Shown here one piece after another: positions 1 to 64,000 of a DNA stretch of 64,000 nt. Within the stretch, counting starts at the first letter, position 1. The number at the start of each line of letters is the position of its first letter. Below the pieces are notes generated by a model. It made no database searches. It had not been told where the DNA came from and saw nothing but the letters and a program-made list of their open reading frames with translations. Location of the stretch: positions 186,001-250,000 of the forward strand of contig NZ_AP018254.1 of NCBI RefSeq assembly GCF_002368395.1. The letters run 5' to 3'. Source of the stretch: Calothrix sp. NIES-3974 (lineage in GTDB: Bacteria > Cyanobacteriota > Cyanobacteriia > Cyanobacteriales > Nostocaceae). Position numbers and translations under genes: made by a program.

Positions 1-1
1 T

Positions 2-1648
2 AAGGAATTAATTCCTGTGACGACGGAAACGGGTGCTTGGGATAAGGCTAGGGAATTATTCCAACGGGAAGCGGCAATTTTATACCAGATTCAGCATCCC
101 CAAGTTCCCCAGTTTCGAGAACGGTTTGAGGAGGATCAGCGTTTATTTTTGGTACAAGATTATGTTCCTGGTCAAACCTATCGGACGTTACTGGAAGAGC
201 GGAAATTGCAGGGAAAAACTTTTACTGAGATGGAAGTAATACAAATAATGCGGTTGTTGCTTCCAATTTTAGAGCATATTCACGGTCTTGGTATCATCCA
301 TCGAGATATATCTCCAGAAAATATTATTTTGAGGGAACGGGATAATTTACCTGTATTGATCGATTTTGGTGTGGTCAAAGAATTAGCGACGAAATTACAA
401 GCTCCCACCCAATCCGTGAATGCGACTGCTGTTGGTAAACTCGGATACGCCCCCAGCGAGCAGATGCAAACTGGACGGGCATACGCAAGTAGTGATTTAT
501 ACTCTTTGGCGGTGACAGCAATAGTGTTGTTGACGGGGAAGGAACCCCAGGAGTTGTATGATGAAACCCAGGTTGCTTGGAATTGGCAGCGTTACGCGAG
601 TGTGAATCCCCGTTTTGCCCAGATTTTGAATCGGATGTTAAGTTATATTCCCAGCGATCGCTATCAAACAGCTGCCGAGGTAATTCAGGCATTGGCAGGG
701 CTGAGTCAAGCTACACCCGCATTTCCCGTATCTCCCCCATCGCCAACGGTTCCAGCAAATATCTCAAATTTACAAACCCTTGCAGTTGGTGCCCGTCCTG
801 ACCCCACACCATCCTCAACCCCAGATCCAAGTTCTCCCCAACGTCCGCATCCTGTTATACCTAATCCTAGTGATAAATCCATTTTAGATAATCCCTTGGC
901 GGTGGGAGCGATTGGGGCGGCAGTAGTAATTTTAGCTGGGTTTGGCTCTTGGGCGATAGTTAGTTCTATCCGTAATAATGCCCGGTTTCCCCAAGAAAAT
1001 ATACCAACTTCCCCTCAAACCTTTCCCTCTCCGGTCATTAGCGAACCACAAACACCTACACCCACACCAACTGTATTGGAGCCAATTACTAGTAGTAAGC
1101 GTTTAAGATTCGATAGTTCGGGAATAGCTCGCGAACAAGGGACAATTCGCGCTAACGAGACAATTGAATTTACCTTTCAGGGGACAGAGGGGGAAAGATT
1201 AACAGCTACCCTGGATCAAGTTGGTACAGTTGCCTTTACGGTACTAACACCAAGGGGAGAGCCAATTGATAGCATTGCCCGCCAAGTTAGCTCCTACCAG
1301 GGTATTTTACCATTAACTGGTAGATATACGATTCAAATGTATTTACTCCCAGGGCTTACAGAGGGGACATATAATTTTAGCTTATCTTTGCAAAAACCGA
1401 TGCAGGATACTCCCACTCCCGTTGAACCCGAACCCACGGAAGCACCCATAGATCAAAATCCTGTAATTCCACCAACGGATGTACCTCCTTCTCGACCAGA
1501 TGTGAAGCCAAAACTAACCCCAAAACCAACTCCGGATACCCCACCAGACTTTAACAATGGTACGGTTGTCCCGACCGAACCAAATAATAACCAAGCACCA
1601 ATTGAGGAAGGTACACCAACTCCGAATCAGTATTTTCCCCGTTTTTAG
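2..1648 (+). CDS. Ser/Thr protein kinase, membrane-anchored (5' end outside window)
   Basis: Hanks-type kinase that phosphorylates protein Ser/Thr. The frame is open to the left edge, so the gene starts upstream. The first codons read KELIP, and that Lys is probably the catalytic VxxK lysine, so the glycine loop is lost. The catalytic loop HRDISPEN lies at about 299-322 and DFG at 362-370. A single hydrophobic segment (about 890-970) follows a Pro-rich linker and should be a membrane anchor. Beyond it is a beta-rich domain (about 1105-1390) resembling pre-peptidase C-terminal (PPC) domains, then a Pro/Thr-rich tail. The arrangement suggests a cytoplasmic kinase with an outside or periplasmic ligand domain. 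The substrate is unknown. It converges with xisI, with a palindrome between them. Confidence 0.9.
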   Translation, partial: KELIPVTTETGAWDKARELFQREAAILYQIQHPQVPQFRERFEEDQRLFLVQDYVPGQTYRTLLEERKLQGKTFTEMEVIQIMRLLLPILEHIHGLGIIHRDISPENIILRERDNLPVLIDFGVVKELATKLQAPTQSVNATAVGKLGYAPSEQMQTGRAYASSDLYSLAVTAIVLLTGKEPQELYDETQVAWNWQRYASVNPRFAQILNRMLSYIPSDRYQTAAEVIQALAGLSQATPAFPVSPPSPTVPANISNLQTLAVGARPDPTPSSTPDPSSPQRPHPVIPNPSDKSILDNPLAVGAIGAAVVILAGFGSWAIVSSIRNNARFPQENIPTSPQTFPSPVISEPQTPTPTPTVLEPITSSKRLRFDSSGIAREQGTIRANETIEFTFQGTEGERLTATLDQVGTVAFTVLTPRGEPIDSIARQVSSYQGILPLTGRYTIQMYLLPGLTEGTYNFSLSLQKPMQDTPTPVEPEPTEAPIDQNPVIPPTDVPPSRPDVKPKLTPKPTPDTPPDFNNGTVVPTEPNNNQAPIEEGTPTPNQYFPRF

Positions 1649-1668
1649 CTCCTTCTTCTCAATCCAAG

Positions 1669-1700
1669 AAGTAGAGACGTAGATTGCTGCGTCTTTACTT
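1669..1700. repeat. GTAGAGACG-type palindromic repeat between convergent genes
   Basis: Imperfect palindrome with arms AAGTAGAGACG and CGTCTTTACTT, lying 20 nt after the kinase stop and directly beside the xisI stop. It belongs to the dispersed palindrome family found about 14 times in this window. Its position between convergent genes fits a bidirectional terminator, but there is no strong T tract. Confidence 0.6.
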
Positions 1701-1701
1701 C

Positions 1702-2037
1702 CTAACCCACAGCAAAATCAGTAAATTGTCTTTTATAAGGAGAATGAAATCCGATAACTATATCTTGCTTGGGAACACCCATCGAAACTAACTCCTCCGC
1801 AATATTGATCTCAGTTCCATTCCACTGAATCCAAATTTTTTCGTTTTTGATATCTATATGTATTGAACAACCATAAACACGATGTTTATTTTCCCAGCCT
1901 ACACTAACAATTTGATAATGATCGCGTGTAGTATCAAATATTTTTTCTACTTCTATATCCCCGTAGGAAGGTTTATAACTGCCATATTTTTCTAAAAGTT
2001 GCTGAACGCATTCTCTATATTTTTCTAACTTACCCAT
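1702..2037 (-). CDS. xisI: XisI family protein
   Basis: 111 aa, the usual length of the XisI (fdxN element excision controlling factor) family. It has the typical start MGKLEKYRECVQQLLEKY, a central stretch about interpretation of a Trp/Asn-rich beta sheet (KIWIQWNGTE) and an ending with GVPKQDIVIGFH. In Anabaena XisI, with XisH, controls excision of the fdxN element by the XisF recombinase. Here no recombinase or nif gene is adjacent, so that role cannot be assumed. Its start overlaps the 3' end of xisH by 13 nt, which implies translational coupling. Confidence 0.88.
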   Translation of the reverse strand: MGKLEKYRECVQQLLEKYGSYKPSYGDIEVEKIFDTTRDHYQIVSVGWENKHRVYGCSIHIDIKNEKIWIQWNGTEINIAEELVSMGVPKQDIVIGFHSPYKRQFTDFAVG

Positions 2038-2441
2038 CTCACTATCTCCTCAGTTTCAATATCATAAATCACTAGCCTTAATTGAAATTCCTGAATTTGA
2101 AGTTGTATAAATGGAAGTCCAAAGAAATCATTATAAGTTTCTAGATCAACAGCTAAATATAGGTTACGTTCTGGCTCTTTTCCACGAAGAGCAGTGCGGT
2201 AGTTAAGGAATTGTCCGAGAGCAAGATGAAAATCAGTAATAGCTGATGGATTGAGAAAACTTTTGATTTCAACAGCTATTTTTTCTCCTTGCTTTTCTGC
2301 TGCAATTAACTTCTCTGCTCCCAAATCAATCCGCATCTGAACTTGACCAAAATCAATATATAGAGGGTCGTTTGTAATATTCCACCCGTCTTTTTCCAAA
2401 GCTAATCTCATAATATCGTGAAATTGATCCTTCGCTGACAT
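2025..2441 (-). CDS. xisH: XisH family protein, nuclease-like fold
   Basis: 138 aa, matching the XisH family from the start (MSAKDQFHDIMRLALEKDGW) through the central block. Residues DLGAEK followed by VEIKSF form a D...ExK pattern, as in PD-(D/E)XK nucleases, so a nuclease-like fold is plausible. XisH is known as an accessory factor for fdxN element excision, but paralogous xisH/xisI pairs are common in cyanobacteria without any excision element, and their role there is unsettled. It is the first gene of the xisH-xisI pair. Confidence 0.88.
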   Translation of the reverse strand: MSAKDQFHDIMRLALEKDGWNITNDPLYIDFGQVQMRIDLGAEKLIAAEKQGEKIAVEIKSFLNPSAITDFHLALGQFLNYRTALRGKEPERNLYLAVDLETYNDFFGLPFIQLQIQEFQLRLVIYDIETEEIVRWVS

Positions 2442-2496
2442 AACCTATTGATTTATCGGGGAGTCTTACAATTCTACACTCTAATTCTGTAATGCC

Positions 2497-3828
2497 TCAA
2501 CCGAAGCTATCACTTGTATACATGAAACTTCCGGTATCACCAATCAGCATGAGGTTACTATCTTCGCTGTCGATGTTGAAGGTATTACTAGTAATTCCAC
2601 GCTGGAGAATTTGGATGAGTTGACGGGGGTTGAGGGATTCTAATTCCACATAGTTTCCTGCTTCCAACCATTGTTTCTCTTCGGGAAGGAGATTTTGCTG
2701 GACCTCTAGGGGTAGGGTTTTTGCTGCTGCTGCGTAATGAGATGAGGATTGAATGACCATTCCCCGTTTTTTGCTCAGGACTTGACGGGGTGTAATACCA
2801 ATATCTGTGATGGGTAAGTTAGTATTGGCAAACCAGTCGGGGTCGGTGGTAAGTTGGTGGGGAAGGGTGATTCCGGAAGGGGTGCAATCGTGTAAGGTGT
2901 AGATTTTGAGGTCGGGATTGCGTCGCAGCATTTGCATGGTGGTAGCAAAAATATTTTGAGGATATCTATCTATGCTGAGGATGGCACAGTTATGTTCAAA
3001 GTGAAAATTATTGGCAATCAGAAATTGAGCGATATCTGCGCGATCGCAAACTATTAATCGGTCGAAGCTATAAGCGGTGACATCGGGGTTAATATTGGCT
3101 GGTGCTAGGGTTTGGATTGGGGGTGGGAGGATTTTCGGGTTTGTACCGTTAATCTCTTGCCAACGATTTAACCATGTTTGCAGTTGGGATGGGGTAATAA
3201 TAAGTTCTTCTGGTAATTCGGTTTGGTTGATTGGTCTGTAGCCAAGATAGATGGATAGCATTCCTAAGCAGACGGCAATCACAAAGAGGGGGAAGGATTT
3301 AAATGCAAATAAGCTCAATAATCCGCCAATGATGAGGATAATAAATCCCAGCTTTTTTAAGTTATGAGCGCTTTGTTTGCGCTCTTTTTTGTTTAGTTTG
3401 CTGGATTGGGTACCATCATATAATGCGAGTATCCATAAGACATGGTAGATAATTGTCACAATAATTGTCGCAATATAGAAGATATTTGAACGGAAATCTA
3501 AACCAACAATATTCAACAATAGAGAAATACTAACAACTAGTGTAATTATCCCAAAAAGTGGATACAAACAACCAAATGTACTATCATAATCAAACTTCAG
3601 TTTGAGACGATTATTTAATAAATAAAGTAACTGTTTTTCATTAAAAAATAAGCTGTCATTAACGGAAATATCCGCTAGAACTTTGGCAAAAAATGGGTCT
3701 GTCATTTTGCTCGGAGTTCCCACTGCGGTGGGTTCAAAGGCAAAGGGATGATTGCAGCTTTTACATCTACCTTGATTAGCGGTTCTATCCTGGAGATTAT
3801 TATCGGTTCCACAGTTGATGCATTTCAT
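2497..3828 (-). CDS. Membrane protein with N-terminal zinc ribbon, function unknown
   Basis: 443 aa. The N-terminus has two CxxC pairs (KCINC and RCKSC, about residues 3-25), a zinc-ribbon pattern. Residues about 80-200 hold four hydrophobic stretches in two pairs that should cross the membrane. The remaining 240 residues are soluble, with no motif I recognise, and may form an alpha/beta domain. The gene stands alone, 55 nt upstream of xisH on the same strand, so co-transcription is possible. I do not recognise a named family. Confidence 0.75.
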   Translation of the reverse strand: MKCINCGTDNNLQDRTANQGRCKSCNHPFAFEPTAVGTPSKMTDPFFAKVLADISVNDSLFFNEKQLLYLLNNRLKLKFDYDSTFGCLYPLFGIITLVVSISLLLNIVGLDFRSNIFYIATIIVTIIYHVLWILALYDGTQSSKLNKKERKQSAHNLKKLGFIILIIGGLLSLFAFKSFPLFVIAVCLGMLSIYLGYRPINQTELPEELIITPSQLQTWLNRWQEINGTNPKILPPPIQTLAPANINPDVTAYSFDRLIVCDRADIAQFLIANNFHFEHNCAILSIDRYPQNIFATTMQMLRRNPDLKIYTLHDCTPSGITLPHQLTTDPDWFANTNLPITDIGITPRQVLSKKRGMVIQSSSHYAAAAKTLPLEVQQNLLPEEKQWLEAGNYVELESLNPRQLIQILQRGITSNTFNIDSEDSNLMLIGDTGSFMYTSDSFG

Positions 3829-4170
3829 GGGATTTTAGATAATTAGATTATAGATTTTAGATTACTTAGGGCTAGCTGAAAAATAGTCAGACTTTCATCT
3901 TGTAAGGTGCTGAGGCTACTTGGGGTGAAAAAAATTGCAAATACATGGATATATAAAAATTTAAAACCTTGCATTTGTAATTTTTTGACTCCCTCTTCCC
4001 TACCCCTACTAAAAGACTTTTACCGCAGACCCTACTTATTATTTGTGAAGCAGCATCGAAGTTTTATTTCTATTCCCTACTCCCTGCTCCCTACTCCCTA
4101 AATGTTTTAGGGGTTTGTGAGAAATCCGGGATTAGATAATTAATTGATTGATTCTGTCTCCTGTCTCCTT
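3829..4170. other. Non-coding stretch with A/T repeats
   Basis: No convincing gene. It holds GATTTTAG/GATTATAG repeats near 3833-3865 and the heptamer array at 4072-4099. It also has a GTGAGAAATCCGG motif at about 4119 resembling the right end of the MITE-like family described at 54491 and 59565. A 64-codon frame on the plus strand has no family resemblance. Confidence 0.6.
4072..4099. repeat. Heptanucleotide tandem repeat (4 units)
   Basis: Four head-to-tail heptamers of form NNTCCCT: ATTCCCT, ACTCCCT, GCTCCCT, ACTCCCT. Short tandem heptamer repeats (STRR) are a known feature of heterocystous cyanobacterial genomes. Similar short runs occur at 31278-31291 and 45522-45542. Confidence 0.8.
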
Positions 4171-5358
4171 TTAAACAACTTGATTTGTTAATAGCACACT
4201 GTAATCTTCTCGTTGGCGAATTAAACGATGTTGCTGATTTGTGAGTAATACCTCTGCTGGTCGAGGACGGTGTAAAAAGTGGGATGACATGGCATAACCG
4301 TAAGCACCGACATCTAAAATTGCGATCGCATCACCAATTTTGAGTTTTGGCAGTTGACAGTTTCTACCCAAATAATCCCGCGAATAGGTGGTGTTCCCAC
4401 ACACATCTGTGGTGTAAAGCGGTGATGAATCCTCTTGCTGACAGACACGAATCTCCCTGTAACCTCCATGTACGGAAGGAACTGACAGATTGGCAACGGT
4501 TGTATCAACCCCCAAAATCTGTTTATCGCCCTGCCATTTCACAGACACGACTTTTGTAAATAAATATGCACATCCTGCGATCGCAGCTCGTCCTGGCTCG
4601 ATAATTAAATTTACTGGGTATGTTAAGTTGGCCATTTTTTGACTAATTTGGCTGCCGAAGATTTGCCAATCAAAGCCAACCCCATCGTGGTGGTAAGGAT
4701 AGCCAAATCCACCGCCAAAATCTAAATATTGCCAATCGGGTAACAGTTGGGCTGTGGCAATTACTTTGTCTATGACTTCAGTAAATGCGGTTGTGGCATT
4801 TGTCCCGGTTCCTCGATAGAAATGTAAACCCCTGATTTCACAGCCATAGGCTTTTGCAAGGGCTACTGCCTCCTCAAATTCCCTGGGATGGACACCAATC
4901 CGACTGTCTCCAGTAATTTCTGGTAAATTCAAACGTAAACCTAAATTCCAAGTCCCAGCAGCAGACGGATATCGAGTTTGAATTGTTTGACAACATAACT
5001 CTAACTGGTTCAAACTATCCAGATTCAGAGTTTTTACCCCCCAATCTAAAACCTGTTCCATCTCCTGTTGATTTAAATTGCTACCGGAATAAACTATCCC
5101 CTCCGGTGCAACACCCGCTTTTAAACCCAGATAAATGTCTCCCGGTGTATTTGCATGTAAACCCCAACCCGCATCTGTAAAGATTTTCAACAAATTAATA
5201 TTACCATTGGTGACAGCTGCAAAGTGAAATTGGGTACGGGGATAGGGAATCGCTGTTGTAATGTGACTAATTGTTTTTTGTAAGCGATCGCCGTCATAAA
5301 CGTATAGGGGAGAACCATAGGTTGACAGTAATTCCCCGATTAAATCTGGAGAAATCAT
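4171..5358 (-). CDS. Fold-type III PLP decarboxylase homologue lacking the PLP lysine
   Basis: 395 aa from ATG at 5358; a longer frame exists only from TTG at 5379. The protein follows the DapDC/ornithine decarboxylase architecture: a TIM barrel with LDFGGGFGYPY (phosphate-binding glycines) and IIEPGRA, then a beta domain with TDVCGNTTYSRD (the active-site Cys region) and GAYGYAMSSHF near the end. The segment that normally reads YAxKANxN reads FAAVTNGN here, so Val49 (codon 5212-5214) sits where the Schiff-base lysine belongs. The HxGS motif is FYRGTG. Enzymes of this family decarboxylate amino acids such as meso-diaminopimelate. Without the lysine, ordinary PLP chemistry is unlikely, so it may be a pseudoenzyme or regulator. 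It is monocistronic. Confidence 0.85.
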   Translation of the reverse strand: MISPDLIGELLSTYGSPLYVYDGDRLQKTISHITTAIPYPRTQFHFAAVTNGNINLLKIFTDAGWGLHANTPGDIYLGLKAGVAPEGIVYSGSNLNQQEMEQVLDWGVKTLNLDSLNQLELCCQTIQTRYPSAAGTWNLGLRLNLPEITGDSRIGVHPREFEEAVALAKAYGCEIRGLHFYRGTGTNATTAFTEVIDKVIATAQLLPDWQYLDFGGGFGYPYHHDGVGFDWQIFGSQISQKMANLTYPVNLIIEPGRAAIAGCAYLFTKVVSVKWQGDKQILGVDTTVANLSVPSVHGGYREIRVCQQEDSSPLYTTDVCGNTTYSRDYLGRNCQLPKLKIGDAIAILDVGAYGYAMSSHFLHRPRPAEVLLTNQQHRLIRQREDYSVLLTNQVV

Positions 5359-5461
5359 ACATGAAACTATAAACCGCAAAGTAGTTAGTATAACGCCACT
5401 AATCTACCACCTTCACCTGTGAAATTTTTTGTATACCTCAAAACTAATTTGAAAATGGGAA

Positions 5462-5489
5462 GTAGAAACGCGACATGTCGCGTCTGTAC
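5462..5489. repeat. GTAGAAACGCG-type palindrome
   Basis: Arms GTAGAAACGCGACA and TGTCGCGTCTGTAC form a near-perfect palindrome. It is a variant of the dispersed GTAGAGACG family with a CGCGACATGTCGCG core. The same core type appears at 56256-56279, and a related one at 31252-31279. Confidence 0.65.
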
Positions 5490-6051
5490 TGGAATAATTT
5501 TTAATACTTCAAACAGCTTAATGCTGGTTAACAGTCAACCATCAACAAATCGAAAGGGGAATATATCAGGGTGCGAAGTATACACATGTAAAGGAGTCAG
5601 TTTAACATCTATTTAAAAGTTGTATATATTGTACATGTTGCATACCTATATCTACGTAAACATTTACCACATTGTCAAAATCTGCTGGAATGAAGATGTA
5701 TAACCAGGTGAAACAACATTAAAGATAGGAAAAAATCAACAATTCAATGCATCTTTTTCCTCAACATCAGTAATGGTTAATTTATCAAGTCTTTAAGTGC
5801 TTTTACTGAGGGGGAACAAAATCGTAAATGCTACATTCATTGTAGAACTTTCTAGATGTTTTGATGCTTGTAGAAGGTAAGATAGTGAAGTAAGTGATTC
5901 CCTAACCGCAGAGCAAACACAAATACACATTCAAAACTAGAGGGAGTCAGAAAAACCTTAAATCAAATCAGTTCAAAGCCATTTACTGAGATATATGTGT
6001 ACAGAGACAATTCAAACAAGCTATTGCGGGTTGAAGTCATATATTTACTTG

Positions 6052-6075
6052 TTGTTAACAGTTAACTGTTGACAA
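6052..6075. promoter_or_regulatory. 24-bp palindrome, possible operator
   Basis: TTGTTAACAGTT followed by AACTGTTGACAA is a palindrome with only one non-matching base pair per half. It lies 350 nt upstream of the first DUF11 gene. A DNA-binding site is a reasonable guess from symmetry alone; no protein can be assigned. Confidence 0.35.
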
Positions 6076-6370
6076 TCCGTAATTATTGACGCAATGATTT
6101 TTAGCTGATGTCAGCAATTTTGTCCCGAAATTTTATATGTACACATAGTATCAAGCTTTGCAGATAATTCAATAATGAATCAGGTTGCAGATACCCTATC
6201 AGTAGAACTTAGGTGTTTGACTGTTAATAATTGACGGTCAATAGGATTTTTTGTTTCCACAATTCTAACTCGCAATTATAGAGTACTCGAACAATTGCGA
6301 AGTTCAAGGACTGTGAAAGCTTGATGTAAAAATTCACTGATGTCCCCATCAGGAGTAAAAAAAAAAGAAA

Positions 6371-6394
6371 AATCTTACGTCGCAACGCAAGATT
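6371..6394 (+). promoter_or_regulatory. Leader hairpin before first DUF11 gene
   Basis: Arms AATCTTACGT and ACGCAAGATT pair with a single mismatch over 10 bp around a 4-nt loop. The hairpin ends 33 nt before the start codon at 6428, after a run of A residues. It could affect the mRNA leader or end an upstream transcript; the sequence does not decide between them. Confidence 0.4.
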
Positions 6395-6427
6395 GATTAC
6401 AAAGAAAACTAAAAATTAAACACAAAT

Positions 6428-8959
6428 ATGTCATACTCACGTAAATCTGTCAAATTTTTCCCAGAACTATATCGCTCATTGGTAGCAACTGTATTGATTA
6501 CAAGTGGTATTATCCAATTTGTTGCACCGGTAATTGCGGAAGGAACCCGTGCTGGTGAATCCATTAGTAACACCGCAACTGCAACCTACGAAGACCCCCT
6601 TGACCCGAATACAAAAATCAATGCGACATCGAATACAGTTGTTGTCACCGTTGCAGAGGTTGCTGGTATTACCGTCACCGGAAGCGGTACAACTTTCAGA
6701 GAAGATTTAAATAATAACGGTCAAGCTAACGTTGGTGATACTATCTACTACAACTACACCGTAACTAACGTTGGTAACGACCCGACTCGAATCCGGATTC
6801 CGGAAGCAGTGAGGGTGACAGGTCCAGGTCAAGCAGGAAAACCTGAATATAGTTTGGATGGGGGTGCTACCTGGACTCAGATTCCTGGAAGTGAATATAT
6901 TTCTGGTTCTATTCCCGTCAACGGTTCTATTTTAGTCCGTGTACCGGTTACAGTTGCTGCGGGGGCACGAACTAACGATATTATTAACGTAACCTTGGGT
7001 GATACTCCAGGGGATGCACAAAACCAACTGCGTGACCCCAATGGTGGTGACGTGTATACGGTGGATAACCCGGATGGTACTCCTGGTGAAGTCAATGGAG
7101 CACCTGTGAATGGAGTTCGGGAAGCAAGTGCAACCCAAAGAATTACCGTAGATCAAGCAGTGAAGACCTATGCATTGGCAACGGTTCTCAAGGTGCGTAA
7201 TAATTATGATAATGCCGGAACACCTGCTATTGAGGATGATAGATTAACCTACGGTTTAAGTTTACGGGTGGAATTGAATGACCCGACGGGTAATGGGATT
7301 ACCCCTGCTCCCTTAGCGGGAACGACGGTGAGGGGTTTGACGGGGAACCGAATTTTAGTTTCCGATGCGATTCCCCAAGGAACAGAATTAGCAGCAATTC
7401 CCACACCTCCTCCTGGTTGGCAGGTAGTATACACAACTGATGCTGTATCTGTAAATGCCAATGCAGCAACTTGGACAACCACACCTCCTGCAAATTTAGC
7501 AACTGTCACCCGTGTTGGTTTTGTCAATGACCCGAATGTTGTCACTGCTGTAGCACCTGGTCAGACGGTGAGTGGGTTTAATGTACAGGTGAAGGTGAGA
7601 ACTGGTCAAACAGCACCTTTAACTGTGAATAATATTGCTCAGTTATTTGGTCAAACTGCGGGTGTACCGACCGTGGATAATAATGGTGATGGAATTCCCG
7701 ATAATCAGGTTTATGATGAATCTGGTGACCAAAATCCCAGCAATTACGACAGTAATAATCTTCCTCCCGGTGCTGTGGATGCAAATGGTGATGGAATTCC
7801 CGATAATACACCAACTGTGACGGATGGGTTTATTGATAATCCGACTGAGTTAAATAATACAGGAATTGATACGGGTAATAATAACACTGGTGTCGGACCT
7901 GGTGGTGAAGCAAACTCCTTTGTAATTGACGTTCCCCAGAATAATGCGGTTTTGAATGGACCGGAACGGACTCCTGATGCGATTGGACCGACCAACAACA
8001 ATGATGACTTTACAAACAAATCTTCCCTAGTTCCTGAAGATAAAAAACCTGGTGATACCCTCGACCCATCTCCAGTTACGTTTACCAATACCGTCAGAAA
8101 TAGCGGTACTAATCCCAATAATATTTCCTTGATTCCCACACCACCTGCTAACCCCGCAGATTTACCAGCAGGAACAACGGTGACAATCACCTACGGTCAG
8201 CAATCCAAGACCTATACTTGGAATGGAACAGCGTTTAATAATCCCACCGATTACATCACCATTCCCAATTTAGCTCCGGGTGCGCAGGTTAATTACGGGG
8301 TGGAGGTGAATTTACCACCAGGAACACCACTTTCCACTGACTTAGATACAACCACACCAGATCCAAACGATTTAGTAGGTGGTTTCCCCGTACCCATCAC
8401 TGCTTTCATTGACGATGGTACCCCTGGTTTCAACAATGAACCGAATAATATTACCATTAACCGGGTATATACAGGTTTCCTACGAATGGTGAAAGAATCC
8501 CGTGTCTTACCTGGAAATGGACCTGCGGTACGTGCTGAAGACCGGGAATTTAGCAGTAATCCGAAAATACCTGCACCTGGTAATATTATCGAGTATCGTA
8601 TTCGTTATACTAATATTTCCGAGGCGGAATCGGGTACAGGTAATAGAATTCTCCGCGCTGACAAGGTAGTAATTACGGAGGATGGAACCCTCAGTACAAC
8701 ACCCGGTGATGGTAAGAATAACTGGGCTAAGGATAATGATGGTAATGGTCAAATTGATACCAGTAACGTAGTTGGTTCTGCGAGGGATTCCGGTACTGCA
8801 ACGATTCAATTCTACAGTGGAGCTACTGGTGCTAATCTCTCGATTGACCAAACGGGAACAACTGCTGACACAGATGTGAGTAAGTATGTGAATACGGTGA
8901 CTAATCCGGTTGCTCCTGGTGAACAGCGTCAGTTTGTTTTCCAACGCAAAGTTAATTAG
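6428..8959 (+). CDS. Secreted DUF11-repeat surface protein (cluster gene A)
   Basis: 843 aa. A basic N-terminus and a hydrophobic core ending near VIAEG make a signal peptide of about 37 residues. The mature chain is beta-rich, low in Cys, rich in Asn, Thr, Pro and Gly, with repeated DUF11-type blocks (GDTIYYNYTVTNVGN; PGNIIEYRIRYTNIS). Several Asp/Asn loops resemble calcium-binding type (DNNGDGIPD, DANGDGIPD, DNDGNGQID). The chain ends on a last beta strand, QFVFQRKVN. DUF11 proteins are generally exported stalk- or adhesin-like beta-sandwich proteins. It is the first of six same-strand DUF11-type genes, with a long leader and a palindrome after its stop. The exact function is not deducible. 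Confidence 0.88.
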   Translation: MSYSRKSVKFFPELYRSLVATVLITSGIIQFVAPVIAEGTRAGESISNTATATYEDPLDPNTKINATSNTVVVTVAEVAGITVTGSGTTFREDLNNNGQANVGDTIYYNYTVTNVGNDPTRIRIPEAVRVTGPGQAGKPEYSLDGGATWTQIPGSEYISGSIPVNGSILVRVPVTVAAGARTNDIINVTLGDTPGDAQNQLRDPNGGDVYTVDNPDGTPGEVNGAPVNGVREASATQRITVDQAVKTYALATVLKVRNNYDNAGTPAIEDDRLTYGLSLRVELNDPTGNGITPAPLAGTTVRGLTGNRILVSDAIPQGTELAAIPTPPPGWQVVYTTDAVSVNANAATWTTTPPANLATVTRVGFVNDPNVVTAVAPGQTVSGFNVQVKVRTGQTAPLTVNNIAQLFGQTAGVPTVDNNGDGIPDNQVYDESGDQNPSNYDSNNLPPGAVDANGDGIPDNTPTVTDGFIDNPTELNNTGIDTGNNNTGVGPGGEANSFVIDVPQNNAVLNGPERTPDAIGPTNNNDDFTNKSSLVPEDKKPGDTLDPSPVTFTNTVRNSGTNPNNISLIPTPPANPADLPAGTTVTITYGQQSKTYTWNGTAFNNPTDYITIPNLAPGAQVNYGVEVNLPPGTPLSTDLDTTTPDPNDLVGGFPVPITAFIDDGTPGFNNEPNNITINRVYTGFLRMVKESRVLPGNGPAVRAEDREFSSNPKIPAPGNIIEYRIRYTNISEAESGTGNRILRADKVVITEDGTLSTTPGDGKNNWAKDNDGNGQIDTSNVVGSARDSGTATIQFYSGATGANLSIDQTGTTADTDVSKYVNTVTNPVAPGEQRQFVFQRKVN

Positions 8960-8974
8960 CATTTCAACCCATTT

Positions 8975-9003
8975 GTAGAGACGTAGCGGTGCTACGTCTC
9001 TAC
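8975..9003. repeat. GTAGAGACG palindrome after DUF11 gene A
   Basis: Arms GTAGAGACGTAGC and GCTACGTCTCTAC are perfect over 13 bp with a 3-nt loop. It begins 16 nt after the stop of the 843-aa protein gene. It would form a stable RNA 3' hairpin, but no T run follows, so it need not be a classical terminator. Confidence 0.8.
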
Positions 9004-9050
9004 GGTAGACCGAAAATTTTGAGGATTTATTTAGTTTTGAGGTTTTAATT

Positions 9051-9617
9051 ATGAAAAAATTGACGATTGCGGTGTTTGCTGGAGCAGCATTATTATTACC
9101 ATTTTCTGGTGTGATTGCTGGGGTTCCGTTGGGAGGTGGGACGAATGCGATAACTGCGATCGCGCAGAATGTGCAAAAGCAATCAATGCTGAAGTTGGAA
9201 TTGACTGCGGAGAAACAAGTTTTAACTAAGGATGTTCAAGGTAAAATGAAAACCTCCTGGGAACCTCTTCAAGGTCGAGTGACTGTTCAACCGGGGGATG
9301 TGTTGCGATACACGATTACAGGTGCAAATCAAAGCGATCGCGCGGTGAAAAATCTAACGTTTAATCAACCGATTCCCAAGGGGATGGTGTTTGTACTTAA
9401 ATCTGCTAACGCTAATACGAACGCTAAAATTACCTACAGTATTGATGGGGGACGTAATTTTGTGGAAAATCCGACGGTGAAGGTGAAACTTGCGAACGGG
9501 AAGGTGGAGGAAAAACCTGCACCCGCAGAAGTATACACCCATATTCGCTGGAATTTTCCCAATGCGATCGCTGCTAAGAGTAATGTCAAGGGAAGTTATC
9601 AGTTAAGGGTTCGGTAG
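9051..9617 (+). CDS. Small secreted DUF11-type protein (cluster gene B)
   Basis: 188 aa. The signal peptide MKKLTIAVFAGAALLLPFSG is followed by a short linker and a single DUF11-type domain (about 75-188): VQPGDVLRYTITGANQSD, then PIPKGMVFVLKSA, and the final strand SYQLRVR. One domain alone is close to the minimal DUF11 unit. A run of conserved positively charged residues (KVKLANGKVEEKPA) lies in one loop. It may be a soluble partner or a pilin-like subunit of the larger neighbours, but that is inference. Palindromes flank it on both sides. Confidence 0.85.
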   Translation: MKKLTIAVFAGAALLLPFSGVIAGVPLGGGTNAITAIAQNVQKQSMLKLELTAEKQVLTKDVQGKMKTSWEPLQGRVTVQPGDVLRYTITGANQSDRAVKNLTFNQPIPKGMVFVLKSANANTNAKITYSIDGGRNFVENPTVKVKLANGKVEEKPAPAEVYTHIRWNFPNAIAAKSNVKGSYQLRVR

Positions 9618-9660
9618 AAGACAAAATACAGCGTTGCTGAATCCAGGTATGAATAAAATG

Positions 9661-9709
9661 TAGAGACGCGTTAGCGAAGCTCCTCTGAAAGAGGCTATAT
9701 CGCGTCTCC
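9661..9709. repeat. Compound palindrome after DUF11 gene B
   Basis: Outer arms GAGACGCG and CGCGTCTC enclose a second hairpin, CCTCT-GAA-AGAGG. It looks like a member of the GTAGAGACG family that has gained an inner stem. Confidence 0.6.
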
Positions 9710-9836
9710 ATCCGGGTTTTACACATCCAACGAATCAATTTCATACATCACATCAGTAACGTCCAGAATACAGGTAGTTGTAGAAGGTGTGGAAAATTTT
9801 TTCTGCAATTTGACCCCAGGAATTGAAGGTTTGAAA

Positions 9837-9923
9837 GTCAGTAGTGAGTGGGGAGTAGAGGAAAAAACACTTTCGTACGTTCTGGTGTATGCAGTTCATG
9901 ATGGCTACTCACTACTCCCTGAC
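9837..9923. mobile_element. Small inverted-repeat (MITE-like) element
   Basis: The left end reads GTCAGTAGTGAGT and the right end, reverse-complemented, GTCAGGGAGTAGTGAGT. The interior (AAAACACTT, CGTTCT, GTGTAT, CAGTT, ATGATG) recurs in the same order at 45414-45490. No coding capacity, so a non-autonomous repeat is the best guess. Confidence 0.45.
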
Positions 9924-9978
9924 CCCAACAAATAGATTCAAACACTAAATCGGATTTCTATTATATTTACTTTTCTAG

Positions 9979-11547
9979 ATGCTAAATAATGCTAAATGTA
10001 CGAAAAAAAAAAGGTGTTGGCTAACAACTAGCACGATGGTATTCCTAATGGGAACTTCATTGTCATCGTCTTTTCCAACTCAAGCGCAATTGGTCAATAA
10101 TCAAAATACTAATCAAAATAATCGCATTCCCATTGTTAACCAAGCTAGCTATCAATATAGTGATGGTACAGGAAGAATTTTTCGTGGATTTTCCCAGGTT
10201 TTAAATACAGAACGGGGGTTAATTGACCCCTTGGGGAGAATTTTAGGTTGTGGTGGTGAACTTTTACCGGATTATACAGGTTTTTCCGTTGGTGTATATG
10301 AAACTAATCCTAGTGACCCGACAGGGACAGAATTGGGTCGATTAGTGGATTTAACTCGCACAGAATTACCGGATATTCCCAATAATGGTGTTCCTGGAGG
10401 AAGATTACCAAACGCGGAAAACCTGAATCCCTATTTCCTCCAAAATAACCCTGCTGACCCCAATTTACGGGGAACCTATAATTTTTTACTTGACCCCAGT
10501 AAGGGACAAACTCAACCTGGTAAAACCTATATATTAGTTGTTAATCCACCAGCAAATTCGATTTATCAACAGCGTCGTATCCGCATTAGAATTGGTGAGT
10601 CTACGGGGGGAGAAACGGGTATTGGTAATGCTCAAAATCGGATTTTAAGATATGTTGCGACTTCTTTAGATGGTCAACCAATTCGTTTAACGGGGGAAAC
10701 GGAATTTACGGGGACAGTAGTTGCGGTTGCGGATGCGGAATTACAGGGTTTGGATTTATTAACCTTTGAGTTTGCGACTAATCTGTGTCAACCGAATCAG
10801 GTGCAAATTATTAAATCGGGAGATAGAGCAACTGCGGAACCTGGGGATACCGCAATTTATCGTTTATCTTTGCGGAATTTGGTGGAAGTTGGTTTAAATA
10901 ATGTTTTTGCTATTGATACTTTACCTTTGGGTTTTCGTTTGCAACCAGAAACTGTTCGGGGAGAAATTAACGGTAAAGAAGTAGAAGTTTCAACAGAGGT
11001 AAATGGACAAAATGTCATCTTCCGTACTAATGCAATTTTACCACCACGGTCGGTTTTAAATATTGTCTATGGAACGCGAATTACTCCCGATGCAATGCGA
11101 GGTAGTGGTGTAAATAGTGCGGTGGTAAATGCGCAACGGGTGGATAATAATTTCCGTACCCAGGATGGTCCAGCGACCCATAAATTACAATTGCGTCCGG
11201 GGATGATTTCCGATTGCGGTACTATTATTGGTCGGGTGTTTGTAGATAAGAATTTTGATGGGGAACAGCAGGAAAATGAACCGGGTATCCCGAATGCGGT
11301 AATTTATTTAAATAATGGTAATCGTGTCACAACTGACCCGAATGGTTTATTTTCGGTTGCGAATGTTTTACCAGGAAATCATACGGGTGTATTGGATTTA
11401 AGTAGTTTACCGGGTTATACCCTTGCTCCTAATCGTCGCTTCAAGGAGCGTAATAGTCAATCCCGTCTTGTTCGTATTGCACCGGGTGGAACTGCGCGGA
11501 TGAATTTTGCAGTGACTCCTAGCTTCTTGGAGGATGTGAAAAAATGA
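9979..11547 (+). CDS. Secreted DUF11 plus SdrD-like B-domain protein (cluster gene C)
   Basis: 522 aa. The signal peptide (about residues 15-37) ends at PTQAQ. An N-terminal region of about 230 residues is followed by a DUF11 domain (about 275-395; ATAEPGDTAIYRLSLRN) and a C-terminal SdrD/Cna-B-like module (about 412-515; IGRVFVDKNFDGEQQENEPG), the classic first strand and acidic Ca-type loop of such modules. The stop codon overlaps the start of the next gene as ATGA, so it is translationally coupled to the predicted barrel. That pairing suggests the two proteins act together at the outer membrane. No palindrome separates them, unlike the other cluster genes. Confidence 0.87.
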   Translation: MLNNAKCTKKKRCWLTTSTMVFLMGTSLSSSFPTQAQLVNNQNTNQNNRIPIVNQASYQYSDGTGRIFRGFSQVLNTERGLIDPLGRILGCGGELLPDYTGFSVGVYETNPSDPTGTELGRLVDLTRTELPDIPNNGVPGGRLPNAENLNPYFLQNNPADPNLRGTYNFLLDPSKGQTQPGKTYILVVNPPANSIYQQRRIRIRIGESTGGETGIGNAQNRILRYVATSLDGQPIRLTGETEFTGTVVAVADAELQGLDLLTFEFATNLCQPNQVQIIKSGDRATAEPGDTAIYRLSLRNLVEVGLNNVFAIDTLPLGFRLQPETVRGEINGKEVEVSTEVNGQNVIFRTNAILPPRSVLNIVYGTRITPDAMRGSGVNSAVVNAQRVDNNFRTQDGPATHKLQLRPGMISDCGTIIGRVFVDKNFDGEQQENEPGIPNAVIYLNNGNRVTTDPNGLFSVANVLPGNHTGVLDLSSLPGYTLAPNRRFKERNSQSRLVRIAPGGTARMNFAVTPSFLEDVKK

Positions 11548-14500
11548 ATTACAGGTCTTCTGATAGATATCTAGATATATATAAGAAATTTCACAGAAAT
11601 TATCACAAATCTCTATTTTCTAGTTTTGCGCGCAAGCTGATTCTTTCCTATCCAAATTTAATTTTGCTGGGAACGGTTGCGGGTATTTTCAGTAGTATTT
11701 TCGCTCCGATTGCAACCTATGGGGAGGAAATCGACGGGGAAACGGGAGAGATTATAGGGGAAATAGGAGACAAAAGACAGGAGAATATTGATGATAGTAT
11801 AGTGGTGCGATCGCGGGATGAGCAAATTCTGGCGTTCAAGCGTAAATTACGGGAATCTCTGCTGGTTGATCAAGATGGGGTTGAGCAGGAAAAAGAGGTT
11901 TTTAAAAACTTTGATGGCTCAATTCCACCTTTCCAACCGAATGCAAGTGTTCAATTGCCAACCTATATAGATAAATTCAAAGATAATTCTTTGATTCTCA
12001 GTCAAGAAGTTAATAATCACGAAGTTAATCATCCGGAAAGTAACTTCAAAAAAACTGATAATCAAGACCAGAATAATCAGGAACTTCAACCCCTTAATCA
12101 TCCCCAGACACCGATTTCCTCCCCAGAAGCAATTAAACCTTTCCAACCAGATTCTGCCATCCAATTACCTGCTGCAATTGAAAAAATTAAACAAAATACC
12201 CCTTCCCATCATACAGCTGATTCCCCCCCTAACTCCCCTACCACTACCAAAACTATAAAAATACTCACTCCCAGCGAAAAAGCCGTCATTGATATCCCTG
12301 CAACAACCGTAATTCTACAGTTTACAACCGGAAGCGAGATTGAACTACGAGTTAATGGTGAATTAGTAGACCCATCTTTAGTGGGACGGACGGAAGTTGA
12401 TGGGGATGTGGTGACGCAAACTTGGTATGGTGTCCCCCTCAAGGAAGGAGAAAACCAAATTACTGCGGGAATTAAGGGAGAAAATACCCTTGAAAGCAGT
12501 GTGAAAGTGTTTTTACGGGGTTTACCAACGAAAATGTCCCTCTCCACCAGGGAAACAACTATTCCCGCAGATGGTCGCTCTTTGGCAAATATTACTGGAC
12601 AATTACTGGATGAAAATGGCAATATTTCCCACCGGGATGCAGTTGTTACCATTGCTGCAACTGCGGGGGAATTTGTGGGAAATGACTTGCAACCAGAAGT
12701 TCCAGGATTTCAGGTACAAGCAAAAAAAGGGGAATTTACTGCTCAACTCCAATCTAACATAAATGCGCAAACAGTACGCATCCGTGCTACTGCGAGTAAT
12801 TTAGAAGCCTTTACCCAAGTCCAATTTGCCACTGCACTACGGCCAAGTTTGGTGACAGGGGTAATTGATTTGCGATTAGGAGCGCGAAGTACGGATTATT
12901 ATGGTAGTCTGCGGGATTTTCTCCGTCCCCGTCCGGAAACTAGTAATCGAGTAGATAGCAGCACCCGTTTTGATGTCCGTTCCTCCCTATTTGCCACCGG
13001 TGCTGTGGGAGAATGGTTATTTACAGGAGCTTATAACAGCGATCGCAATTTGAATGAGGATTGTAATTGTGATAATCGCTTGTTCCGCAATTACCAGTTT
13101 GATGAGCAAAATTATCCCGTCTATGGTGACAGTTCCCGAATAGATGTGATTACACCATCGATTGATAGTGTGTATGCTCGATTTGAACGCTCCAGTAAAG
13201 TCCGGGGTGCATCCCCCGATTATATTATGTGGGGTGATTACAACACCGAAGAATTTGCCCGGCTATCCCAACAGTTTACCTCCTTTACCCGGCAATTACA
13301 CGGGTTCAAACTCAATTACAACTTGGGTAATCTCCAGTTCACAGGGTTCTATGGTAATAACGTTCAAGGTTTCCAACGGGATGCGATCGCACCGGATGGG
13401 ACAAGTGGATTTTACTTCCTTTCCCGTCGTCTGGTACAACCGGGAAGTGAAGCGGTGTTTATCGAAACGGAGGAATTAAATCGACCGGGAACGATTATTC
13501 AGCGTCAACGTTTAAATATCGGTCAGGATTACCAAATTGATTACGACCGGGGAACTTTACTATTTACAGCACCTCAACAACGTACCGATATCGGAGACAA
13601 CGGGGAAGTCCTGGTCAGACGAATTATCGTCACCTATCAACAAAAATTAGAAGACTCCGACGGCAATATCTACGGCGGACGTTTACAGTACAATCTGGCT
13701 AGGGGAACAAACCAAGATAGTTGGATTGCAGCAAGTTACTTCCAAGAAAATCAAGGAACCCGCGATTTTCAACTTTACGGTGCAGATGCGATGATATCCT
13801 TCGGGAATAACAGTCGCTTCATCGCCGAATATGCCCGCTCCCACAACGATTCCGATATCATGGGAACAGTCAAGGGGGAAGCAGTCCGAGTCGAAGCGGA
13901 TGCACAAATCTTCCCCGGAATCCAAGCACGTGCTTACTACCGCTTTGCCGACACCGGCTTTGCCAATAATACCACCATTAGTTTCGTCCCCGGACAAACC
14001 CGCTACGGTGCGCAAGTCACAGGTAAAATTACCAACACCACCAACCTCCGTTTCCAATACGACCACGAAGACAACTTTGGGATTGCACCCCAACCCCTAG
14101 ACACCTTTGAGGAATTATTCGCACCCCGTAGCCAACCCTTACCGGGAGGTCGCGTTGATAACTCCCTGACCACCATTTCTGCGGGAATCCAACAAAAAAT
14201 CGGTCAAGGAAACCTCGAATTCGATTGGATACACCGCGATCGCACAGATAAAATCAATAATACCTTTTCCGGTAACTCCAACCAACTGCGATCGCGTTTA
14301 AGTCTCCCCCTGAGCAAACGACTAACCTTCCTTGCACAAAACGAATTAACCCTTTCCTCCCAAGTTGATGCAGTCTACTCTGACCGCACAGCTTTCGGTT
14401 TAAACTGGTTACTCACACCCGGACTCAACCTTACCCTTGCTCAACAATTTTATACACGCGGTCAATTTTCCGGTCAGTCCATCACCAGTTTAGGAATTAG

Positions 14501-15557
14501 CGGTGAACACAAACTAGGTCGAGACACCACCATTACCGGACGCTACTCCATATTAGGGGGAAGTAACGAACTTACCACCCAAGGAGCAATCGGAATTAAC
14601 AACCGTTGGCAAATAGCCCCCGGATTACGCCTCAATTTAGGCTACGAACGGGTTTTTGGCGACTTTTTTGGTAAAACCGCCGCCGGAAACCAATTTGCCC
14701 AACCCTTCGCCATCGGACAATCCGCCTACGCCATCGGCTTTAATGGTGGTGATAGCTACAATATTGGCTTGGAATATACGGATAACCCCAACTTTAAAGC
14801 CAGCGCTCGCTACGAATACCGCACATCATCCGCCGGTTCCAATACCGTAATCACCGCCGGAGCCGTAGGTAAAATCACACCAGCCATCACCGCACTTTTA
14901 CGGTATCAACAAGCAGGTGCATCCAACCAGCGATTAACCGGACTCAGCGACACTGCTAACTTAAAATTAGGATTAGCCTACCGCGACCCCCACAACGACA
15001 AATTTAACGCCCTATTCCGGTACGAATATCGAAAAAATCCCTCCTCTATCCCCGAAACCCTCCTGGTCGGAAGCGGAACCGGAGTCGAAGACCACACCCT
15101 TGCACTAGAGACAATTTACGCACCCAATTGGCGTTGGGAACTCTACGGTAAATACGCACTCCGTAACACCACATCCTACATCGCCAGTGATTTAGCGGGA
15201 ACCACTAATACCAATTTAGCCCAAGCCAGATTAACCTATCGTCTGGGATACAGTACTGACATTGTTGGTGAAGCGAGATGGATTAATCAAGGAGGTTTCA
15301 GTGAAACCGGATTTGTTGTTGAAGCAGGTTATTACCTCACCCCCACCCTGCGTTTAGCAGCAGGTTACGTCTTTGGCAAAGTAGACGACCGCGACTTTTC
15401 CGGAACTCGGTCTGCGGGTGGTCCCTACCTGGGATTAACAGTGAAAATCGACGAACTATTCAACGGATTTGGGAGACAAAAAATTGTTCCACCCCAACAA
15501 CAGGAATCGTTAGTCAACAGGTTGCGACAATTCAACACAAATAGGCGAAATATGTAG
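11544..15557 (+). CDS. Predicted outer-membrane beta-barrel with Ig-like N-terminal domains (cluster gene D)
   Basis: 1337 aa. An N-terminal hydrophobic stretch (about 40-58) is a signal or anchor. A low-complexity Gln/Asn/Pro region follows, in which the motif PFQPxxxxQLPxxIxKxK occurs twice (about 129-147 and 199-217). Then come an Ig-like domain (about 245-330), a Big_1/invasin-like domain (about 332-430; TTIPADGRSLANITGQLLD) and about 890 residues of alternating amphipathic strands with many aromatic girdle-type residues (YPVYGDSSRIDV, IMWGDYNTEEF, FRYEYRKNPSS), typical of a large barrel. It likely anchors or exports the DUF11 proteins encoded around it. It starts inside the stop of gene C. 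No TonB box was seen. The barrel call rests on strand pattern only. Confidence 0.82.
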   Translation: MNYRSSDRYLDIYKKFHRNYHKSLFSSFARKLILSYPNLILLGTVAGIFSSIFAPIATYGEEIDGETGEIIGEIGDKRQENIDDSIVVRSRDEQILAFKRKLRESLLVDQDGVEQEKEVFKNFDGSIPPFQPNASVQLPTYIDKFKDNSLILSQEVNNHEVNHPESNFKKTDNQDQNNQELQPLNHPQTPISSPEAIKPFQPDSAIQLPAAIEKIKQNTPSHHTADSPPNSPTTTKTIKILTPSEKAVIDIPATTVILQFTTGSEIELRVNGELVDPSLVGRTEVDGDVVTQTWYGVPLKEGENQITAGIKGENTLESSVKVFLRGLPTKMSLSTRETTIPADGRSLANITGQLLDENGNISHRDAVVTIAATAGEFVGNDLQPEVPGFQVQAKKGEFTAQLQSNINAQTVRIRATASNLEAFTQVQFATALRPSLVTGVIDLRLGARSTDYYGSLRDFLRPRPETSNRVDSSTRFDVRSSLFATGAVGEWLFTGAYNSDRNLNEDCNCDNRLFRNYQFDEQNYPVYGDSSRIDVITPSIDSVYARFERSSKVRGASPDYIMWGDYNTEEFARLSQQFTSFTRQLHGFKLNYNLGNLQFTGFYGNNVQGFQRDAIAPDGTSGFYFLSRRLVQPGSEAVFIETEELNRPGTIIQRQRLNIGQDYQIDYDRGTLLFTAPQQRTDIGDNGEVLVRRIIVTYQQKLEDSDGNIYGGRLQYNLARGTNQDSWIAASYFQENQGTRDFQLYGADAMISFGNNSRFIAEYARSHNDSDIMGTVKGEAVRVEADAQIFPGIQARAYYRFADTGFANNTTISFVPGQTRYGAQVTGKITNTTNLRFQYDHEDNFGIAPQPLDTFEELFAPRSQPLPGGRVDNSLTTISAGIQQKIGQGNLEFDWIHRDRTDKINNTFSGNSNQLRSRLSLPLSKRLTFLAQNELTLSSQVDAVYSDRTAFGLNWLLTPGLNLTLAQQFYTRGQFSGQSITSLGISGEHKLGRDTTITGRYSILGGSNELTTQGAIGINNRWQIAPGLRLNLGYERVFGDFFGKTAAGNQFAQPFAIGQSAYAIGFNGGDSYNIGLEYTDNPNFKASARYEYRTSSAGSNTVITAGAVGKITPAITALLRYQQAGASNQRLTGLSDTANLKLGLAYRDPHNDKFNALFRYEYRKNPSSIPETLLVGSGTGVEDHTLALETIYAPNWRWELYGKYALRNTTSYIASDLAGTTNTNLAQARLTYRLGYSTDIVGEARWINQGGFSETGFVVEAGYYLTPTLRLAAGYVFGKVDDRDFSGTRSAGGPYLGLTVKIDELFNGFGRQKIVPPQQQESLVNRLRQFNTNRRNM

Positions 15558-15581
15558 AAACGTGATATATCGCGTCTCTAC
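15554..15581. repeat. GTAGAAACG palindrome after the barrel gene
   Basis: Arms GTAGAAACGTGATA and TATCGCGTCTCTAC pair with a few mismatches. It overlaps the last bases of the barrel gene and separates it from the next DUF11 gene. Confidence 0.7.
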
Positions 15582-15632
15582 GAAAACACCACGAAAACTA
15601 TTTACCTTCCCAAATCAAATAGATGTACAGGT

Positions 15633-18323
15633 ATGAATAATTTTATATATAAAAGATTAAAAGCGATCGCAGTTCCGAAAAAAAGGAAGAGAAACCAAAC
15701 TCTTCGTCCCAAGTGGATTAGATTCCTGGCTATATTCCTGATGGCAATTCTAACAATCCCTATTCTCCATCAGCCAGCCCGAACGCAAACATCTTCACCT
15801 GCTTACTGCGGAATAGTCTATGCAATTGATAATCAGTCACCCGGTAGAATTTATCGGGTTAATCTAGCCACTGCTACCTATAATCAGGCAACTGCCAACA
15901 ATGGCATCCCCTCTACTAGTATGTTCTTCCAAAGCGCGGCCGCAGCACTACAACCTAGTACAGGTCGATTGTTCTACACATCTCGCGATACCTCTGGAAC
16001 CAGAACAGCCTATTGGGACCCCGTTACCAACACCCATACCCAACTTACAGGAAGTTTTAACCCTGGTGCATTCACGATTCGTTCAGCATTTTCTCCTAGC
16101 GGACGATTATTTGTAGCAACCCAAACAACCTTATTTGAACTGAACCCGACAACAGGTGCAGAGATTAGCCGCAGTTCACTATTTGGCGTTACCGGATCTA
16201 ATGGAGATATGGCTTTTGATGGAAATAATGTCCTATTTTTAGCCGCTGATCAAAATGTATACACCATTGACATCGACAACTTTTCCGCCTCTTCTCCGGC
16301 TAACTTGTTAGCTCAAGCACCTGCTGGTACACAATTTAATAGCTTGGCTTTGACTCCCGATGGTAAATTATATGCTTATGCTGGTAGTAATAACACTAAA
16401 TATCAAATTAATACGAATACAGGTGCCTTGACTGCGACAGGAACGGTTACATTCAATCCATCTGTGAGTACATTGGGTACAGACTTCGCCAGCTGTGCTG
16501 CACCTATTCCCACTCTGGAATCAACGAAAACCTATACAAAGGTTAGTGGTAGCCCAGGTAGTACAGTCCTCCCTGGAGATGTAGTTGAATACACAGTGAC
16601 AATTACAAATGTAGGTACCGTCCCGGCAACGAAAGCTGTCTTTAAAGACCCAATTCCCGCAGGAGTCAGCTATGTTACTAATAGTACCACCATGAATGGT
16701 GTTGCGGTGGCTGATGCTAGCGGAGGAACATTTCCCTTTGCCAATTCTGCACCGATTCGTTCATCAGGTCTGCTTCCAGGGGTAGTAGGAACAGGTAGTT
16801 CCTATCAAGTTATTCTTAAATATCGAGTCAGAGTCAATACTGCTAATCCACCGACAAGTGTCACCAACCAGGGAACTACATTTTACTTGGGTAATACTAC
16901 TGGAGTGCCAACAGATGATCCAAACACACCACAACCGAATGATGCAACTGTAATTACAATTGGTTCTTCTACGATTACAATTTCTGGTCGGGTTTGGAAT
17001 GACGCAGATAATAGCGCTAACAACACATTTAACAATATTCAAACTGGAACGGAAACTGGAACTAATGCAGGTGGACTCAACGCGATTTTTGTAAATAGTG
17101 CTGGTAATGTAATTGCCACAACACCCATCAACTCAAATGGAACCTATACCTTCACTAACATTAACTCCAATCAAAATAACGTCACAATTCGGTTAAGTAC
17201 CACACCTGGAACTGTTGGATCTACTGCTCCTACAACTTCACTTCCCCAGGGATGGGTAGGTACCAGTCCCTTAGCTACTACCCCCTTCAACATCGGTATC
17301 AATAATATTGCTGACCGAGACTTTGGTATCGAACAACTTCCTGATACCAATGAAATTACAGCACCTTCCCAAATTAATCCAGGGGGGAGTATCAGAGTAC
17401 AGATTCCACCACTATCAGGAACCGATCCAGAAGATGGTGTTTTGGGTAGTGGTAACAGTTTTCGGATTTTCACTCTACCAAGCAACGGCATACTCTATTA
17501 CGATGGTAATGTGATCGCAGCGGGTCAAGTGATTACTAACTATAACCCAGCTAAGTTAACTATTGACCCAAATGATGGTGAAATTACTGTTGTCTTTACT
17601 TATGCTGCCATTGATGCTGCTGGGAAGGAAGATCCAACTCCAGCAACGGTGACAATACCATTTAGCAGACCAGATAATCCCAACGTTCTCCTCATCAAAC
17701 GGATTACCGCAGTCAACGGTTTAACCACCACTAATAACGGTGATAACCTAGCTGTATACAAAGATGAAGATAGCAATCCCTACGACGATAACAATATTAC
17801 CATCACCAATCCCAATCCCCCCATCACACCCGCAGATACAGATAAATGGCCAAATCCTGCAACCTTCCTCATTGGTGGTACAAACGGTGGTAATGTGCGT
17901 CCAGGAGACGAATTGGAATACACAATTTATTTCCTCTCAGCAGGTGATGACACAGCTCAAAATGTGTATTTGTGCGATCGCATTCCCAATCATGTCACTT
18001 TTATCCCGACTGCGTTTAATAATTATCCTGACAAAGCACCAGGAATAGGTGGGGATAGGGGTATACTTTGGCAATATAACGGTCAAATGCAAGCTTTGAC
18101 TAATTATGATCTCAACGGAAAAATGCGTTATTTACCACCGGGAGTGGAACCACAAACCGTTTACTTTAACCCCAGTAATCCCAGCAAAAAGTTAGTGGAT
18201 TGTGGTGGAGAAAATACTAACGGTGCAATTATCGTCAATTTAGGAGATTTACCAAATGCAACAGCACCGGGTACACCGACAGGTTCCTACGGATTTGTGA
18301 GATTTCGGGGAAGAGTCAAATAG
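15633..18323 (+). CDS. Large secreted propeller plus DUF11 protein (cluster gene E)
   Basis: 896 aa. The signal peptide (about 25-50) ends at PARTQ. Residues about 57-285 have repeats of RLFY/LYAY and Asn-Thr-Gly turns (TGRLFYTS, SGRLFVAT, DGKLYAYAG) like a beta-propeller. They are followed by a DUF11 domain (about 300-440; PGDVVEYTVTITNVG), an SdrD-like module (about 448-570; ISGRVWNDADNS), a cadherin-like region (about 580-680) and a final DUF11 domain (about 755-896; RPGDELEYTIYFLSAGDD). The last 143 residues are almost identical to the end of gene F, and so is the DNA beyond the stop. It is probably displayed at the cell surface; ligand unknown. Confidence 0.87.
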   Translation: MNNFIYKRLKAIAVPKKRKRNQTLRPKWIRFLAIFLMAILTIPILHQPARTQTSSPAYCGIVYAIDNQSPGRIYRVNLATATYNQATANNGIPSTSMFFQSAAAALQPSTGRLFYTSRDTSGTRTAYWDPVTNTHTQLTGSFNPGAFTIRSAFSPSGRLFVATQTTLFELNPTTGAEISRSSLFGVTGSNGDMAFDGNNVLFLAADQNVYTIDIDNFSASSPANLLAQAPAGTQFNSLALTPDGKLYAYAGSNNTKYQINTNTGALTATGTVTFNPSVSTLGTDFASCAAPIPTLESTKTYTKVSGSPGSTVLPGDVVEYTVTITNVGTVPATKAVFKDPIPAGVSYVTNSTTMNGVAVADASGGTFPFANSAPIRSSGLLPGVVGTGSSYQVILKYRVRVNTANPPTSVTNQGTTFYLGNTTGVPTDDPNTPQPNDATVITIGSSTITISGRVWNDADNSANNTFNNIQTGTETGTNAGGLNAIFVNSAGNVIATTPINSNGTYTFTNINSNQNNVTIRLSTTPGTVGSTAPTTSLPQGWVGTSPLATTPFNIGINNIADRDFGIEQLPDTNEITAPSQINPGGSIRVQIPPLSGTDPEDGVLGSGNSFRIFTLPSNGILYYDGNVIAAGQVITNYNPAKLTIDPNDGEITVVFTYAAIDAAGKEDPTPATVTIPFSRPDNPNVLLIKRITAVNGLTTTNNGDNLAVYKDEDSNPYDDNNITITNPNPPITPADTDKWPNPATFLIGGTNGGNVRPGDELEYTIYFLSAGDDTAQNVYLCDRIPNHVTFIPTAFNNYPDKAPGIGGDRGILWQYNGQMQALTNYDLNGKMRYLPPGVEPQTVYFNPSNPSKKLVDCGGENTNGAIIVNLGDLPNATAPGTPTGSYGFVRFRGRVK

Positions 18324-18392
18324 ATTTTGGATTTTGGATTTTGGATTATGTAAATTTTATTTGTAGAGACGTAGCACTGCTACGTCTTTTTT
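17895..18392 (+). repeat. Segmental repeat copy 1 (shared 3' end of genes E and F)
   Basis: About 498 bp that match 21220-21717 with roughly 11 substitutions and no indels. The repeat covers the C-terminal coding part, the stop codon, the GATTTTG heptamer run and the terminator hairpin. Confidence 0.9.
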
Positions 18393-18395
18393 TTT
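18363..18395 (+). terminator. Palindromic repeat acting as intrinsic terminator of gene E
   Basis: The stem AGACGTAGCA/TGCTACGTCT is followed directly by a run of T residues, which is the rho-independent terminator form. It is a member of the GTAGAGACG family. Confidence 0.8.
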
Positions 18396-18487
18396 CAAAT
18401 ATGAATTAGATGGTTTCATCGGTGATTAAAAAAATTATCCCAGAAGTCATTTTTTTTTAACAATAGTCATCCTATCCAAAAGATATT

Positions 18488-18587
18488 AGGACTTACACAC
18501 TTATTACAATAAAACAAGACTGACCCTACAGTCGATCCGCTACGCATCTACACAATGAAGTAACTGAGTAGTGATTGCGTAAGTCCT
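18488..18587. mobile_element. MITE-like element with AGGACTTAC ends
   Basis: It starts AGGACTTACACA and ends TGCGTAAGTCCT, which is its inverted partner. The flanks AGATAT and ATATCT are also inverted. About 100 bp with no coding capacity. The interior includes CAGTCGATCCGCT, which recurs at 30961. Confidence 0.5.
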
Positions 18588-18936
18588 GGGATATCTATCC
18601 TAACAACCCAACTTCACTGTAAAAATCAATAAAAATCTTCTCCAAAACCCAAAATGATTTAACTTAACCTACTTATATAGATTCAATTTTCAAGGTTCGT
18701 ATACATCATTTGTATCCATCAACGCGGACAAAACAAACAGTAGATTTACGGATTTATTTTTTGTCCTTGTGAATGAGAACAACCACAAAATCCCCATTGC
18801 GTCGGAAGTGAACACCTACTGATGACTCGACAGGTTGTCTCTTCTCCCTGATTCCTGACTTGTGGTAAAAATACTGTTTTGTCCACAAAATATACAATGC
18901 TACTTTTGCATTAATTGTATATTTTATTTTGAGGAT

Positions 18937-21648
18937 ATGTCAAAACATATCTACAATTCAGTTTTTAAAAACCTACTATTAAAGCTATTACACTCCACCC
19001 TCAATGCTTCCACCCTGGTTTGTTTACTTTCCCTACCAGCTGTTGCGGAGGGCTCTAAAGAATTGGTGTCGCGGGGTGGTTCCCGACCCTATTTGGAATG
19101 GTCGAATGGTACAACTGCAAATATTCCCAGAAAAACCCAACTCAAAGTCTATGTCAAGTCGGGTGAAGTTATTAATTTGGGTTCCAGTGTACATACTAGT
19201 TTTGATGGCAAAGATATTGTTTTACGCAGTCCGTCGGGAATTGAAAGTGTTTGTGATGTCAAAAACACTGGTACCAATGAAGGTTTTATCAACACGCTAG
19301 CAAAGGAAACTGCTGGACCCTTACCCAATCCAGGTGGATATACACCCTGTCAATTCACCGCAACGGAAACGGGTATTTATGAAGTGGAATTTCATGCACC
19401 TAGTACTTCTGGAGACCCCCCACCAATAAATGTAAATGCATCCTTTCCCACCGATAACACTCAACGAATGGCTGTTTCTGCTTGGGATATCACGGTTCGA
19501 GATGGTCAAGGAAATTCCAAAACTGGTCGGGTGTTCACAAATTACGTCGCGATGAATTTAGGGAGTAATAATCGTTCTTTAAATTCCAAGTTTTATATCC
19601 AAACAAAAGACGGATTCCGTTACCGGACGGAAATGAATGGATTAGACCCCTATGCATTTATTTTCTTTGGTAATAGTCGGGGGTTTATCGATAGGACTGA
19701 TAATTCGACTTTGTACCGTTCTGCACGCGCAAATAATAATCAGCTTAGTCCTTTTGAGGGGAATGTGGAAGTACAACGTCCGGATGTTCCTGATACGATC
19801 ACCGACATTACCCATTTGGTGTTTTTCAATCCCCCAGATCCGGAAACTTTAATCCATTTAGGAATTCCAACTACACCTGCAATTCCTGCAACACCAACCA
19901 ACTTCCAATTTACAGGGGGAAATGGGGGAAGTGGAAATCAAACCTTTGTGGGAGTGGGGGGAAAATTTAGTTTTGATAGTACTAGTAGTGGTAGTTATTC
20001 CATCATCATTGACACCAATAACGATGGTGTGTTTAACCCCAGTCAGGATCGGGTGTTGCAAAACGTTGCCCTGGTAGGTAAAAATGTGGTTGTCTGGGAT
20101 GGAAAAGACCGTAATGGGGTGAATTTACAACCCCTACCAGGGAATGCTGCTTACAAAGCTCAAGTAACCCTGAGAACAGGAGAATACCATTTTCCTATGC
20201 TGGATGCGGAAAATAATCCCAATGGGTTGATCATTGAAATGGAGAATCCCCCCGCAGCTTTTCCCCCAGGTTTAAATACGTATACCGTTTATTACAACGC
20301 TGACAATTATCAGACTAAAAACGGGACTGCGATCGATTTGGGTACTCCCGGAACACCTCCCAATCCTCGCAATGCAGCGATGGGGATAAATAGTTCTGGA
20401 GGTGTACACGGGTTTAGCGGTAATTATGGTGATTTCAAGGGAATTGATACTTGGGCTTTTTTCCCTAGTCAAGCTGTAATTACTCCTTTAGTAATCACAA
20501 CTTCTAATCGCGCAAATGTGCAGGGGAAAAAATCTGTCCGGTTCTTGAGTGATAATGATAATAGTAATACGGTGACGGTGGGTGATGATGTGGAATATAC
20601 AATTACCTATACTAACCTACCTCCCGGTAACAGTGATGCTATTAACTTTGTGATTAATGATTCCCTCCCTTCCCAATTAACCTTTGTGTCTGGGGAAATA
20701 ACTGCCGTTACTGCTGGCAATAATATTACCTACAATACCAATTACAATGGTACAGGTGCGATTACCAATTCGGGAACATTGCGGGTGGGTGATACAATTA
20801 CCATCAAAATTAGAGCAAAAATCAATAACACCAATAACAGCAATCCCATTAGTAACCAAGCGATCGCAACCTTCAATACCCCCGATAACCCTGCAACGGT
20901 TGGTATGGTGCTAACGGATGCAGATTCTGGAAATGGGACAGCTAATCCTCCTGGTGTTGGCAGGGACTTTATACAAACCGGGGATAATGGTGTAAGTATT
21001 GGTAATGATCCTGGAAATACGGGGGATGATGACCCGACCCTGTTTACTGTGGAAAATAGTCCTGTTGTCAACGGTAAGCCAAAAGTAATTTTGGTGAAAA
21101 GAATTACCGCAGTCAACCAACAACAGTATCAGCAACTAGTCAAAGATGGGAATAATCCCGACGAAGACAATTCCGGATGGCCTGCTAACCTGTTAACAGG
21201 GGTAATTAATGGTGGGTTAGTGCGTCCAGGAGACGAATTGGAATACACAATTTATTTCCTCTCAGCAGGTGATGACACAGCTCAAAATGTGTATTTGTGC
21301 GATCGCGTTCCCAATCATGTAAATTTTATTCCAACTGCGTTTAATAATTATCCTGACAAAGCACCAGGTGTAGGTGGGGATAGGGGTATACTTTGGCAAT
21401 ACAACGGTCAAATGCAAGCTTTGACTAATTATGATCTCAACGGGAAAATGCGTTATTTACCACCGGGAGTGGAACCACAAACCGTTTACTTTAACCCCAG
21501 TAATCCCAGCAAAAAGTTAGTGGATTGTGGTGGAGAAAATACTAACGGTGCAATTATCGTCAATTTAGGAGATTTACCGAATGCAACAGCACCGGGTACA
21601 CCGACAGGTTCCTACGGATTTGTGAGATTTCGGGGAAGAGTCAAATAG
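18937..21648 (+). CDS. Large secreted DUF11 protein (cluster gene F)
   Basis: 903 aa from ATG at 18937, preceded by GAGG; a frame from 18862 adds 25 residues that look non-signal. The signal peptide ends near LPAVAEG. The N-terminal half (about 40-500) is beta-rich with Ca-type loops (DTNNDGVFNPSQD). DUF11 domains lie at about 520-640 (VGDDVEYTITYTNLP) and about 760-903 (RPGDELEYTIYFLSAGDD). The last 143 residues match gene E almost exactly. Two Cys pairs (about 104/133 and 793/839) could form disulfides outside the cell. It is the last gene of the surface cluster and is followed by the same terminator as gene E. Confidence 0.87.
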   Translation: MSKHIYNSVFKNLLLKLLHSTLNASTLVCLLSLPAVAEGSKELVSRGGSRPYLEWSNGTTANIPRKTQLKVYVKSGEVINLGSSVHTSFDGKDIVLRSPSGIESVCDVKNTGTNEGFINTLAKETAGPLPNPGGYTPCQFTATETGIYEVEFHAPSTSGDPPPINVNASFPTDNTQRMAVSAWDITVRDGQGNSKTGRVFTNYVAMNLGSNNRSLNSKFYIQTKDGFRYRTEMNGLDPYAFIFFGNSRGFIDRTDNSTLYRSARANNNQLSPFEGNVEVQRPDVPDTITDITHLVFFNPPDPETLIHLGIPTTPAIPATPTNFQFTGGNGGSGNQTFVGVGGKFSFDSTSSGSYSIIIDTNNDGVFNPSQDRVLQNVALVGKNVVVWDGKDRNGVNLQPLPGNAAYKAQVTLRTGEYHFPMLDAENNPNGLIIEMENPPAAFPPGLNTYTVYYNADNYQTKNGTAIDLGTPGTPPNPRNAAMGINSSGGVHGFSGNYGDFKGIDTWAFFPSQAVITPLVITTSNRANVQGKKSVRFLSDNDNSNTVTVGDDVEYTITYTNLPPGNSDAINFVINDSLPSQLTFVSGEITAVTAGNNITYNTNYNGTGAITNSGTLRVGDTITIKIRAKINNTNNSNPISNQAIATFNTPDNPATVGMVLTDADSGNGTANPPGVGRDFIQTGDNGVSIGNDPGNTGDDDPTLFTVENSPVVNGKPKVILVKRITAVNQQQYQQLVKDGNNPDEDNSGWPANLLTGVINGGLVRPGDELEYTIYFLSAGDDTAQNVYLCDRVPNHVNFIPTAFNNYPDKAPGVGGDRGILWQYNGQMQALTNYDLNGKMRYLPPGVEPQTVYFNPSNPSKKLVDCGGENTNGAIIVNLGDLPNATAPGTPTGSYGFVRFRGRVK

Positions 21649-21717
21649 ATTTTGGATTTTGGATTTTGGATTATGTAAATTTTATTTGTAGAGACGTAGC
21701 AGTGCTACGTCTTTTTT
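21220..21717 (+). repeat. Segmental repeat copy 2 (shared 3' end of genes E and F)
   Basis: The second copy of the 498-bp block, offset by exactly 3325 bp from copy 1. The sequences diverge sharply on the 5' side. Confidence 0.9.
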
Positions 21718-21718
21718 T
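21688..21718 (+). terminator. Intrinsic terminator of gene F
   Basis: Hairpin AGACGTAGCA/TGCTACGTCT followed by seven T residues. It is the same palindrome as after gene E, with the loop base pair changed (GCACTGC to GCAGTGC). Confidence 0.8.
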
Positions 21719-21852
21719 GTTCCAAAGGATTTTGGATTATACAAATTTTGTTTTGTGGAGTAGGTCATTCATGCTAACCTTTATAAACTTACAAATATAA
21801 AATGTGGCTCCTAATCACGACATTTTTATCCTCCTCTCGAATCAAACACATT

Positions 21853-22263
21853 TTAATCTTTTTCAATAATTGGGCAAATCACTGATGTCGAGGTAGAGTT
21901 TTCAACTTTCCAAGCTGAGAGAAGTTGTTCTAATTCCTGTTTAAACTGGATAAGTTCTTGAATTTTATATTCAATATCTTGCAGCTTTTCTTGTAAACTA
22001 ATTTTAATGCGATCGCATGGTAATTTTCCTTGGTCATAAATTTCGAGAAAGTCTTTAATTTCTGATAAACTCAATCCCAAACTTTGGGCACGTTTAATAA
22101 AGTGTAAACGGGAAAAAACATCTTCATCAAACAGGCGAAATCCCCCTTCTGTTCGACTAGATGCTTTTAGCAAACCTAGTTCCTCGTAGTAGCGAATTGT
22201 TTTAATTGGAACTCCACTTACTTTGGCGACAGTACCGATTTGTTGACCATTCTTTACTAACAT
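21853..22263 (-). CDS. MerR-family regulator, metal-sensor subgroup
   Basis: 136 aa from ATG at 22263; a GTG at 22278 would add five residues and overlap the upstream gene. The N-terminal winged HTH is typical: IGTVAKVSGVPIKTIRYYEE, then GLL, GGFRLF and LHFIKRAQSLGLSL. A coiled coil follows, and the end reads VICPIIEKD. Of the metal-binding cysteines of ZntR/MerR, the first (Cys83, in LPCDRIK) and the last (Cys130) are present, while the central pair is replaced by SAW. The regulated metal is unclear. It sits 2 nt downstream of a methyltransferase gene and near the copper ATPase, so control of one or both is likely. Confidence 0.88.
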   Translation of the reverse strand: MLVKNGQQIGTVAKVSGVPIKTIRYYEELGLLKASSRTEGGFRLFDEDVFSRLHFIKRAQSLGLSLSEIKDFLEIYDQGKLPCDRIKISLQEKLQDIEYKIQELIQFKQELEQLLSAWKVENSTSTSVICPIIEKD

Positions 22264-22265
22264 AA

Positions 22266-22904
22266 TTAATTTTGCCACTCCTGTTGTGGTGAACTTTTTG
22301 TAGCAACACCTTGATAAAAATGGGCAATAATATCAGACATGTTGACCGGAGTAAATTGTTGAATGTTTACATCTGGAAATTGTGCTGCTACTAATGCATA
22401 AATATCCCGATTTAGATGACAGCCATCGCCAATAATTTTTTGCAGTGGTGTCAATCGATTTTGCCAAATTTGGACTTGCGGTTTGTCGCTTAATCCATGC
22501 TCTAAAAAGAAAAATCTGCCTCCGGGTTTTAGGACACGATGAATTTCCTTCAAAGCCTGCCGTACATTAGTAATACTACATAATGTAAAAGTGCTGACCA
22601 CACTATCAAAAGTATGATTTGCAATTGGTAATTGTTCGCTAGAAAGTGTTAATTGCTCAACTTTTATCTGGGAATTTTGAATACGTCGTTTGGCAAAAGC
22701 ATTCATTCCAGCATTTTTATCAACAGTGGTAATTTTCTGAATATGATTTGGGTAGAAACCAAGATTTAATCCTGTACCGAAACCAATTTCTAAAACTTCT
22801 CCTTGCACATCTTGGAGGAGTTCATAGCGCAGTTTGGCAATCGTTGCATCAGATAAACTCCAATCTAAAAGGGGTGGTAAAATTACTTGTGAATAAAATC
22901 CCAT
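22266..22904 (-). CDS. Class I SAM-dependent methyltransferase
   Basis: 212 aa. Motif I is VLEIGFGTGLNLGFY, motif II KITTVDKN, motif IV FDSVVSTFTLCSI and post-motif VLKPGGRFFFLEHG, the pattern of UbiE/METTL7-type enzymes that act on small molecules. The substrate is unknown. It forms a two-gene unit with the MerR regulator, so metal or metalloid methylation or a stress role is possible, but the cysteines of ArsM are not evident. Confidence 0.85.
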   Translation of the reverse strand: MGFYSQVILPPLLDWSLSDATIAKLRYELLQDVQGEVLEIGFGTGLNLGFYPNHIQKITTVDKNAGMNAFAKRRIQNSQIKVEQLTLSSEQLPIANHTFDSVVSTFTLCSITNVRQALKEIHRVLKPGGRFFFLEHGLSDKPQVQIWQNRLTPLQKIIGDGCHLNRDIYALVAAQFPDVNIQQFTPVNMSDIIAHFYQGVATKSSPQQEWQN

Positions 22905-23133
22905 AGGAGCCTGTTTATCAATAAAATATGAAGTAATAAATATTATATAGCGTTATATAGCGTTGCCTTCTGCGTGCCTTTAAAACTTCCTACACAAGGT
23001 CAAATAGCACTGGATTCAAAGAATATTTATTGACATGCTATAAATATCTTCCAAGAATCACTTTGTAGAAGAATATCCTTGTAGAAGACTATCCTGCATT
23101 TCTCACTTTCCCATGACTCCCGACACCCATTTC

Positions 23134-25416
23134 CTAAATAAGCAATTTTGGCTGAAAATTCCGTAAACGTAAGGCATTCGTCACCACACAAACCGAACTA
23201 AAAGCCATTGCTGCACCTGCAATAATTGGGTTCAGTAACCAACCGAAAATTGGGTACAAAACACCTGCGGCGATGGGAATTCCCGCGACATTATAAATAA
23301 AGGCAAAAAAGAGATTTTGCCGAATATTACGAATTGTGGCATGACTCAGTTGAATAGCCGTCACCACACCATGCAAATCGCCGGAAATTAGGGTAATATC
23401 ACTAGATGCGATCGCAATATCCGTTCCTGTACCAATGGCAATCCCGACATCGGCTTGGGTCAGGGCTGGTGCATCGTTAATTCCATCTCCCACCATTGCC
23501 ACTATTTTACCTTTTTTACCTTCCCGTTGTAATTCTTGAATGGTGGCGGCTTTTTGGTCGGGACGGACTTGGGATATGACTCGGTTTATACCAACTTGAC
23601 GGGCGATACTGGTGGCGGTACGGTGGTTATCTCCTGTCAGCATGATTACTTCTAAACCGAGTTTTTGCAGGGCTTGGATGGCTGATTTCGATGTTGGTTT
23701 GACAGCATCAGCTATCCCCATTAACCCTTCTACTTGACCGTCTACAGCAAGGAAAATGGCGGTTTTCCCCTCTGATTCTAAACGGTCTTTTTCCCCTGCT
23801 AACAATTGCGTATTTATCCCTAATTCCGCCAGCCAGCGTTGTGTGCCAATTTGTACCAAATGGGCATCAACCATCCCCTGAACACCACTACCGGGGATTG
23901 CTCGGAAATCGACTACCTGGGAAAGTGTTACATGTAACCTTTCCAGATTAGTTTTAGCGTATGCAACGATAGCAGTAGCTAGGGGGTGTTCCGAATTTTG
24001 CTCGACGGATGCGGCTAATTGTAATAACTTGATTTCATTCCCGTTTGCCGTTCCCTTCACCGTCACAAAATCGGTGACAGTTGGTTTTCCTGCGGTGATG
24101 GTTCCGGTTTTATCCAGGACTATAGTTTGGATTTTATGGGCTAATTCCAAACTTTGGGCATCCTTAATCAAAATTCCGTTTTCTGCACCCTTACCAGTCC
24201 CGACAATCACCGATGTGGGGGTCGCTAAACCTAAAGCACAGGGACAAGCGATAATCAACACCCCAACCGTGGTAACTATGGCCAAGGTGACATTACCCGC
24301 GACACTCAACCAAATGATAAACGTGAGGACTGCGATCGCTATCACCACTGGGACGAAAAATCCTGTCACCTGGTCTGTTAATCTTTGAATAGGGGCTTTG
24401 CTTCCCTGAGCTTGCTGGACAAGTTGAACAATTTGGGCTAACACTGTATCCTTTCCCACCCGTGTTGTCCGTAATTTAAAACTACCTGTTTGATTAATAG
24501 TTGCTCCAATCACCTCATCCCCTGATTGTTTTTCCACGGGTATACTTTCCCCTGTCACCATTGACTCATCAACGGTTGATGTCCCTGCGATTACTTCCCC
24601 ATCTACAGGTATTTTTTCCCCAGGACGAACGAGGATAATATCACCTATTTGCACCTCAGAAATGGGGATATCAATTTCCTGTCCATCCCGAATTAAACGT
24701 GCTGTTTTTGGTTGCAAACCGATTAATTGACGAATTGCTTTTCCAGTTTGTTTTTTTGCCCGACTTTCTAACAACCTTCCCAGTAAAATTAAGGTAATAA
24801 TCACCGCAGCAGCTTCATAATACACATCTGGAGACAGACCACGGGAGATAAAAAAGTTGGGGAAAAAGGTGGGAAATAGGGAATAAAAAAAAGCCACACT
24901 TGTTCCCAATACAACTAAGGTATCCATCGTTGCAGTATGTCGTTTCCAAGCTTTTCCAGCATTCCCATAGAAAGATAAGCCACACCAAAATTGAATGGGA
25001 ATTGTCAGGACTAATTGCAACCAAGGGTCATGCAACCACATGGGAATCACAGGAATATGTAAACCTGTCATCATGGGAATTGACCCAATAACGATAATCC
25101 CACTCAGGATACTCGATATCACCACCTTACGAGTCAAGTGATAGGTTTCCCTGGATTGTCTATAGGTTTCGGCTGCATCTTCCTCCATTAAAGTATTTTC
25201 TGGTTGGAGCAAAAAAGCAGAATAACCAGCCGCATCTACAGCCTTTTCAATCGTCACAATATCAGTCTTTTCTGGGTCATAGGTAATCGTGGCAGTTTCT
25301 GCACCAAAATTCACTATACATTCCCTAACTCCAGGCACGGAACTAATAGCTGCTTCTATATTTTGAACACAGGATGCGCAACTCATTCCCCGTAATTTTA
25401 ATGTACTATTCACCAT
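23134..25416 (-). CDS. copA: Copper-type P1B ATPase (CopA/PacS/CtaA family)
   Basis: 760 aa, the full length of the family. The N-terminal HMA domain has GMSCASC (metal site). Eight membrane segments are expected, with the CPC motif in [12 protein letters not shown], the phosphorylation site [11 protein letters not shown], the SEHPLA motif of the nucleotide domain and [10 protein letters not shown]. The last helices carry YN and MAFSSVCVV, which with CPC mark Cu(I) transporters. It moves Cu(I) out of the cytoplasm, either for detoxification or into thylakoids as PacS/CtaA do; the sequence does not separate these roles. The HMA chaperone gene lies upstream on the same strand, with an operator-like dyad between. 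Confidence 0.93.
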
Positions 25417-25778
25417 GTTATTTAGCCTATTTATTGGTTGACTCCCTGATTTATTTAATCTCTTTCAATTACACATCAATCTGATTAGTTTTTGGACAAT
25501 TATCGGTGGAGTTAAACGCAGTTTAGCTCCACAAAACTGACAGAGAAAATCAATAAATTATCAACAACAATAAATCGAAAAACTAATCAAAATACCCTAA
25601 ATAATCGTCCTCCAAAAAATTGATTGTTGGTTGACGGTGTAGAGGACGAATAATATCGCTGGATATTGATTTATGCATCTCCACCCAACCTACCCAATTC
25701 AAGATTTTCAGCCCCTCCTTGCAAGGGTAGATATTTTGTATTTGGTCTTTTTTGGCTATTGCAGTCGATAGCTACTTT
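25417..25778. other. Region between copper chaperone and copA
   Basis: 362 nt without a gene. It holds a 27-bp dyad (25506-25532), A/T-rich DNA and the probable copA promoter. Confidence 0.55.
25506..25532. promoter_or_regulatory. Operator-like dyad upstream of copA
   Basis: Arms GTGGAGTTAAAC and GTTTAGCTCCAC match at 11 of 12 positions around a 3-nt centre. On the minus strand GATAAT follows closely, which could be a -10 element. No T run follows, so an operator is more likely than a terminator. Confidence 0.5.
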
Positions 25779-25973
25779 CTACGCAACCGAATAACCAGCA
25801 TTCATGATTGCTTCCCGAATCACAGCTTCCGAAACCTGAGTTTCCACACTCACCAACTTAGTATTGGTATCTGTTTGCACCACCGCATCTGAGTCCAACG
25901 TCATAATTGCTTTTTTGATCGCTTCCCCACAGCTAGCACAAGCCATATCGGGGACTTTTATCGTCAATGTCAT
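25779..25973 (-). CDS. Small HMA-domain copper chaperone
   Basis: 64 aa from the ATG at 25973; an upstream extension of 22 residues looks non-conserved. It is one heavy-metal-associated domain: MTLTIKVPDMACASCGEAIK holds the MxCxxC site, and the end NAGYSVA is typical of Atx1/CopZ proteins. It carries Cu(I) in the cytoplasm to P-type ATPases. The next gene on the strand is copA, its expected partner. Confidence 0.88.
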   Translation of the reverse strand: MTLTIKVPDMACASCGEAIKKAIMTLDSDAVVQTDTNTKLVSVETQVSEAVIREAIMNAGYSVA

Positions 25974-26124
25974 TTTCCAGCCTTTGGGTTTGTGAATGAA
26001 TAACCCTATTCTCAACCCTCCAGTTAAGTGGAGAGTCAAGTGGCTAAATATTTTTTGTGATAAAAGTTTAGGTAAAATGTGTTGACCGTTGACTACCGAC
26101 GGAAATCACGACCCACGATTAATT

Positions 26125-26153
26125 GTAGAGACGTAACAATGCTACGTCTCTAC
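26125..26153. repeat. GTAGAGACG palindrome upstream of smc
   Basis: Arms GTAGAGACGTA and TACGTCTCTAC, loop-proximal bases ACAATGC. It lies 85 nt before smc, in the gap between divergently transcribed genes, so here it is not at a gene end. Confidence 0.7.
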
Positions 26154-26237
26154 GTCTGGGAAAATCCAAAATCCCCATTCCCTTCCATATCCTGTATCCT
26201 GTATCCTATATTCTTACCCCTTCTCTTACCAACGCCT

Positions 26238-29200
26238 ATGGTTCATATAAAGCGCGTTGAACTAACCAATTTCAAATCCTTTGGTGGGACAACTTCGGTA
26301 CCGTTGTTACCCGGTTTTACAGTGGTGACTGGTCCTAATGGTTCGGGTAAATCGAATATTTTGGATTCCCTACTATTTTGTCTGGGTTTATCTGGTTCTA
26401 AGGGAATGCGAGCAGACCGATTACCGGATTTAGTTAATACCCAAGCAAGTAAGGGACGTTCGACGGTGGAAGCGAGTGTCACCGTCACCTTTGATTTGTC
26501 TGACCACCAACCCCAGGAGGTGTCGGAGGAGGATTTGGTGATCACGACGATTGCGGATGATTTTTTGGCTGATGAGGTGGAACCAGAGGAACCGGAACCG
26601 GAGTTAAGTGAGGATGACCGGACGCGGAAGGAGAAAATTCGCGCCAAACCTGGGGAAGATTGGTCGGTGACGCGACGGTTGCGGGTAACGCAGCAGGGGA
26701 CGTACACGTCGAATTACTACATCAATGGCATTTCCTGCACTTTGGGGGAGTTGCATGAGGAGTTGGAGCGGTTGCGAATTCATCCAGAGGGTTATAATAT
26801 TGTTTTGCAGGGGGATGTAACGGGTATTATCTCCATGAATGCGCGGGAAAGGCGGGAAATTATCGACGAATTGGCTGGGGTAGCTGCCTTTGATCGCAAG
26901 ATTAATCAGGCAAAATCGACTTTGGAGGAAGTAAAGGAGAAGGAAGATAGTTGTCGGATTATTGAGTCGGAGTTGGTGACCCAGTGTGAAAGGTTGGCTC
27001 AGGATAAGGCGAAGGCGGAGAAGTATCAAAAGTTACGGACGGAGTTTTTAGAGAAGCAGTCCTGGGAAGGGGTGTTGTTGTGGAGAACCTTGCAGAATCA
27101 ACAGGAAAGGTTGCAAAACCAAATTCAGGAGGGGGAAAAGCGTCAGGCGGAGTTGGCGACCCAATTGGGTGAAATTAATGGGTTGATTAGTAGTAAAAAT
27201 ACGGAATTAGAACAGTTAAATATTCAGCTCAAGGCTTTGGGGGATGAGCAGTTATTGGCAACCCAAGCCGAGTTAGCGAATCAGGAAGCGGAGCGAAAGC
27301 AGTTACAACGGCAACAGGAGGAGTTAAGGCAAACCCAGCAGGGGACGGTACACAGGTTAGAATCGACTCAACAGGAGTTGCAGCAACAGCAGCAGAATTT
27401 GCAGCAAATGATTGCAGCCCAGGGGTTGGAGCGGGAATCGATTGCTTTTTGTCAGCAACAACGGGATAGGGTGCAGCAGACCCTGGAAAATGCCCGACAA
27501 GCGGCGGCGGAGGTGGCTTCGGCTTCGGAGGCATGGGTGCAGCAGCAAACGGCTTTAAACCGGCAAATTGAGGCGTTGTTGCAAACTTTGGAACCGTTGC
27601 GGACAGAGCAAGCCCAGTTGCAGGAACGGTATCAGCAGTTGGAGTTGCAAATTCAGGAACAGAGGGATTTGTTGGAGAGGTTGGAGCCGGAATTGGCAGC
27701 TAAAAGGGAGGAATTGGCTGGGTTAGAGAGGGAATTTAGGGGTGCAACTACACCGATTCAGGAATTGGCAGAAACCCTGGCGGCGACGGAGCAGGAGTTG
27801 CAATTGCAACAGGAGACTCAAAAGCGGTTGGTGAATGAGCAACGGGAAAAACAACGGCAGTTAGATAAATTGGAGGCTCAAGTACAGGCACAACAGGAAG
27901 CCCAGGGTACGCAGGCGAGTAAGATAATTTTGCAATCGGGCTTACCGGGTATTTGCGGATTGGTGGTGGATTTGGGACGGGTGGAGCCCCAGTATCAAAT
28001 TGCTTTGGAAATAGCTGCGGGAGCCAGGTTAGCGAATATAGTGGTGGAAGATGATGGGATTGCAGCTGCGGGGATTGAATTGTTGAAGCAGCGTCGCGGG
28101 GGTAGAGCGACATTTTTGCCTTTGAATAAAATTAATCCACCCCGGATTCCGGGAGCGAATGAATTGCGGTATGTGAATGGGTTTGTGGATTTAGCGATTA
28201 ATTTGATTGAAACCGAACCCCGTTACCGGGATGTGTTTGCCTATGTGTTTGGGGGTACGGTGGTATTTGAGGATTTGCAAACAGCGCGATCGCAATTAGG
28301 TAAATATCGGATTGTGACATTGGATGGGGAGTTACTCGAACCCAGTGGAGCCATGACCGGGGGAAGTATGGCCAACCGTTCCCAATTACGGTTTGGAAAC
28401 GTGGAAGTTGGCGAATCGGAGGAAGTTCGAGCCTTAAAGCAAAGACTACAGGAAATAGAACGGGTATTGGCAAGATGTAACGATGCGATCGCAAATTTAT
28501 CTGTGCGGGTTAAAGATATCTCGGCTGAGTTAACGGAGTCTCGACAAGGACGACGGGAATCCCAATTACGTTTAGAACAGTTACAACGGGATGTACAGGG
28601 TTTAACAACACAGGTGGAAGCGACCCGGAATCAGTTAACCCAAAACCATGAAAAATACACCCAAGTTCAATCCCGTTTGGGGGTGATTCAAGGGGAATTA
28701 CTGACTCAGGAGGAACAATTACAACAACTAAGGACAGAACTAGCGGAATTGGAAGCTTCCCAAACCCCTAGTGAATGGCAACAAATTCAAGCCAATATCA
28801 AAAATTACGAGCAGCAATTACAACAACGACAAACTGCTCTCCAGGAGGCAGAAACCCGATTAATAAATTTAGAATCCCAACAGGTACGTTTACAGGAGCG
28901 GATTCAGGAATCCCAACAGCGCATCCAAGAGTATCAGCAACTACAAATTAACCAACACAATCTGCATGAGCAACTGACTCAACAATTAACCCACCTCACC
29001 CAGCAAATTGACCAAACTCGTGTCAAATTAACGGAATTAGAAGCCAGTTTAGGAGCAGAAAAACAAAAACGAGACACCCTCGAAGCCGAAATTCGCGCCG
29101 AATTATTACGCCAACAACAGGTAGAATGGGAAATCCAAAAACTGCAAGAAAGTCAAATTAACCGTCGAGAAGAATTAACTCACATCCAAACCCAACTACA

Positions 29201-29915
29201 AACCGTCACCACAGACCTACCCTCACCCCTACCGGAAGTACCGGAAAACGTTGATTTAGAGGAGCTGCAAAAGGAACTCAAAAGCCTCACCCGAAGAATG
29301 CAAGCAATGGAACCCGTCAACATGCTGGCATTGGAACAGTACGAACGTACGCAAAACCGTCTCCAGGAACTTAGCCAAAAACTCGAAACCCTGGAAGGGG
29401 AACGCACCGAATTATTGTTAAGAATTGAAAACTTTACCACCCTACGTCAACGAGCTTTCAAAGAAGCATTCGATGCAGTCAACGAAAATTTTAAAGGTAT
29501 ATTTGCCGGACTTTCCGACGGTGATGGTTATTTACTCCTCGACAACCCGGAAGACCCCTTTACCAGTGGCTTAAACCTAGTTGCACACCCCAAGGGTAAA
29601 CCCGTACAAAGACTAGCTTCCATGTCCGGAGGAGAAAAATCCCTCACCGCTCTCAGCTTTATTTTCGCCCTCCAAAAATATCGTCCCTCACCATTTTATG
29701 CCTTTGACGAAGTAGATAGTTTCCTGGATGGATTTAACGTCGAACGTTTAGCAAAAGTCGTCAGAGAACAATCAACAAGTGCCCAATTTATCGTTGTCAG
29801 TCACCGTCGGCCAATGATAGAATCAGCCGAACGCACTATTGGTGTCACCCAAGCACGGGGAGCTCATACCCAAGTATTGGGGATAAAATTACAATCAAGC
29901 AATACAACCGCTTGA
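26238..29915 (+). CDS. smc: Chromosome segregation protein SMC
   Basis: 1225 aa from ATG at 26238. Walker A GPNGSGKSNILD is near the N-terminus; two long Gln/Glu-rich coiled coils flank a hinge (about 540-680; LPGICGLVVDLGRVEPQYQ, FVYVFGGTVV-like region); the C-terminal head has the signature MSGGEKSLTALS and Walker B PFYAFDEVDSFLD. SMC dimers with ScpA/ScpB organise and separate chromosomes. The head contains an insertion after Walker A rich in acidic residues (EVEPEEPEPELSEDD). The frame is open further upstream, but the extension is not SMC-like. A PRC-barrel gene follows 63 nt downstream. Confidence 0.96.
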   Translation: MVHIKRVELTNFKSFGGTTSVPLLPGFTVVTGPNGSGKSNILDSLLFCLGLSGSKGMRADRLPDLVNTQASKGRSTVEASVTVTFDLSDHQPQEVSEEDLVITTIADDFLADEVEPEEPEPELSEDDRTRKEKIRAKPGEDWSVTRRLRVTQQGTYTSNYYINGISCTLGELHEELERLRIHPEGYNIVLQGDVTGIISMNARERREIIDELAGVAAFDRKINQAKSTLEEVKEKEDSCRIIESELVTQCERLAQDKAKAEKYQKLRTEFLEKQSWEGVLLWRTLQNQQERLQNQIQEGEKRQAELATQLGEINGLISSKNTELEQLNIQLKALGDEQLLATQAELANQEAERKQLQRQQEELRQTQQGTVHRLESTQQELQQQQQNLQQMIAAQGLERESIAFCQQQRDRVQQTLENARQAAAEVASASEAWVQQQTALNRQIEALLQTLEPLRTEQAQLQERYQQLELQIQEQRDLLERLEPELAAKREELAGLEREFRGATTPIQELAETLAATEQELQLQQETQKRLVNEQREKQRQLDKLEAQVQAQQEAQGTQASKIILQSGLPGICGLVVDLGRVEPQYQIALEIAAGARLANIVVEDDGIAAAGIELLKQRRGGRATFLPLNKINPPRIPGANELRYVNGFVDLAINLIETEPRYRDVFAYVFGGTVVFEDLQTARSQLGKYRIVTLDGELLEPSGAMTGGSMANRSQLRFGNVEVGESEEVRALKQRLQEIERVLARCNDAIANLSVRVKDISAELTESRQGRRESQLRLEQLQRDVQGLTTQVEATRNQLTQNHEKYTQVQSRLGVIQGELLTQEEQLQQLRTELAELEASQTPSEWQQIQANIKNYEQQLQQRQTALQEAETRLINLESQQVRLQERIQESQQRIQEYQQLQINQHNLHEQLTQQLTHLTQQIDQTRVKLTELEASLGAEKQKRDTLEAEIRAELLRQQQVEWEIQKLQESQINRREELTHIQTQLQTVTTDLPSPLPEVPENVDLEELQKELKSLTRRMQAMEPVNMLALEQYERTQNRLQELSQKLETLEGERTELLLRIENFTTLRQRAFKEAFDAVNENFKGIFAGLSDGDGYLLLDNPEDPFTSGLNLVAHPKGKPVQRLASMSGGEKSLTALSFIFALQKYRPSPFYAFDEVDSFLDGFNVERLAKVVREQSTSAQFIVVSHRRPMIESAERTIGVTQARGAHTQVLGIKLQSSNTTA

Positions 29916-29978
29916 GTTTTTGTTATTAATATTGTTGTATGGATAAACCGGATTCGAGAATCGGGACTCGGTAGATAA

Positions 29979-30935
29979 ATGACCTCAGAACAAATCAGAC
30001 GCTCCGATATATTAAACACCCAGGTCGTCACCAGTGACAATGGAAAACGGCTAGGAATAGTCAATCAAATCTGGGTTGATGTGGAACAGCGAGAAGTAGT
30101 AGCCCTTGGTCTCAAGGACAGCCTCATCGCCGTTTCCAGTATACCCCGTTACATGTATCTTGACCGCATCAGTAAAATCGGTGATGTCATCCTGGTGGAA
30201 AACGAAGATGTCATCGAAGATATCGACGTGGAGTTGTTAAGTAATCTCATCAACTGGGAGGTCATTACCGAAACCGGAGAAGTTCTCGGACGGGTGCGTG
30301 GATTTACCTTCCATCGGGAAAATGGTAAGTTATTGTCGATTATTATTGCCTCCCTGGGATTACCGCAAATCCCCGACCGGTTGATTAGCACCTACGAAAT
30401 TTCCATTGATGAGGTAGTTAGTACTGGACCAAATCGGTTAATCGTGTTTGAAGGAGCAGAGGAAAGGGTAAATCAACTGAGTGTTGGTTTACTAGAAAGC
30501 CTGGGAATTGGTCGCGCACCTTGGGAACGGGATGGGGATGAGGAATACGCTATGCCAAAAGCGATCGCCCCATCAAACCAACTTCCCAGTGGTATCCCCC
30601 TAGAACCACCGCGACAAAAACTGCGGGAACCGGAACCAGTGGAAGAGGAAGTTTGGGATGAGGATTATTACGAAGAGGAACCCCCCCGTCGTCAGGTGAT
30701 GGAAGCACGTCCGGAACCGGAACCGGCATACTACGATGATGAGGAGGAGGAAGATAATTGGAGTGAAGCTACAGGGAAGGATAGTTATAGTGTACCGGTG
30801 GATGAGGTGAAGGCTGAGGATTACATTGACCACGACCTGGAGAAGGATGCGTGGGATGATGATGCTCCCCAACCGATTAATATTCCCCAGAAGGTCAAGG
30901 AGAAGCAACCGGAATATGAGGAGGAGGGATATTAA
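29979..30935 (+). CDS. Protein with two PRC-barrel domains and an acidic tail
   Basis: 318 aa. PRC-barrel-like units lie at about 1-75 (ILNTQVVTSDNGKRLGIVNQ) and 85-165 (NWEVITETGEVLGRVRGF). The C-terminal 130 residues are highly acidic, rich in Glu, Asp, Pro and Tyr, and probably disordered. PRC-barrel proteins serve in photosystem assembly, RNA processing and other roles. Its place directly after smc suggests co-transcription and perhaps a role in chromosome maintenance, but this is inference. Confidence 0.8.
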   Translation: MTSEQIRRSDILNTQVVTSDNGKRLGIVNQIWVDVEQREVVALGLKDSLIAVSSIPRYMYLDRISKIGDVILVENEDVIEDIDVELLSNLINWEVITETGEVLGRVRGFTFHRENGKLLSIIIASLGLPQIPDRLISTYEISIDEVVSTGPNRLIVFEGAEERVNQLSVGLLESLGIGRAPWERDGDEEYAMPKAIAPSNQLPSGIPLEPPRQKLREPEPVEEEVWDEDYYEEEPPRRQVMEARPEPEPAYYDDEEEEDNWSEATGKDSYSVPVDEVKAEDYIDHDLEKDAWDDDAPQPINIPQKVKEKQPEYEEEGY

Positions 30936-30972
30936 GGATTTTGGATTTTGGATTACCCTTCAGTCGATCCGC

Positions 30973-31207
30973 TTCCCTCGCACCCATGCTCCGCGTGGGT
31001 GCGGAACCTACGAGGTTCCGACCTCGTGAATGAAGGCAGTAGACCTCGTTAACTGAGTGACTACCCAGAGCATAGTCACTAGATATATATCAAGTTTCCC
31101 TCGCACCCATGCTCCGCGTGGGTGCGGAACCTACGAGGTTCTGACCTCGTGAATGAAGGCAGTAGACCTCGCTGACTGAGTGACCACCCAGAGCATAGTC
31201 ACTAGAT
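30973..31207. repeat. Multi-hairpin repeat, two tandem copies (period 123 bp)
   Basis: Each copy holds three hairpins in order: CACCCATGC/GCGTGGGTG, ACGAGGT/ACCTCGT, and GTGACTA/TAGTCAC (copy 2 has GTGACCA in the last). The copies start at 30973 and 31096 and are nearly identical; copy 2 has TTCT for TTCC in the second loop. A related copy is at 32998-33122 and a derived one at 52530-52770. Confidence 0.85.
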
Positions 31208-31251
31208 AATTCGTAATTTGTAATTCGTAATTAAAAATTCAAACTCATGTT

Positions 31252-31279
31252 GTACAGACTCCACATGTCGTGTCTGTAC
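31252..31279. repeat. GTACAGAC palindrome
   Basis: Arms GTACAGAC and GTCTGTAC surround an inner ACATGT core. A variant of the GTAGAGACG palindrome family. Two TCCCT heptamers follow. Confidence 0.55.
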
Positions 31280-31322
31280 TCCCTGCTCCCTACCCCCACA
31301 GAATCAAAGAATAGAAACCAAA

Positions 31323-32711
31323 TCACCCAAACTTGGTCAAACATAGTTGGCGAAAATCGTCACCACGGACTTCAAAATTAGGATACTGGTCAAAACTCGC
31401 ACATGCAGGCGACAATAACACAGACTTGGCTTGGTATTTTTGAGCCAAATCACCCGCCATATCCACTGCCTTAGCCATTGTCCCCACATCCAGATAGTTG
31501 TGATAACCGATACTTGCCAATCGTTGACCGAAATATGGGGCTGCATTGCCAATTAACAATACATAGGCGGCTTTTGCTTGAATCTCGGCTAACCAAGCTG
31601 TGTCTTCCCCTTCCTTGGCTTCTCCACCAGCAATCAGTATAACTGGTGCAGCAACGGATTTTAATCCGACTTCGGCTGCATCGTAATTAGTCGCCTTACT
31701 ATCATTAATGAACTGAATACCTGACCAAGTACAAATCAACTCTACCCGGTGGGGTACACCCGGAAATTCACTGATAGCTTGATGAATCGCGTCCGATTCT
31801 ATACCAGCTAATCGGGCGGCGGCGACTGCCATGAGGAGATTTTGCAGGTTGTGTGTACCAACCATTTTTAAGGCGGAACTGGGAATAATTCTGATTGATG
31901 AGGATTGGGGAGTGAGTTTTTCCATGACCCAACCGTCTTCAAGATAAAAGCCTCGATGACCGATTAATTCTTTCTCGCCCTTGACACTTGTCCAGTAGGC
32001 ATTTTCCCACTGACTCAAACCTACTTGCCGCAGGTATAGGTCATCACCATTAAATATTTGTAGCTCTGATTTGTGGAGAAGTTTTGCTTTGATATTGTAG
32101 TAGTTTTCTAAAGTTTTGTGACGAGCTAAGTGATCGGGGGTGAAGGTTGTCCAAATCCCGATTCGCGGAGATAGGGTGGAAGATGACTCGCTTTGATAAC
32201 TACTAATTTCGGCGATGACCCAATCGAGGGGTAGGGTATGGTCTCCAGCCTGGGCAGATGCAAGGGCGACCTCGGTAGCTGCATAGCCGATATTACCACA
32301 ACTAGGAGCATTCAAACCGGCGGTTTGAAAGATGGCTGCAACTAGGGATGTGGTGGTGGTTTTACCATTAGTTCCGGTAATTCCCACCCAGGGAACGGTA
32401 TTCAGGTTACGCCAAGCCAGTTCCATTTCCCCTATGGTTTCGATTCCTTGGTTGCGGGCTTGGACAAGGACGGGTATGTCCCAAGGGACACCGGGACTGA
32501 CGACGATTAGTTGGGGGTCCTGTTCGCCATCTAGTTGCAGGGAATACCCTAATTTAACGGTAATATTTTCGGCTGCAAGTTCCTGTTGGAGATGGAGGAG
32601 GTCTGGGGAGGTTTTGGTATCGCCAATTTCCACCTCCCAACCTTCTCGTTTCAACAACCTGGCCGCAGCCACACCGGACTTACCTAATCCGATTACATGA
32701 GCTTTGGACAT
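31323..32711 (-). CDS. murD: UDP-N-acetylmuramoyl-L-alanine--D-glutamate ligase
   Basis: 462 aa, usual length. It adds D-glutamate to UDP-MurNAc-L-Ala in cytoplasmic peptidoglycan precursor synthesis. Seen: an N-terminal Rossmann start ([15 protein letters not shown]), the ATP loop [15 protein letters not shown], the Mur ligase HNxxN motif ([16 protein letters not shown]), [12 protein letters not shown] and NDSKATN, and [11 protein letters not shown] near the end, all typical of MurD. No other mur gene is next to it. Confidence 0.96.
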
Positions 32712-33396
32712 GGAGTGTAAGCAGAGATTCCCTGGTTAAGCTTTTTTATAGTAGCGCTTATTTGCTATTTACGCACATCTTTTTTTTACATTTTCTACGC
32801 AATTGGGGAAATGGATAATCGGGAAAGTAATACCGTTTGCATTTTGGGTTGATACCTGATGGGGAGCTTTCGGGAGCAGGGGAAGAAAATGTATCAAAAT
32901 TTGAGGGAAATGGTGTAACTGTATGTTAATCCTGACCCATCTATACGACAGTGCTAGTTATTGTTTGGGTATTTGACTAGTACAAGTCGGCGGAAATACG
33001 CCTACCATTTCCCTAGCTCCCATGCTCCGCGTGGGAGTCCAAGAGTGTGAGGCTCCAGCCTCGTGAATGAAGGCAGAGCCTTCATTCACTGGGTGACTAC
33101 GCAGAGCATAGTCACCAGATAAATGGTATGGATATTTCCGCCAACCCGTACTAGGTATTGCACGCAATCACAAAACCCTGTTATAAGATTGCGATCGCAT
33201 TTCTGGTGACCCCCATCGCGATTCCAGAGATGTGAATAACTGTGACAATAGGGAACGGTTCATGCTGCGATCCACAAAATTGAAAGATTTGTGTTGATGT
33301 CGGTAGATGGGTTTATTGTGTCCATGATGATGAATTATGATAGATTTTCCTTAAAACCGTATTAAAACTCCGAAAATAATCAGGATATATATCATC
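32712..33396. other. Divergent intergenic region murD-pdxH with structured repeat
   Basis: 685 nt. The main content is the 178-bp inverted-repeat element at 32977-33154. The rest must carry the promoters of murD and pdxH; I see no gene. Confidence 0.65.
32977..33154. mobile_element. 178-bp element: multi-hairpin repeat closed by 34-bp inverted ends
   Basis: The ends are 32977-33010 and 33121-33154. They match as inverted repeats at 28 of 34 positions (both begin CTAGTAC and end ACCATTT). Inside are four hairpins: CTCCCATGC/GCGTGGGAG, GAGGCT/AGCCTC, TGAATGAAGGC/GCCTTCATTCA (perfect 11 bp) and GTGACTA/TAGTCAC. Relative to the copies at 30973, hairpin 1 has changed on both sides while keeping pairing. 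It may be a MITE or a source of structured RNA. It has no coding capacity. Confidence 0.75.
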
Positions 33397-34041
33397 ATGG
33401 ATAAAGCGATCGCAGACCTGCGTAAAGACTATAGCTTGCAAGGGTTAGCTGAGACCGATGTGGATGCAAATCCGTTTGTCCAGTTTCGACGTTGGTTTGC
33501 AGCTGCACAGGATGCCAAAATTATCGAACCGAACGCGATGACGCTTGCAACCTCGACTCCAGATGGTAAACCATCTGCTCGCATTGTTTTACTCAAGGAT
33601 TTTGATGAACGGGGATTCGTTTTTTTTACCAATTACACTAGCCAAAAAGGACAGGAGTTAGCTGAAAATCCCCAAGCATCCCTCGTATTTTGGTGGGCAG
33701 AGATTGAACGTCAAGTACGTATTTCTGGACATGTGGAAAAGGTTTCTGAGTCAGAATCAGATGCCTATTTCCACAGCCGTCCTGTGAATAGTCGTCTTGG
33801 TGCTTGGGTGTCCCAGCAAAGTCAAGTTATCCCGAATCGAGAAGTTTTGGAAACTAAATTTCAAGAGTTACAAATTCAATATCAAAATCAAGAAATACCC
33901 CGTCCTCCCCATTGGGGGGGATTACGTGTTATTCCTGCCGAAATTGAATTTTGGCAAGGAAGACCGAGCCGTTTACATGACCGTTTATTATACAAACATG
34001 TGAGCGATCGCACTTGGGAAATTTACCGTTTATCACCTTAA
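33397..34041 (+). CDS. pdxH: Pyridoxamine 5'-phosphate oxidase
   Basis: 214 aa. This FMN enzyme oxidises PNP/PMP to PLP, the last step of vitamin B6 salvage. The family run is present from the N-terminal helix ([10 protein letters not shown]) through [20 protein letters not shown] (FMN-binding), [17 protein letters not shown] and the C-terminal signature [13 protein letters not shown]. Length and motifs are complete. Monocistronic. Confidence 0.96.
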
Positions 34042-34601
34042 TCAATTGCTTATTGATAATTGTTGACTGTTCAGTGTGACATCAATGTCATAAAACCACC
34101 AAGTATGCAAAAGTTATTATACGGTTTTAGATTTTAGATTCTGGATTGCTCATTGTAGAAGGAGGTTCTTTCAAGAACTCTGTCCTAGATTTTTACTTCG
34201 GGTGATAGATTTGAAAACCTTTACATAGCAATACTTGCCAATATATATCTGTTACATTAATTTTTCCAATTGGCATTAGCTTCTTCGGGAACAAATCTCC
34301 GCCTACAGGCTTCAGTTCTGTTGCTATTCCCTATTTTCTGGATTTTTGAATTTAACGAAATCTTGACAACCAGATTTTATATTTTTCGATTTGGTTGTAT
34401 ATTTTCATGATTTTGTTTTTGTGAATACAAATCATTTCTAGAATACGACAAAACAACTGGAAATAATATTAATTATTATTTAGAAATACCCATTTAATAG
34501 TCGGTGATTTTACGGAAGACACAGAGATTAAAACAACCTAAAAATAGAAATAATTAAATAATAAAAAAGAAAATCAAATATCCCTAATTTTAATTACTAC
34601 A
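34042..34601. other. Intergenic region upstream of the histidine kinase
   Basis: 560 nt, A/T-rich, with GATTTTAG heptamers near 34124. I see no gene, strong palindrome or recognisable riboswitch. Confidence 0.55.
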
Positions 34602-37385
34602 ATGACTCGGACTCTAGAGCAAGATTTACAAATCAGCCGTCAACAGAACTCCTTACTGCGACGGATCAATAATCGCATCCGTCGCTGCGGGGAACTGTCA
34701 GAAATTTTACAAGCCACCGTCAGGGAGGTGAGGGATTTTCTGAACACAGATAGGGTAAAAATCTATCAGTTTGACGTGGATGGTAGCGGTCAGGTGGTAG
34801 CGGAGTCGCTCCAAGATAACCGTTTACCTTCATTATATAAGTTACACTTTCCCGCCGATGATATTCCTGTATCTGCAAGGGAAGCCTTTAGGAGGTCACG
34901 AGTTCGTTCCATAGTCAATATTGAAACCGGAAAAATTTCTGAAAGTTCCGTTTGGGACGTACAGGAGGATGAAATCCATGCTCAGGAGTTTTTTTCCCGT
35001 GATGTAGACCCCTGTCACATCCAGTATTTACGAGCAATGGGAGTGAAATCATCCGTAGTTGTACCGATTTGTCATCATGAGCAATTGTGGGGGTTGCTGG
35101 TTTCCCACCATTCCCAGGAGCGGGATGTATCACCTGTGGAAGTTGAAGCACTGCAAATGGTGGTAGAACAAATTGCGATCGCGATCGCTCACCACCAGTT
35201 GCTAGAATCGACTAGGGCGATCGCTGCGCGGGAAAAAATTATTAATCAGGTGGTGGATGCGCTTCATTCCTTACCGGATGTGGAAATTCAAATAGCACTT
35301 GATACTACTGTAAAAGCCTTTGGGGGAATTGGTGGACGTGTGTGTTTGGGAAATTCTTGTTTTGAAGGATATAACGGTCGCATGTATAATTTCCGCGACC
35401 AGGTGGAGTTAGGACAGGAAAATTTGTTGATTTATAGTTATGGGGAGCAACCAATTCGCTTTGATGGTTGTGGTTGGAAATTCATCGAACAAGCGATAGA
35501 GTTACGAGAACATTATCAAGGGAATGAATTTAATTTGTGGGTGATTCCAGATATTTATCAAGAAGCGGATTTAGAAAGTTTATTTCCTGCTTTTGTGGAT
35601 ACTAAAATTCGTAGTATTTTAATTATTCCCCTGATTTCTCGACAACAATTATTAGGTTATATCACTATTTTTCGTGGTGCATACGATACGGAAAAAATCT
35701 GGGCTGGAAAATTTGATCCCGATGCACGTCAACTGTATCCCCGTCAATCCTTTGCTCAATGGCGGGAATTAAAGCAATCTCAACCTGTTGGTTGGAGCCA
35801 AGAAGATATTGAATTTGCCCAAGAATTGGGAACTAGATTTGCTTCTGCTGTCTATGCCCATAATTTATATCAACAAATTCATTTATTTAATGAATTATTA
35901 GAAAATCAAGTTCAAGAGCGTACTCTTCAATTACAAAATGTTTCGGAACAACAAAGATTTATTTCTGAAGTTACCGAACAAATTAGTGCGGCTTTAGATG
36001 TGGAGACAATTTTTAAGACCACTGCTCGCGATATTTGTCAACTGTTAAGAACTGATTGTGTCACCATATATCGTTGGCTGGATGATGGTAAAACCTGTTT
36101 TATCGGTAATTTTCATCGAACTAATTCCCAATGGCTGACAGATAATTATCAAGAGACAGAAATTAATTGGAATCAGCTATTTTTCCATGAATTTATCGGT
36201 CAAGCCGATTATTTAGAACCATTTACAATTGAGAATATTTACACCCTGAATTTACCCAAACCACAAATCGAACTGGTGGAAAAACTGCAAATGCAAGCAT
36301 TAGCGATCGCACCGATTATTCTAGATAAAAAACCCTGGGGTTTAATTATCGCCTACCACCAGCAAAATTCCCGGATTTGGGAAAAAGCAGATGTGGATTT
36401 TCTGCGTCAAACAGCCGTGCAATTAGGAATTGCTCTGCAACAAGCAGAATTGCTGGAACAAAGTCAAAAACAAGCCCATCAACTCACACAAACTATTCAA
36501 GAACTTAAGCAAGCTCAAGCGCAATTAATCCAAACGGAAAAAATGTCCAGTCTCGGACAATTAGTTGCAGGAGTTGCGCACGAAATTAATAACCCAGTAA
36601 ACTTTATTTACGGCAATATCAAACATGTTAACCAGTATTGTCAAGACTTGCTGGAAATGTTAAACCTCTATCAAAAACACTTTCCTGGTGTCCATCCCGA
36701 AATCATTGAATATGCGGAAGAAATTGACCTCGGTTTTCTGGTGGAAGATTTGCCAAAAATGCTTGCATCTATGAATGTAGGTGTTGATCGCATTCGCCAA
36801 ATTGTTTTATCTTTACGCAATTTTTCCCGTCTCGATCAAGCCGAAATGAAACCGGTTAATATCCACGAAGGTATTGATAGTACTCTATTAATCCTCCAAC
36901 ATCGTCTTAAAGCTAAACCCGACACCCCCGCAATTCAAATCATTAAAGAATACGGAAATTTACCTCAAATCGAATGCTATGCGGGACAACTCAATCAGGT
37001 ATTCATGAACATTTTAACTAATGCCATTGATGCATTAGAAGAACAGCGCTATCAACAAACAGCAAAATTTCCGGCCCAAATTTGGATTAAAACCAGTGTC
37101 GGTCAACTTCCCAATCATCTTCCCAGCGCCATCATTTCTATCCGTGATAATGCAGGGGGAATCCCGGAAGAAATTATCAAACGTTTATTCGACCCATTTT
37201 TTACCACAAAACCTGTGGGACAGGGAACTGGTTTAGGTTTATCAATCAGTTATCAAATAATTGTGGAAAAACACAAGGGAATTTTAAAATGTAATTCTGT
37301 ACCACAGCAAGGAACTGAATTTTTGATTGAAATTCCCCAATTACAAACAGTGGAAAAAACGGAAAAAACTGTAAATCGGGTTTGA
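34602..37385 (+). CDS. Multi-GAF sensor histidine kinase, cyanobacteriochrome-like
   Basis: 927 aa, no transmembrane segment. GAF1 (about 25-200) has LHFPADDIPVSAREAF and DPCHIQYLRAMGV. Cys138-His139 match the bilin-binding CH of cyanobacteriochromes, so it probably binds a tetrapyrrole and senses light. GAF2 (about 215-430) and GAF3 (about 450-640) follow; neither shows a CH pair. The kinase part has the H-box GVAHEINNPVNF, N-box NQVFMNILTNAID, G1 IRDNAGGIPEE, F-box FDPFFTTK and G2 GTGLGLSIS, so it is a complete HWE-unlike, classic HisKA kinase. No response regulator is adjacent. The signal colour cannot be predicted; I see no DXCF second-Cys motif. Confidence 0.9.
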   Translation: MTRTLEQDLQISRQQNSLLRRINNRIRRCGELSEILQATVREVRDFLNTDRVKIYQFDVDGSGQVVAESLQDNRLPSLYKLHFPADDIPVSAREAFRRSRVRSIVNIETGKISESSVWDVQEDEIHAQEFFSRDVDPCHIQYLRAMGVKSSVVVPICHHEQLWGLLVSHHSQERDVSPVEVEALQMVVEQIAIAIAHHQLLESTRAIAAREKIINQVVDALHSLPDVEIQIALDTTVKAFGGIGGRVCLGNSCFEGYNGRMYNFRDQVELGQENLLIYSYGEQPIRFDGCGWKFIEQAIELREHYQGNEFNLWVIPDIYQEADLESLFPAFVDTKIRSILIIPLISRQQLLGYITIFRGAYDTEKIWAGKFDPDARQLYPRQSFAQWRELKQSQPVGWSQEDIEFAQELGTRFASAVYAHNLYQQIHLFNELLENQVQERTLQLQNVSEQQRFISEVTEQISAALDVETIFKTTARDICQLLRTDCVTIYRWLDDGKTCFIGNFHRTNSQWLTDNYQETEINWNQLFFHEFIGQADYLEPFTIENIYTLNLPKPQIELVEKLQMQALAIAPIILDKKPWGLIIAYHQQNSRIWEKADVDFLRQTAVQLGIALQQAELLEQSQKQAHQLTQTIQELKQAQAQLIQTEKMSSLGQLVAGVAHEINNPVNFIYGNIKHVNQYCQDLLEMLNLYQKHFPGVHPEIIEYAEEIDLGFLVEDLPKMLASMNVGVDRIRQIVLSLRNFSRLDQAEMKPVNIHEGIDSTLLILQHRLKAKPDTPAIQIIKEYGNLPQIECYAGQLNQVFMNILTNAIDALEEQRYQQTAKFPAQIWIKTSVGQLPNHLPSAIISIRDNAGGIPEEIIKRLFDPFFTTKPVGQGTGLGLSISYQIIVEKHKGILKCNSVPQQGTEFLIEIPQLQTVEKTEKTVNRV

Positions 37386-37427
37386 AAATCGGCTTCGCTA
37401 AATACAAATATAAATTGAAAATTTGAC

Positions 37428-37454
37428 GTAGACGTAGTATTGCTACGTCTCTAC
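37428..37454. repeat. GTAGACGTAG palindrome between convergent genes
   Basis: Arms TAGACGTAG and CTACGTCTC around TATTG. It lies between the kinase stop and the dehydrogenase stop, 40 nt after the former, so it could end transcripts from both sides. Confidence 0.65.
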
Positions 37455-38488
37455 TAATAAAACGGTTTGATGGCAACTTTAATCGCTTGGCGATCGCGCA
37501 TTTGGGTAAAGGCTAATCCCAGTTCCTCTAAGGGTCGGGTTTGACTAATCAACAGTTCAAAGGGTATTTTCCGAGTTGCTAACAAATCTAGGGCTGCACG
37601 GACATATTTAGGTGTGTTATGAAATACACCTTTCACGGTCAATTCGCTGTAATGCAGCAGTTCTGTACTCACTTGAATAGTTGTATCACGGGGACACCCC
37701 CCAAATAAATTCACCGTTCCCCCTGGACGACTACAAGCGATCGCGGTTTCCCAAGCACTGGGTACTCCGGTCGCTTCAATAATGATATCCGCTCCCATCC
37801 CGTCGGTTATATCCTGCACTACACCAGGTATATCCGCAATTTGGCGATAATTAAATGTTTGGGTTGCACCAAATTTTTGGGCAATTGCTAATCTGCGATC
37901 GCTCCCACCAAAAACGATCACTTCCACGTCCATATCCCCAACCAACTTGGCTACAAACATTAAACCAATGGCTCCATCTCCCAATATCACCACGCGATCG
38001 CCTGGTTTAATATGAGAACGGGAAACACCATGTAGCACACAAGCCAAAGGTTCGGTCATGGCTGCTAATTCATCCCCTAAACCCTCCGGAATCGGCAATA
38101 AATTATGTTCCACAATGGGGGCTGGTATTTTCAAATACTCCGCGAATGTACCATTATTCCAGGTCAAATTTGGACAGAGGGAATATTCCCCCCGGTGACA
38201 GAAAAAGCAATCCATACAGGGAGCCGAATTATTGGCAACCACGCGATCGCCGATTTGCCATCCTCTGACATTTTTCCCCATTGCCACAATCCTCCCCGCA
38301 GCTTCATGACCAAACAATGTGGGAGGTTTGAGCATTTTCGCATGACCACCCCGTCGCCATACTTTTAAATCAGTCCCGCAGGTGGTCGCGACACCTACTT
38401 GAATCACGATTTCCCCCTCCCCTGGGGTTGGGTCATCGACTTGTTGCAAACGCAAGTCTTCCTGTCCGTACAAAACTGCTGCCAACAT
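37454..38488 (-). CDS. Zinc-dependent medium-chain dehydrogenase
   Basis: 344 aa from ATG at 38488; the open frame further upstream has no family likeness. It is a medium-chain dehydrogenase: CGTD and GHEAAGRIV (catalytic zinc), CMDCFFCHRGEYSLC (structural zinc cysteines), GDGAIGLMFVAKL (NAD(P) binding). The type resembles sorbitol/threonine dehydrogenases; the substrate is not known. It should oxidise an alcohol or polyol with NAD(P)+. It is a single gene facing the kinase gene. Confidence 0.88.
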   Translation of the reverse strand: MLAAVLYGQEDLRLQQVDDPTPGEGEIVIQVGVATTCGTDLKVWRRGGHAKMLKPPTLFGHEAAGRIVAMGKNVRGWQIGDRVVANNSAPCMDCFFCHRGEYSLCPNLTWNNGTFAEYLKIPAPIVEHNLLPIPEGLGDELAAMTEPLACVLHGVSRSHIKPGDRVVILGDGAIGLMFVAKLVGDMDVEVIVFGGSDRRLAIAQKFGATQTFNYRQIADIPGVVQDITDGMGADIIIEATGVPSAWETAIACSRPGGTVNLFGGCPRDTTIQVSTELLHYSELTVKGVFHNTPKYVRAALDLLATRKIPFELLISQTRPLEELGLAFTQMRDRQAIKVAIKPFY

Positions 38489-38772
38489 GTTGATTTGAAT
38501 GGATGATATGGGTGATTTTAACTCATACAGATGCAACGATATCAGACATAGCAATGCGACCTCTCTACACAATTCATCTGTTGCATTCTTTTTTCAAATT
38601 GGTACAAAATTTTCCCCACTAGAAAAATCTAATGGGGCGGGAACCGATTCTATTTTTTTTTGTCTTTATTTCTCAAGCCGAATCAAGGGTCAATCTGTGA
38701 ATTACGCTCCCAAACCTCACACACCTACCAAAACCAAGATTAACCCATCCACATCACTTCAAATCACGCTAT

Positions 38773-38958
38773 CTACACACTCACTGTGGGTTTAGAACTC
38801 ACCCCTTGCACACCAGTTCCTCCTGGTGTGCGATTAACTGTTAATAATGTCACTTCTTGCCGACAGGCTTGACAAAACCAGTAAATTTGACCGTGACGGA
38901 CGTGACGCAACAGCATGGAACTTCCGCAACAGGGACAACTGTTTGCTCGCATACTCAT
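38773..38958 (-). CDS. Small zinc-ribbon protein
   Basis: 61 aa with two Cys pairs (CPCC near the start and CQAC about 20 residues on), a zinc-ribbon pattern. The tail is Gly/Thr/Val-rich. A start two codons later (MRANS) is equally possible. The strand has a GGAGGA-type RBS near 38965. I know of no function. Small proteins with this pattern are common in cyanobacteria. Confidence 0.75.
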   Translation of the reverse strand: MSMRANSCPCCGSSMLLRHVRHGQIYWFCQACRQEVTLLTVNRTPGGTGVQGVSSKPTVSV

Positions 38959-39067
38959 ATATCGTCCTCCTTTTCTGTATGGGAAAAAGTTATGAATTCA
39001 TGACATTAACAATGCAGTGAAACCTACAGTCCTTCGCAAAGGTACGAGAACAGGGCACTAATTACCA

Positions 39068-40135
39068 CTACATCTGAATCTTGGCTGCATGGATACGTCC
39101 ATTTTTGCCAATCCGGTCTTGGATAATTTGTTGATAAACCGCCTCATAAGCGTCCACCATTTGCTGGACGCTGAAATTCTCCGCAACGTGTTGACGACAC
39201 CTGTGACGGTCAAGTTCTAAAGCCTGGGGAATCATGGCCGCAATCTCTGCATATGCCTGACAGACAAACCCTGTTACACCATGATTTATCACCTCTGGAA
39301 CCGAGCCTAAATTCATGGCAATTACTGGTGTGCCGGTGGCCATTGATTCAATCATCACTAAACCAAAGGGTTCAGCCCAAGTAATGGGAAATAGGGTGAC
39401 ACTGGCATTCGCGAGTAGTTCTACCTTGCCGTTGTGGTCAACTTCACCGAGGTATTCAATCTGTTGACCATCAATATGGGGAGCGACCTCTCGTTCAAAA
39501 AACTCCTGGTCTACAACATCAACTTTACCCGCCATTTTCAGTTTCCAACCAGTTTGTTTTGCGATCGCGATCGCATGGTGAGGCCCTTTTTCCGGCGAAA
39601 AACGCCCCAGGAACGCCAAATAAGCTGGCTCTTGGGGATTACCGACGAATTTATAATCTGCTAAGGAAATACCGTTATAAACCGTACCCACGTAGTTGAG
39701 ATTAATTTGACGCTGGGCATCACTAATACTAACAAAGGGTTGATGATGATGGTGTAAATAGACTGCCTGAGTATCACGGTTAAATTTACCGTGTAAAGTA
39801 TGGACTGTTGGTGTATTTACTAAACTCGCTAATGGTAAAGCTGGAACCCCGACATGGGAATGGATAATATCGAATTCCCCCGCTTTTTGGTAAACATGGC
39901 TCAGTTCTAGGGTTTCATACACCGCATATTCTTTCACCTTGGGATCGAGACGCAGTGCATGGGGATAAACCGATTCTAGTTTTGCCAATGTTTGTGAGTC
40001 TCCTGATGCAAACAAGGTTACGTCATGACCTCGACGCACTAACTCGTCTGTCAAGCGACTAACAACAAGTTCAATCCCTCCATAGGTTGGTGGTGGAACT
40101 CGCTCCCATAACGGGGCAACTTGGGCTATTTTCAT
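39068..40135 (-). CDS. Family 4 glycosyltransferase
   Basis: 355 aa, GT-B fold. The N-terminus MKIAQVAPLWERVPPPTYGG has the acceptor-site GG; the donor site has the retaining E...E pattern (TWAEPFGLVMIESMATGTPV, where EPFGL and ESMA are typical). It transfers a sugar from a nucleotide sugar, probably to a glycan or glycolipid. No other glycan gene is near, so the acceptor is unknown. Confidence 0.9.
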   Translation of the reverse strand: MKIAQVAPLWERVPPPTYGGIELVVSRLTDELVRRGHDVTLFASGDSQTLAKLESVYPHALRLDPKVKEYAVYETLELSHVYQKAGEFDIIHSHVGVPALPLASLVNTPTVHTLHGKFNRDTQAVYLHHHHQPFVSISDAQRQINLNYVGTVYNGISLADYKFVGNPQEPAYLAFLGRFSPEKGPHHAIAIAKQTGWKLKMAGKVDVVDQEFFEREVAPHIDGQQIEYLGEVDHNGKVELLANASVTLFPITWAEPFGLVMIESMATGTPVIAMNLGSVPEVINHGVTGFVCQAYAEIAAMIPQALELDRHRCRQHVAENFSVQQMVDAYEAVYQQIIQDRIGKNGRIHAAKIQM

Positions 40136-40905
40136 ACTTTATTTTGGTTCAGATTTTATAAAAGTCCATATTTTATTAATATTTTAGTCATGGACTTTAA
40201 CAATTGTTAAGGGAATAAAAAATTGACCTTTCCCTTTAGCAGTTTACATCAAGACTATTTATTACTATCAATAATAGTCCCAATAATCTGCCTTTAGATA
40301 TAGTTCCGCCCTCCTTTGTTAGCAGCTTTAATTTTTAAGTGATTTAGACTTTTCAAAGATAGTTTCTCAAGGCTTTTTGATTCATCTACCTTGGGGATCA
40401 ATTGGATTTGAGACTTTAGACTTGAGATTTTGGGTTTTTGCGAATTGCAAGTTAATCTCCGATCCTGTGTCATTAGGTAGGTGCAATTAAACATAAAACC
40501 GCAACGCAACCGTTTATTTGGCGTAGAAACGACCCGTCGGGTTGTCTCTACTCCCTGATCTCAACGACAATTTTGACCACACACCTACTTAGAGGTTGTT
40601 TCTCAAGTATTAATTATCACTATTTTGACTATTGTCCTGACTCTGGATATGGGGTTATCAAGCTGATTTTTCCTTCGAGAGTACGACGGACATGTCGCGC
40701 TCCCAAAAACGATAATTCAAGTATTAAAATCGACTTGTAAAACATCCTCTTATAAAGTCAAAGAAAGTCGGGTGAATAGGAGAATAAAAAGCTTCCTTCT
40801 CCCCTGCTCCCGAAAGCATCCCCAGTTCTCTTCAGTGGGGGGGAGCTTGACGAGAAATACACAAAACGCAACTATAGGAGATTGTGGATTGGGAAGTAAT
40901 CAGGA
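40136..40905. other. Divergent intergenic region
   Basis: 770 nt between a glycosyltransferase and xth. The only clear structure is the palindrome at 40523-40551. A 71-codon minus-strand frame (40294-40509) has no support. Confidence 0.55.
40523..40551. repeat. GTAGAAACGACCC palindrome
   Basis: Arms GTAGAAACGACCC and GGGTTGTCTCTAC pair with small mismatches (several wobble). A member of the GTAGAGACG family. Confidence 0.65.
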
Positions 40906-41727
40906 ATGAAAATCGCGACTTGGAATGTGAATTCAATTCGGACTCGTTTGACCCATGTAGTTGGTTGGTTACAACAAAACCCAGTGGATGTATTGTGTTT
41001 GCAAGAAACTAAGGTAATTGATGCCGATTTTCCGCGATCGCATTTTCAAGAGTTGGGCTACCATGTTTATGTCTACGGTCAAAAATCCTATAATGGTGTC
41101 GCTCTACTGAGTCGTGAACCAATTGCCGATGTGACAACAGGATTTACCTCTATTTTGTCCGATATCGATCCCCAATGGGACGAGCAAAAACGGGTAATTA
41201 CTGGTATCTACAAGGGTATTCGAGTTGTTAACCTTTATGTTCCCAATGGTTCAGAAATCGGCAGCGAGAAGTATACCTATAAGTTAGGTTGGTTGAAAAT
41301 TCTTCAGGAATATTTACAGAAGTTACTCCCCAACACCCCCCATATTTGTATGTGTGGAGATTTCAATATCGCCCTCGAAGATAAAGATATTCACGAACAT
41401 GTCGATATTCCCAATCACATTATGTCATCTACCGCCGAACGGGAAGCCCTATCCCAAATCCTCAATTTAGGCTTTCGCGACGCTTTTCGCAAGTTTAATG
41501 ACGAACCGGGACACTTTTCCTGGTGGGATTACCGGACAATGGCCTTTAAACGCGATCGCGGTTGGCGCATTGACCATCACTACCTCACTCCGCAATTATA
41601 CGCACAAGCCCAAAGTTGCGTTATCGATAAAAACCCCCGCAAACTCGAAAAACCCAGCGACCACGCACCAGTAATCCTAGAAATCCCTAATTTACCCCAG
41701 ACTGAGCCGTTTCTGGTTGATACATAA
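40906..41727 (+). CDS. xth: Exodeoxyribonuclease III
   Basis: 273 aa, usual length. An AP endonuclease and 3'-5' exonuclease for base excision repair in the cytoplasm. Seen: the N-terminal WNVNSIRTRL, LQETK (catalytic Glu), NLYVPNG, GDFNIALEDKDIH (D/N pair), WWDYR and the last DHAPVILEI, all canonical for Xth. Its 3' end overlaps the end of the convergent RNase gene by 41 nt. Confidence 0.95.
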   Translation: MKIATWNVNSIRTRLTHVVGWLQQNPVDVLCLQETKVIDADFPRSHFQELGYHVYVYGQKSYNGVALLSREPIADVTTGFTSILSDIDPQWDEQKRVITGIYKGIRVVNLYVPNGSEIGSEKYTYKLGWLKILQEYLQKLLPNTPHICMCGDFNIALEDKDIHEHVDIPNHIMSSTAEREALSQILNLGFRDAFRKFNDEPGHFSWWDYRTMAFKRDRGWRIDHHYLTPQLYAQAQSCVIDKNPRKLEKPSDHAPVILEIPNLPQTEPFLVDT

Positions 41728-43750
41728 TTTCCTGGAACTGGATCACATCCTTTTGGGGGTCACACACACTAACCTTCACCAGTAGCTGTTCTCCCAAACT
41801 CACTGGTCGTCGGAAAAACATGGGTAACTGCAATCCCAAATCCTCCAATAAAATTAAAGCTAAACCACTATCTTCCCGCAACCACATTAAAACTATAGCT
41901 GGCCACACAGCATCAGCTTGACGACGTAAATACTCCAAAGCCCAATAACGATTTGTTTGCCGTTCCACCATTGTTACTTCTTGAGTGGTGGTACTGACGG
42001 TCATCATCACTTCCTTTAGCTGTTCCGCCGAAAATGGTAACTCTTCTCCCCGTAAATGGGCTTTCAGCTGAAAATGGGTCAACAAGTCGCTATAACGACG
42101 AATCGGTGAAGTCGCCTGGGTATAATTATCTAACCCTAACCCCGCATGACGCACAGGACTTATACTCACTTCGCTTTTCGGCATACATCTGCGCATCGCA
42201 CAGGCTCGCACAAACCCGGCAGGTAACAAAATTAACTCCTCCTCCGGTGGTAGTTCGGGCTGAGGTTGTCCGCGAAAGGGTAGGGGTATGTTATTTTCCT
42301 TACCATACTTGGCTGCCACTTCCCCGGCTAAAATCATCATTTCCGCTACCAGTTGCCGCGACGGCGAATCATCTAGCACACTGATACTAATATCATCATC
42401 CTTGACCTTAATCATCGCCTCTGGCATGTTGATACTAATCGCCCCCTGGGCATAGCGCCATTTTTTTCTTTTGTCAGCCCATTTCGCGATCGCTCGAATT
42501 TCCGGTTCTGCCTGCACATCTAACTGCAACATTTCGTCCACGTCTTCGTAGGTGAGGCGATAGGTGGGCTTAATATGGCTGGCATGAATGGTATATTCTG
42601 TCACACCCCCCTCTGCATCCAGAATAATGCCAAAACTGAGGGCACAACAAACCTGGCCTTGAATCAAACTCATCGGTCCAGTGGCTAAAATTTCCGGAAA
42701 CATCGGCACTATTCCGGTTGGTAAATATACCGTACTTCCCCGTCGCCGAGCTTCTAAGTCCAGTTCGTCTTCCGGTAACAGCCAACGGGTGGGGTCGGCA
42801 ATATGTACCCAAAGTCTTTCCCGACCATCCTCAAGTTTTTCCCAACTTAAACCATCATCGATTTCGGTCGTACTTTCGTCATCAATTGTATATACCTTCA
42901 ATCCAGTCAAGTCGAGACGTTCGACATCACGGTCGGGTGGGTGGGAATTCAAACGCTGTTGCGCCACTTCTATTACCTTACTAGGAAATTGGACTGGAAT
43001 TGCAGAACGACGGAGAAAAAGGTTTTCATTTTGACTCCATATACCTAAATCAACCAGCAGTTGGAATGCTCCTTGGGGGGTTGCGGGACGACCCAGTAGG
43101 TTCATCGTTTCCAGTACTGGTGCTGGGGGGGGGAAAGCTTTACCCGGATCGGTGTTGGCATTCCCCCGGACGATATCTGCAAGTAGGGCTGCGTATTTTT
43201 CTAGAGCTTCAATGCGGTGGCGGTCATAACGCTGCCATTCTACACTCTCACCATTTAAGGCTGCTTGTACACGACTTAAAAATTCCTGCTGTCCTTTAAG
43301 TTTTAAGGTTTCTACTTCGATTTGATGCTTGCGTTCGGCAACCTGTGCCGCAGAACGGGGTTCGTAACTTTCACCCTTTTGTTTGAAGTATATCTTATCA
43401 TCGGAGAGCAAATAATGGGAGGCATAACAGTGAACTGGTTGGCTTTCAGAAAATAGCAAAACTGCCATCTCCGCAGGAGTCACATTTTGTCCCTCCTCAA
43501 CCAATATTTCCCAAGCAACCTCTAAGCTAGATGGGTCTAAAAAGGGCTGGACATCAGCCAAAAATGCGGGTATTTGAGACGGTTTATAGGTTTCACCTGT
43601 CAGCGCGTAGGTGACTTGTCGAGGGGCAATACTGTGGGATTGGCCGCGCTCATCCACCACAAACCAACGGCTTTTTCCATCTGGACGGTCTACCACACCC
43701 AGACGGCGATCGCTTCCCACTCTCCATTCTACCAGTGTTCCTTTCTCCAC
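41687..43750 (-). CDS. RNase II/R family exoribonuclease
   Basis: 687 aa, GTG start at 43750. The RNB domain has YTIDDESTTEIDDGLS; the last two Asp and the first are conserved, with Glu at one usually Asp position. A later block (VRHAGLGLDNYTQATSPIRRYSDL) is the typical RNB C-terminal motif, and an S1-type domain follows. Enzymes of this type degrade RNA 3' to 5'. The cyanobacterial relative is the zam protein linked to acetazolamide resistance; whether this is its orthologue I cannot say. It is convergent with xth. Confidence 0.9.
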   Translation of the reverse strand: MEKGTLVEWRVGSDRRLGVVDRPDGKSRWFVVDERGQSHSIAPRQVTYALTGETYKPSQIPAFLADVQPFLDPSSLEVAWEILVEEGQNVTPAEMAVLLFSESQPVHCYASHYLLSDDKIYFKQKGESYEPRSAAQVAERKHQIEVETLKLKGQQEFLSRVQAALNGESVEWQRYDRHRIEALEKYAALLADIVRGNANTDPGKAFPPPAPVLETMNLLGRPATPQGAFQLLVDLGIWSQNENLFLRRSAIPVQFPSKVIEVAQQRLNSHPPDRDVERLDLTGLKVYTIDDESTTEIDDGLSWEKLEDGRERLWVHIADPTRWLLPEDELDLEARRRGSTVYLPTGIVPMFPEILATGPMSLIQGQVCCALSFGIILDAEGGVTEYTIHASHIKPTYRLTYEDVDEMLQLDVQAEPEIRAIAKWADKRKKWRYAQGAISINMPEAMIKVKDDDISISVLDDSPSRQLVAEMMILAGEVAAKYGKENNIPLPFRGQPQPELPPEEELILLPAGFVRACAMRRCMPKSEVSISPVRHAGLGLDNYTQATSPIRRYSDLLTHFQLKAHLRGEELPFSAEQLKEVMMTVSTTTQEVTMVERQTNRYWALEYLRRQADAVWPAIVLMWLREDSGLALILLEDLGLQLPMFFRRPVSLGEQLLVKVSVCDPQKDVIQFQEIMYQPETAQSGVN

Positions 43751-44329
43751 AAGTCTTGCGCTTTTAACTATCTAGATTTTTTCATTAATCAAGTTTCCCT
43801 CAGATTCGATTTTAGATGATGTTAGGACTCATACTAGTAGTTCACCAAGGAAACTTTTATTTGTATACTACAGGCAGTTCGCTATATAGCTATATATACT
43901 TTACACGGCCAAGAGGTGGCTTTTCGTGGAGGTGGTTAATGCTTGCTGGAGCAACCAACTATCACCTGTCACCTGTCAGCTGTCACAAAAACCATGAGGG
44001 AAATCATCCAGTAGTATCAATTAACCTAACTCTACCCTCTACACCCTGAACCTACCTGACAATTTTCACCTTTATCGAGTGCTAGAACTCATATTTGATA
44101 ATTTTGATATTTGTTGACCTAGCCTGCACTTGACCTCACAAAACGTAAGTCACCCCTATCTGTAAATTCTAGATTTTGGAAGGAGGCAACTCAACATCCA
44201 TCCAAAATCCATCTGGGAAAGTTTGCGAGAACAATGCATCTCCCATCAAGGTTAGTCACCCTACTGGGGAAAGCCCCTTCTTGGCCAACTAACTTCACTT
44301 GACGCAAAATCCCAAATTTTCAGTCAATA
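43751..44329. other. Intergenic region RNase-rpsR
   Basis: 579 nt. A/T-rich, with TATATAGCTATATATA near 43882. No gene or strong hairpin was seen. Confidence 0.5.
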
Positions 44330-44545
44330 CTAACCTTCCGCGTTAATAAACGGCAATAATGCCAATATACGCGCTCTTTTGATCGCCAAGGTTAAATCTC
44401 GCTGTTGCTGCGCAGTTAAACCCGTAATTCGACGTGGTAAGATTTTTCCGCGTTCCGTAATAAATTTACGTAACAAATCCACATCTTTGTAATCAATGGG
44501 TTCTCCCGGCTTTATGGGGGATAGACGACGACGATAATAGCTCAT
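44330..44545 (-). CDS. rpsR: 30S ribosomal protein S18
   Basis: 71 aa. Matches bacterial/plastid S18: [20 protein letters not shown], then [16 protein letters not shown] and [11 protein letters not shown]. It binds 16S rRNA in the platform next to S6. It begins 2 nt after rpmG, the usual cyanobacterial and plastid order rpmG-rpsR. Confidence 0.97.
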
Positions 44546-44547
44546 TT

Positions 44548-44742
44548 CTACTTGATTTCCTTGTGAACAGTGTGTTTATTGCAGTGGGGACAGAATTTAT
44601 TCAATTCCAATCGGTTGGTCGTATTCCGACGATTTTTCATCGTGGTATAACGGGACACTCCCGGTGAGCGTTTTGCCGGGTTAGAACGACATTCAGTACA
44701 TTCGAGTGTCACGATAATTCGGACACCTTTATTCTTTGCCAT
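44548..44742 (-). CDS. rpmG: 50S ribosomal protein L33
   Basis: 64 aa. Starts [18 protein letters not shown]; four cysteines (CTEC and CPHC) make the zinc-binding type, with [16 protein letters not shown]. First gene of the rpmG-rpsR pair. Confidence 0.97.
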
Positions 44743-44787
44743 AATTTATTACAACTATTTCAGTCAGAAGAGAATTAACACAAATCC

Positions 44788-45333
44788 CTATCTTCGCACA
44801 TTACGCCGCACAGTTTCAACTAATTGCTTGAGCTTGATGTCGAGGGAATATCCCCGTTGGGACGAGACTATCATAGTACCAGCGAAACGGTCATGCAATG
44901 CTTGACGTAGTTGTTTATCGGAAACAGCTACACCACAGTCGATTGCCAAGGGAAGGATAAATAGGATGATAGTGGGATTGCGAGGCAGATTGTTCAATGC
45001 GATCGCCACCAGTAGAGCACCAACACCAATGATTGCTTCTCGTTGGCAAAGGGTTTGTAGGTCGGGTACTCGTCCACGGTTGACTGTCAATAATTTAATA
45101 TCGAAAGCCCACCTTCCTAGACTTTGCCCCTGATTATTATAAACTACCAAAATCCGCAAAATCGCCCACACCAGAAAAAACAGCAAAATTTGTCCCAAGT
45201 GAATCCCAAAAGAACCATGTCCTAAAATCGAACTGACTGACCAAGTAATCAAAAAATCAACCATCCACGCACCTGCACGTCTTGCAAAACCAACACGGGG
45301 ATAGTGTTTCGGAGAAATACGTTCAATTGACAT
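44788..45333 (-). CDS. RDD family membrane protein
   Basis: 181 aa. It has the RDD start (GFARRAGAWMVDFLI, where Arg-Ala-Gly..Asp replaces the classic R..D..D spacing), about four hydrophobic segments and GQSLGRWAFDIKLL, typical of RDD proteins. The basic tail ends in VRRNVRR. RDD proteins are of varied, mostly unknown function (one is a Na+/H+ antiporter). It lies 45 nt upstream of rpmG. Confidence 0.82.
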   Translation of the reverse strand: MSIERISPKHYPRVGFARRAGAWMVDFLITWSVSSILGHGSFGIHLGQILLFFLVWAILRILVVYNNQGQSLGRWAFDIKLLTVNRGRVPDLQTLCQREAIIGVGALLVAIALNNLPRNPTIILFILPLAIDCGVAVSDKQLRQALHDRFAGTMIVSSQRGYSLDIKLKQLVETVRRNVRR

Positions 45334-45413
45334 ATGGATCTCTGCCTCTAAACTTGGTGGGAACGCAATTCAAGAATACAGGACACTGATTCTAGGATAC
45401 ACAATCTTCGGAG

Positions 45414-45490
45414 ATGGGGATTAGGGAATAGGGGCAAAAACACTTCCATCCGTTCTAGTGTATACAGTTGATGATGACTACTCCCTGTAC
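45414..45490. repeat. Repeat related to the 9837 element
   Basis: CAAAAACACTT, CGTTCTAGTGTATACAGTT and ATGATGACTACTCCCTG occur in the same order as at 9837-9923. The terminal inverted repeat is less clear. Confidence 0.5.
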
Positions 45491-45514
45491 AGACGATCCG
45501 ACGGTCATCTCTAC
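45487..45514. repeat. GTACAGACG palindrome
   Basis: Arms GTACAGACGATCC and GGTCATCTCTAC pair loosely; a degenerate member of the GTAGAGACG family. Confidence 0.45.
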
Positions 45515-45521
45515 TTCCATC

Positions 45522-45542
45522 ACTCCCTAATCCCTACTCCCT
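45522..45542. repeat. Heptanucleotide tandem repeat (3 units)
   Basis: ACTCCCT, AATCCCT, ACTCCCT in series; the same NNTCCCT unit as at 4072-4099. Confidence 0.7.
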
Positions 45543-45687
45543 ATTTTTTTGATTTGTAGTGGTTAAATAGTGTATAATGTCTGATGGAGTAGTTAATGCT
45601 AGTTAAGCCGCATCAATAGTGAAGATTATTGATGCTGATGTGGTTAGCGACGTGTAAATGTAACACAAAATCAAGAACATACCCAAT

Positions 45688-45772
45688 GGAGAGGTGGCAG
45701 AGTGGTTGAATGCGGCGCACTCGAAATGCGTTTTAGGGAAACCTAACGGGGGTTCGAATCCCCCCCTCTCCG
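45688..45772 (+). tRNA. tRNA-Ser (CGA)
   Basis: Acceptor stem GGAGAGG/CCTCTCC with G discriminator, anticodon loop CTCGAAA (anticodon CGA), a long variable arm (TTTAGGGAAACCTAA) and T loop GGTTCGAATCC. The class II form confirms Ser. CCA is not encoded. Confidence 0.95.
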
Positions 45773-45920
45773 TCTGCAATCAACACAGTTACAATTTCTG
45801 TAGCAGCAGTACCTTCAGGATATGGATTAGTGAAAAATTGCTTTTCTCACCTAAATCCAGCTAGAATAGTTGCCTGTATAGATTGCGTAATGTATTTTAC
45901 CTATATCAGTACCGCAAAAA

Positions 45921-45945
45921 GTTCCCACCCGTGAAGGTTGGGAAC
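45921..45945 (+). promoter_or_regulatory. Hairpin in prfB leader
   Basis: Arms GTTCCCACCC and GGTTGGGAAC match at 9 of 10 positions with a 5-nt loop. It ends 17 nt before the prfB ATG, so it could affect translation initiation. No family match was recognised. Confidence 0.5.
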
Positions 45946-45962
45946 GAATGTATAGAGAGATT

Positions 45963-47082
45963 ATGGATATTTTAGAATTAAAACGGGAAATTGAAGCTTT
46001 GTCGAGTCGCCTGGGTAAAACCCAGGACTATCTTTGACGTTCCTGCACTGCAAGCCAAAATTCAAGATTTAGAGCAAATCGCAGCTCAACCGGACTTTTG
46101 GGACGAACAAACCAAAGCCCAGCGTATCTTGCAAGAGTTGAATGATTTAAAAGCCCATCTACAACAGCATCAGCAGTGGTACGCAAGCTTGGAAGATACC
46201 AAAGCGGTGGTGGAATTGCTGGAGTTGGAGACCGATCCAGCTTTACTGACGGAAGCGGAAGAAACGATCAAAACCCTTAACCGCGAGTTGGATTTGTGGG
46301 AGTTAGAACAGTTACTATCTGGAACCTATGACAAAGAGGGAGCTGTTTTAACGATTAATGCGGGTGCAGGTGGAACCGATGCTCAAGATTGGGCAGAAAT
46401 GTTGTTACGGATGTATACTCGTTGGGCAGAAAGCCATAATTACCGGGTGACGTTAACGGAACGCTCGGAAGGCGATGAAGCGGGGATTAAGTCTGCCACC
46501 ATTGAAATTACTGGACGCTATGCCTATGGTTATTTACGCTCGGAAATGGGAACCCATCGATTGGTAAGAATTTCCCCGTTTAATGCCAATGGTAAACGAC
46601 AAACCAGTTTTGCTGGGGTGGAGGTAATGCCCCAAATTGATAATTCTGTGGAACTAGAAATACCGGAAAAGGATTTGGAAGTGACCACATCCCGGTCTGG
46701 GGGAAAGGGTGGACAGAATGTCAACAAGGTGGAGACTGCGGTGAGGGTTGTACACATTCCCACGGGAATTGCTGTTCGCTGTACAGAAGAACGGAGTCAA
46801 CTGCAAAATAAGGAAAAAGCCCTAGCACGGTTGAAAGCGAAATTATTAGTAATCGCTCAGGAACAGAAAGCCAAGGAAGTGGCTGAAATTCGTGGTGATA
46901 TAGCCGAAGCTTCCTGGGGTAATCAGATTCGGAACTATGTATTCCATCCTTACCAACTGGTGAAGGATTTACGGACAAACACGGAAACCACTGCGATCGC
47001 CGATGTGATGAACGGCGATTTGGATATGTTTATCCAAGCCTATTTGCGTCAAGAAAATCAAATTGTTGAAGGAGTTTCCTAG
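45963..47082 (+). CDS. prfB: Peptide chain release factor 2 with programmed +1 frameshift
   Basis: RF2 ends translation at UAA/UGA on the ribosome. The true start is ATG at 45963. After 24 codons the frame meets TGA at 46035-46037 in the context CTT TGA C, and the ribosome slips +1 so that reading resumes at GAC (46036). A Shine-Dalgarno-like AGGA lies just before the slip site, as in other prfB genes. The full product is about 372 aa. SPF (stop-codon recognition, RISPFN) and GGQ (GGKGGQN, peptidyl release) are present. The frameshift is the known autoregulation of RF2 level. The rest of the frame is intact, so this is not a pseudogene. Confidence 0.95.
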
Positions 47083-47174
47083 ATGAGGTGCAAGGGAAGG
47101 GGAAGTGCAGCACAGAAAATAGGCTAAACTAAAAGTAAAGTAAAGTAACAAAACTTAAAGACAAAATAATCAAA

Positions 47175-47831
47175 ATGGTGCTATTTGGATTTGGGAAAAA
47201 AGCCTCTATGCCTAGTCCAGAGGAGGCTTTACCGGGAAGAACAACTAAAATGCCTGTTCCTGCAACCCACTTTGTGAACGGAAATCCTCTCCAACCACCT
47301 TTTCCCCCAGGGATGGAAACGGCGATGTTTGGTATGGGTTGTTTTTGGGGTGCGGAACGGAAGTTTTGGCAACAGGAAGGAGTATTTACAACTGCGGTCG
47401 GCTATGCTGCTGGTTACACACCGAATCCTACCTACAAGGAAGTTTGTTCGGGAATGACTGGACATAACGAGGTGGTGTTTGTGGTTTTTGATCCAGCAAT
47501 TGTCAGCTATGGGGATTTACTTAAGATTTTCTGGGAAAATCACGACCCCACCCAAGGGATGCGTCAAGGAAACGATGTGGGAACCCAATATCGTTCCGGT
47601 ATTTATGTATATTCTCCAGAACAGCGTCAACTAGCGGAAGCGTCCCGTCAAGTTTACCAGGAAGCATTAACTAAAGCTGGTTACGGCAAGATTACTACGG
47701 AAATTTTGGATGCACCCGAATTTTACTATGCCGAGGAGTACCATCAACAGTATCTAGCAAAAAACCCCGGTGGATATTGTGGTTTAGGTGGGACTAACGT
47801 TGCTTGTCCGATTGGTGTGGTTCAACAGTAG
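47175..47831 (+). CDS. msrA: Peptide methionine sulfoxide reductase A
   Basis: 218 aa. It reduces methionine-S-sulfoxide in proteins, a repair function. The catalytic motif is [36 protein letters not shown], and [17 protein letters not shown] follow, all canonical. The N-terminal 35 residues ([12 protein letters not shown]) are the extension seen in longer MsrA forms. It lies 92 nt after prfB on the same strand. Confidence 0.95.
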
Positions 47832-47873
47832 ATATTTTGGTGTTGCTGAAGACAAATAAAAAATTTTTTGTGG

Positions 47874-47900
47874 TAGGGACGTAGCATTGCTACGTCTCTA
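47874..47900. repeat. GTAGAGACG-type palindrome after msrA
   Basis: Arms TAGGGACGTAGCA and TGCTACGTCTCTA with one G-T type mismatch. It lies 43 nt after the msrA stop, and 60 nt from the end of the convergent hypothetical gene. Confidence 0.7.
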
Positions 47901-47958
47901 ATTTAAATAAATATCCTCTGAGGGTGTTGATTAATAAAACATATTAAATTATTAAATA

Positions 47959-48393
47959 TTAAGTGGATAGCAGGCGCATCTGAACCAATACGGTATTATC
48001 TTCACGGAATCGAAATTGGTATAGACGAGATTCTGCTGTTCCATTTCTTGGTGGACGACCGCCAAGACCTTGCCAATAGGTCAAATTGCATTCATATCCA
48101 TTTTCCTTTGTGGGATATGGACAACCTAGACGATGGACGAATGAATTGAGGTCATCTGATGGCATGGTAAAACGTATATGGGCTTCATATTCAACATTGA
48201 TGGGAATGGAACCGAGTAGCCCTTGAAAGCGAACCTCCGGTTTGACACCTTGTGGAAGGGGGACTCCGATCATTTGTTCGGTGACTTCACGGGGCGATCG
48301 CCCGATTGATACCCCAAGTCCCCATCCAACCAAGAGTAAACTGGTAATCACAAAGACCCCCCAGCCTTGAGCCAACAAGTAAAGACGGTTCAT
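47959..48393 (-). CDS. Hypothetical protein with N-terminal membrane anchor
   Basis: 144 aa. One hydrophobic helix (about 10-32, GVFVITSLLLVGWGLGVSIG) anchors it, then a soluble beta-rich domain with two Cys (about 91 and 101) that could form a disulfide on the far side of the membrane. I do not recognise the family. It is followed on the left by msrA in the opposite direction and preceded by the TetR gene. Confidence 0.65.
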   Translation of the reverse strand: MNRLYLLAQGWGVFVITSLLLVGWGLGVSIGRSPREVTEQMIGVPLPQGVKPEVRFQGLLGSIPINVEYEAHIRFTMPSDDLNSFVHRLGCPYPTKENGYECNLTYWQGLGGRPPRNGTAESRLYQFRFREDNTVLVQMRLLST

Positions 48394-48463
48394 ATATCCT
48401 ATTTCATCATATCGTTAAATATATTTTTCTCTACTTGTAAATTTAATCCGTATTGTTCCTTAA

Positions 48464-49087
48464 TCAAGAATGACAAAGAACACCATTTAAAAAGATATCA
48501 GCCAGTCCTTCCGCCATTTTTTGTAGTTCTTGGGGGGAGGATTCGGGAGACATAATCGTGCTGTCGGAGAATCCCGCGATCGCAAACATACCTAAAAATA
48601 CCTTCGCCACCAATTTCGCATCCATCTGCCGATATACTCCCTTATCCATCGCTTCTTGGAAATAGGCTTCGGCAACTCCAGACATCTTTTCAATAATTTC
48701 TTCCTGAATGCGATCGCGTAAATCGGGGTGGAATTGGGCTTCCATAAAGCAAACTCGTAACAAGTCCGAGTTTTTGTGCATATTCCACATCCGTCGGCGC
48801 ATGACCTGGGCGACAGCTTTATAGCTACCCATTTCACTCAATTCCGTCAACAAATCGGTGAGAATTTCCACCCATCCCTTGGTTGCCACCTCCACCAAAA
48901 TGGCCTTTTTGTTGGCAAAATGACGAAAGAGGGTTCCTTCGGCGACACCTGCGGCTTGCGCCAAGTCACGGGTTGTTGTACCGTCATATCCTTGGGCTGC
49001 AAATAATTTTTGTGCCGCTTGCAAAATGCGATCGCGGGTTTGTGCTTCGGAAGTAGGAGGAGAATTAAATAGGCGCATGACCGTCAT
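48464..49087 (-). CDS. TetR family transcriptional regulator
   Basis: 207 aa. HTH domain: RDRILQAAQKLFAAQGYDGT, then TTRDLAQAAGVAEGTLFRHFANKKAIL, the TetR consensus. The C-terminal ligand domain is of unknown specificity. A start three codons later (MRLFNSP) is also possible. It is divergent from the M16 protease pair and 70 nt from the small anchored protein, so it may control either. Confidence 0.93.
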   Translation of the reverse strand: MTVMRLFNSPPTSEAQTRDRILQAAQKLFAAQGYDGTTTRDLAQAAGVAEGTLFRHFANKKAILVEVATKGWVEILTDLLTELSEMGSYKAVAQVMRRRMWNMHKNSDLLRVCFMEAQFHPDLRDRIQEEIIEKMSGVAEAYFQEAMDKGVYRQMDAKLVAKVFLGMFAIAGFSDSTIMSPESSPQELQKMAEGLADIFLNGVLCHS

Positions 49088-49199
49088 CCGTTATTATGAT
49101 ATACCCGGAACAGGATTTGTAGCATTATTGTCTAACTGGGAGTAGGACAAGCACAAAAACCTTAAACTTATATACCAGATTAAGCCTGATAACCCAATT

Positions 49200-50930
49200 A
49201 TGGGTGAGAACGCTTACGTACTGTTACATTTACCCGTAGTTATGCCAAATTATCGCCATTTTTTTTTACAAACTAAATTTGCGAGAAATCCTTGCTCTGA
49301 TTGGATTTCAAGCAAATTACCAGGACTTTTTGCTCTTTACCGGCAAATTTTCCTAGCTTTACTTATCTTTACATTTTGGGGGTGGGGACTCGCTCCTGCG
49401 ATTGCAACATCTACGAATTTAACCCAGGAATATCGGGATGGTGGTAGTTCCCAGATATTGACAAAAAAACCGGATTCCGGGACTACCCAGCCAAGTACTT
49501 CGATTCAACCCTATCTCGACCAAGTGACTAAAAACCTGACGGAATTTCGTCTAGAGAACGGGATGAAATTTTTGGTTTTAAAACGGCAGAAAGCACCCGT
49601 CGTTTCCTTTATGACCTATGTAGACGTAGGTGGTTCCGATGAAGTTGCTGGGAAAACTGGTATTTCGCACTTTTTAGAGCATTTAGCATTTAAAGGTACA
49701 ACGAGAATTGGTACAAAAGATTACCAAGCAGAAAAACCTTTACTGGATCAGCTAGAAAAACTTGACCAGCAAATCCGTGCAGCACGTAAAGCAGGGAAAC
49801 AGGAGGAAGTAGCCAAACTAGAAGCGACTTTTGCCAAAGTGGAAGCGGAAGCGATGAAAATATCCAATCAGAACGAATTTGGACAAATCGTCGAACAAGC
49901 TGGGGGTGTGGGTTTAAATGCCAATACTTCTGCGGACGCAACCCGGTATTTATACAGTTTCCCCGCCAATAAATTAGAATTGTGGATGTCTCTGGAATCG
50001 GAAAGGTTTTTAGAACCAGTATTAGAGCGGGAATTTTACCAAGAAAAACAGGTGATTCTGGAAGAGCGACGGTTGCGGGTTGATAATTCCCCCATTGGTA
50101 CAATGATTGAAAAATTCATTGAAACAGCCTTTAGCGTCCATCCCTACAAACGTCCCGTGATTGGTTACGAAGAAGATATTCGGAATTTGACCCCCCAAGA
50201 CCTGCGGGAATTCTTCCAAGCCCATTATGTACCCCAAAATATTGCGATCGCCATTGTCGGGGATGTGGACCCCCAGGAAGTCAAACGTTTAGCCGAGATT
50301 TACTTTGGTCGGTATAAATCTAGACCCGAAATCGCCAGTAAAATTCCCGCAGAACCCAAACAAACCCAAACCCGGGAAATCAAGTTAGAACTACCTTCCC
50401 AACCTTGGTATTTAGAAGGTTATCACCGTCCAGCCCTCTCCCACCCAGATGAAGCTGTATACGATATCATCGGTCGTTTACTCAGTGATGGACGTACTTC
50501 TCGCCTGTATACATCCCTGGTACAAAATAAAAAATTAGCCCTTACAGCTCAGGGATTTAGCGGTTTTCCTGGGGATAAATACCCAAGTTTGATGTTGTTT
50601 TATGCACTTACAGCCCCCGGACGCACGGTTGATGAAGTAGCCATCGGATTACGACAAGAAATAGACCGACTCAAAACCGAACCTGTTTCTAGCAGGGAAT
50701 TAGAACGGGTAAAAACCAAAGCTCGTGCAGATTTAATCCGTGGTTTAGACAGCAACATGGGGATGGCAGAACAGTTATTAGAATACGAAGTTAAAACTGG
50801 TTCTTGGCGAAATTTATTCCAGCGAGTCGAACAAATTGCCAAGGTGACACCCCAAGATATTCAAAGGGTCGCGCAGGCCACTTTTACAGAGAATAATCGT
50901 ACCGTGGGCAAATTATTGTCGAAAAACTAA
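49200..50930 (+). CDS. M16 zinc peptidase, catalytic subunit type
   Basis: 576 aa. An N-terminal hydrophobic stretch (about 50-68) is a signal or anchor, and start at the ATG at 49242 is possible. The inverted zinc motif HFLEH (in GISHFLEHLAFKGT) is intact, with the usual downstream ESERFLEP providing the third ligand. A coiled insertion of about 50 residues sits between them. The protein is an M16B peptidase of the mitochondrial processing-peptidase type and should cut short peptides. It forms a pair with the next gene, which lacks the zinc motif, 56 nt away. Confidence 0.92.
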   Translation: MGENAYVLLHLPVVMPNYRHFFLQTKFARNPCSDWISSKLPGLFALYRQIFLALLIFTFWGWGLAPAIATSTNLTQEYRDGGSSQILTKKPDSGTTQPSTSIQPYLDQVTKNLTEFRLENGMKFLVLKRQKAPVVSFMTYVDVGGSDEVAGKTGISHFLEHLAFKGTTRIGTKDYQAEKPLLDQLEKLDQQIRAARKAGKQEEVAKLEATFAKVEAEAMKISNQNEFGQIVEQAGGVGLNANTSADATRYLYSFPANKLELWMSLESERFLEPVLEREFYQEKQVILEERRLRVDNSPIGTMIEKFIETAFSVHPYKRPVIGYEEDIRNLTPQDLREFFQAHYVPQNIAIAIVGDVDPQEVKRLAEIYFGRYKSRPEIASKIPAEPKQTQTREIKLELPSQPWYLEGYHRPALSHPDEAVYDIIGRLLSDGRTSRLYTSLVQNKKLALTAQGFSGFPGDKYPSLMLFYALTAPGRTVDEVAIGLRQEIDRLKTEPVSSRELERVKTKARADLIRGLDSNMGMAEQLLEYEVKTGSWRNLFQRVEQIAKVTPQDIQRVAQATFTENNRTVGKLLSKN

Positions 50931-50986
50931 TTTAATTCGTAATGCGTAATTACGAAATTATATATACCTAATCCCTGTCAAGAATC

Positions 50987-52483
50987 ATGAAAAAGCGTCA
51001 AAAATTTGCAAAAATGAGATTAAAATCTGTAATCTGTGCTTTCCTCTTGACCTTGAGTTTACTATTTGTCGGACTCGATTGGTCACAAGCAGCGACACCG
51101 AATGCAGCGAAACATTATACGGAGTTGGAATTACCACCTTTACCAGAAGTTAAACTACCTGCATATGAAAAATTCCGGTTAAAAAATGGGATGACGGTGT
51201 ATTTATTGCCCGACCGGGAGTTACCATTAATTACGGGGACAGCGATGATCCGCACCGGTGAAAGATTAGAACCTGGCGATCGCACTGGGTTAGCGAAGTT
51301 GGTGGGTACGGTGATGCGTACTGGGGGAACTAAAAAACATACTGGGGATGAGTTGAACCAGTTGTTGGAACAACGTGCAGCATCGGTGGAAACCAGTATG
51401 AATGAAAGTATGGGAACAGCCAGTTTCCAAAGTTTGACGGAGGATATTGACACCGTACTGGGTTTATTTGCGGAAATTTTGCGGGAACCGGTATTTGCAG
51501 AAGACAAATTGGAGCTAGCTAAAACCCAAGAAAAAGGACAAATTACCCGTCGCAATGACAATCCCGACGCGATCGCCAGACGAGAGTTTCGCAAGTTAAT
51601 CTATGGCAAAAATAGTCCCTACGCACGGACAACCGAAATTGCGACCATCGATAAAATTAGCCGTGATGACCTAATTAAGTTTTATCAGCAGTATTATTAC
51701 CCCAACAACATGATTTTAGGGGTGACAGGGGATTTTGAACCCGCCAAAATGAAGAATTTAATCCAAGCAAAATTTGCAGATTGGCGACCCACCCCTAAAC
51801 CAATTAAACCCCAACTACCCCCAGTTTCCCAAGCAAATCTAGGGGGAGTATTTTTCGTCGATCAACCCCAGTTAACCCAAAGTAATATCCTCATTGGTCA
51901 TCTCGGTGGTCAATTTAACAGTCCCGACTATCCTGCATTAGATGTGATGACCAGTGTCTTGAACGGTTTCGGAGGGAGATTATTTAACGAATTGCGATCG
52001 CGTCAAGGTTTAGCCTATTCTGTATACGGTGTTTGGAGTCCCCGTCACGACTATCCAGGTCTGTTTATCGCTGGTGGACAAACCCGTTCCGATGCAACTG
52101 TCCAATTTATTCAAGCTCTCAAAGCCGAAATTAAACGCTTGCAAACCGAACCCGTTAGTGACAGGGAACTAAAACTTGCGAAGGAATCAACTTTAAATTC
52201 CTTTGTCTTTAACTTTGAAAATCCCCTGCAAGTCCTCACCCGGATTATGCGGTATGCTTATTTCGGTTATCCAGAAGATTTCCTCTTCCGTTACCGCGAA
52301 AAAGTTGAAACCACCACCGCAGCAGATATCCAAACAGTTGCCAAAAAATACCTCAAACCAGATAACCTGGTGACACTGGTAGTTGGTAATCAAACTGCAA
52401 TTAAACCCCCTTTAACCCAAATTGCTAACCAAGTTACCCCCATTGATGTCACCATACCGGGAATCAAACCACCCACCAGTTAG
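50987..52483 (+). CDS. M16 peptidase homologue, non-catalytic subunit type
   Basis: 498 aa with a signal or anchor (about 16-35). The fold runs as in M16 proteins (GLAKLVGTVMRTGGTKKH at the zinc position, so HxxEH is replaced) and ends with the Arg/Tyr-type region (RSRQGLAYSVYGVWSPRHDY), which in such subunits contacts the substrate. It is the partner of the catalytic gene upstream, as in other bacterial M16B heterodimers. Confidence 0.9.
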   Translation: MKKRQKFAKMRLKSVICAFLLTLSLLFVGLDWSQAATPNAAKHYTELELPPLPEVKLPAYEKFRLKNGMTVYLLPDRELPLITGTAMIRTGERLEPGDRTGLAKLVGTVMRTGGTKKHTGDELNQLLEQRAASVETSMNESMGTASFQSLTEDIDTVLGLFAEILREPVFAEDKLELAKTQEKGQITRRNDNPDAIARREFRKLIYGKNSPYARTTEIATIDKISRDDLIKFYQQYYYPNNMILGVTGDFEPAKMKNLIQAKFADWRPTPKPIKPQLPPVSQANLGGVFFVDQPQLTQSNILIGHLGGQFNSPDYPALDVMTSVLNGFGGRLFNELRSRQGLAYSVYGVWSPRHDYPGLFIAGGQTRSDATVQFIQALKAEIKRLQTEPVSDRELKLAKESTLNSFVFNFENPLQVLTRIMRYAYFGYPEDFLFRYREKVETTTAADIQTVAKKYLKPDNLVTLVVGNQTAIKPPLTQIANQVTPIDVTIPGIKPPTS

Positions 52484-52529
52484 CCTATTTCCCGTCTTCA
52501 ATAAGTGGTTTATGCGTAAATACACTTAC

Positions 52530-52754
52530 CTTTTCCCTCGCACCCATCGCCGACCTTTCCCCTCGCACCATGCTCTGCGTGGGTGCAGAATCTCCCTCGC
52601 ACCCATCGCCGACCTTTTCCCTCGCACCATGCTCTGCGTGGGTGCAGAATCTAATCTCTCTCGCACCCATCGCCGACCTTTTCCCTCGCACCCATGCTCT
52701 GCGTGGGTGCAGAATCTACGAGGTTCTGACCTCGTGAATGAAGGCAGAGCCTTC
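52530..52754. repeat. Degenerate multi-hairpin repeat, about three 60-bp units
   Basis: Three units of the form CTCGCACCCATCGCCGACC, then TCGCACCATGCTCTGCG and TGGGTGCAGAATCT. They are truncated relatives of the multi-hairpin repeat at 30973. The third unit continues into ACGAGGTTCTGACCTCGT and TGAATGAAGGCAGAGCCTTC, i.e. hairpins 2 and 3. Confidence 0.75.
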
Positions 52755-52935
52755 GCTAACTAAGTGACCACCCAGAGCCTAGTCACTAGATAATAAAACT
52801 TGCTAACTGAGTAACCACCCAGAGCCTAGTCACTAGATAATAAAACTTGCTAACTGAGTAACCACCCAGAGCCTAGTCATTAGATAATAAAACTCCCTGA
52901 CTGAGTAACCACCCAAAGCGTAGTCACTAGATAAA
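52755..52935. repeat. 47-bp tandem array, about four units
   Basis: Units start near 52755, 52802, 52849 and 52896, each with GCTAACTGAGTAACC and CCCAGAGCCTAGTCACTAG. Each unit contains the TGACCA/TAGTCA-type hairpin of the larger repeat. There are no spacers, so it is not a CRISPR. Confidence 0.85.
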
Positions 52936-52961
52936 AGTTCTGACGACCCTATATCCTTCCC

Positions 52962-54320
52962 ATGAACACCAACTCCCACCACTCAACCCTACCTTTACCA
53001 CCAGGAAATTTTGGCTTACCAATTATCGGTGAAACCCTGGAATTTTTTCGTAATCCCCAATTTGCCAAACAGCGTCACCAAAAATATGGGGAGGTTTTTA
53101 AAACCCATTTATTTGGGAATCCCACAGTTTTTCTTATGGGTGCAGAAGCAAATAGATTTTTGTTTACCAACGAAAACAAATACTTTAACAGCACTTGGCC
53201 AAAAAGTACCAAACAATTACTTGGTTCCGGTTCCCTGTCAGTCCAACAAGGGGGAGAACATCAAAAACGTCGTAAAGTTCTTGCTCAAGCCTTTCAACCG
53301 AGGGCTTTAAGTAGTTATATTGCCACTATTGAATCGATTAGTCATGAGTATTTTCAGCGATGGCAAAAATTGCAGGATTTTGCTTGGTATCCAGAGTTAA
53401 AAAACTATACTTTAGATATTGCTTGTAAATTATTTGTGGGTACAGATGGTGCTTCCCAAACCCAATTGGGTCAAGATTACGAAAAATTTGTTAATGGCTT
53501 ATTTTCGATACCAATTAATTTGCCTTGGACAAGATTTGGTCAAGCTTGTCAAGGACGAAAACGACTGTTAGCCGCAATTGAAAAAATAATCCACCAACGC
53601 CAGAAACTAACTCAAGATACCGATGGTATTGATAGTATTCAACATCGTGATGCTTTAAGTTTATTAATTAACGCCAAAGATGAAGAAGGAAACAATCTAA
53701 GTATAGACGAACTGAAGGATCAAATTATCACTTTACTCTTTGCTGGTCATGAAACGTTGACATCGGCTTTAGTTTCATTTTGCCTACAAACTGCCCAACA
53801 TCCAGAGATTTTTACTAAAATTTATCAGGAGCAAAAAAATCTCGGTTTTGCGCAACCACTCACCCTGGAAACCCTTTCCCAAATGACCTATCTCGACCAG
53901 GTTTTGAAGGAAACAATGCGATTGATACCTCCTGTGGGTGGTGGTTTTCGCCAAGTTGTAGAAACCTGTGAATTCAAAGGTTATCAAATTCCCCAAGGAT
54001 GGACAATTTTGTATCAAATAGGTTTTACCCATCAGGATAATCGTATATATTCCCAACCAGAAAAGTTTGATCCCGATCGATTTAGTCCTGAACGTGCAGA
54101 AGATAAAAATCAACTATTTAGTTATATTCCCTTTGCTGGAGGGATGCGAGAATGCCTTGGTAAGGAATTTGCTAAATTGGAAATGAAAATATTTGCGGCT
54201 TTATTAATCAGGAATTATCGGTGGCAAATCTTACCAGAACAGGATTTAGGATACGTCATGATTCCCACTCCCCGTCCACGAGATGGTTTAAAGGTGAGAT
54301 TTTTTTCAATCCATGAGTAA
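52962..54320 (+). CDS. Cytochrome P450, CYP120-like
   Basis: 452 aa. P450 motifs are all seen: I-helix LLFAGHETLTSAL, KETMRLIPPVGGGFR (ExxR), and heme loop FAGGMRECLGKEFAKLEMK (Cys ligand). The N-terminus LPLPPGNFGLPIIGETLEF and overall fit resemble CYP120A1, a retinoid hydroxylase of Synechocystis. There is no N-terminal anchor, so it should be soluble and need a ferredoxin. The substrate of this member is unknown. Confidence 0.92.
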   Translation: MNTNSHHSTLPLPPGNFGLPIIGETLEFFRNPQFAKQRHQKYGEVFKTHLFGNPTVFLMGAEANRFLFTNENKYFNSTWPKSTKQLLGSGSLSVQQGGEHQKRRKVLAQAFQPRALSSYIATIESISHEYFQRWQKLQDFAWYPELKNYTLDIACKLFVGTDGASQTQLGQDYEKFVNGLFSIPINLPWTRFGQACQGRKRLLAAIEKIIHQRQKLTQDTDGIDSIQHRDALSLLINAKDEEGNNLSIDELKDQIITLLFAGHETLTSALVSFCLQTAQHPEIFTKIYQEQKNLGFAQPLTLETLSQMTYLDQVLKETMRLIPPVGGGFRQVVETCEFKGYQIPQGWTILYQIGFTHQDNRIYSQPEKFDPDRFSPERAEDKNQLFSYIPFAGGMRECLGKEFAKLEMKIFAALLIRNYRWQILPEQDLGYVMIPTPRPRDGLKVRFFSIHE

Positions 54321-54690
54321 TATCAATTAAGTAGGTAGGCATAAATAAACCAAACTACATCAAGAAAAGTAAAAACGCTGAAAATCTTGTGATTGCTACC
54401 CTACGGTAAGGCTTTGCCTACATTCCGCTTCCTTTCATTCGCTGCGGACTATAGTTATAAATTTTTCTATCCACCTACTTAGAACTTATCCTGGATTTCT
54501 CACAAGTAAATTATAAGTCTTGAGTGACGGATGAATTTTCCCTCTACTCCCTACTACCTGTAGGTTTGAGGAATTTGTGAGAAATGCAGTTTATGTAGTG
54601 TGTATTCTTTTTGCCGATACCCATCAAGCAGACCAACAGTGTCACAATAGATGATAAATGGCAAAATAAGGGTAAGATTCAGATTTAATT
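54321..54690. other. Intergenic region with MITE-like element
   Basis: 370 nt. It holds the inverted-repeat element at 54491-54589 and the ycf46 promoter region. No gene seen. Confidence 0.55.
54491..54589. mobile_element. MITE-like element with CTGGATTTCTCAC ends
   Basis: The left end CTGGATTTCTCAC and right end GTGAGAAATGCAG match at 12 of 13 as inverted repeats. About 45 bp of the interior (AGTCTTGAGTGACGGAT and following) are shared with 59565-59620. 99 bp with no coding capacity. Confidence 0.7.
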
Positions 54691-56184
54691 ATGGGCTTTC
54701 GTGAGGAATTTAAGTTACTACTGCGATCGCGTTATCCATTGATTTATATCCCCACCTATGAGGAAGAAAGGGTCGAGGGGATAATTCGGGATGAAGCAGC
54801 AATGGTGGGTAATCGTCCTGTGTATACTTGGGACTTTGTGGATGGCTTTCAGGGGAACCCCAACGATGCGGGTTTTGGTAAACGTAACCCCCTACAAGCG
54901 CTGGAATTTGTGGAGAAGTTACCAGCAACTGCTCCGGCTGTGATTATTTTACGGGATTATCATCGGTTTTTAGAAGATGTGGCGATCGCGCGCAAGTTAC
55001 GCAATATTTCCCGCTTGCTCAAGTCCCAACCAAAGAATCTGATTATACTTGCACCACGCATTGCCATTCCGGATGATTTGATGGAGGTATTGACAGTTGT
55101 TGAGTTTGCCCTACCAACAGCAACAGAAATTCAGGCGGAAATAGAAAAAATAATACAGGTGACAGGTAGTAATTTATCCAGCAAAACAGTTGACGATTTG
55201 GTGCGTTCCTGTCAAGGATTGAGTATGGAGCGAATTCGACGGGTTTTAGCCAGAGCGATCGCAACCCACGGGGAATTGCAACCAGATGATGTCGAATTAG
55301 TTTTGGCAGAAAAGCGGCAAACAATTCGCCAAACCCAAATTCTCGATTTTATTCCTGCAACAGAGCAAATCTCGGATATTGGTGGTTTAGATAACCTCAA
55401 GGATTGGTTATTGCGTCGGGGAAATGCCTTCAGCGATCGCGCGCGTCAGTATGGTTTACCCTATCCCCGGGGTTTATTATTGGTGGGGATTCAAGGAACA
55501 GGTAAATCTTTAACCGCAAAAGCGATCGCCCACACATGGCATTTACCTTTATTGCGTTTGGATGTGGGTCGGTTATTTGGTGGTTTGGTGGGGGAGTCGG
55601 AATCCCGTACCCGACAGATGATTCAAGTCGCGGAAGCTCTTGCTCCCTGTGTCCTGTGGATAGATGAAATCGATAAAGGTTTTTCCGGTTTGGGGAGCAA
55701 GGGTGATGCAGGTACTGCAAATCGGGTCTTTGGAGCTTTAATTACCTGGTTAGCCGAAAAAACCTCCCCGGTTTTCGTAGTTGCAACCGCTAACGATGTT
55801 CAAGCTTTACCACCGGAAATGTTACGTAAGGGTCGCTTTGATGAAATATTTTTTGTGGGTTTACCCACCCAAGCAGAACGCAAAGCCATATTCAATGTCC
55901 ATTTATCCCGATTACGTTTACACAATATCAAAAACTATGATATCGACCGTTTAGCCTACGAAACCCCCGATTTTTCCGGTGCAGAAATCGAACAAACCCT
56001 GATTGAAGCCATGCACATCGGATTTAGCCAAAATCGTGATTTTACCACCGATGATATCCTCGAAGCTGCAAGTCAAATCATACCCCTAGCTCGTACCGCT
56101 AGCGAACAAATTCAAAAACTTCAAGAATGGGCTATTTCTGGAAGAGCGCGTTTAGCATCAAAGCAGAATATTTTGGGAATTTGA
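54691..56184 (+). CDS. ycf46: AAA+ ATPase of the Ycf46 family
   Basis: 497 aa. The N-terminal region (about 1-200) has [20 protein letters not shown], typical of Ycf46. The AAA module has Walker [16 protein letters not shown], Walker [14 protein letters not shown], sensor-1 VATANDV and the R-finger region [12 protein letters not shown], the pattern of the family. Ycf46 occurs in cyanobacteria and red-algal plastids; in cyanobacteria it is linked to CO2 uptake regulation. Substrate and partner are not shown by the sequence. Confidence 0.93.
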
Positions 56185-56255
56185 CCTCTCCCCACCATCT
56201 ATGGTGAGGATTCTAAACGGCATATTTGTCGTTATAAATTACTCCCGATTCCCAT

Positions 56256-56279
56256 ACAGACGCGACATGTCCCGTCTCT
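56256..56279. repeat. ACAGACGCG palindrome
   Basis: Arms ACAGACGCGACA and TGTCCCGTCTCT pair with a few mismatches. It lies between ycf46 and cobW, and is of the same core type as 5462-5489. Confidence 0.5.
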
Positions 56280-56383
56280 TAAGTATTAAAATCGACTCTG
56301 AAAACATCCTCAGAAAAACTGCAATCAAGAATTATGGGATAATAAAAATAATTAAACACCGATGGTGCAACTATATCCACCCT

Positions 56384-57427
56384 ATGGCCACAAAAATCCC
56401 AGTCACAGTAATTACAGGCTTTCTCGGTAGTGGAAAAACCACATTGATCCGTCATCTTCTTCAAAACAATGCTGGAAGACGTATCGCAGTTCTGGTCAAC
56501 GAATTTGGAGAACTAGGTATCGATGGAGACTTGCTGAAAGCATGTCAAATTTGTCCAGAAGAAGAAGGAAACGAAAGCATCAATAACATCTATGAACTGA
56601 CCAATGGATGTCTATGTTGCACAGTTCAAGAAGAATTTTTACCCACAATGCAACAACTGCTCAAACGTCGAGAGCAAATAGACAGCATACTCATAGAAAC
56701 ATCAGGATTAGCATTACCCAAACCCCTAGTGCAAGCATTTCGTTGGCCAGAAATTCGCAACGCAGCCACAGTTGACGCAGTGATTACAGTAGTCGATTGT
56801 GCCGCAGTTGCAGCTGGCACATTTGCCAGCGATTTAGATGCGATCGCAACCCAACGTCAAGCCGATGACAGCATTGAACACGAAACACCCCTTCAAGAAC
56901 TATTTGAAGACCAATTAGCCTGTGCAGACTTAGTAATTTTGAACAAAACAGACCTTGTTGACACCTCAACCAAAATCCAAGTAGAAAAAATAGTTCAAGA
57001 CGAGTTACCCAGAGTCGTCAAAATCGTCGAATCCACCAACGGAGAAATTGACCCCAACATCATCCTGGGATTTAACGCCGCAGTTGAGGATAACCTAGAC
57101 AGCCGTCCCAGCCACCATGATAGCGAAACAGAACACGACCATGACGAAGAAATAAATTCCACCCATCTAATTCTTGACCATAGCTTTGAACCAGAACGAC
57201 TAGTCGCCAAACTACAAAACCTAGTCAATAAGCAAGAAATATATCGAGTCAAAGGCTTCGTTGCTGTACCCAATAAACCTATGCGCCTAGTCATGCAAGG
57301 AGTCGGAAACCGAATCGAAAAATTTTACGACCGACCCTGGTCCCCCACAGAAAAACGCCAAACCAAACTAGTATTTATCGGTCGGGCATTGAACTCATCA
57401 GAAATAGAATCAGAATTAATCGCATAA
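56384..57427 (+). CDS. cobW: G3E GTPase, CobW
   Basis: 347 aa from ATG at 56384; an in-frame extension from 56201 runs through a palindrome and lacks similarity. G1 is GFLGSGKTTLIRHLL, followed by VNEFGELGIDGDLL, then GCLCCTV (metal-binding CxCC), SGLALPKPLVQAF and NKTDLV (G4). CobW-type G3E GTPases are metallochaperones; CobW is linked to cobalt delivery for cobalamin. A His-rich loop (HHDSETEHDHDEE, about 240-255) may bind metal. No other cob gene is near, so zinc or another metal is possible. Confidence 0.85.
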   Translation: MATKIPVTVITGFLGSGKTTLIRHLLQNNAGRRIAVLVNEFGELGIDGDLLKACQICPEEEGNESINNIYELTNGCLCCTVQEEFLPTMQQLLKRREQIDSILIETSGLALPKPLVQAFRWPEIRNAATVDAVITVVDCAAVAAGTFASDLDAIATQRQADDSIEHETPLQELFEDQLACADLVILNKTDLVDTSTKIQVEKIVQDELPRVVKIVESTNGEIDPNIILGFNAAVEDNLDSRPSHHDSETEHDHDEEINSTHLILDHSFEPERLVAKLQNLVNKQEIYRVKGFVAVPNKPMRLVMQGVGNRIEKFYDRPWSPTEKRQTKLVFIGRALNSSEIESELIA

Positions 57428-57656
57428 TTATGACATCACAATAACGGATTGGAAACATGCGATCGCAAACCAACCCAGATACACTTGACTCACCCATGCG
57501 ATCGCCCTTGCAATACAAAATTAAAACTTTTATAGACAAGGGTGAACACCTAGATTCAGTAGTTAAACCCAGCCTGCAAAAGTTTTTTCCCTAAGCTCTT
57601 GCAAAATCCATAATTCTTTGCTATATTTATTAATCGTTGCGAATAAACTTATCCTC

Positions 57657-57729
<73 letters not shown>

Positions 57730-57736
57730 TAATCAC

Positions 57737-57772
57737 AAAACCCCTGTGAAGCAAGCCTTACAGGGGTTTTTA
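57737..57772 (+). terminator. Terminator of tRNA-Phe
   Basis: Arms AAAACCCCTGT and ACAGGGGTTTT, with the right arm running into TTT. A rho-independent form directly after the tRNA. Confidence 0.9.
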
Positions 57773-58105
57773 ATTTCTCCAAAAACCCCATTCCAGCCAT
57801 TGATGGTGGATTGATTGTTGTGAAAATAGTAGTTTATCTCCTAGCACTTTGGCTAAGGATGTCAAAAGAATCACTCGCTGCATTGAAATAGACCTTCCCA
57901 TGAAATTGGTTGGGGATGCGATCGCAATTCGGGATTGGTTGATTGCGAATAAAACTCCCAATTCCTGCAAACGGATATTGACTTTATTTTTTGACAATGT
58001 ATTTAACATTCTTGAAAATTAACCAATTTAAGGTTCTATGGTCAACTTGCCTGATTCTGCCATCCCAATCAGTCTTATCACCTCTATCAGCTTCAAGGTC
58101 AATAA

Positions 58106-58411
58106 CTGTGCTTCTACCAAAACCAATTTCTAGTTATTCAGTTTGACCAAGGCTCGTTCCACAAAATAAAAACTCTTGATTGTCCAGAAAATATTATCCC
58201 TATTTTTCAACCACCCCATTCTCCAGAACTAAACCAAATTGAGAGATTTTGGGAATTTCTGAAGAGCAAACTCCAATGGGAAAATTGTAAAACTCTTGCC
58301 CAACTGCGTCAAAAATTAGATGAGATTTTAGAAACTATAACCCCAGAAATAATTCCTTCTCTCACCTCTGATGAATTCATTTTTGAAGCTTTATTTAGCG
58401 CAGCTTCATAA
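58106..58411 (+). pseudogene. IS630-type transposase remnant (C-terminal)
   Basis: The open frame from 58106 to the TAA at 58411 encodes QFDQGSFHK, FQPPHSPELNQIERFWEFLK and a normal end. This is the DDE transposase C-terminus of IS630/Tc1 elements, with the second Asp and the Glu (IER). The stop at 58103-58105 and non-matching DNA further left mean that the N-terminal half is lost. No IS ends are seen, so the element is dead. Confidence 0.85.
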
Positions 58412-58712
58412 AGAATTGGTATAAGGAAGACAAAGCCCAAACTTGCTGGGTGTAAGCGTCAATCTTTCAGTGGTGCTTACGCCTAGATTTAATCAATCCA
58501 AACATAACCTGAGTTCGGGTTAAGCAGATTGAGATAAAACCCAATCTATTTAAAGGCTAGGCTTCTTCAGTTGGTGACAATAAGCAATTAATCCGCTTGG
58601 GGCAGATATGGCATACCCCCAATATGCGATCACATACTTTGCCAATATAAGTGTAATTATTTAATCGCTCAAGACTCCTGTGCTATTTTTGGGATTGAGC
58701 GAATTTTGAGCC

Positions 58713-58753
58713 AAAAGGGTTTTTGAGATAGGTGTCTCGCCTTAAAACCCTTA
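58713..58753 (-). terminator. Terminator of tRNA-Cys
   Basis: Arms AAAAGGGTTTT and AAAACCCTT (plus-strand letters) with an inner GAGA/TCTC stem. Read on the minus strand it follows tRNA-Cys and ends in CCCTTTT. Confidence 0.65.
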
Positions 58754-58775
58754 CGCCGCAGGGAGAACCATAAGA

Positions 58776-58847
<72 letters not shown>

Positions 58848-59564
58848 GAGCTTGTCGATTGACAATGCTTCGTTGGTGAAGCTAATTCTCCCAGCTATGA
58901 TAACTCTTTTTCGGCAAAAATTCAACCTCCGATGAGGGGGAAATATAAAAATCTTGATTTGAAAAGGGTTTGAAGTTTGATGAGAAATCCCAGGTAAGTT
59001 TTTTGTATTGTTCTAGTGGTGTGTCCCATTGATTTTGATGAGTGAATAAGGACATGTAGTAGCGCTAGCCTACGACAACCCTGCGGGTACAGCGCCTTGA
59101 TCATCAAGTTTTTTCGAGGCTAAAACCACTACAACAAACCCCTCATAACCCATAGGACAGAGGACTAGTCTCTTGAACAAAATACTCGACAAATGTTACG
59201 TCTTCCGTAGGGGATGGTATCTCAACACACATCAGTATCTGTCTGGAAAAATAAATTTTTGATGAAGGATATGGAGTGATTTGTGAATATTTAAACAAAA
59301 TTACAAGTGGATTGACAATGCGTAGGTACATTCACTAATAATAAGTAGTGTGTCATCCGAATTAAATTCCATTTTTGTTTTAAAACTAGTATTCTCAGGA
59401 GTTAAGTTATTTAATCAGTTTTTTGAAGGATTGTTTCAGGTTGACCAATATCTGAAAAGCTAATCAGTTATAACCCTTGTAGCCCTTTTTGCTCATTATG
59501 CTGGAAATGAAATGGTGTTCTGTGAGTTAATCTTGTATTTGCGATCGCGCAGAAACTCCTGATT

Positions 59565-59728
59565 CTTGATTTCTCACGAGTAAGTTGTAGGTCTTGAGTA
59601 ACGGATTAATTTTCCTTCTACATCCTACGGGTACACGCGACCTTGTCGTAGACCAGACGCGTAGCGTCTACCCTACTCCCGTCACGGACTATTCCCTGTG
59701 AGTTTTCGGGTTTTGTGAGGAATGCGGG
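59565..59728. mobile_element. MITE-like element, second copy with insertion
   Basis: The left part (TTGATTTCTCACGAGTAAG ... GTCTTGAGTAACGGATTAA) matches 54494-54540 in order, and the right end GTGAGGAATGCGGG is its inverted partner. The middle carries extra DNA that includes GTAGACCAGACGCGTAGC-type repeat. 164 bp. Confidence 0.6.
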
Positions 59729-60353
59729 CTTTGGGGTATCGCGCTTGGAGGTTTAGTCTTAGCTAAAAAGATGCGTTTTATGAATATTCTACAAAGTAAT
59801 TATTTATGAATATTTATGAATATTTTTTAGCTATTTCTAACGTATATGAATTATCTTTGGTATATTTTTCTTGAGTGTTCTCTTGGTATCCGCCTTATCC
59901 AGATTTTTCCTTATTTCCGGCTTGATTACGGAGGGCGAGTTTGAGATGAATTGCCCGGTTCAGGTTTGATAGATATAGCTTTTGATTTTCCTTGAAAATA
60001 ATTAATTTTTGCCCAGATAAATTGTATTAAATTCTGTGTTACGTCTAATTTCTGAAGGTAATGGCAATTAGATGGCAGACAATGTGGATGTTAGGTAAAA
60101 ATTGAATTTTCAAGGCAAAGGTTACGCATATCGACTTGGATATATCTTGGCAAGGATAGGTAAACTCAAAATCGGGTTACGATTTTCCCAAAATATTCCT
60201 ATAGATGGAATAGCAATAAATTTAGATAATAACTAACTATAAAGGAGTTAAAATCAGAATATAAGTTCGCTTGTTGTGATTAATAAGACCAGCAAAGAGT
60301 TAGCTGTGTGCTTATTGCTTACGACTTACTTCGGAATGAAACTCATTTATAAA

Positions 60354-60379
60354 TTCCTAGACCCAATCGAGTCTAGGAA
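60354..60379 (+). promoter_or_regulatory. Leader hairpin upstream of the HTH gene
   Basis: Perfect 9-bp arms TTCCTAGAC and GTCTAGGAA around an 8-nt loop. No T run follows. It lies 150 nt before the HTH gene. Confidence 0.5.
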
Positions 60380-60530
60380 CTTGCCCAGAAGTTTATTCCT
60401 CAACGAATTTATTGATTTAATTAGCTGTTGAGAGCTAGTTAAACGGGTGTTTGTTACAACCTTGGCGGGGACAATAACAACCATCCTAGATTCATTGGGA
60501 CATTTTGTTGTAACTGGACAGAATAAGATT

Positions 60531-61112
60531 ATGTCACACTCTTATCAAGAAAAACAAGTCTTGGAGTATCAATTGCTCCAGGGGAAAAATGAGTCTTTTG
60601 GCAGATATTTGACGAATTTTCAAAAGAAAGCCTTGATGAAGGCGATGCAATCGGATATTGACTTAGAGTATAAAAAACGTATTCAAATTATCTTAATGGC
60701 AGATATGGGTAAAACCCAAGCTCAAATTTGCCGTCTGGTGGGTTGTTCACGGGAAATGGCTCGTTATTGGGCTAACTTGACTAAAGCGGGATTAGCTCAT
60801 AAGTGGAACGAACCCCTAGCTGGTAGACCGAGAACAGCGAATGAGAAGTATTTATTGCGTTTGCAGGAATTAGTTGGTCGTAGTCCACGGGATTATGGGT
60901 ATGGTTTTTCTTCCTGGACTGCTCAGTGGTTAAGCAAACATCTAGCTCAAGAATTTGGATTTACATTCAGCGATCGCCACATCCATCGCTTATTGAAACA
61001 AATGGGACTTTCGACGAAGCAAAAACCGCCATTGAAACCGCAAATAAGCGGAGGAATTACGATTCGGGACCTGCAAGTTCCAGAATCAAGTGAGCATTTG
61101 ATGGTGAACTAA
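60531..61112 (+). CDS. IS630-type HTH protein without transposase catalytic domain
   Basis: 193 aa from ATG at 60531; a GTG at 60447 would add 28 residues. The body is the N-terminal DNA-binding part of IS630-like transposases: RIQIILMADMGKTQAQI, LVGCSREMARYWANL, the AGRPRTAN linker and a winged second HTH (SSWTAQWLSKHLAQEFG, RHIHRLLKQMGLS). The DDE domain is replaced by a short tail of about 35 residues with its own stop. It looks like a domesticated regulator, not a decayed IS. It lies 158 nt upstream of the HetC-like exporter, same strand. Confidence 0.8.
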   Translation: MSHSYQEKQVLEYQLLQGKNESFGRYLTNFQKKALMKAMQSDIDLEYKKRIQIILMADMGKTQAQICRLVGCSREMARYWANLTKAGLAHKWNEPLAGRPRTANEKYLLRLQELVGRSPRDYGYGFSSWTAQWLSKHLAQEFGFTFSDRHIHRLLKQMGLSTKQKPPLKPQISGGITIRDLQVPESSEHLMVN

Positions 61113-61270
61113 TTACGGATTGCGATAAAAAGTTAATTATTCTGTTGGAGCTTTGTCTGGGGTTGACGGTTAAATGTTAACTGTTTTAACTGTTAAATCA
61201 AGACAATGGAGATTGGTGTTGAAATCCAGAAAAACTGTTGTTTACAAATAATTTTTAGTAGGTAAAAACT

Positions 61271-64000
61271 GTGTTTTCCCATCAACAAGTATCTACACAA
61301 GTTGCGACTGCTTTGAGTCCAATAATCCCCGAATCAGTTATACAAAAATTTGCCCGTAAAATCGAAATAATTGAGCCAGGAGTGGGGAAAAAATTTTGGC
61401 ATTCCCATCATAGTCAAGCTGGGATTTACGTTGTTTTAGCCGGGAAGTTACGGCTTTTAGATCAAGGGGATAATTTGGTGAATAACCTCAAGACAGGAGC
61501 TTGTTTTGGGGAAGGGACTTTGTTCCCAGAAATTGAATTTATTCCCTATGGAGCTAGGGCTTCAACTAATCTGAAACTTGCCTTTCTCAGCCATGAGATA
61601 TTGTCACCTTTATTACTGAAAGATAGCAAGATACAGCAAAATTTGTTAATCAAAGCCGAATTATGGGATTTGCTATTGGCTGGTCAATATTACCTAGATC
61701 AAAGTCCTAATTTAGTTCCAGAGATACTAGACATGTTTTCTCGCTGGGAAAGATTAGAATTAGGAGTTGGTGAAGTTGCTCCCCAGAAATTATCAGACTG
61801 TAGATTGATGTTGATTCATCGAGGTCTGCTAGAAAATTATGATGGCTGCTCCCTGAGAAATGGTTGTATTTATCGGTGTGACAACCTCGCAGGTTGGCAA
61901 GTGAAACAACCGACAGTTGTCTATGGATTAGATGACTATAATTGCCAACTAGAGAGTTTAAAATTGGTCGATTTAATTACCGAAATTCCGCGACACCATT
62001 TAGAACCAAGAGTTACTGAACTTGAATCTAGCAGGATACAACCTAATCGCTCTGAAGCATTGCAAACAGAGCTAATTTCCAGAGTGACTCACCCCAGTCG
62101 TCATCGTAAAATCATCCCCTTTCCCCAAGCAGAAGATACCATCAACCCACGTCAAAAAAATCGTGCATATTTTCCCAGTCCTCGGGTCAAAGTCTCCCAT
62201 TGGTGGGGAAAATTCACCCAGACCTATCCATTTTTTGCTCAACAAAGTGCTGCGGATTGTGGTGCTGCTTGTTTAGTCATGGTTGCGAGCTATTGGGGTA
62301 AGCGTCTGAGTGTGAATCGATTGCGAGATATCGTCAATACTAGTAAAGCTGGTGCATCCCTACGGAGTTTAGCAGCAGCAGCAGAGTCAATTGGTTTTAC
62401 AACCCGTCCCGTCAAAGCAAGTATTGACCAGTTAGCACAGCAACCCCTACCTGCGATCGCCCATTGGGAAGGTAAGCACTACATTGTTGTCTACGAGGTG
62501 ACTGTAAAACGGGTAATTGTTGGTGATCCCGCAATTGGTCAAAGGAGTTTGAGTGTCAGTCAATTCCAAGCTGGTTGGACTGGTTTTGCGTTGCTGTTGG
62601 AACCAACCAATCAACTTGTTCAGACTCCAAATCAGAATACTCCTTTTTGGCAATTTTTTGATTTAGTTAAACCCCACGGCCAGTTAATTTTAGAAGTCAT
62701 TGTGGCTTCGATTTTTATTCAATTATTTGGATTAATTACACCGATTTTTACCCAATTACTTTTAGACCGGGTGGTGGTTCAAGGTAGCACTTTAACCTTG
62801 AATGCGGTTGGTTTAGGGTTAGTTTTATTTGGTTTATTTCGAGTAGCGATGACCGGATTGAGACAATATCTTTTAGACCATACTGCAAATCGCTTAGGTG
62901 TAGCGCTCCAGGTCGGTTTTATTCAACATACTTTCCGTTTGCCAATTGCATTTTTTGAATCCCGTTATGTTGGTGATATTATCTCTCGTGTCCAAGAAAA
63001 TCAAAAAATTCAACGTTTTTTAACTGGGGAGGCATTATCGATCGTTCTCGATTTACTCACCGTATTTATTTACCTGGGTTTAATGTTTTGGTATAGCTGG
63101 CAAATGGCATTAATTACCTTAACAATTGTACCCCCTTTTCTGATTTTATCATTATTAGCTACCCCGTTTTTACGACGCATATCCAAGGAAATATTTAATG
63201 CCTTAGCGGCTGAAAATAGCTATTTGATTGAATCCTTAAGTGGGATCAACTGCATTCGTTCAATGGCAATTGAGCAGACAGTACGCTGGAATTGGGAGGA
63301 AAAATTACATCATTTAATCAAAAAAACCTTTTCTGGTCAAATTATTGCCAATCGCTTACAAATTGCCAGTGCAACTATTCAAACTTTAGTCAGTGCTTGT
63401 TTGCTATGGTTTGGTGCTTGGTTAGTAATTCAAAATCAACTGACCATTGGACAATTAGTTGCCTTTAATATGTTGTTAGGCAATGTGATCCAACCATTTC
63501 AAAGTTTAAGTCAACTGTGGAATCAATTTCAGGAAGTAATTGTTTCCACCGAGCGCATTAACGATGTTCTTGCAGCCGAACCAGAGGAAGATTTAATTTA
63601 TTCACCCCGTCAAGCGCTACCAACTTTACAAGGAAGTATTCGCTTTGAAAATGTCACCTTCCGTTATCATCCTGAAAGCGAAACTAATGTTTTAGAAAAC
63701 CTCAGTTTTGAAATTCAACCAAAGCAAACAGTTGCTGTAGTTGGACGTAGTGGTTCCGGAAAAACTACCTTACTTAAATTAATTTTAGGTTTGTATCAAC
63801 CAAGTAGTGGTAGAATTTTAATAGATGGTCAAGATATTAATAGTATTTCCTTGCGATCGCTACGTTCCCAAATAGGAGTAGTAAATCAAGAAAGCTTTTT
63901 ATTTGGAGGAACAATTCGTGAAAATATCAGTATTGCCCATCCCCAAGCAAGTCTATCAGAAATTATCGAAGCTGCAACTTTAGCAGGTGCAGATGAATTT
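61271..64000 (+). CDS. HetC-like C39-peptidase ABC exporter (3' end outside window)
   Basis: 910 codons are in the window, from a GTG at 61271 (an in-frame TAG at 61259 blocks a longer start). Order: a cyclic-nucleotide-binding-like domain (about 1-170), a linker, a C39 peptidase (about 320-450), six-helix ABC membrane region (about 470-770) and the ATPase (from about 790; Walker A GRSGSGKTT at 825-833). Peptidase residues are intact: Cys330 in AADCGAAC, His403 in GKHYIVV, Asp419 in GDPAIG. Such exporters cleave a leader at a double-Gly site and pump the peptide out; HetC acts in heterocyst differentiation. No double-Gly substrate is visible. HetC itself or another exporter of the same build are both possible. 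Confidence 0.9.
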   Translation, partial: MFSHQQVSTQVATALSPIIPESVIQKFARKIEIIEPGVGKKFWHSHHSQAGIYVVLAGKLRLLDQGDNLVNNLKTGACFGEGTLFPEIEFIPYGARASTNLKLAFLSHEILSPLLLKDSKIQQNLLIKAELWDLLLAGQYYLDQSPNLVPEILDMFSRWERLELGVGEVAPQKLSDCRLMLIHRGLLENYDGCSLRNGCIYRCDNLAGWQVKQPTVVYGLDDYNCQLESLKLVDLITEIPRHHLEPRVTELESSRIQPNRSEALQTELISRVTHPSRHRKIIPFPQAEDTINPRQKNRAYFPSPRVKVSHWWGKFTQTYPFFAQQSAADCGAACLVMVASYWGKRLSVNRLRDIVNTSKAGASLRSLAAAAESIGFTTRPVKASIDQLAQQPLPAIAHWEGKHYIVVYEVTVKRVIVGDPAIGQRSLSVSQFQAGWTGFALLLEPTNQLVQTPNQNTPFWQFFDLVKPHGQLILEVIVASIFIQLFGLITPIFTQLLLDRVVVQGSTLTLNAVGLGLVLFGLFRVAMTGLRQYLLDHTANRLGVALQVGFIQHTFRLPIAFFESRYVGDIISRVQENQKIQRFLTGEALSIVLDLLTVFIYLGLMFWYSWQMALITLTIVPPFLILSLLATPFLRRISKEIFNALAAENSYLIESLSGINCIRSMAIEQTVRWNWEEKLHHLIKKTFSGQIIANRLQIASATIQTLVSACLLWFGAWLVIQNQLTIGQLVAFNMLLGNVIQPFQSLSQLWNQFQEVIVSTERINDVLAAEPEEDLIYSPRQALPTLQGSIRFENVTFRYHPESETNVLENLSFEIQPKQTVAVVGRSGSGKTTLLKLILGLYQPSSGRILIDGQDINSISLRSLRSQIGVVNQESFLFGGTIRENISIAHPQASLSEIIEAATLAGADEF

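Follow-up and report, generated by a model that had tools for sequence, protein, structure and literature searches.

A probable IS630-derived MITE with an embedded four-hairpin repeat in the murD-pdxH intergenic region of Calothrix sp. NIES-3974

Within the 64,000-nucleotide stretch of Calothrix sp. NIES-3974 DNA analysed here (the window), the intergenic region between the divergent genes for a murD-like ligase (31323-32711, minus strand) and a pdxH-like pyridoxamine phosphate oxidase (33397-34041, plus strand) holds a 178-bp element (Table 1) that is very probably an IS630-derived MITE (IS630/Tc1-mariner group) with a captured REP/BIME-like hairpin cluster inside. It belongs to a known kind of mobile DNA and is no new RNA gene. 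The initial annotation had named both a MITE and a non-coding RNA gene as candidates, and the MITE suggestion is borne out by the copies, the terminal inverted repeats (TIRs), the clean empty sites found for sibling copies and an IS630-family element with matching ends in relatives. As is typical of MITEs, the element is short, non-coding (its 178 bp contain no ORF of at least 80 aa and thus have no coding capacity), bounded by TIRs and dispersed in copies with common ends. A search for it in plasmid and phage records returned no match.

Table 1. Features of the element and further core copies, in window coordinates
Feature	Position	Strand	Basis or remark
Whole MITE copy including the CTAG target at both ends	32977..33154	.	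Same ends in BLAST copies; sibling copies with empty sites
Left TIR (arm)	32977..33010	+	28/34 against right arm; 97% match to arm of coreless 103-bp MITE in genome G007
Right TIR (arm)	33121..33154	-	Same kind of end on IS630 elements
Core, independent four-hairpin repeat, imperfect inverted repeat	33011..33120	+	nhmmer detection on both strands; sharp borders with and without arms
Hairpin 1	33017..33037	+	Tip ATGCTCCGCGT; conserved T-G wobble
Hairpin 2	33049..33062	+	
Hairpin 3	33063..33089	+	AGA loop; TCT (inverted) in otherwise near-identical copy G000:3281838
Hairpin 4	33092..33116	-	Tip as hairpin 1 but in minus-strand reading
Armless core copy	30975..31084	+	
Armless core copy	31098..31207	+	In tandem with the 30975..31084 copy; single core here in sister
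Armless core copy	52683..52791	+	In hairpin-fragment array (about 52514-52840)

BLAST searches of the host genome (5.99 Mb, a single contig) with the element and its flanks gave 54 matches at E<=0.001, many of them with both ends, the best full-length match being 98% identical to the element, and related elements number about 50. TIR-like sites, sought with a 20-base pattern allowing up to 3 mismatches, occur 122 times (58 + 64), versus 4 times (3 + 1) for the reversed pattern that served as control. Neighbouring convergent end pairs enclose roughly 108-248 bp, and three main types can be told apart: type A of about 178 bp, to which the window element belongs, type B of 185 bp and type C of about 195 bp. 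Eight type B copies are intact by a strict pattern, with 0-9 differences in pairwise comparison, and because the closest of these 185-bp copies are only 0-2 bases apart, the spread is recent. Most end pairs read CTAG...CTAG, the remainder being one- or two-base variants; the ends of the element are exact to the base, as other copies show element plus target in this same form. At one host locus (L003, G000:3510845-3511529) left arm and core together form a four-copy tandem array whose period is about 169 bp. Three host copies that are one-armed or armless on one side (L105, L119, L122) have the outside flank TTTAAAAACCTCC beside the TIR in common, which points to a possible larger repeated unit; in L105 this flank recurs downstream.

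The joined flanks of several host copies were searched in the sister genome (G001, a Calothrix MAG), and for three of them (4284606, 3217699 and 449393) we found clean empty sites with exactly one CTAG each, where the host has CTAG-element-CTAG, so the target duplication that had been proposed as a check is seen in these sibling copies. A single CTAG in the sister means that the host gained the CTAG-element unit or that the sister lost it precisely; under gain and precise loss alike, arms and core move as one unit. The window copy is absent from the murD-pdxH intergenic region of the sister as well, at an empty site that is not clean, about 10 flanking bases being different there. The duplicated unit would be the central TA inside CTAG (left 32978-32979, right 33152-33153), with a 4-bp CTAG duplication as the alternative: TA within CTAG fits all the data, which are also compatible with the 4-bp duplication, and for some copies whose outer bases are unequal (3584314; L054 in G029) TA requires no extra mutations. 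Insertion at TA with TA duplication has been described for the IS630-family element ISY100 of Synechocystis (PMC2170065), to which we liken the present element by mechanism only, not by end sequence.

The same kind of ends also bounds repeated 1326-1329-bp units in relatives, where the TIR pairs recur at even spacing. Autonomous IS630-family elements of 1326-1332 bp were found in G029, in G033 and on a plasmid of Calothrix sp. PCC 7716 (1332 bp, its ends of the same kind), flanked on both sides by ends of the CTAGTACA....CGGCGKAARTA type. These 1.33-kb units encode a 418-aa protein, in a single intact frame in L136, and this transposase matches NF033545 of NCBIfam (IS630, E 9e-58) and PF13358 of Pfam (DDE_3, E 8e-33). 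Its named relatives are plasmid-borne, in Brasilonema octagenarum and Calothrix sp. PCC 7716. In the sibling 185-bp type, the right arm matches an IS end at 91% over 35 bp. Coreless MITEs exist too, among them the 103-bp one whose left 34 bases resemble the left arm (Table 1), and matching arm sequence is also present on CALJJQ010000037.1, labelled 'uncultured Calothrix sp.'. With the 1.33-kb elements the window element shares inverted ends of the CTAGTACA....CGGCGGAAATA type and the TA/CTAG target; unlike them it is a MITE without a transposase gene, 178 bp rather than 1.33 kb long, with hairpins in its interior.

We infer that the element is moved by an IS630 transposase: supplied in trans, the DDE enzyme encoded by an IS630-family element would bind at both inverted ends (CTAGTACARGTYGGCGGAAATA...), excise the element and reinsert it at the TA inside CTAG, so that CTAG stands on both sides. 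The 110-bp four-hairpin cluster, a separate repeat family inside the MITE lineage, presumably entered by insertion and would then have multiplied along with the MITE. Neither host nor sister has a close relative of that transposase, the best host match being one of 31% that is confined to residues 52-175, and an abundant host IS630 (at least 22 copies) was rejected as mobiliser on account of its ends, which read TACAGC.. and not CTAGTAC. With no close transposase in the host and different ends on the host IS630, the mobilising enzyme is now missing or not recognised, and it was probably lost or supplied transiently. The host loci L067-L088 hold 22 nearly identical copies of an IS630-family element about 1020 bp long, which has TACAGC ends and two reading frames. 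An IS630-type (DDE_3) transposase fragment (33.8 bits), probably a remnant, lies in the window at 58115-58306.

The core also occurs outside the MITE. Across 1.0 Mb of host sequence, a 110-bp nhmmer model placed it at 96 positions, of which 70 are nearly full-length matches. Among these 70 full cores, a sample biased to armed copies because the stretches were chosen around TIR sites, both arms were present on 30, one arm on 20 (right only 12, left only 8) and none on 20, so that copies with and without the outer ends, for which a search had been suggested, both exist. The core borders are sharp and equal in all arm classes (TTTCCCT.. and ..CTAGAT), and as every full core was matched on both strands by its own HMM, the core is an imperfect inverted repeat. 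The tandem pair of armless cores in the window corresponds to one core in the sister, and tandem change therefore also occurs. Core fragments and hairpins form an array at 52514-52840, downstream of an ORF ending at 52483. Another genus, represented by genome G010, has two armless cores (L033, L044).

Arms and hairpins were found as the initial annotation had described them: the two 34-bp inverted ends agree at 28 of 34 positions, the six mismatches include four transitions that become G-U when the minus strand is read, and the four hairpins lie between the arms (Table 1). Folded as RNA, both strands are far more stable than shuffled sequences (plus strand, -93.7 kcal/mol, z -10.98; minus strand, -110.1 kcal/mol, z -13.39; 0/200 shuffles as good in either case), and with DNA parameters z is -9.4 and -11.4. 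The plus-strand G-U pair that had been noted in hairpin 1 is real, its T-G pair being present in 57/66 distinct copies, but as a pointer to the strand it is offset by hairpin 4, which mirrors it in the opposite orientation with a C-A pair in 61/66. Read on the plus and minus strand, respectively, hairpins 1 and 4 have an identical tip (ATGCTCYGCGT) and an identical wobble pair, a T·G-wobble tip shared in opposite orientation because the core is an imperfect inverted repeat; this orientation is also why no strand could be assigned before. Across copies, G-T outnumbers A-C by 71 to 13 cells in hairpin 1, whereas in hairpin 4 the ratio is 14 to 116, favouring G-T on the minus strand, and the wobble pairs imply neither strand as the transcribed one. 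Paired changes exceed shuffles in hairpin 1 and in hairpin 4 (0/500 each, a count that is not a probability because the copies are related); these two were counted individually, since the length of hairpins 2 and 3 varies. The palindromes are thus maintained, which DNA-level processes can do as well as RNA selection.

That the element is instead a non-coding RNA gene, with a transcript made of a long stem and a four-hairpin head, would agree with its very stable folding and with the stems of hairpins 1 and 4, which keep pairing through double changes beyond shuffles. However, DNA palindromes keep pairing too, no Rfam family was found within the element, promoter-like matches nearby are at the shuffled level and lie outside it, and it has no terminator-like site. 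Since the copy is also absent from this locus in the sister and the opposite wobbles favour neither strand, a known family, a conserved locus and one favoured strand, the marks of a structured non-coding RNA, are all missing, and we consider this reading, which the initial annotation had entertained, highly improbable. Still less credible is the idea that the arms are two unrelated repeats that by chance inserted on either side of the hairpins, which had been raised for the case that other copies always lack them: one-armed copies do exist, but 30/70 sampled full cores lie between two arms in inverted orientation, and the whole unit was inserted as one piece at the three empty sites, which refutes it.

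A mobile core, by contrast, would add to the explanation as an IS630-derived MITE and is not an alternative to it. We regard it as a tentative reading, somewhat short of an even chance, that the core inserted into the MITE as a palindromic element with a mobility of its own, either REPIN/BIME-like or dependent on an IS200/IS605-type or RAYT enzyme. The 20/70 sampled full cores that are armless, with the same sharp borders and unrelated flanks, the armless copies in another genus and the arrangement of the hairpins as inverted pairs argue for it, and an inverted palindrome pair in many copies is what is expected of a REPIN or BIME. On the other side, no clean empty site was found for armless or one-armed cores, at least one case is explained by tandem copy-number change, and no host Y1_Tnp gene has a core within 1.5 kb, so that the linked RAYT gene of a REPIN is missing in that range and a Y1/RAYT transposase was rejected as the mover of the core. 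A MITE of G029 (L036, L046) whose ends are of the same kind has a different hairpin pair, GCGAGCATCTTGCTCGC, after ACCATT, the position that the core occupies in the Calothrix MITE. That unrelated palindromic repeats recurrently land in, or are carried by, the MITE centre, the core being mobile alone as well as riding the MITE, is possible and a shade more doubtful than the mobility of the core itself.

IS630-derived MITEs are already known, and only the nested hairpin cluster is less ordinary. Nezha, a cyanobacterial MITE for which ISNpu3-like elements have been proposed as movers (Zhou et al. 2008, via PMC3049150), is likewise small and believed to depend on an IS acting in trans for its movement; the comparison is by description, not sequence, and the description in PMC3049150 mentions no separate internal hairpin cluster. 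RUP of Streptococcus pneumoniae, an IS630-derived MITE of about 107 bp with IS630-Spn1 ends (PMC3049150), resembles the element in its IS630-type ends and strong folding and differs in sequence and host, and no embedded repeat is described for it in that source. The core alone, in its dispersed inverted hairpin pairs with and without neighbours, is like REP/BIME/REPIN and the very small mobile repeats known from cyanobacteria (Elhai et al. 2008, cited in PMC3733652), from which it differs in that no linked RAYT gene was found and no match to the GTAG/CGTC tag established. Short palindromic repeats could spread through cyanobacterial genomes by a nested route, riding inside an IS630-type MITE; elements of this basic kind are well known, but the nesting and the inverted loops of the hairpins should be useful to specialists.

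The loop of hairpin 3 is inverted between the window (33075-33077) and the copies L002 (G000:3281838-3282015) and L043 (G001), reading GGCAGAGCC versus GGCTCTGCC, as would arise from template switching or cruciform inversion in otherwise near-identical copies. In G029, the spacer between the two hairpins is inverted between L036 and L046 (AGACAAAC versus GTTTGTCT).
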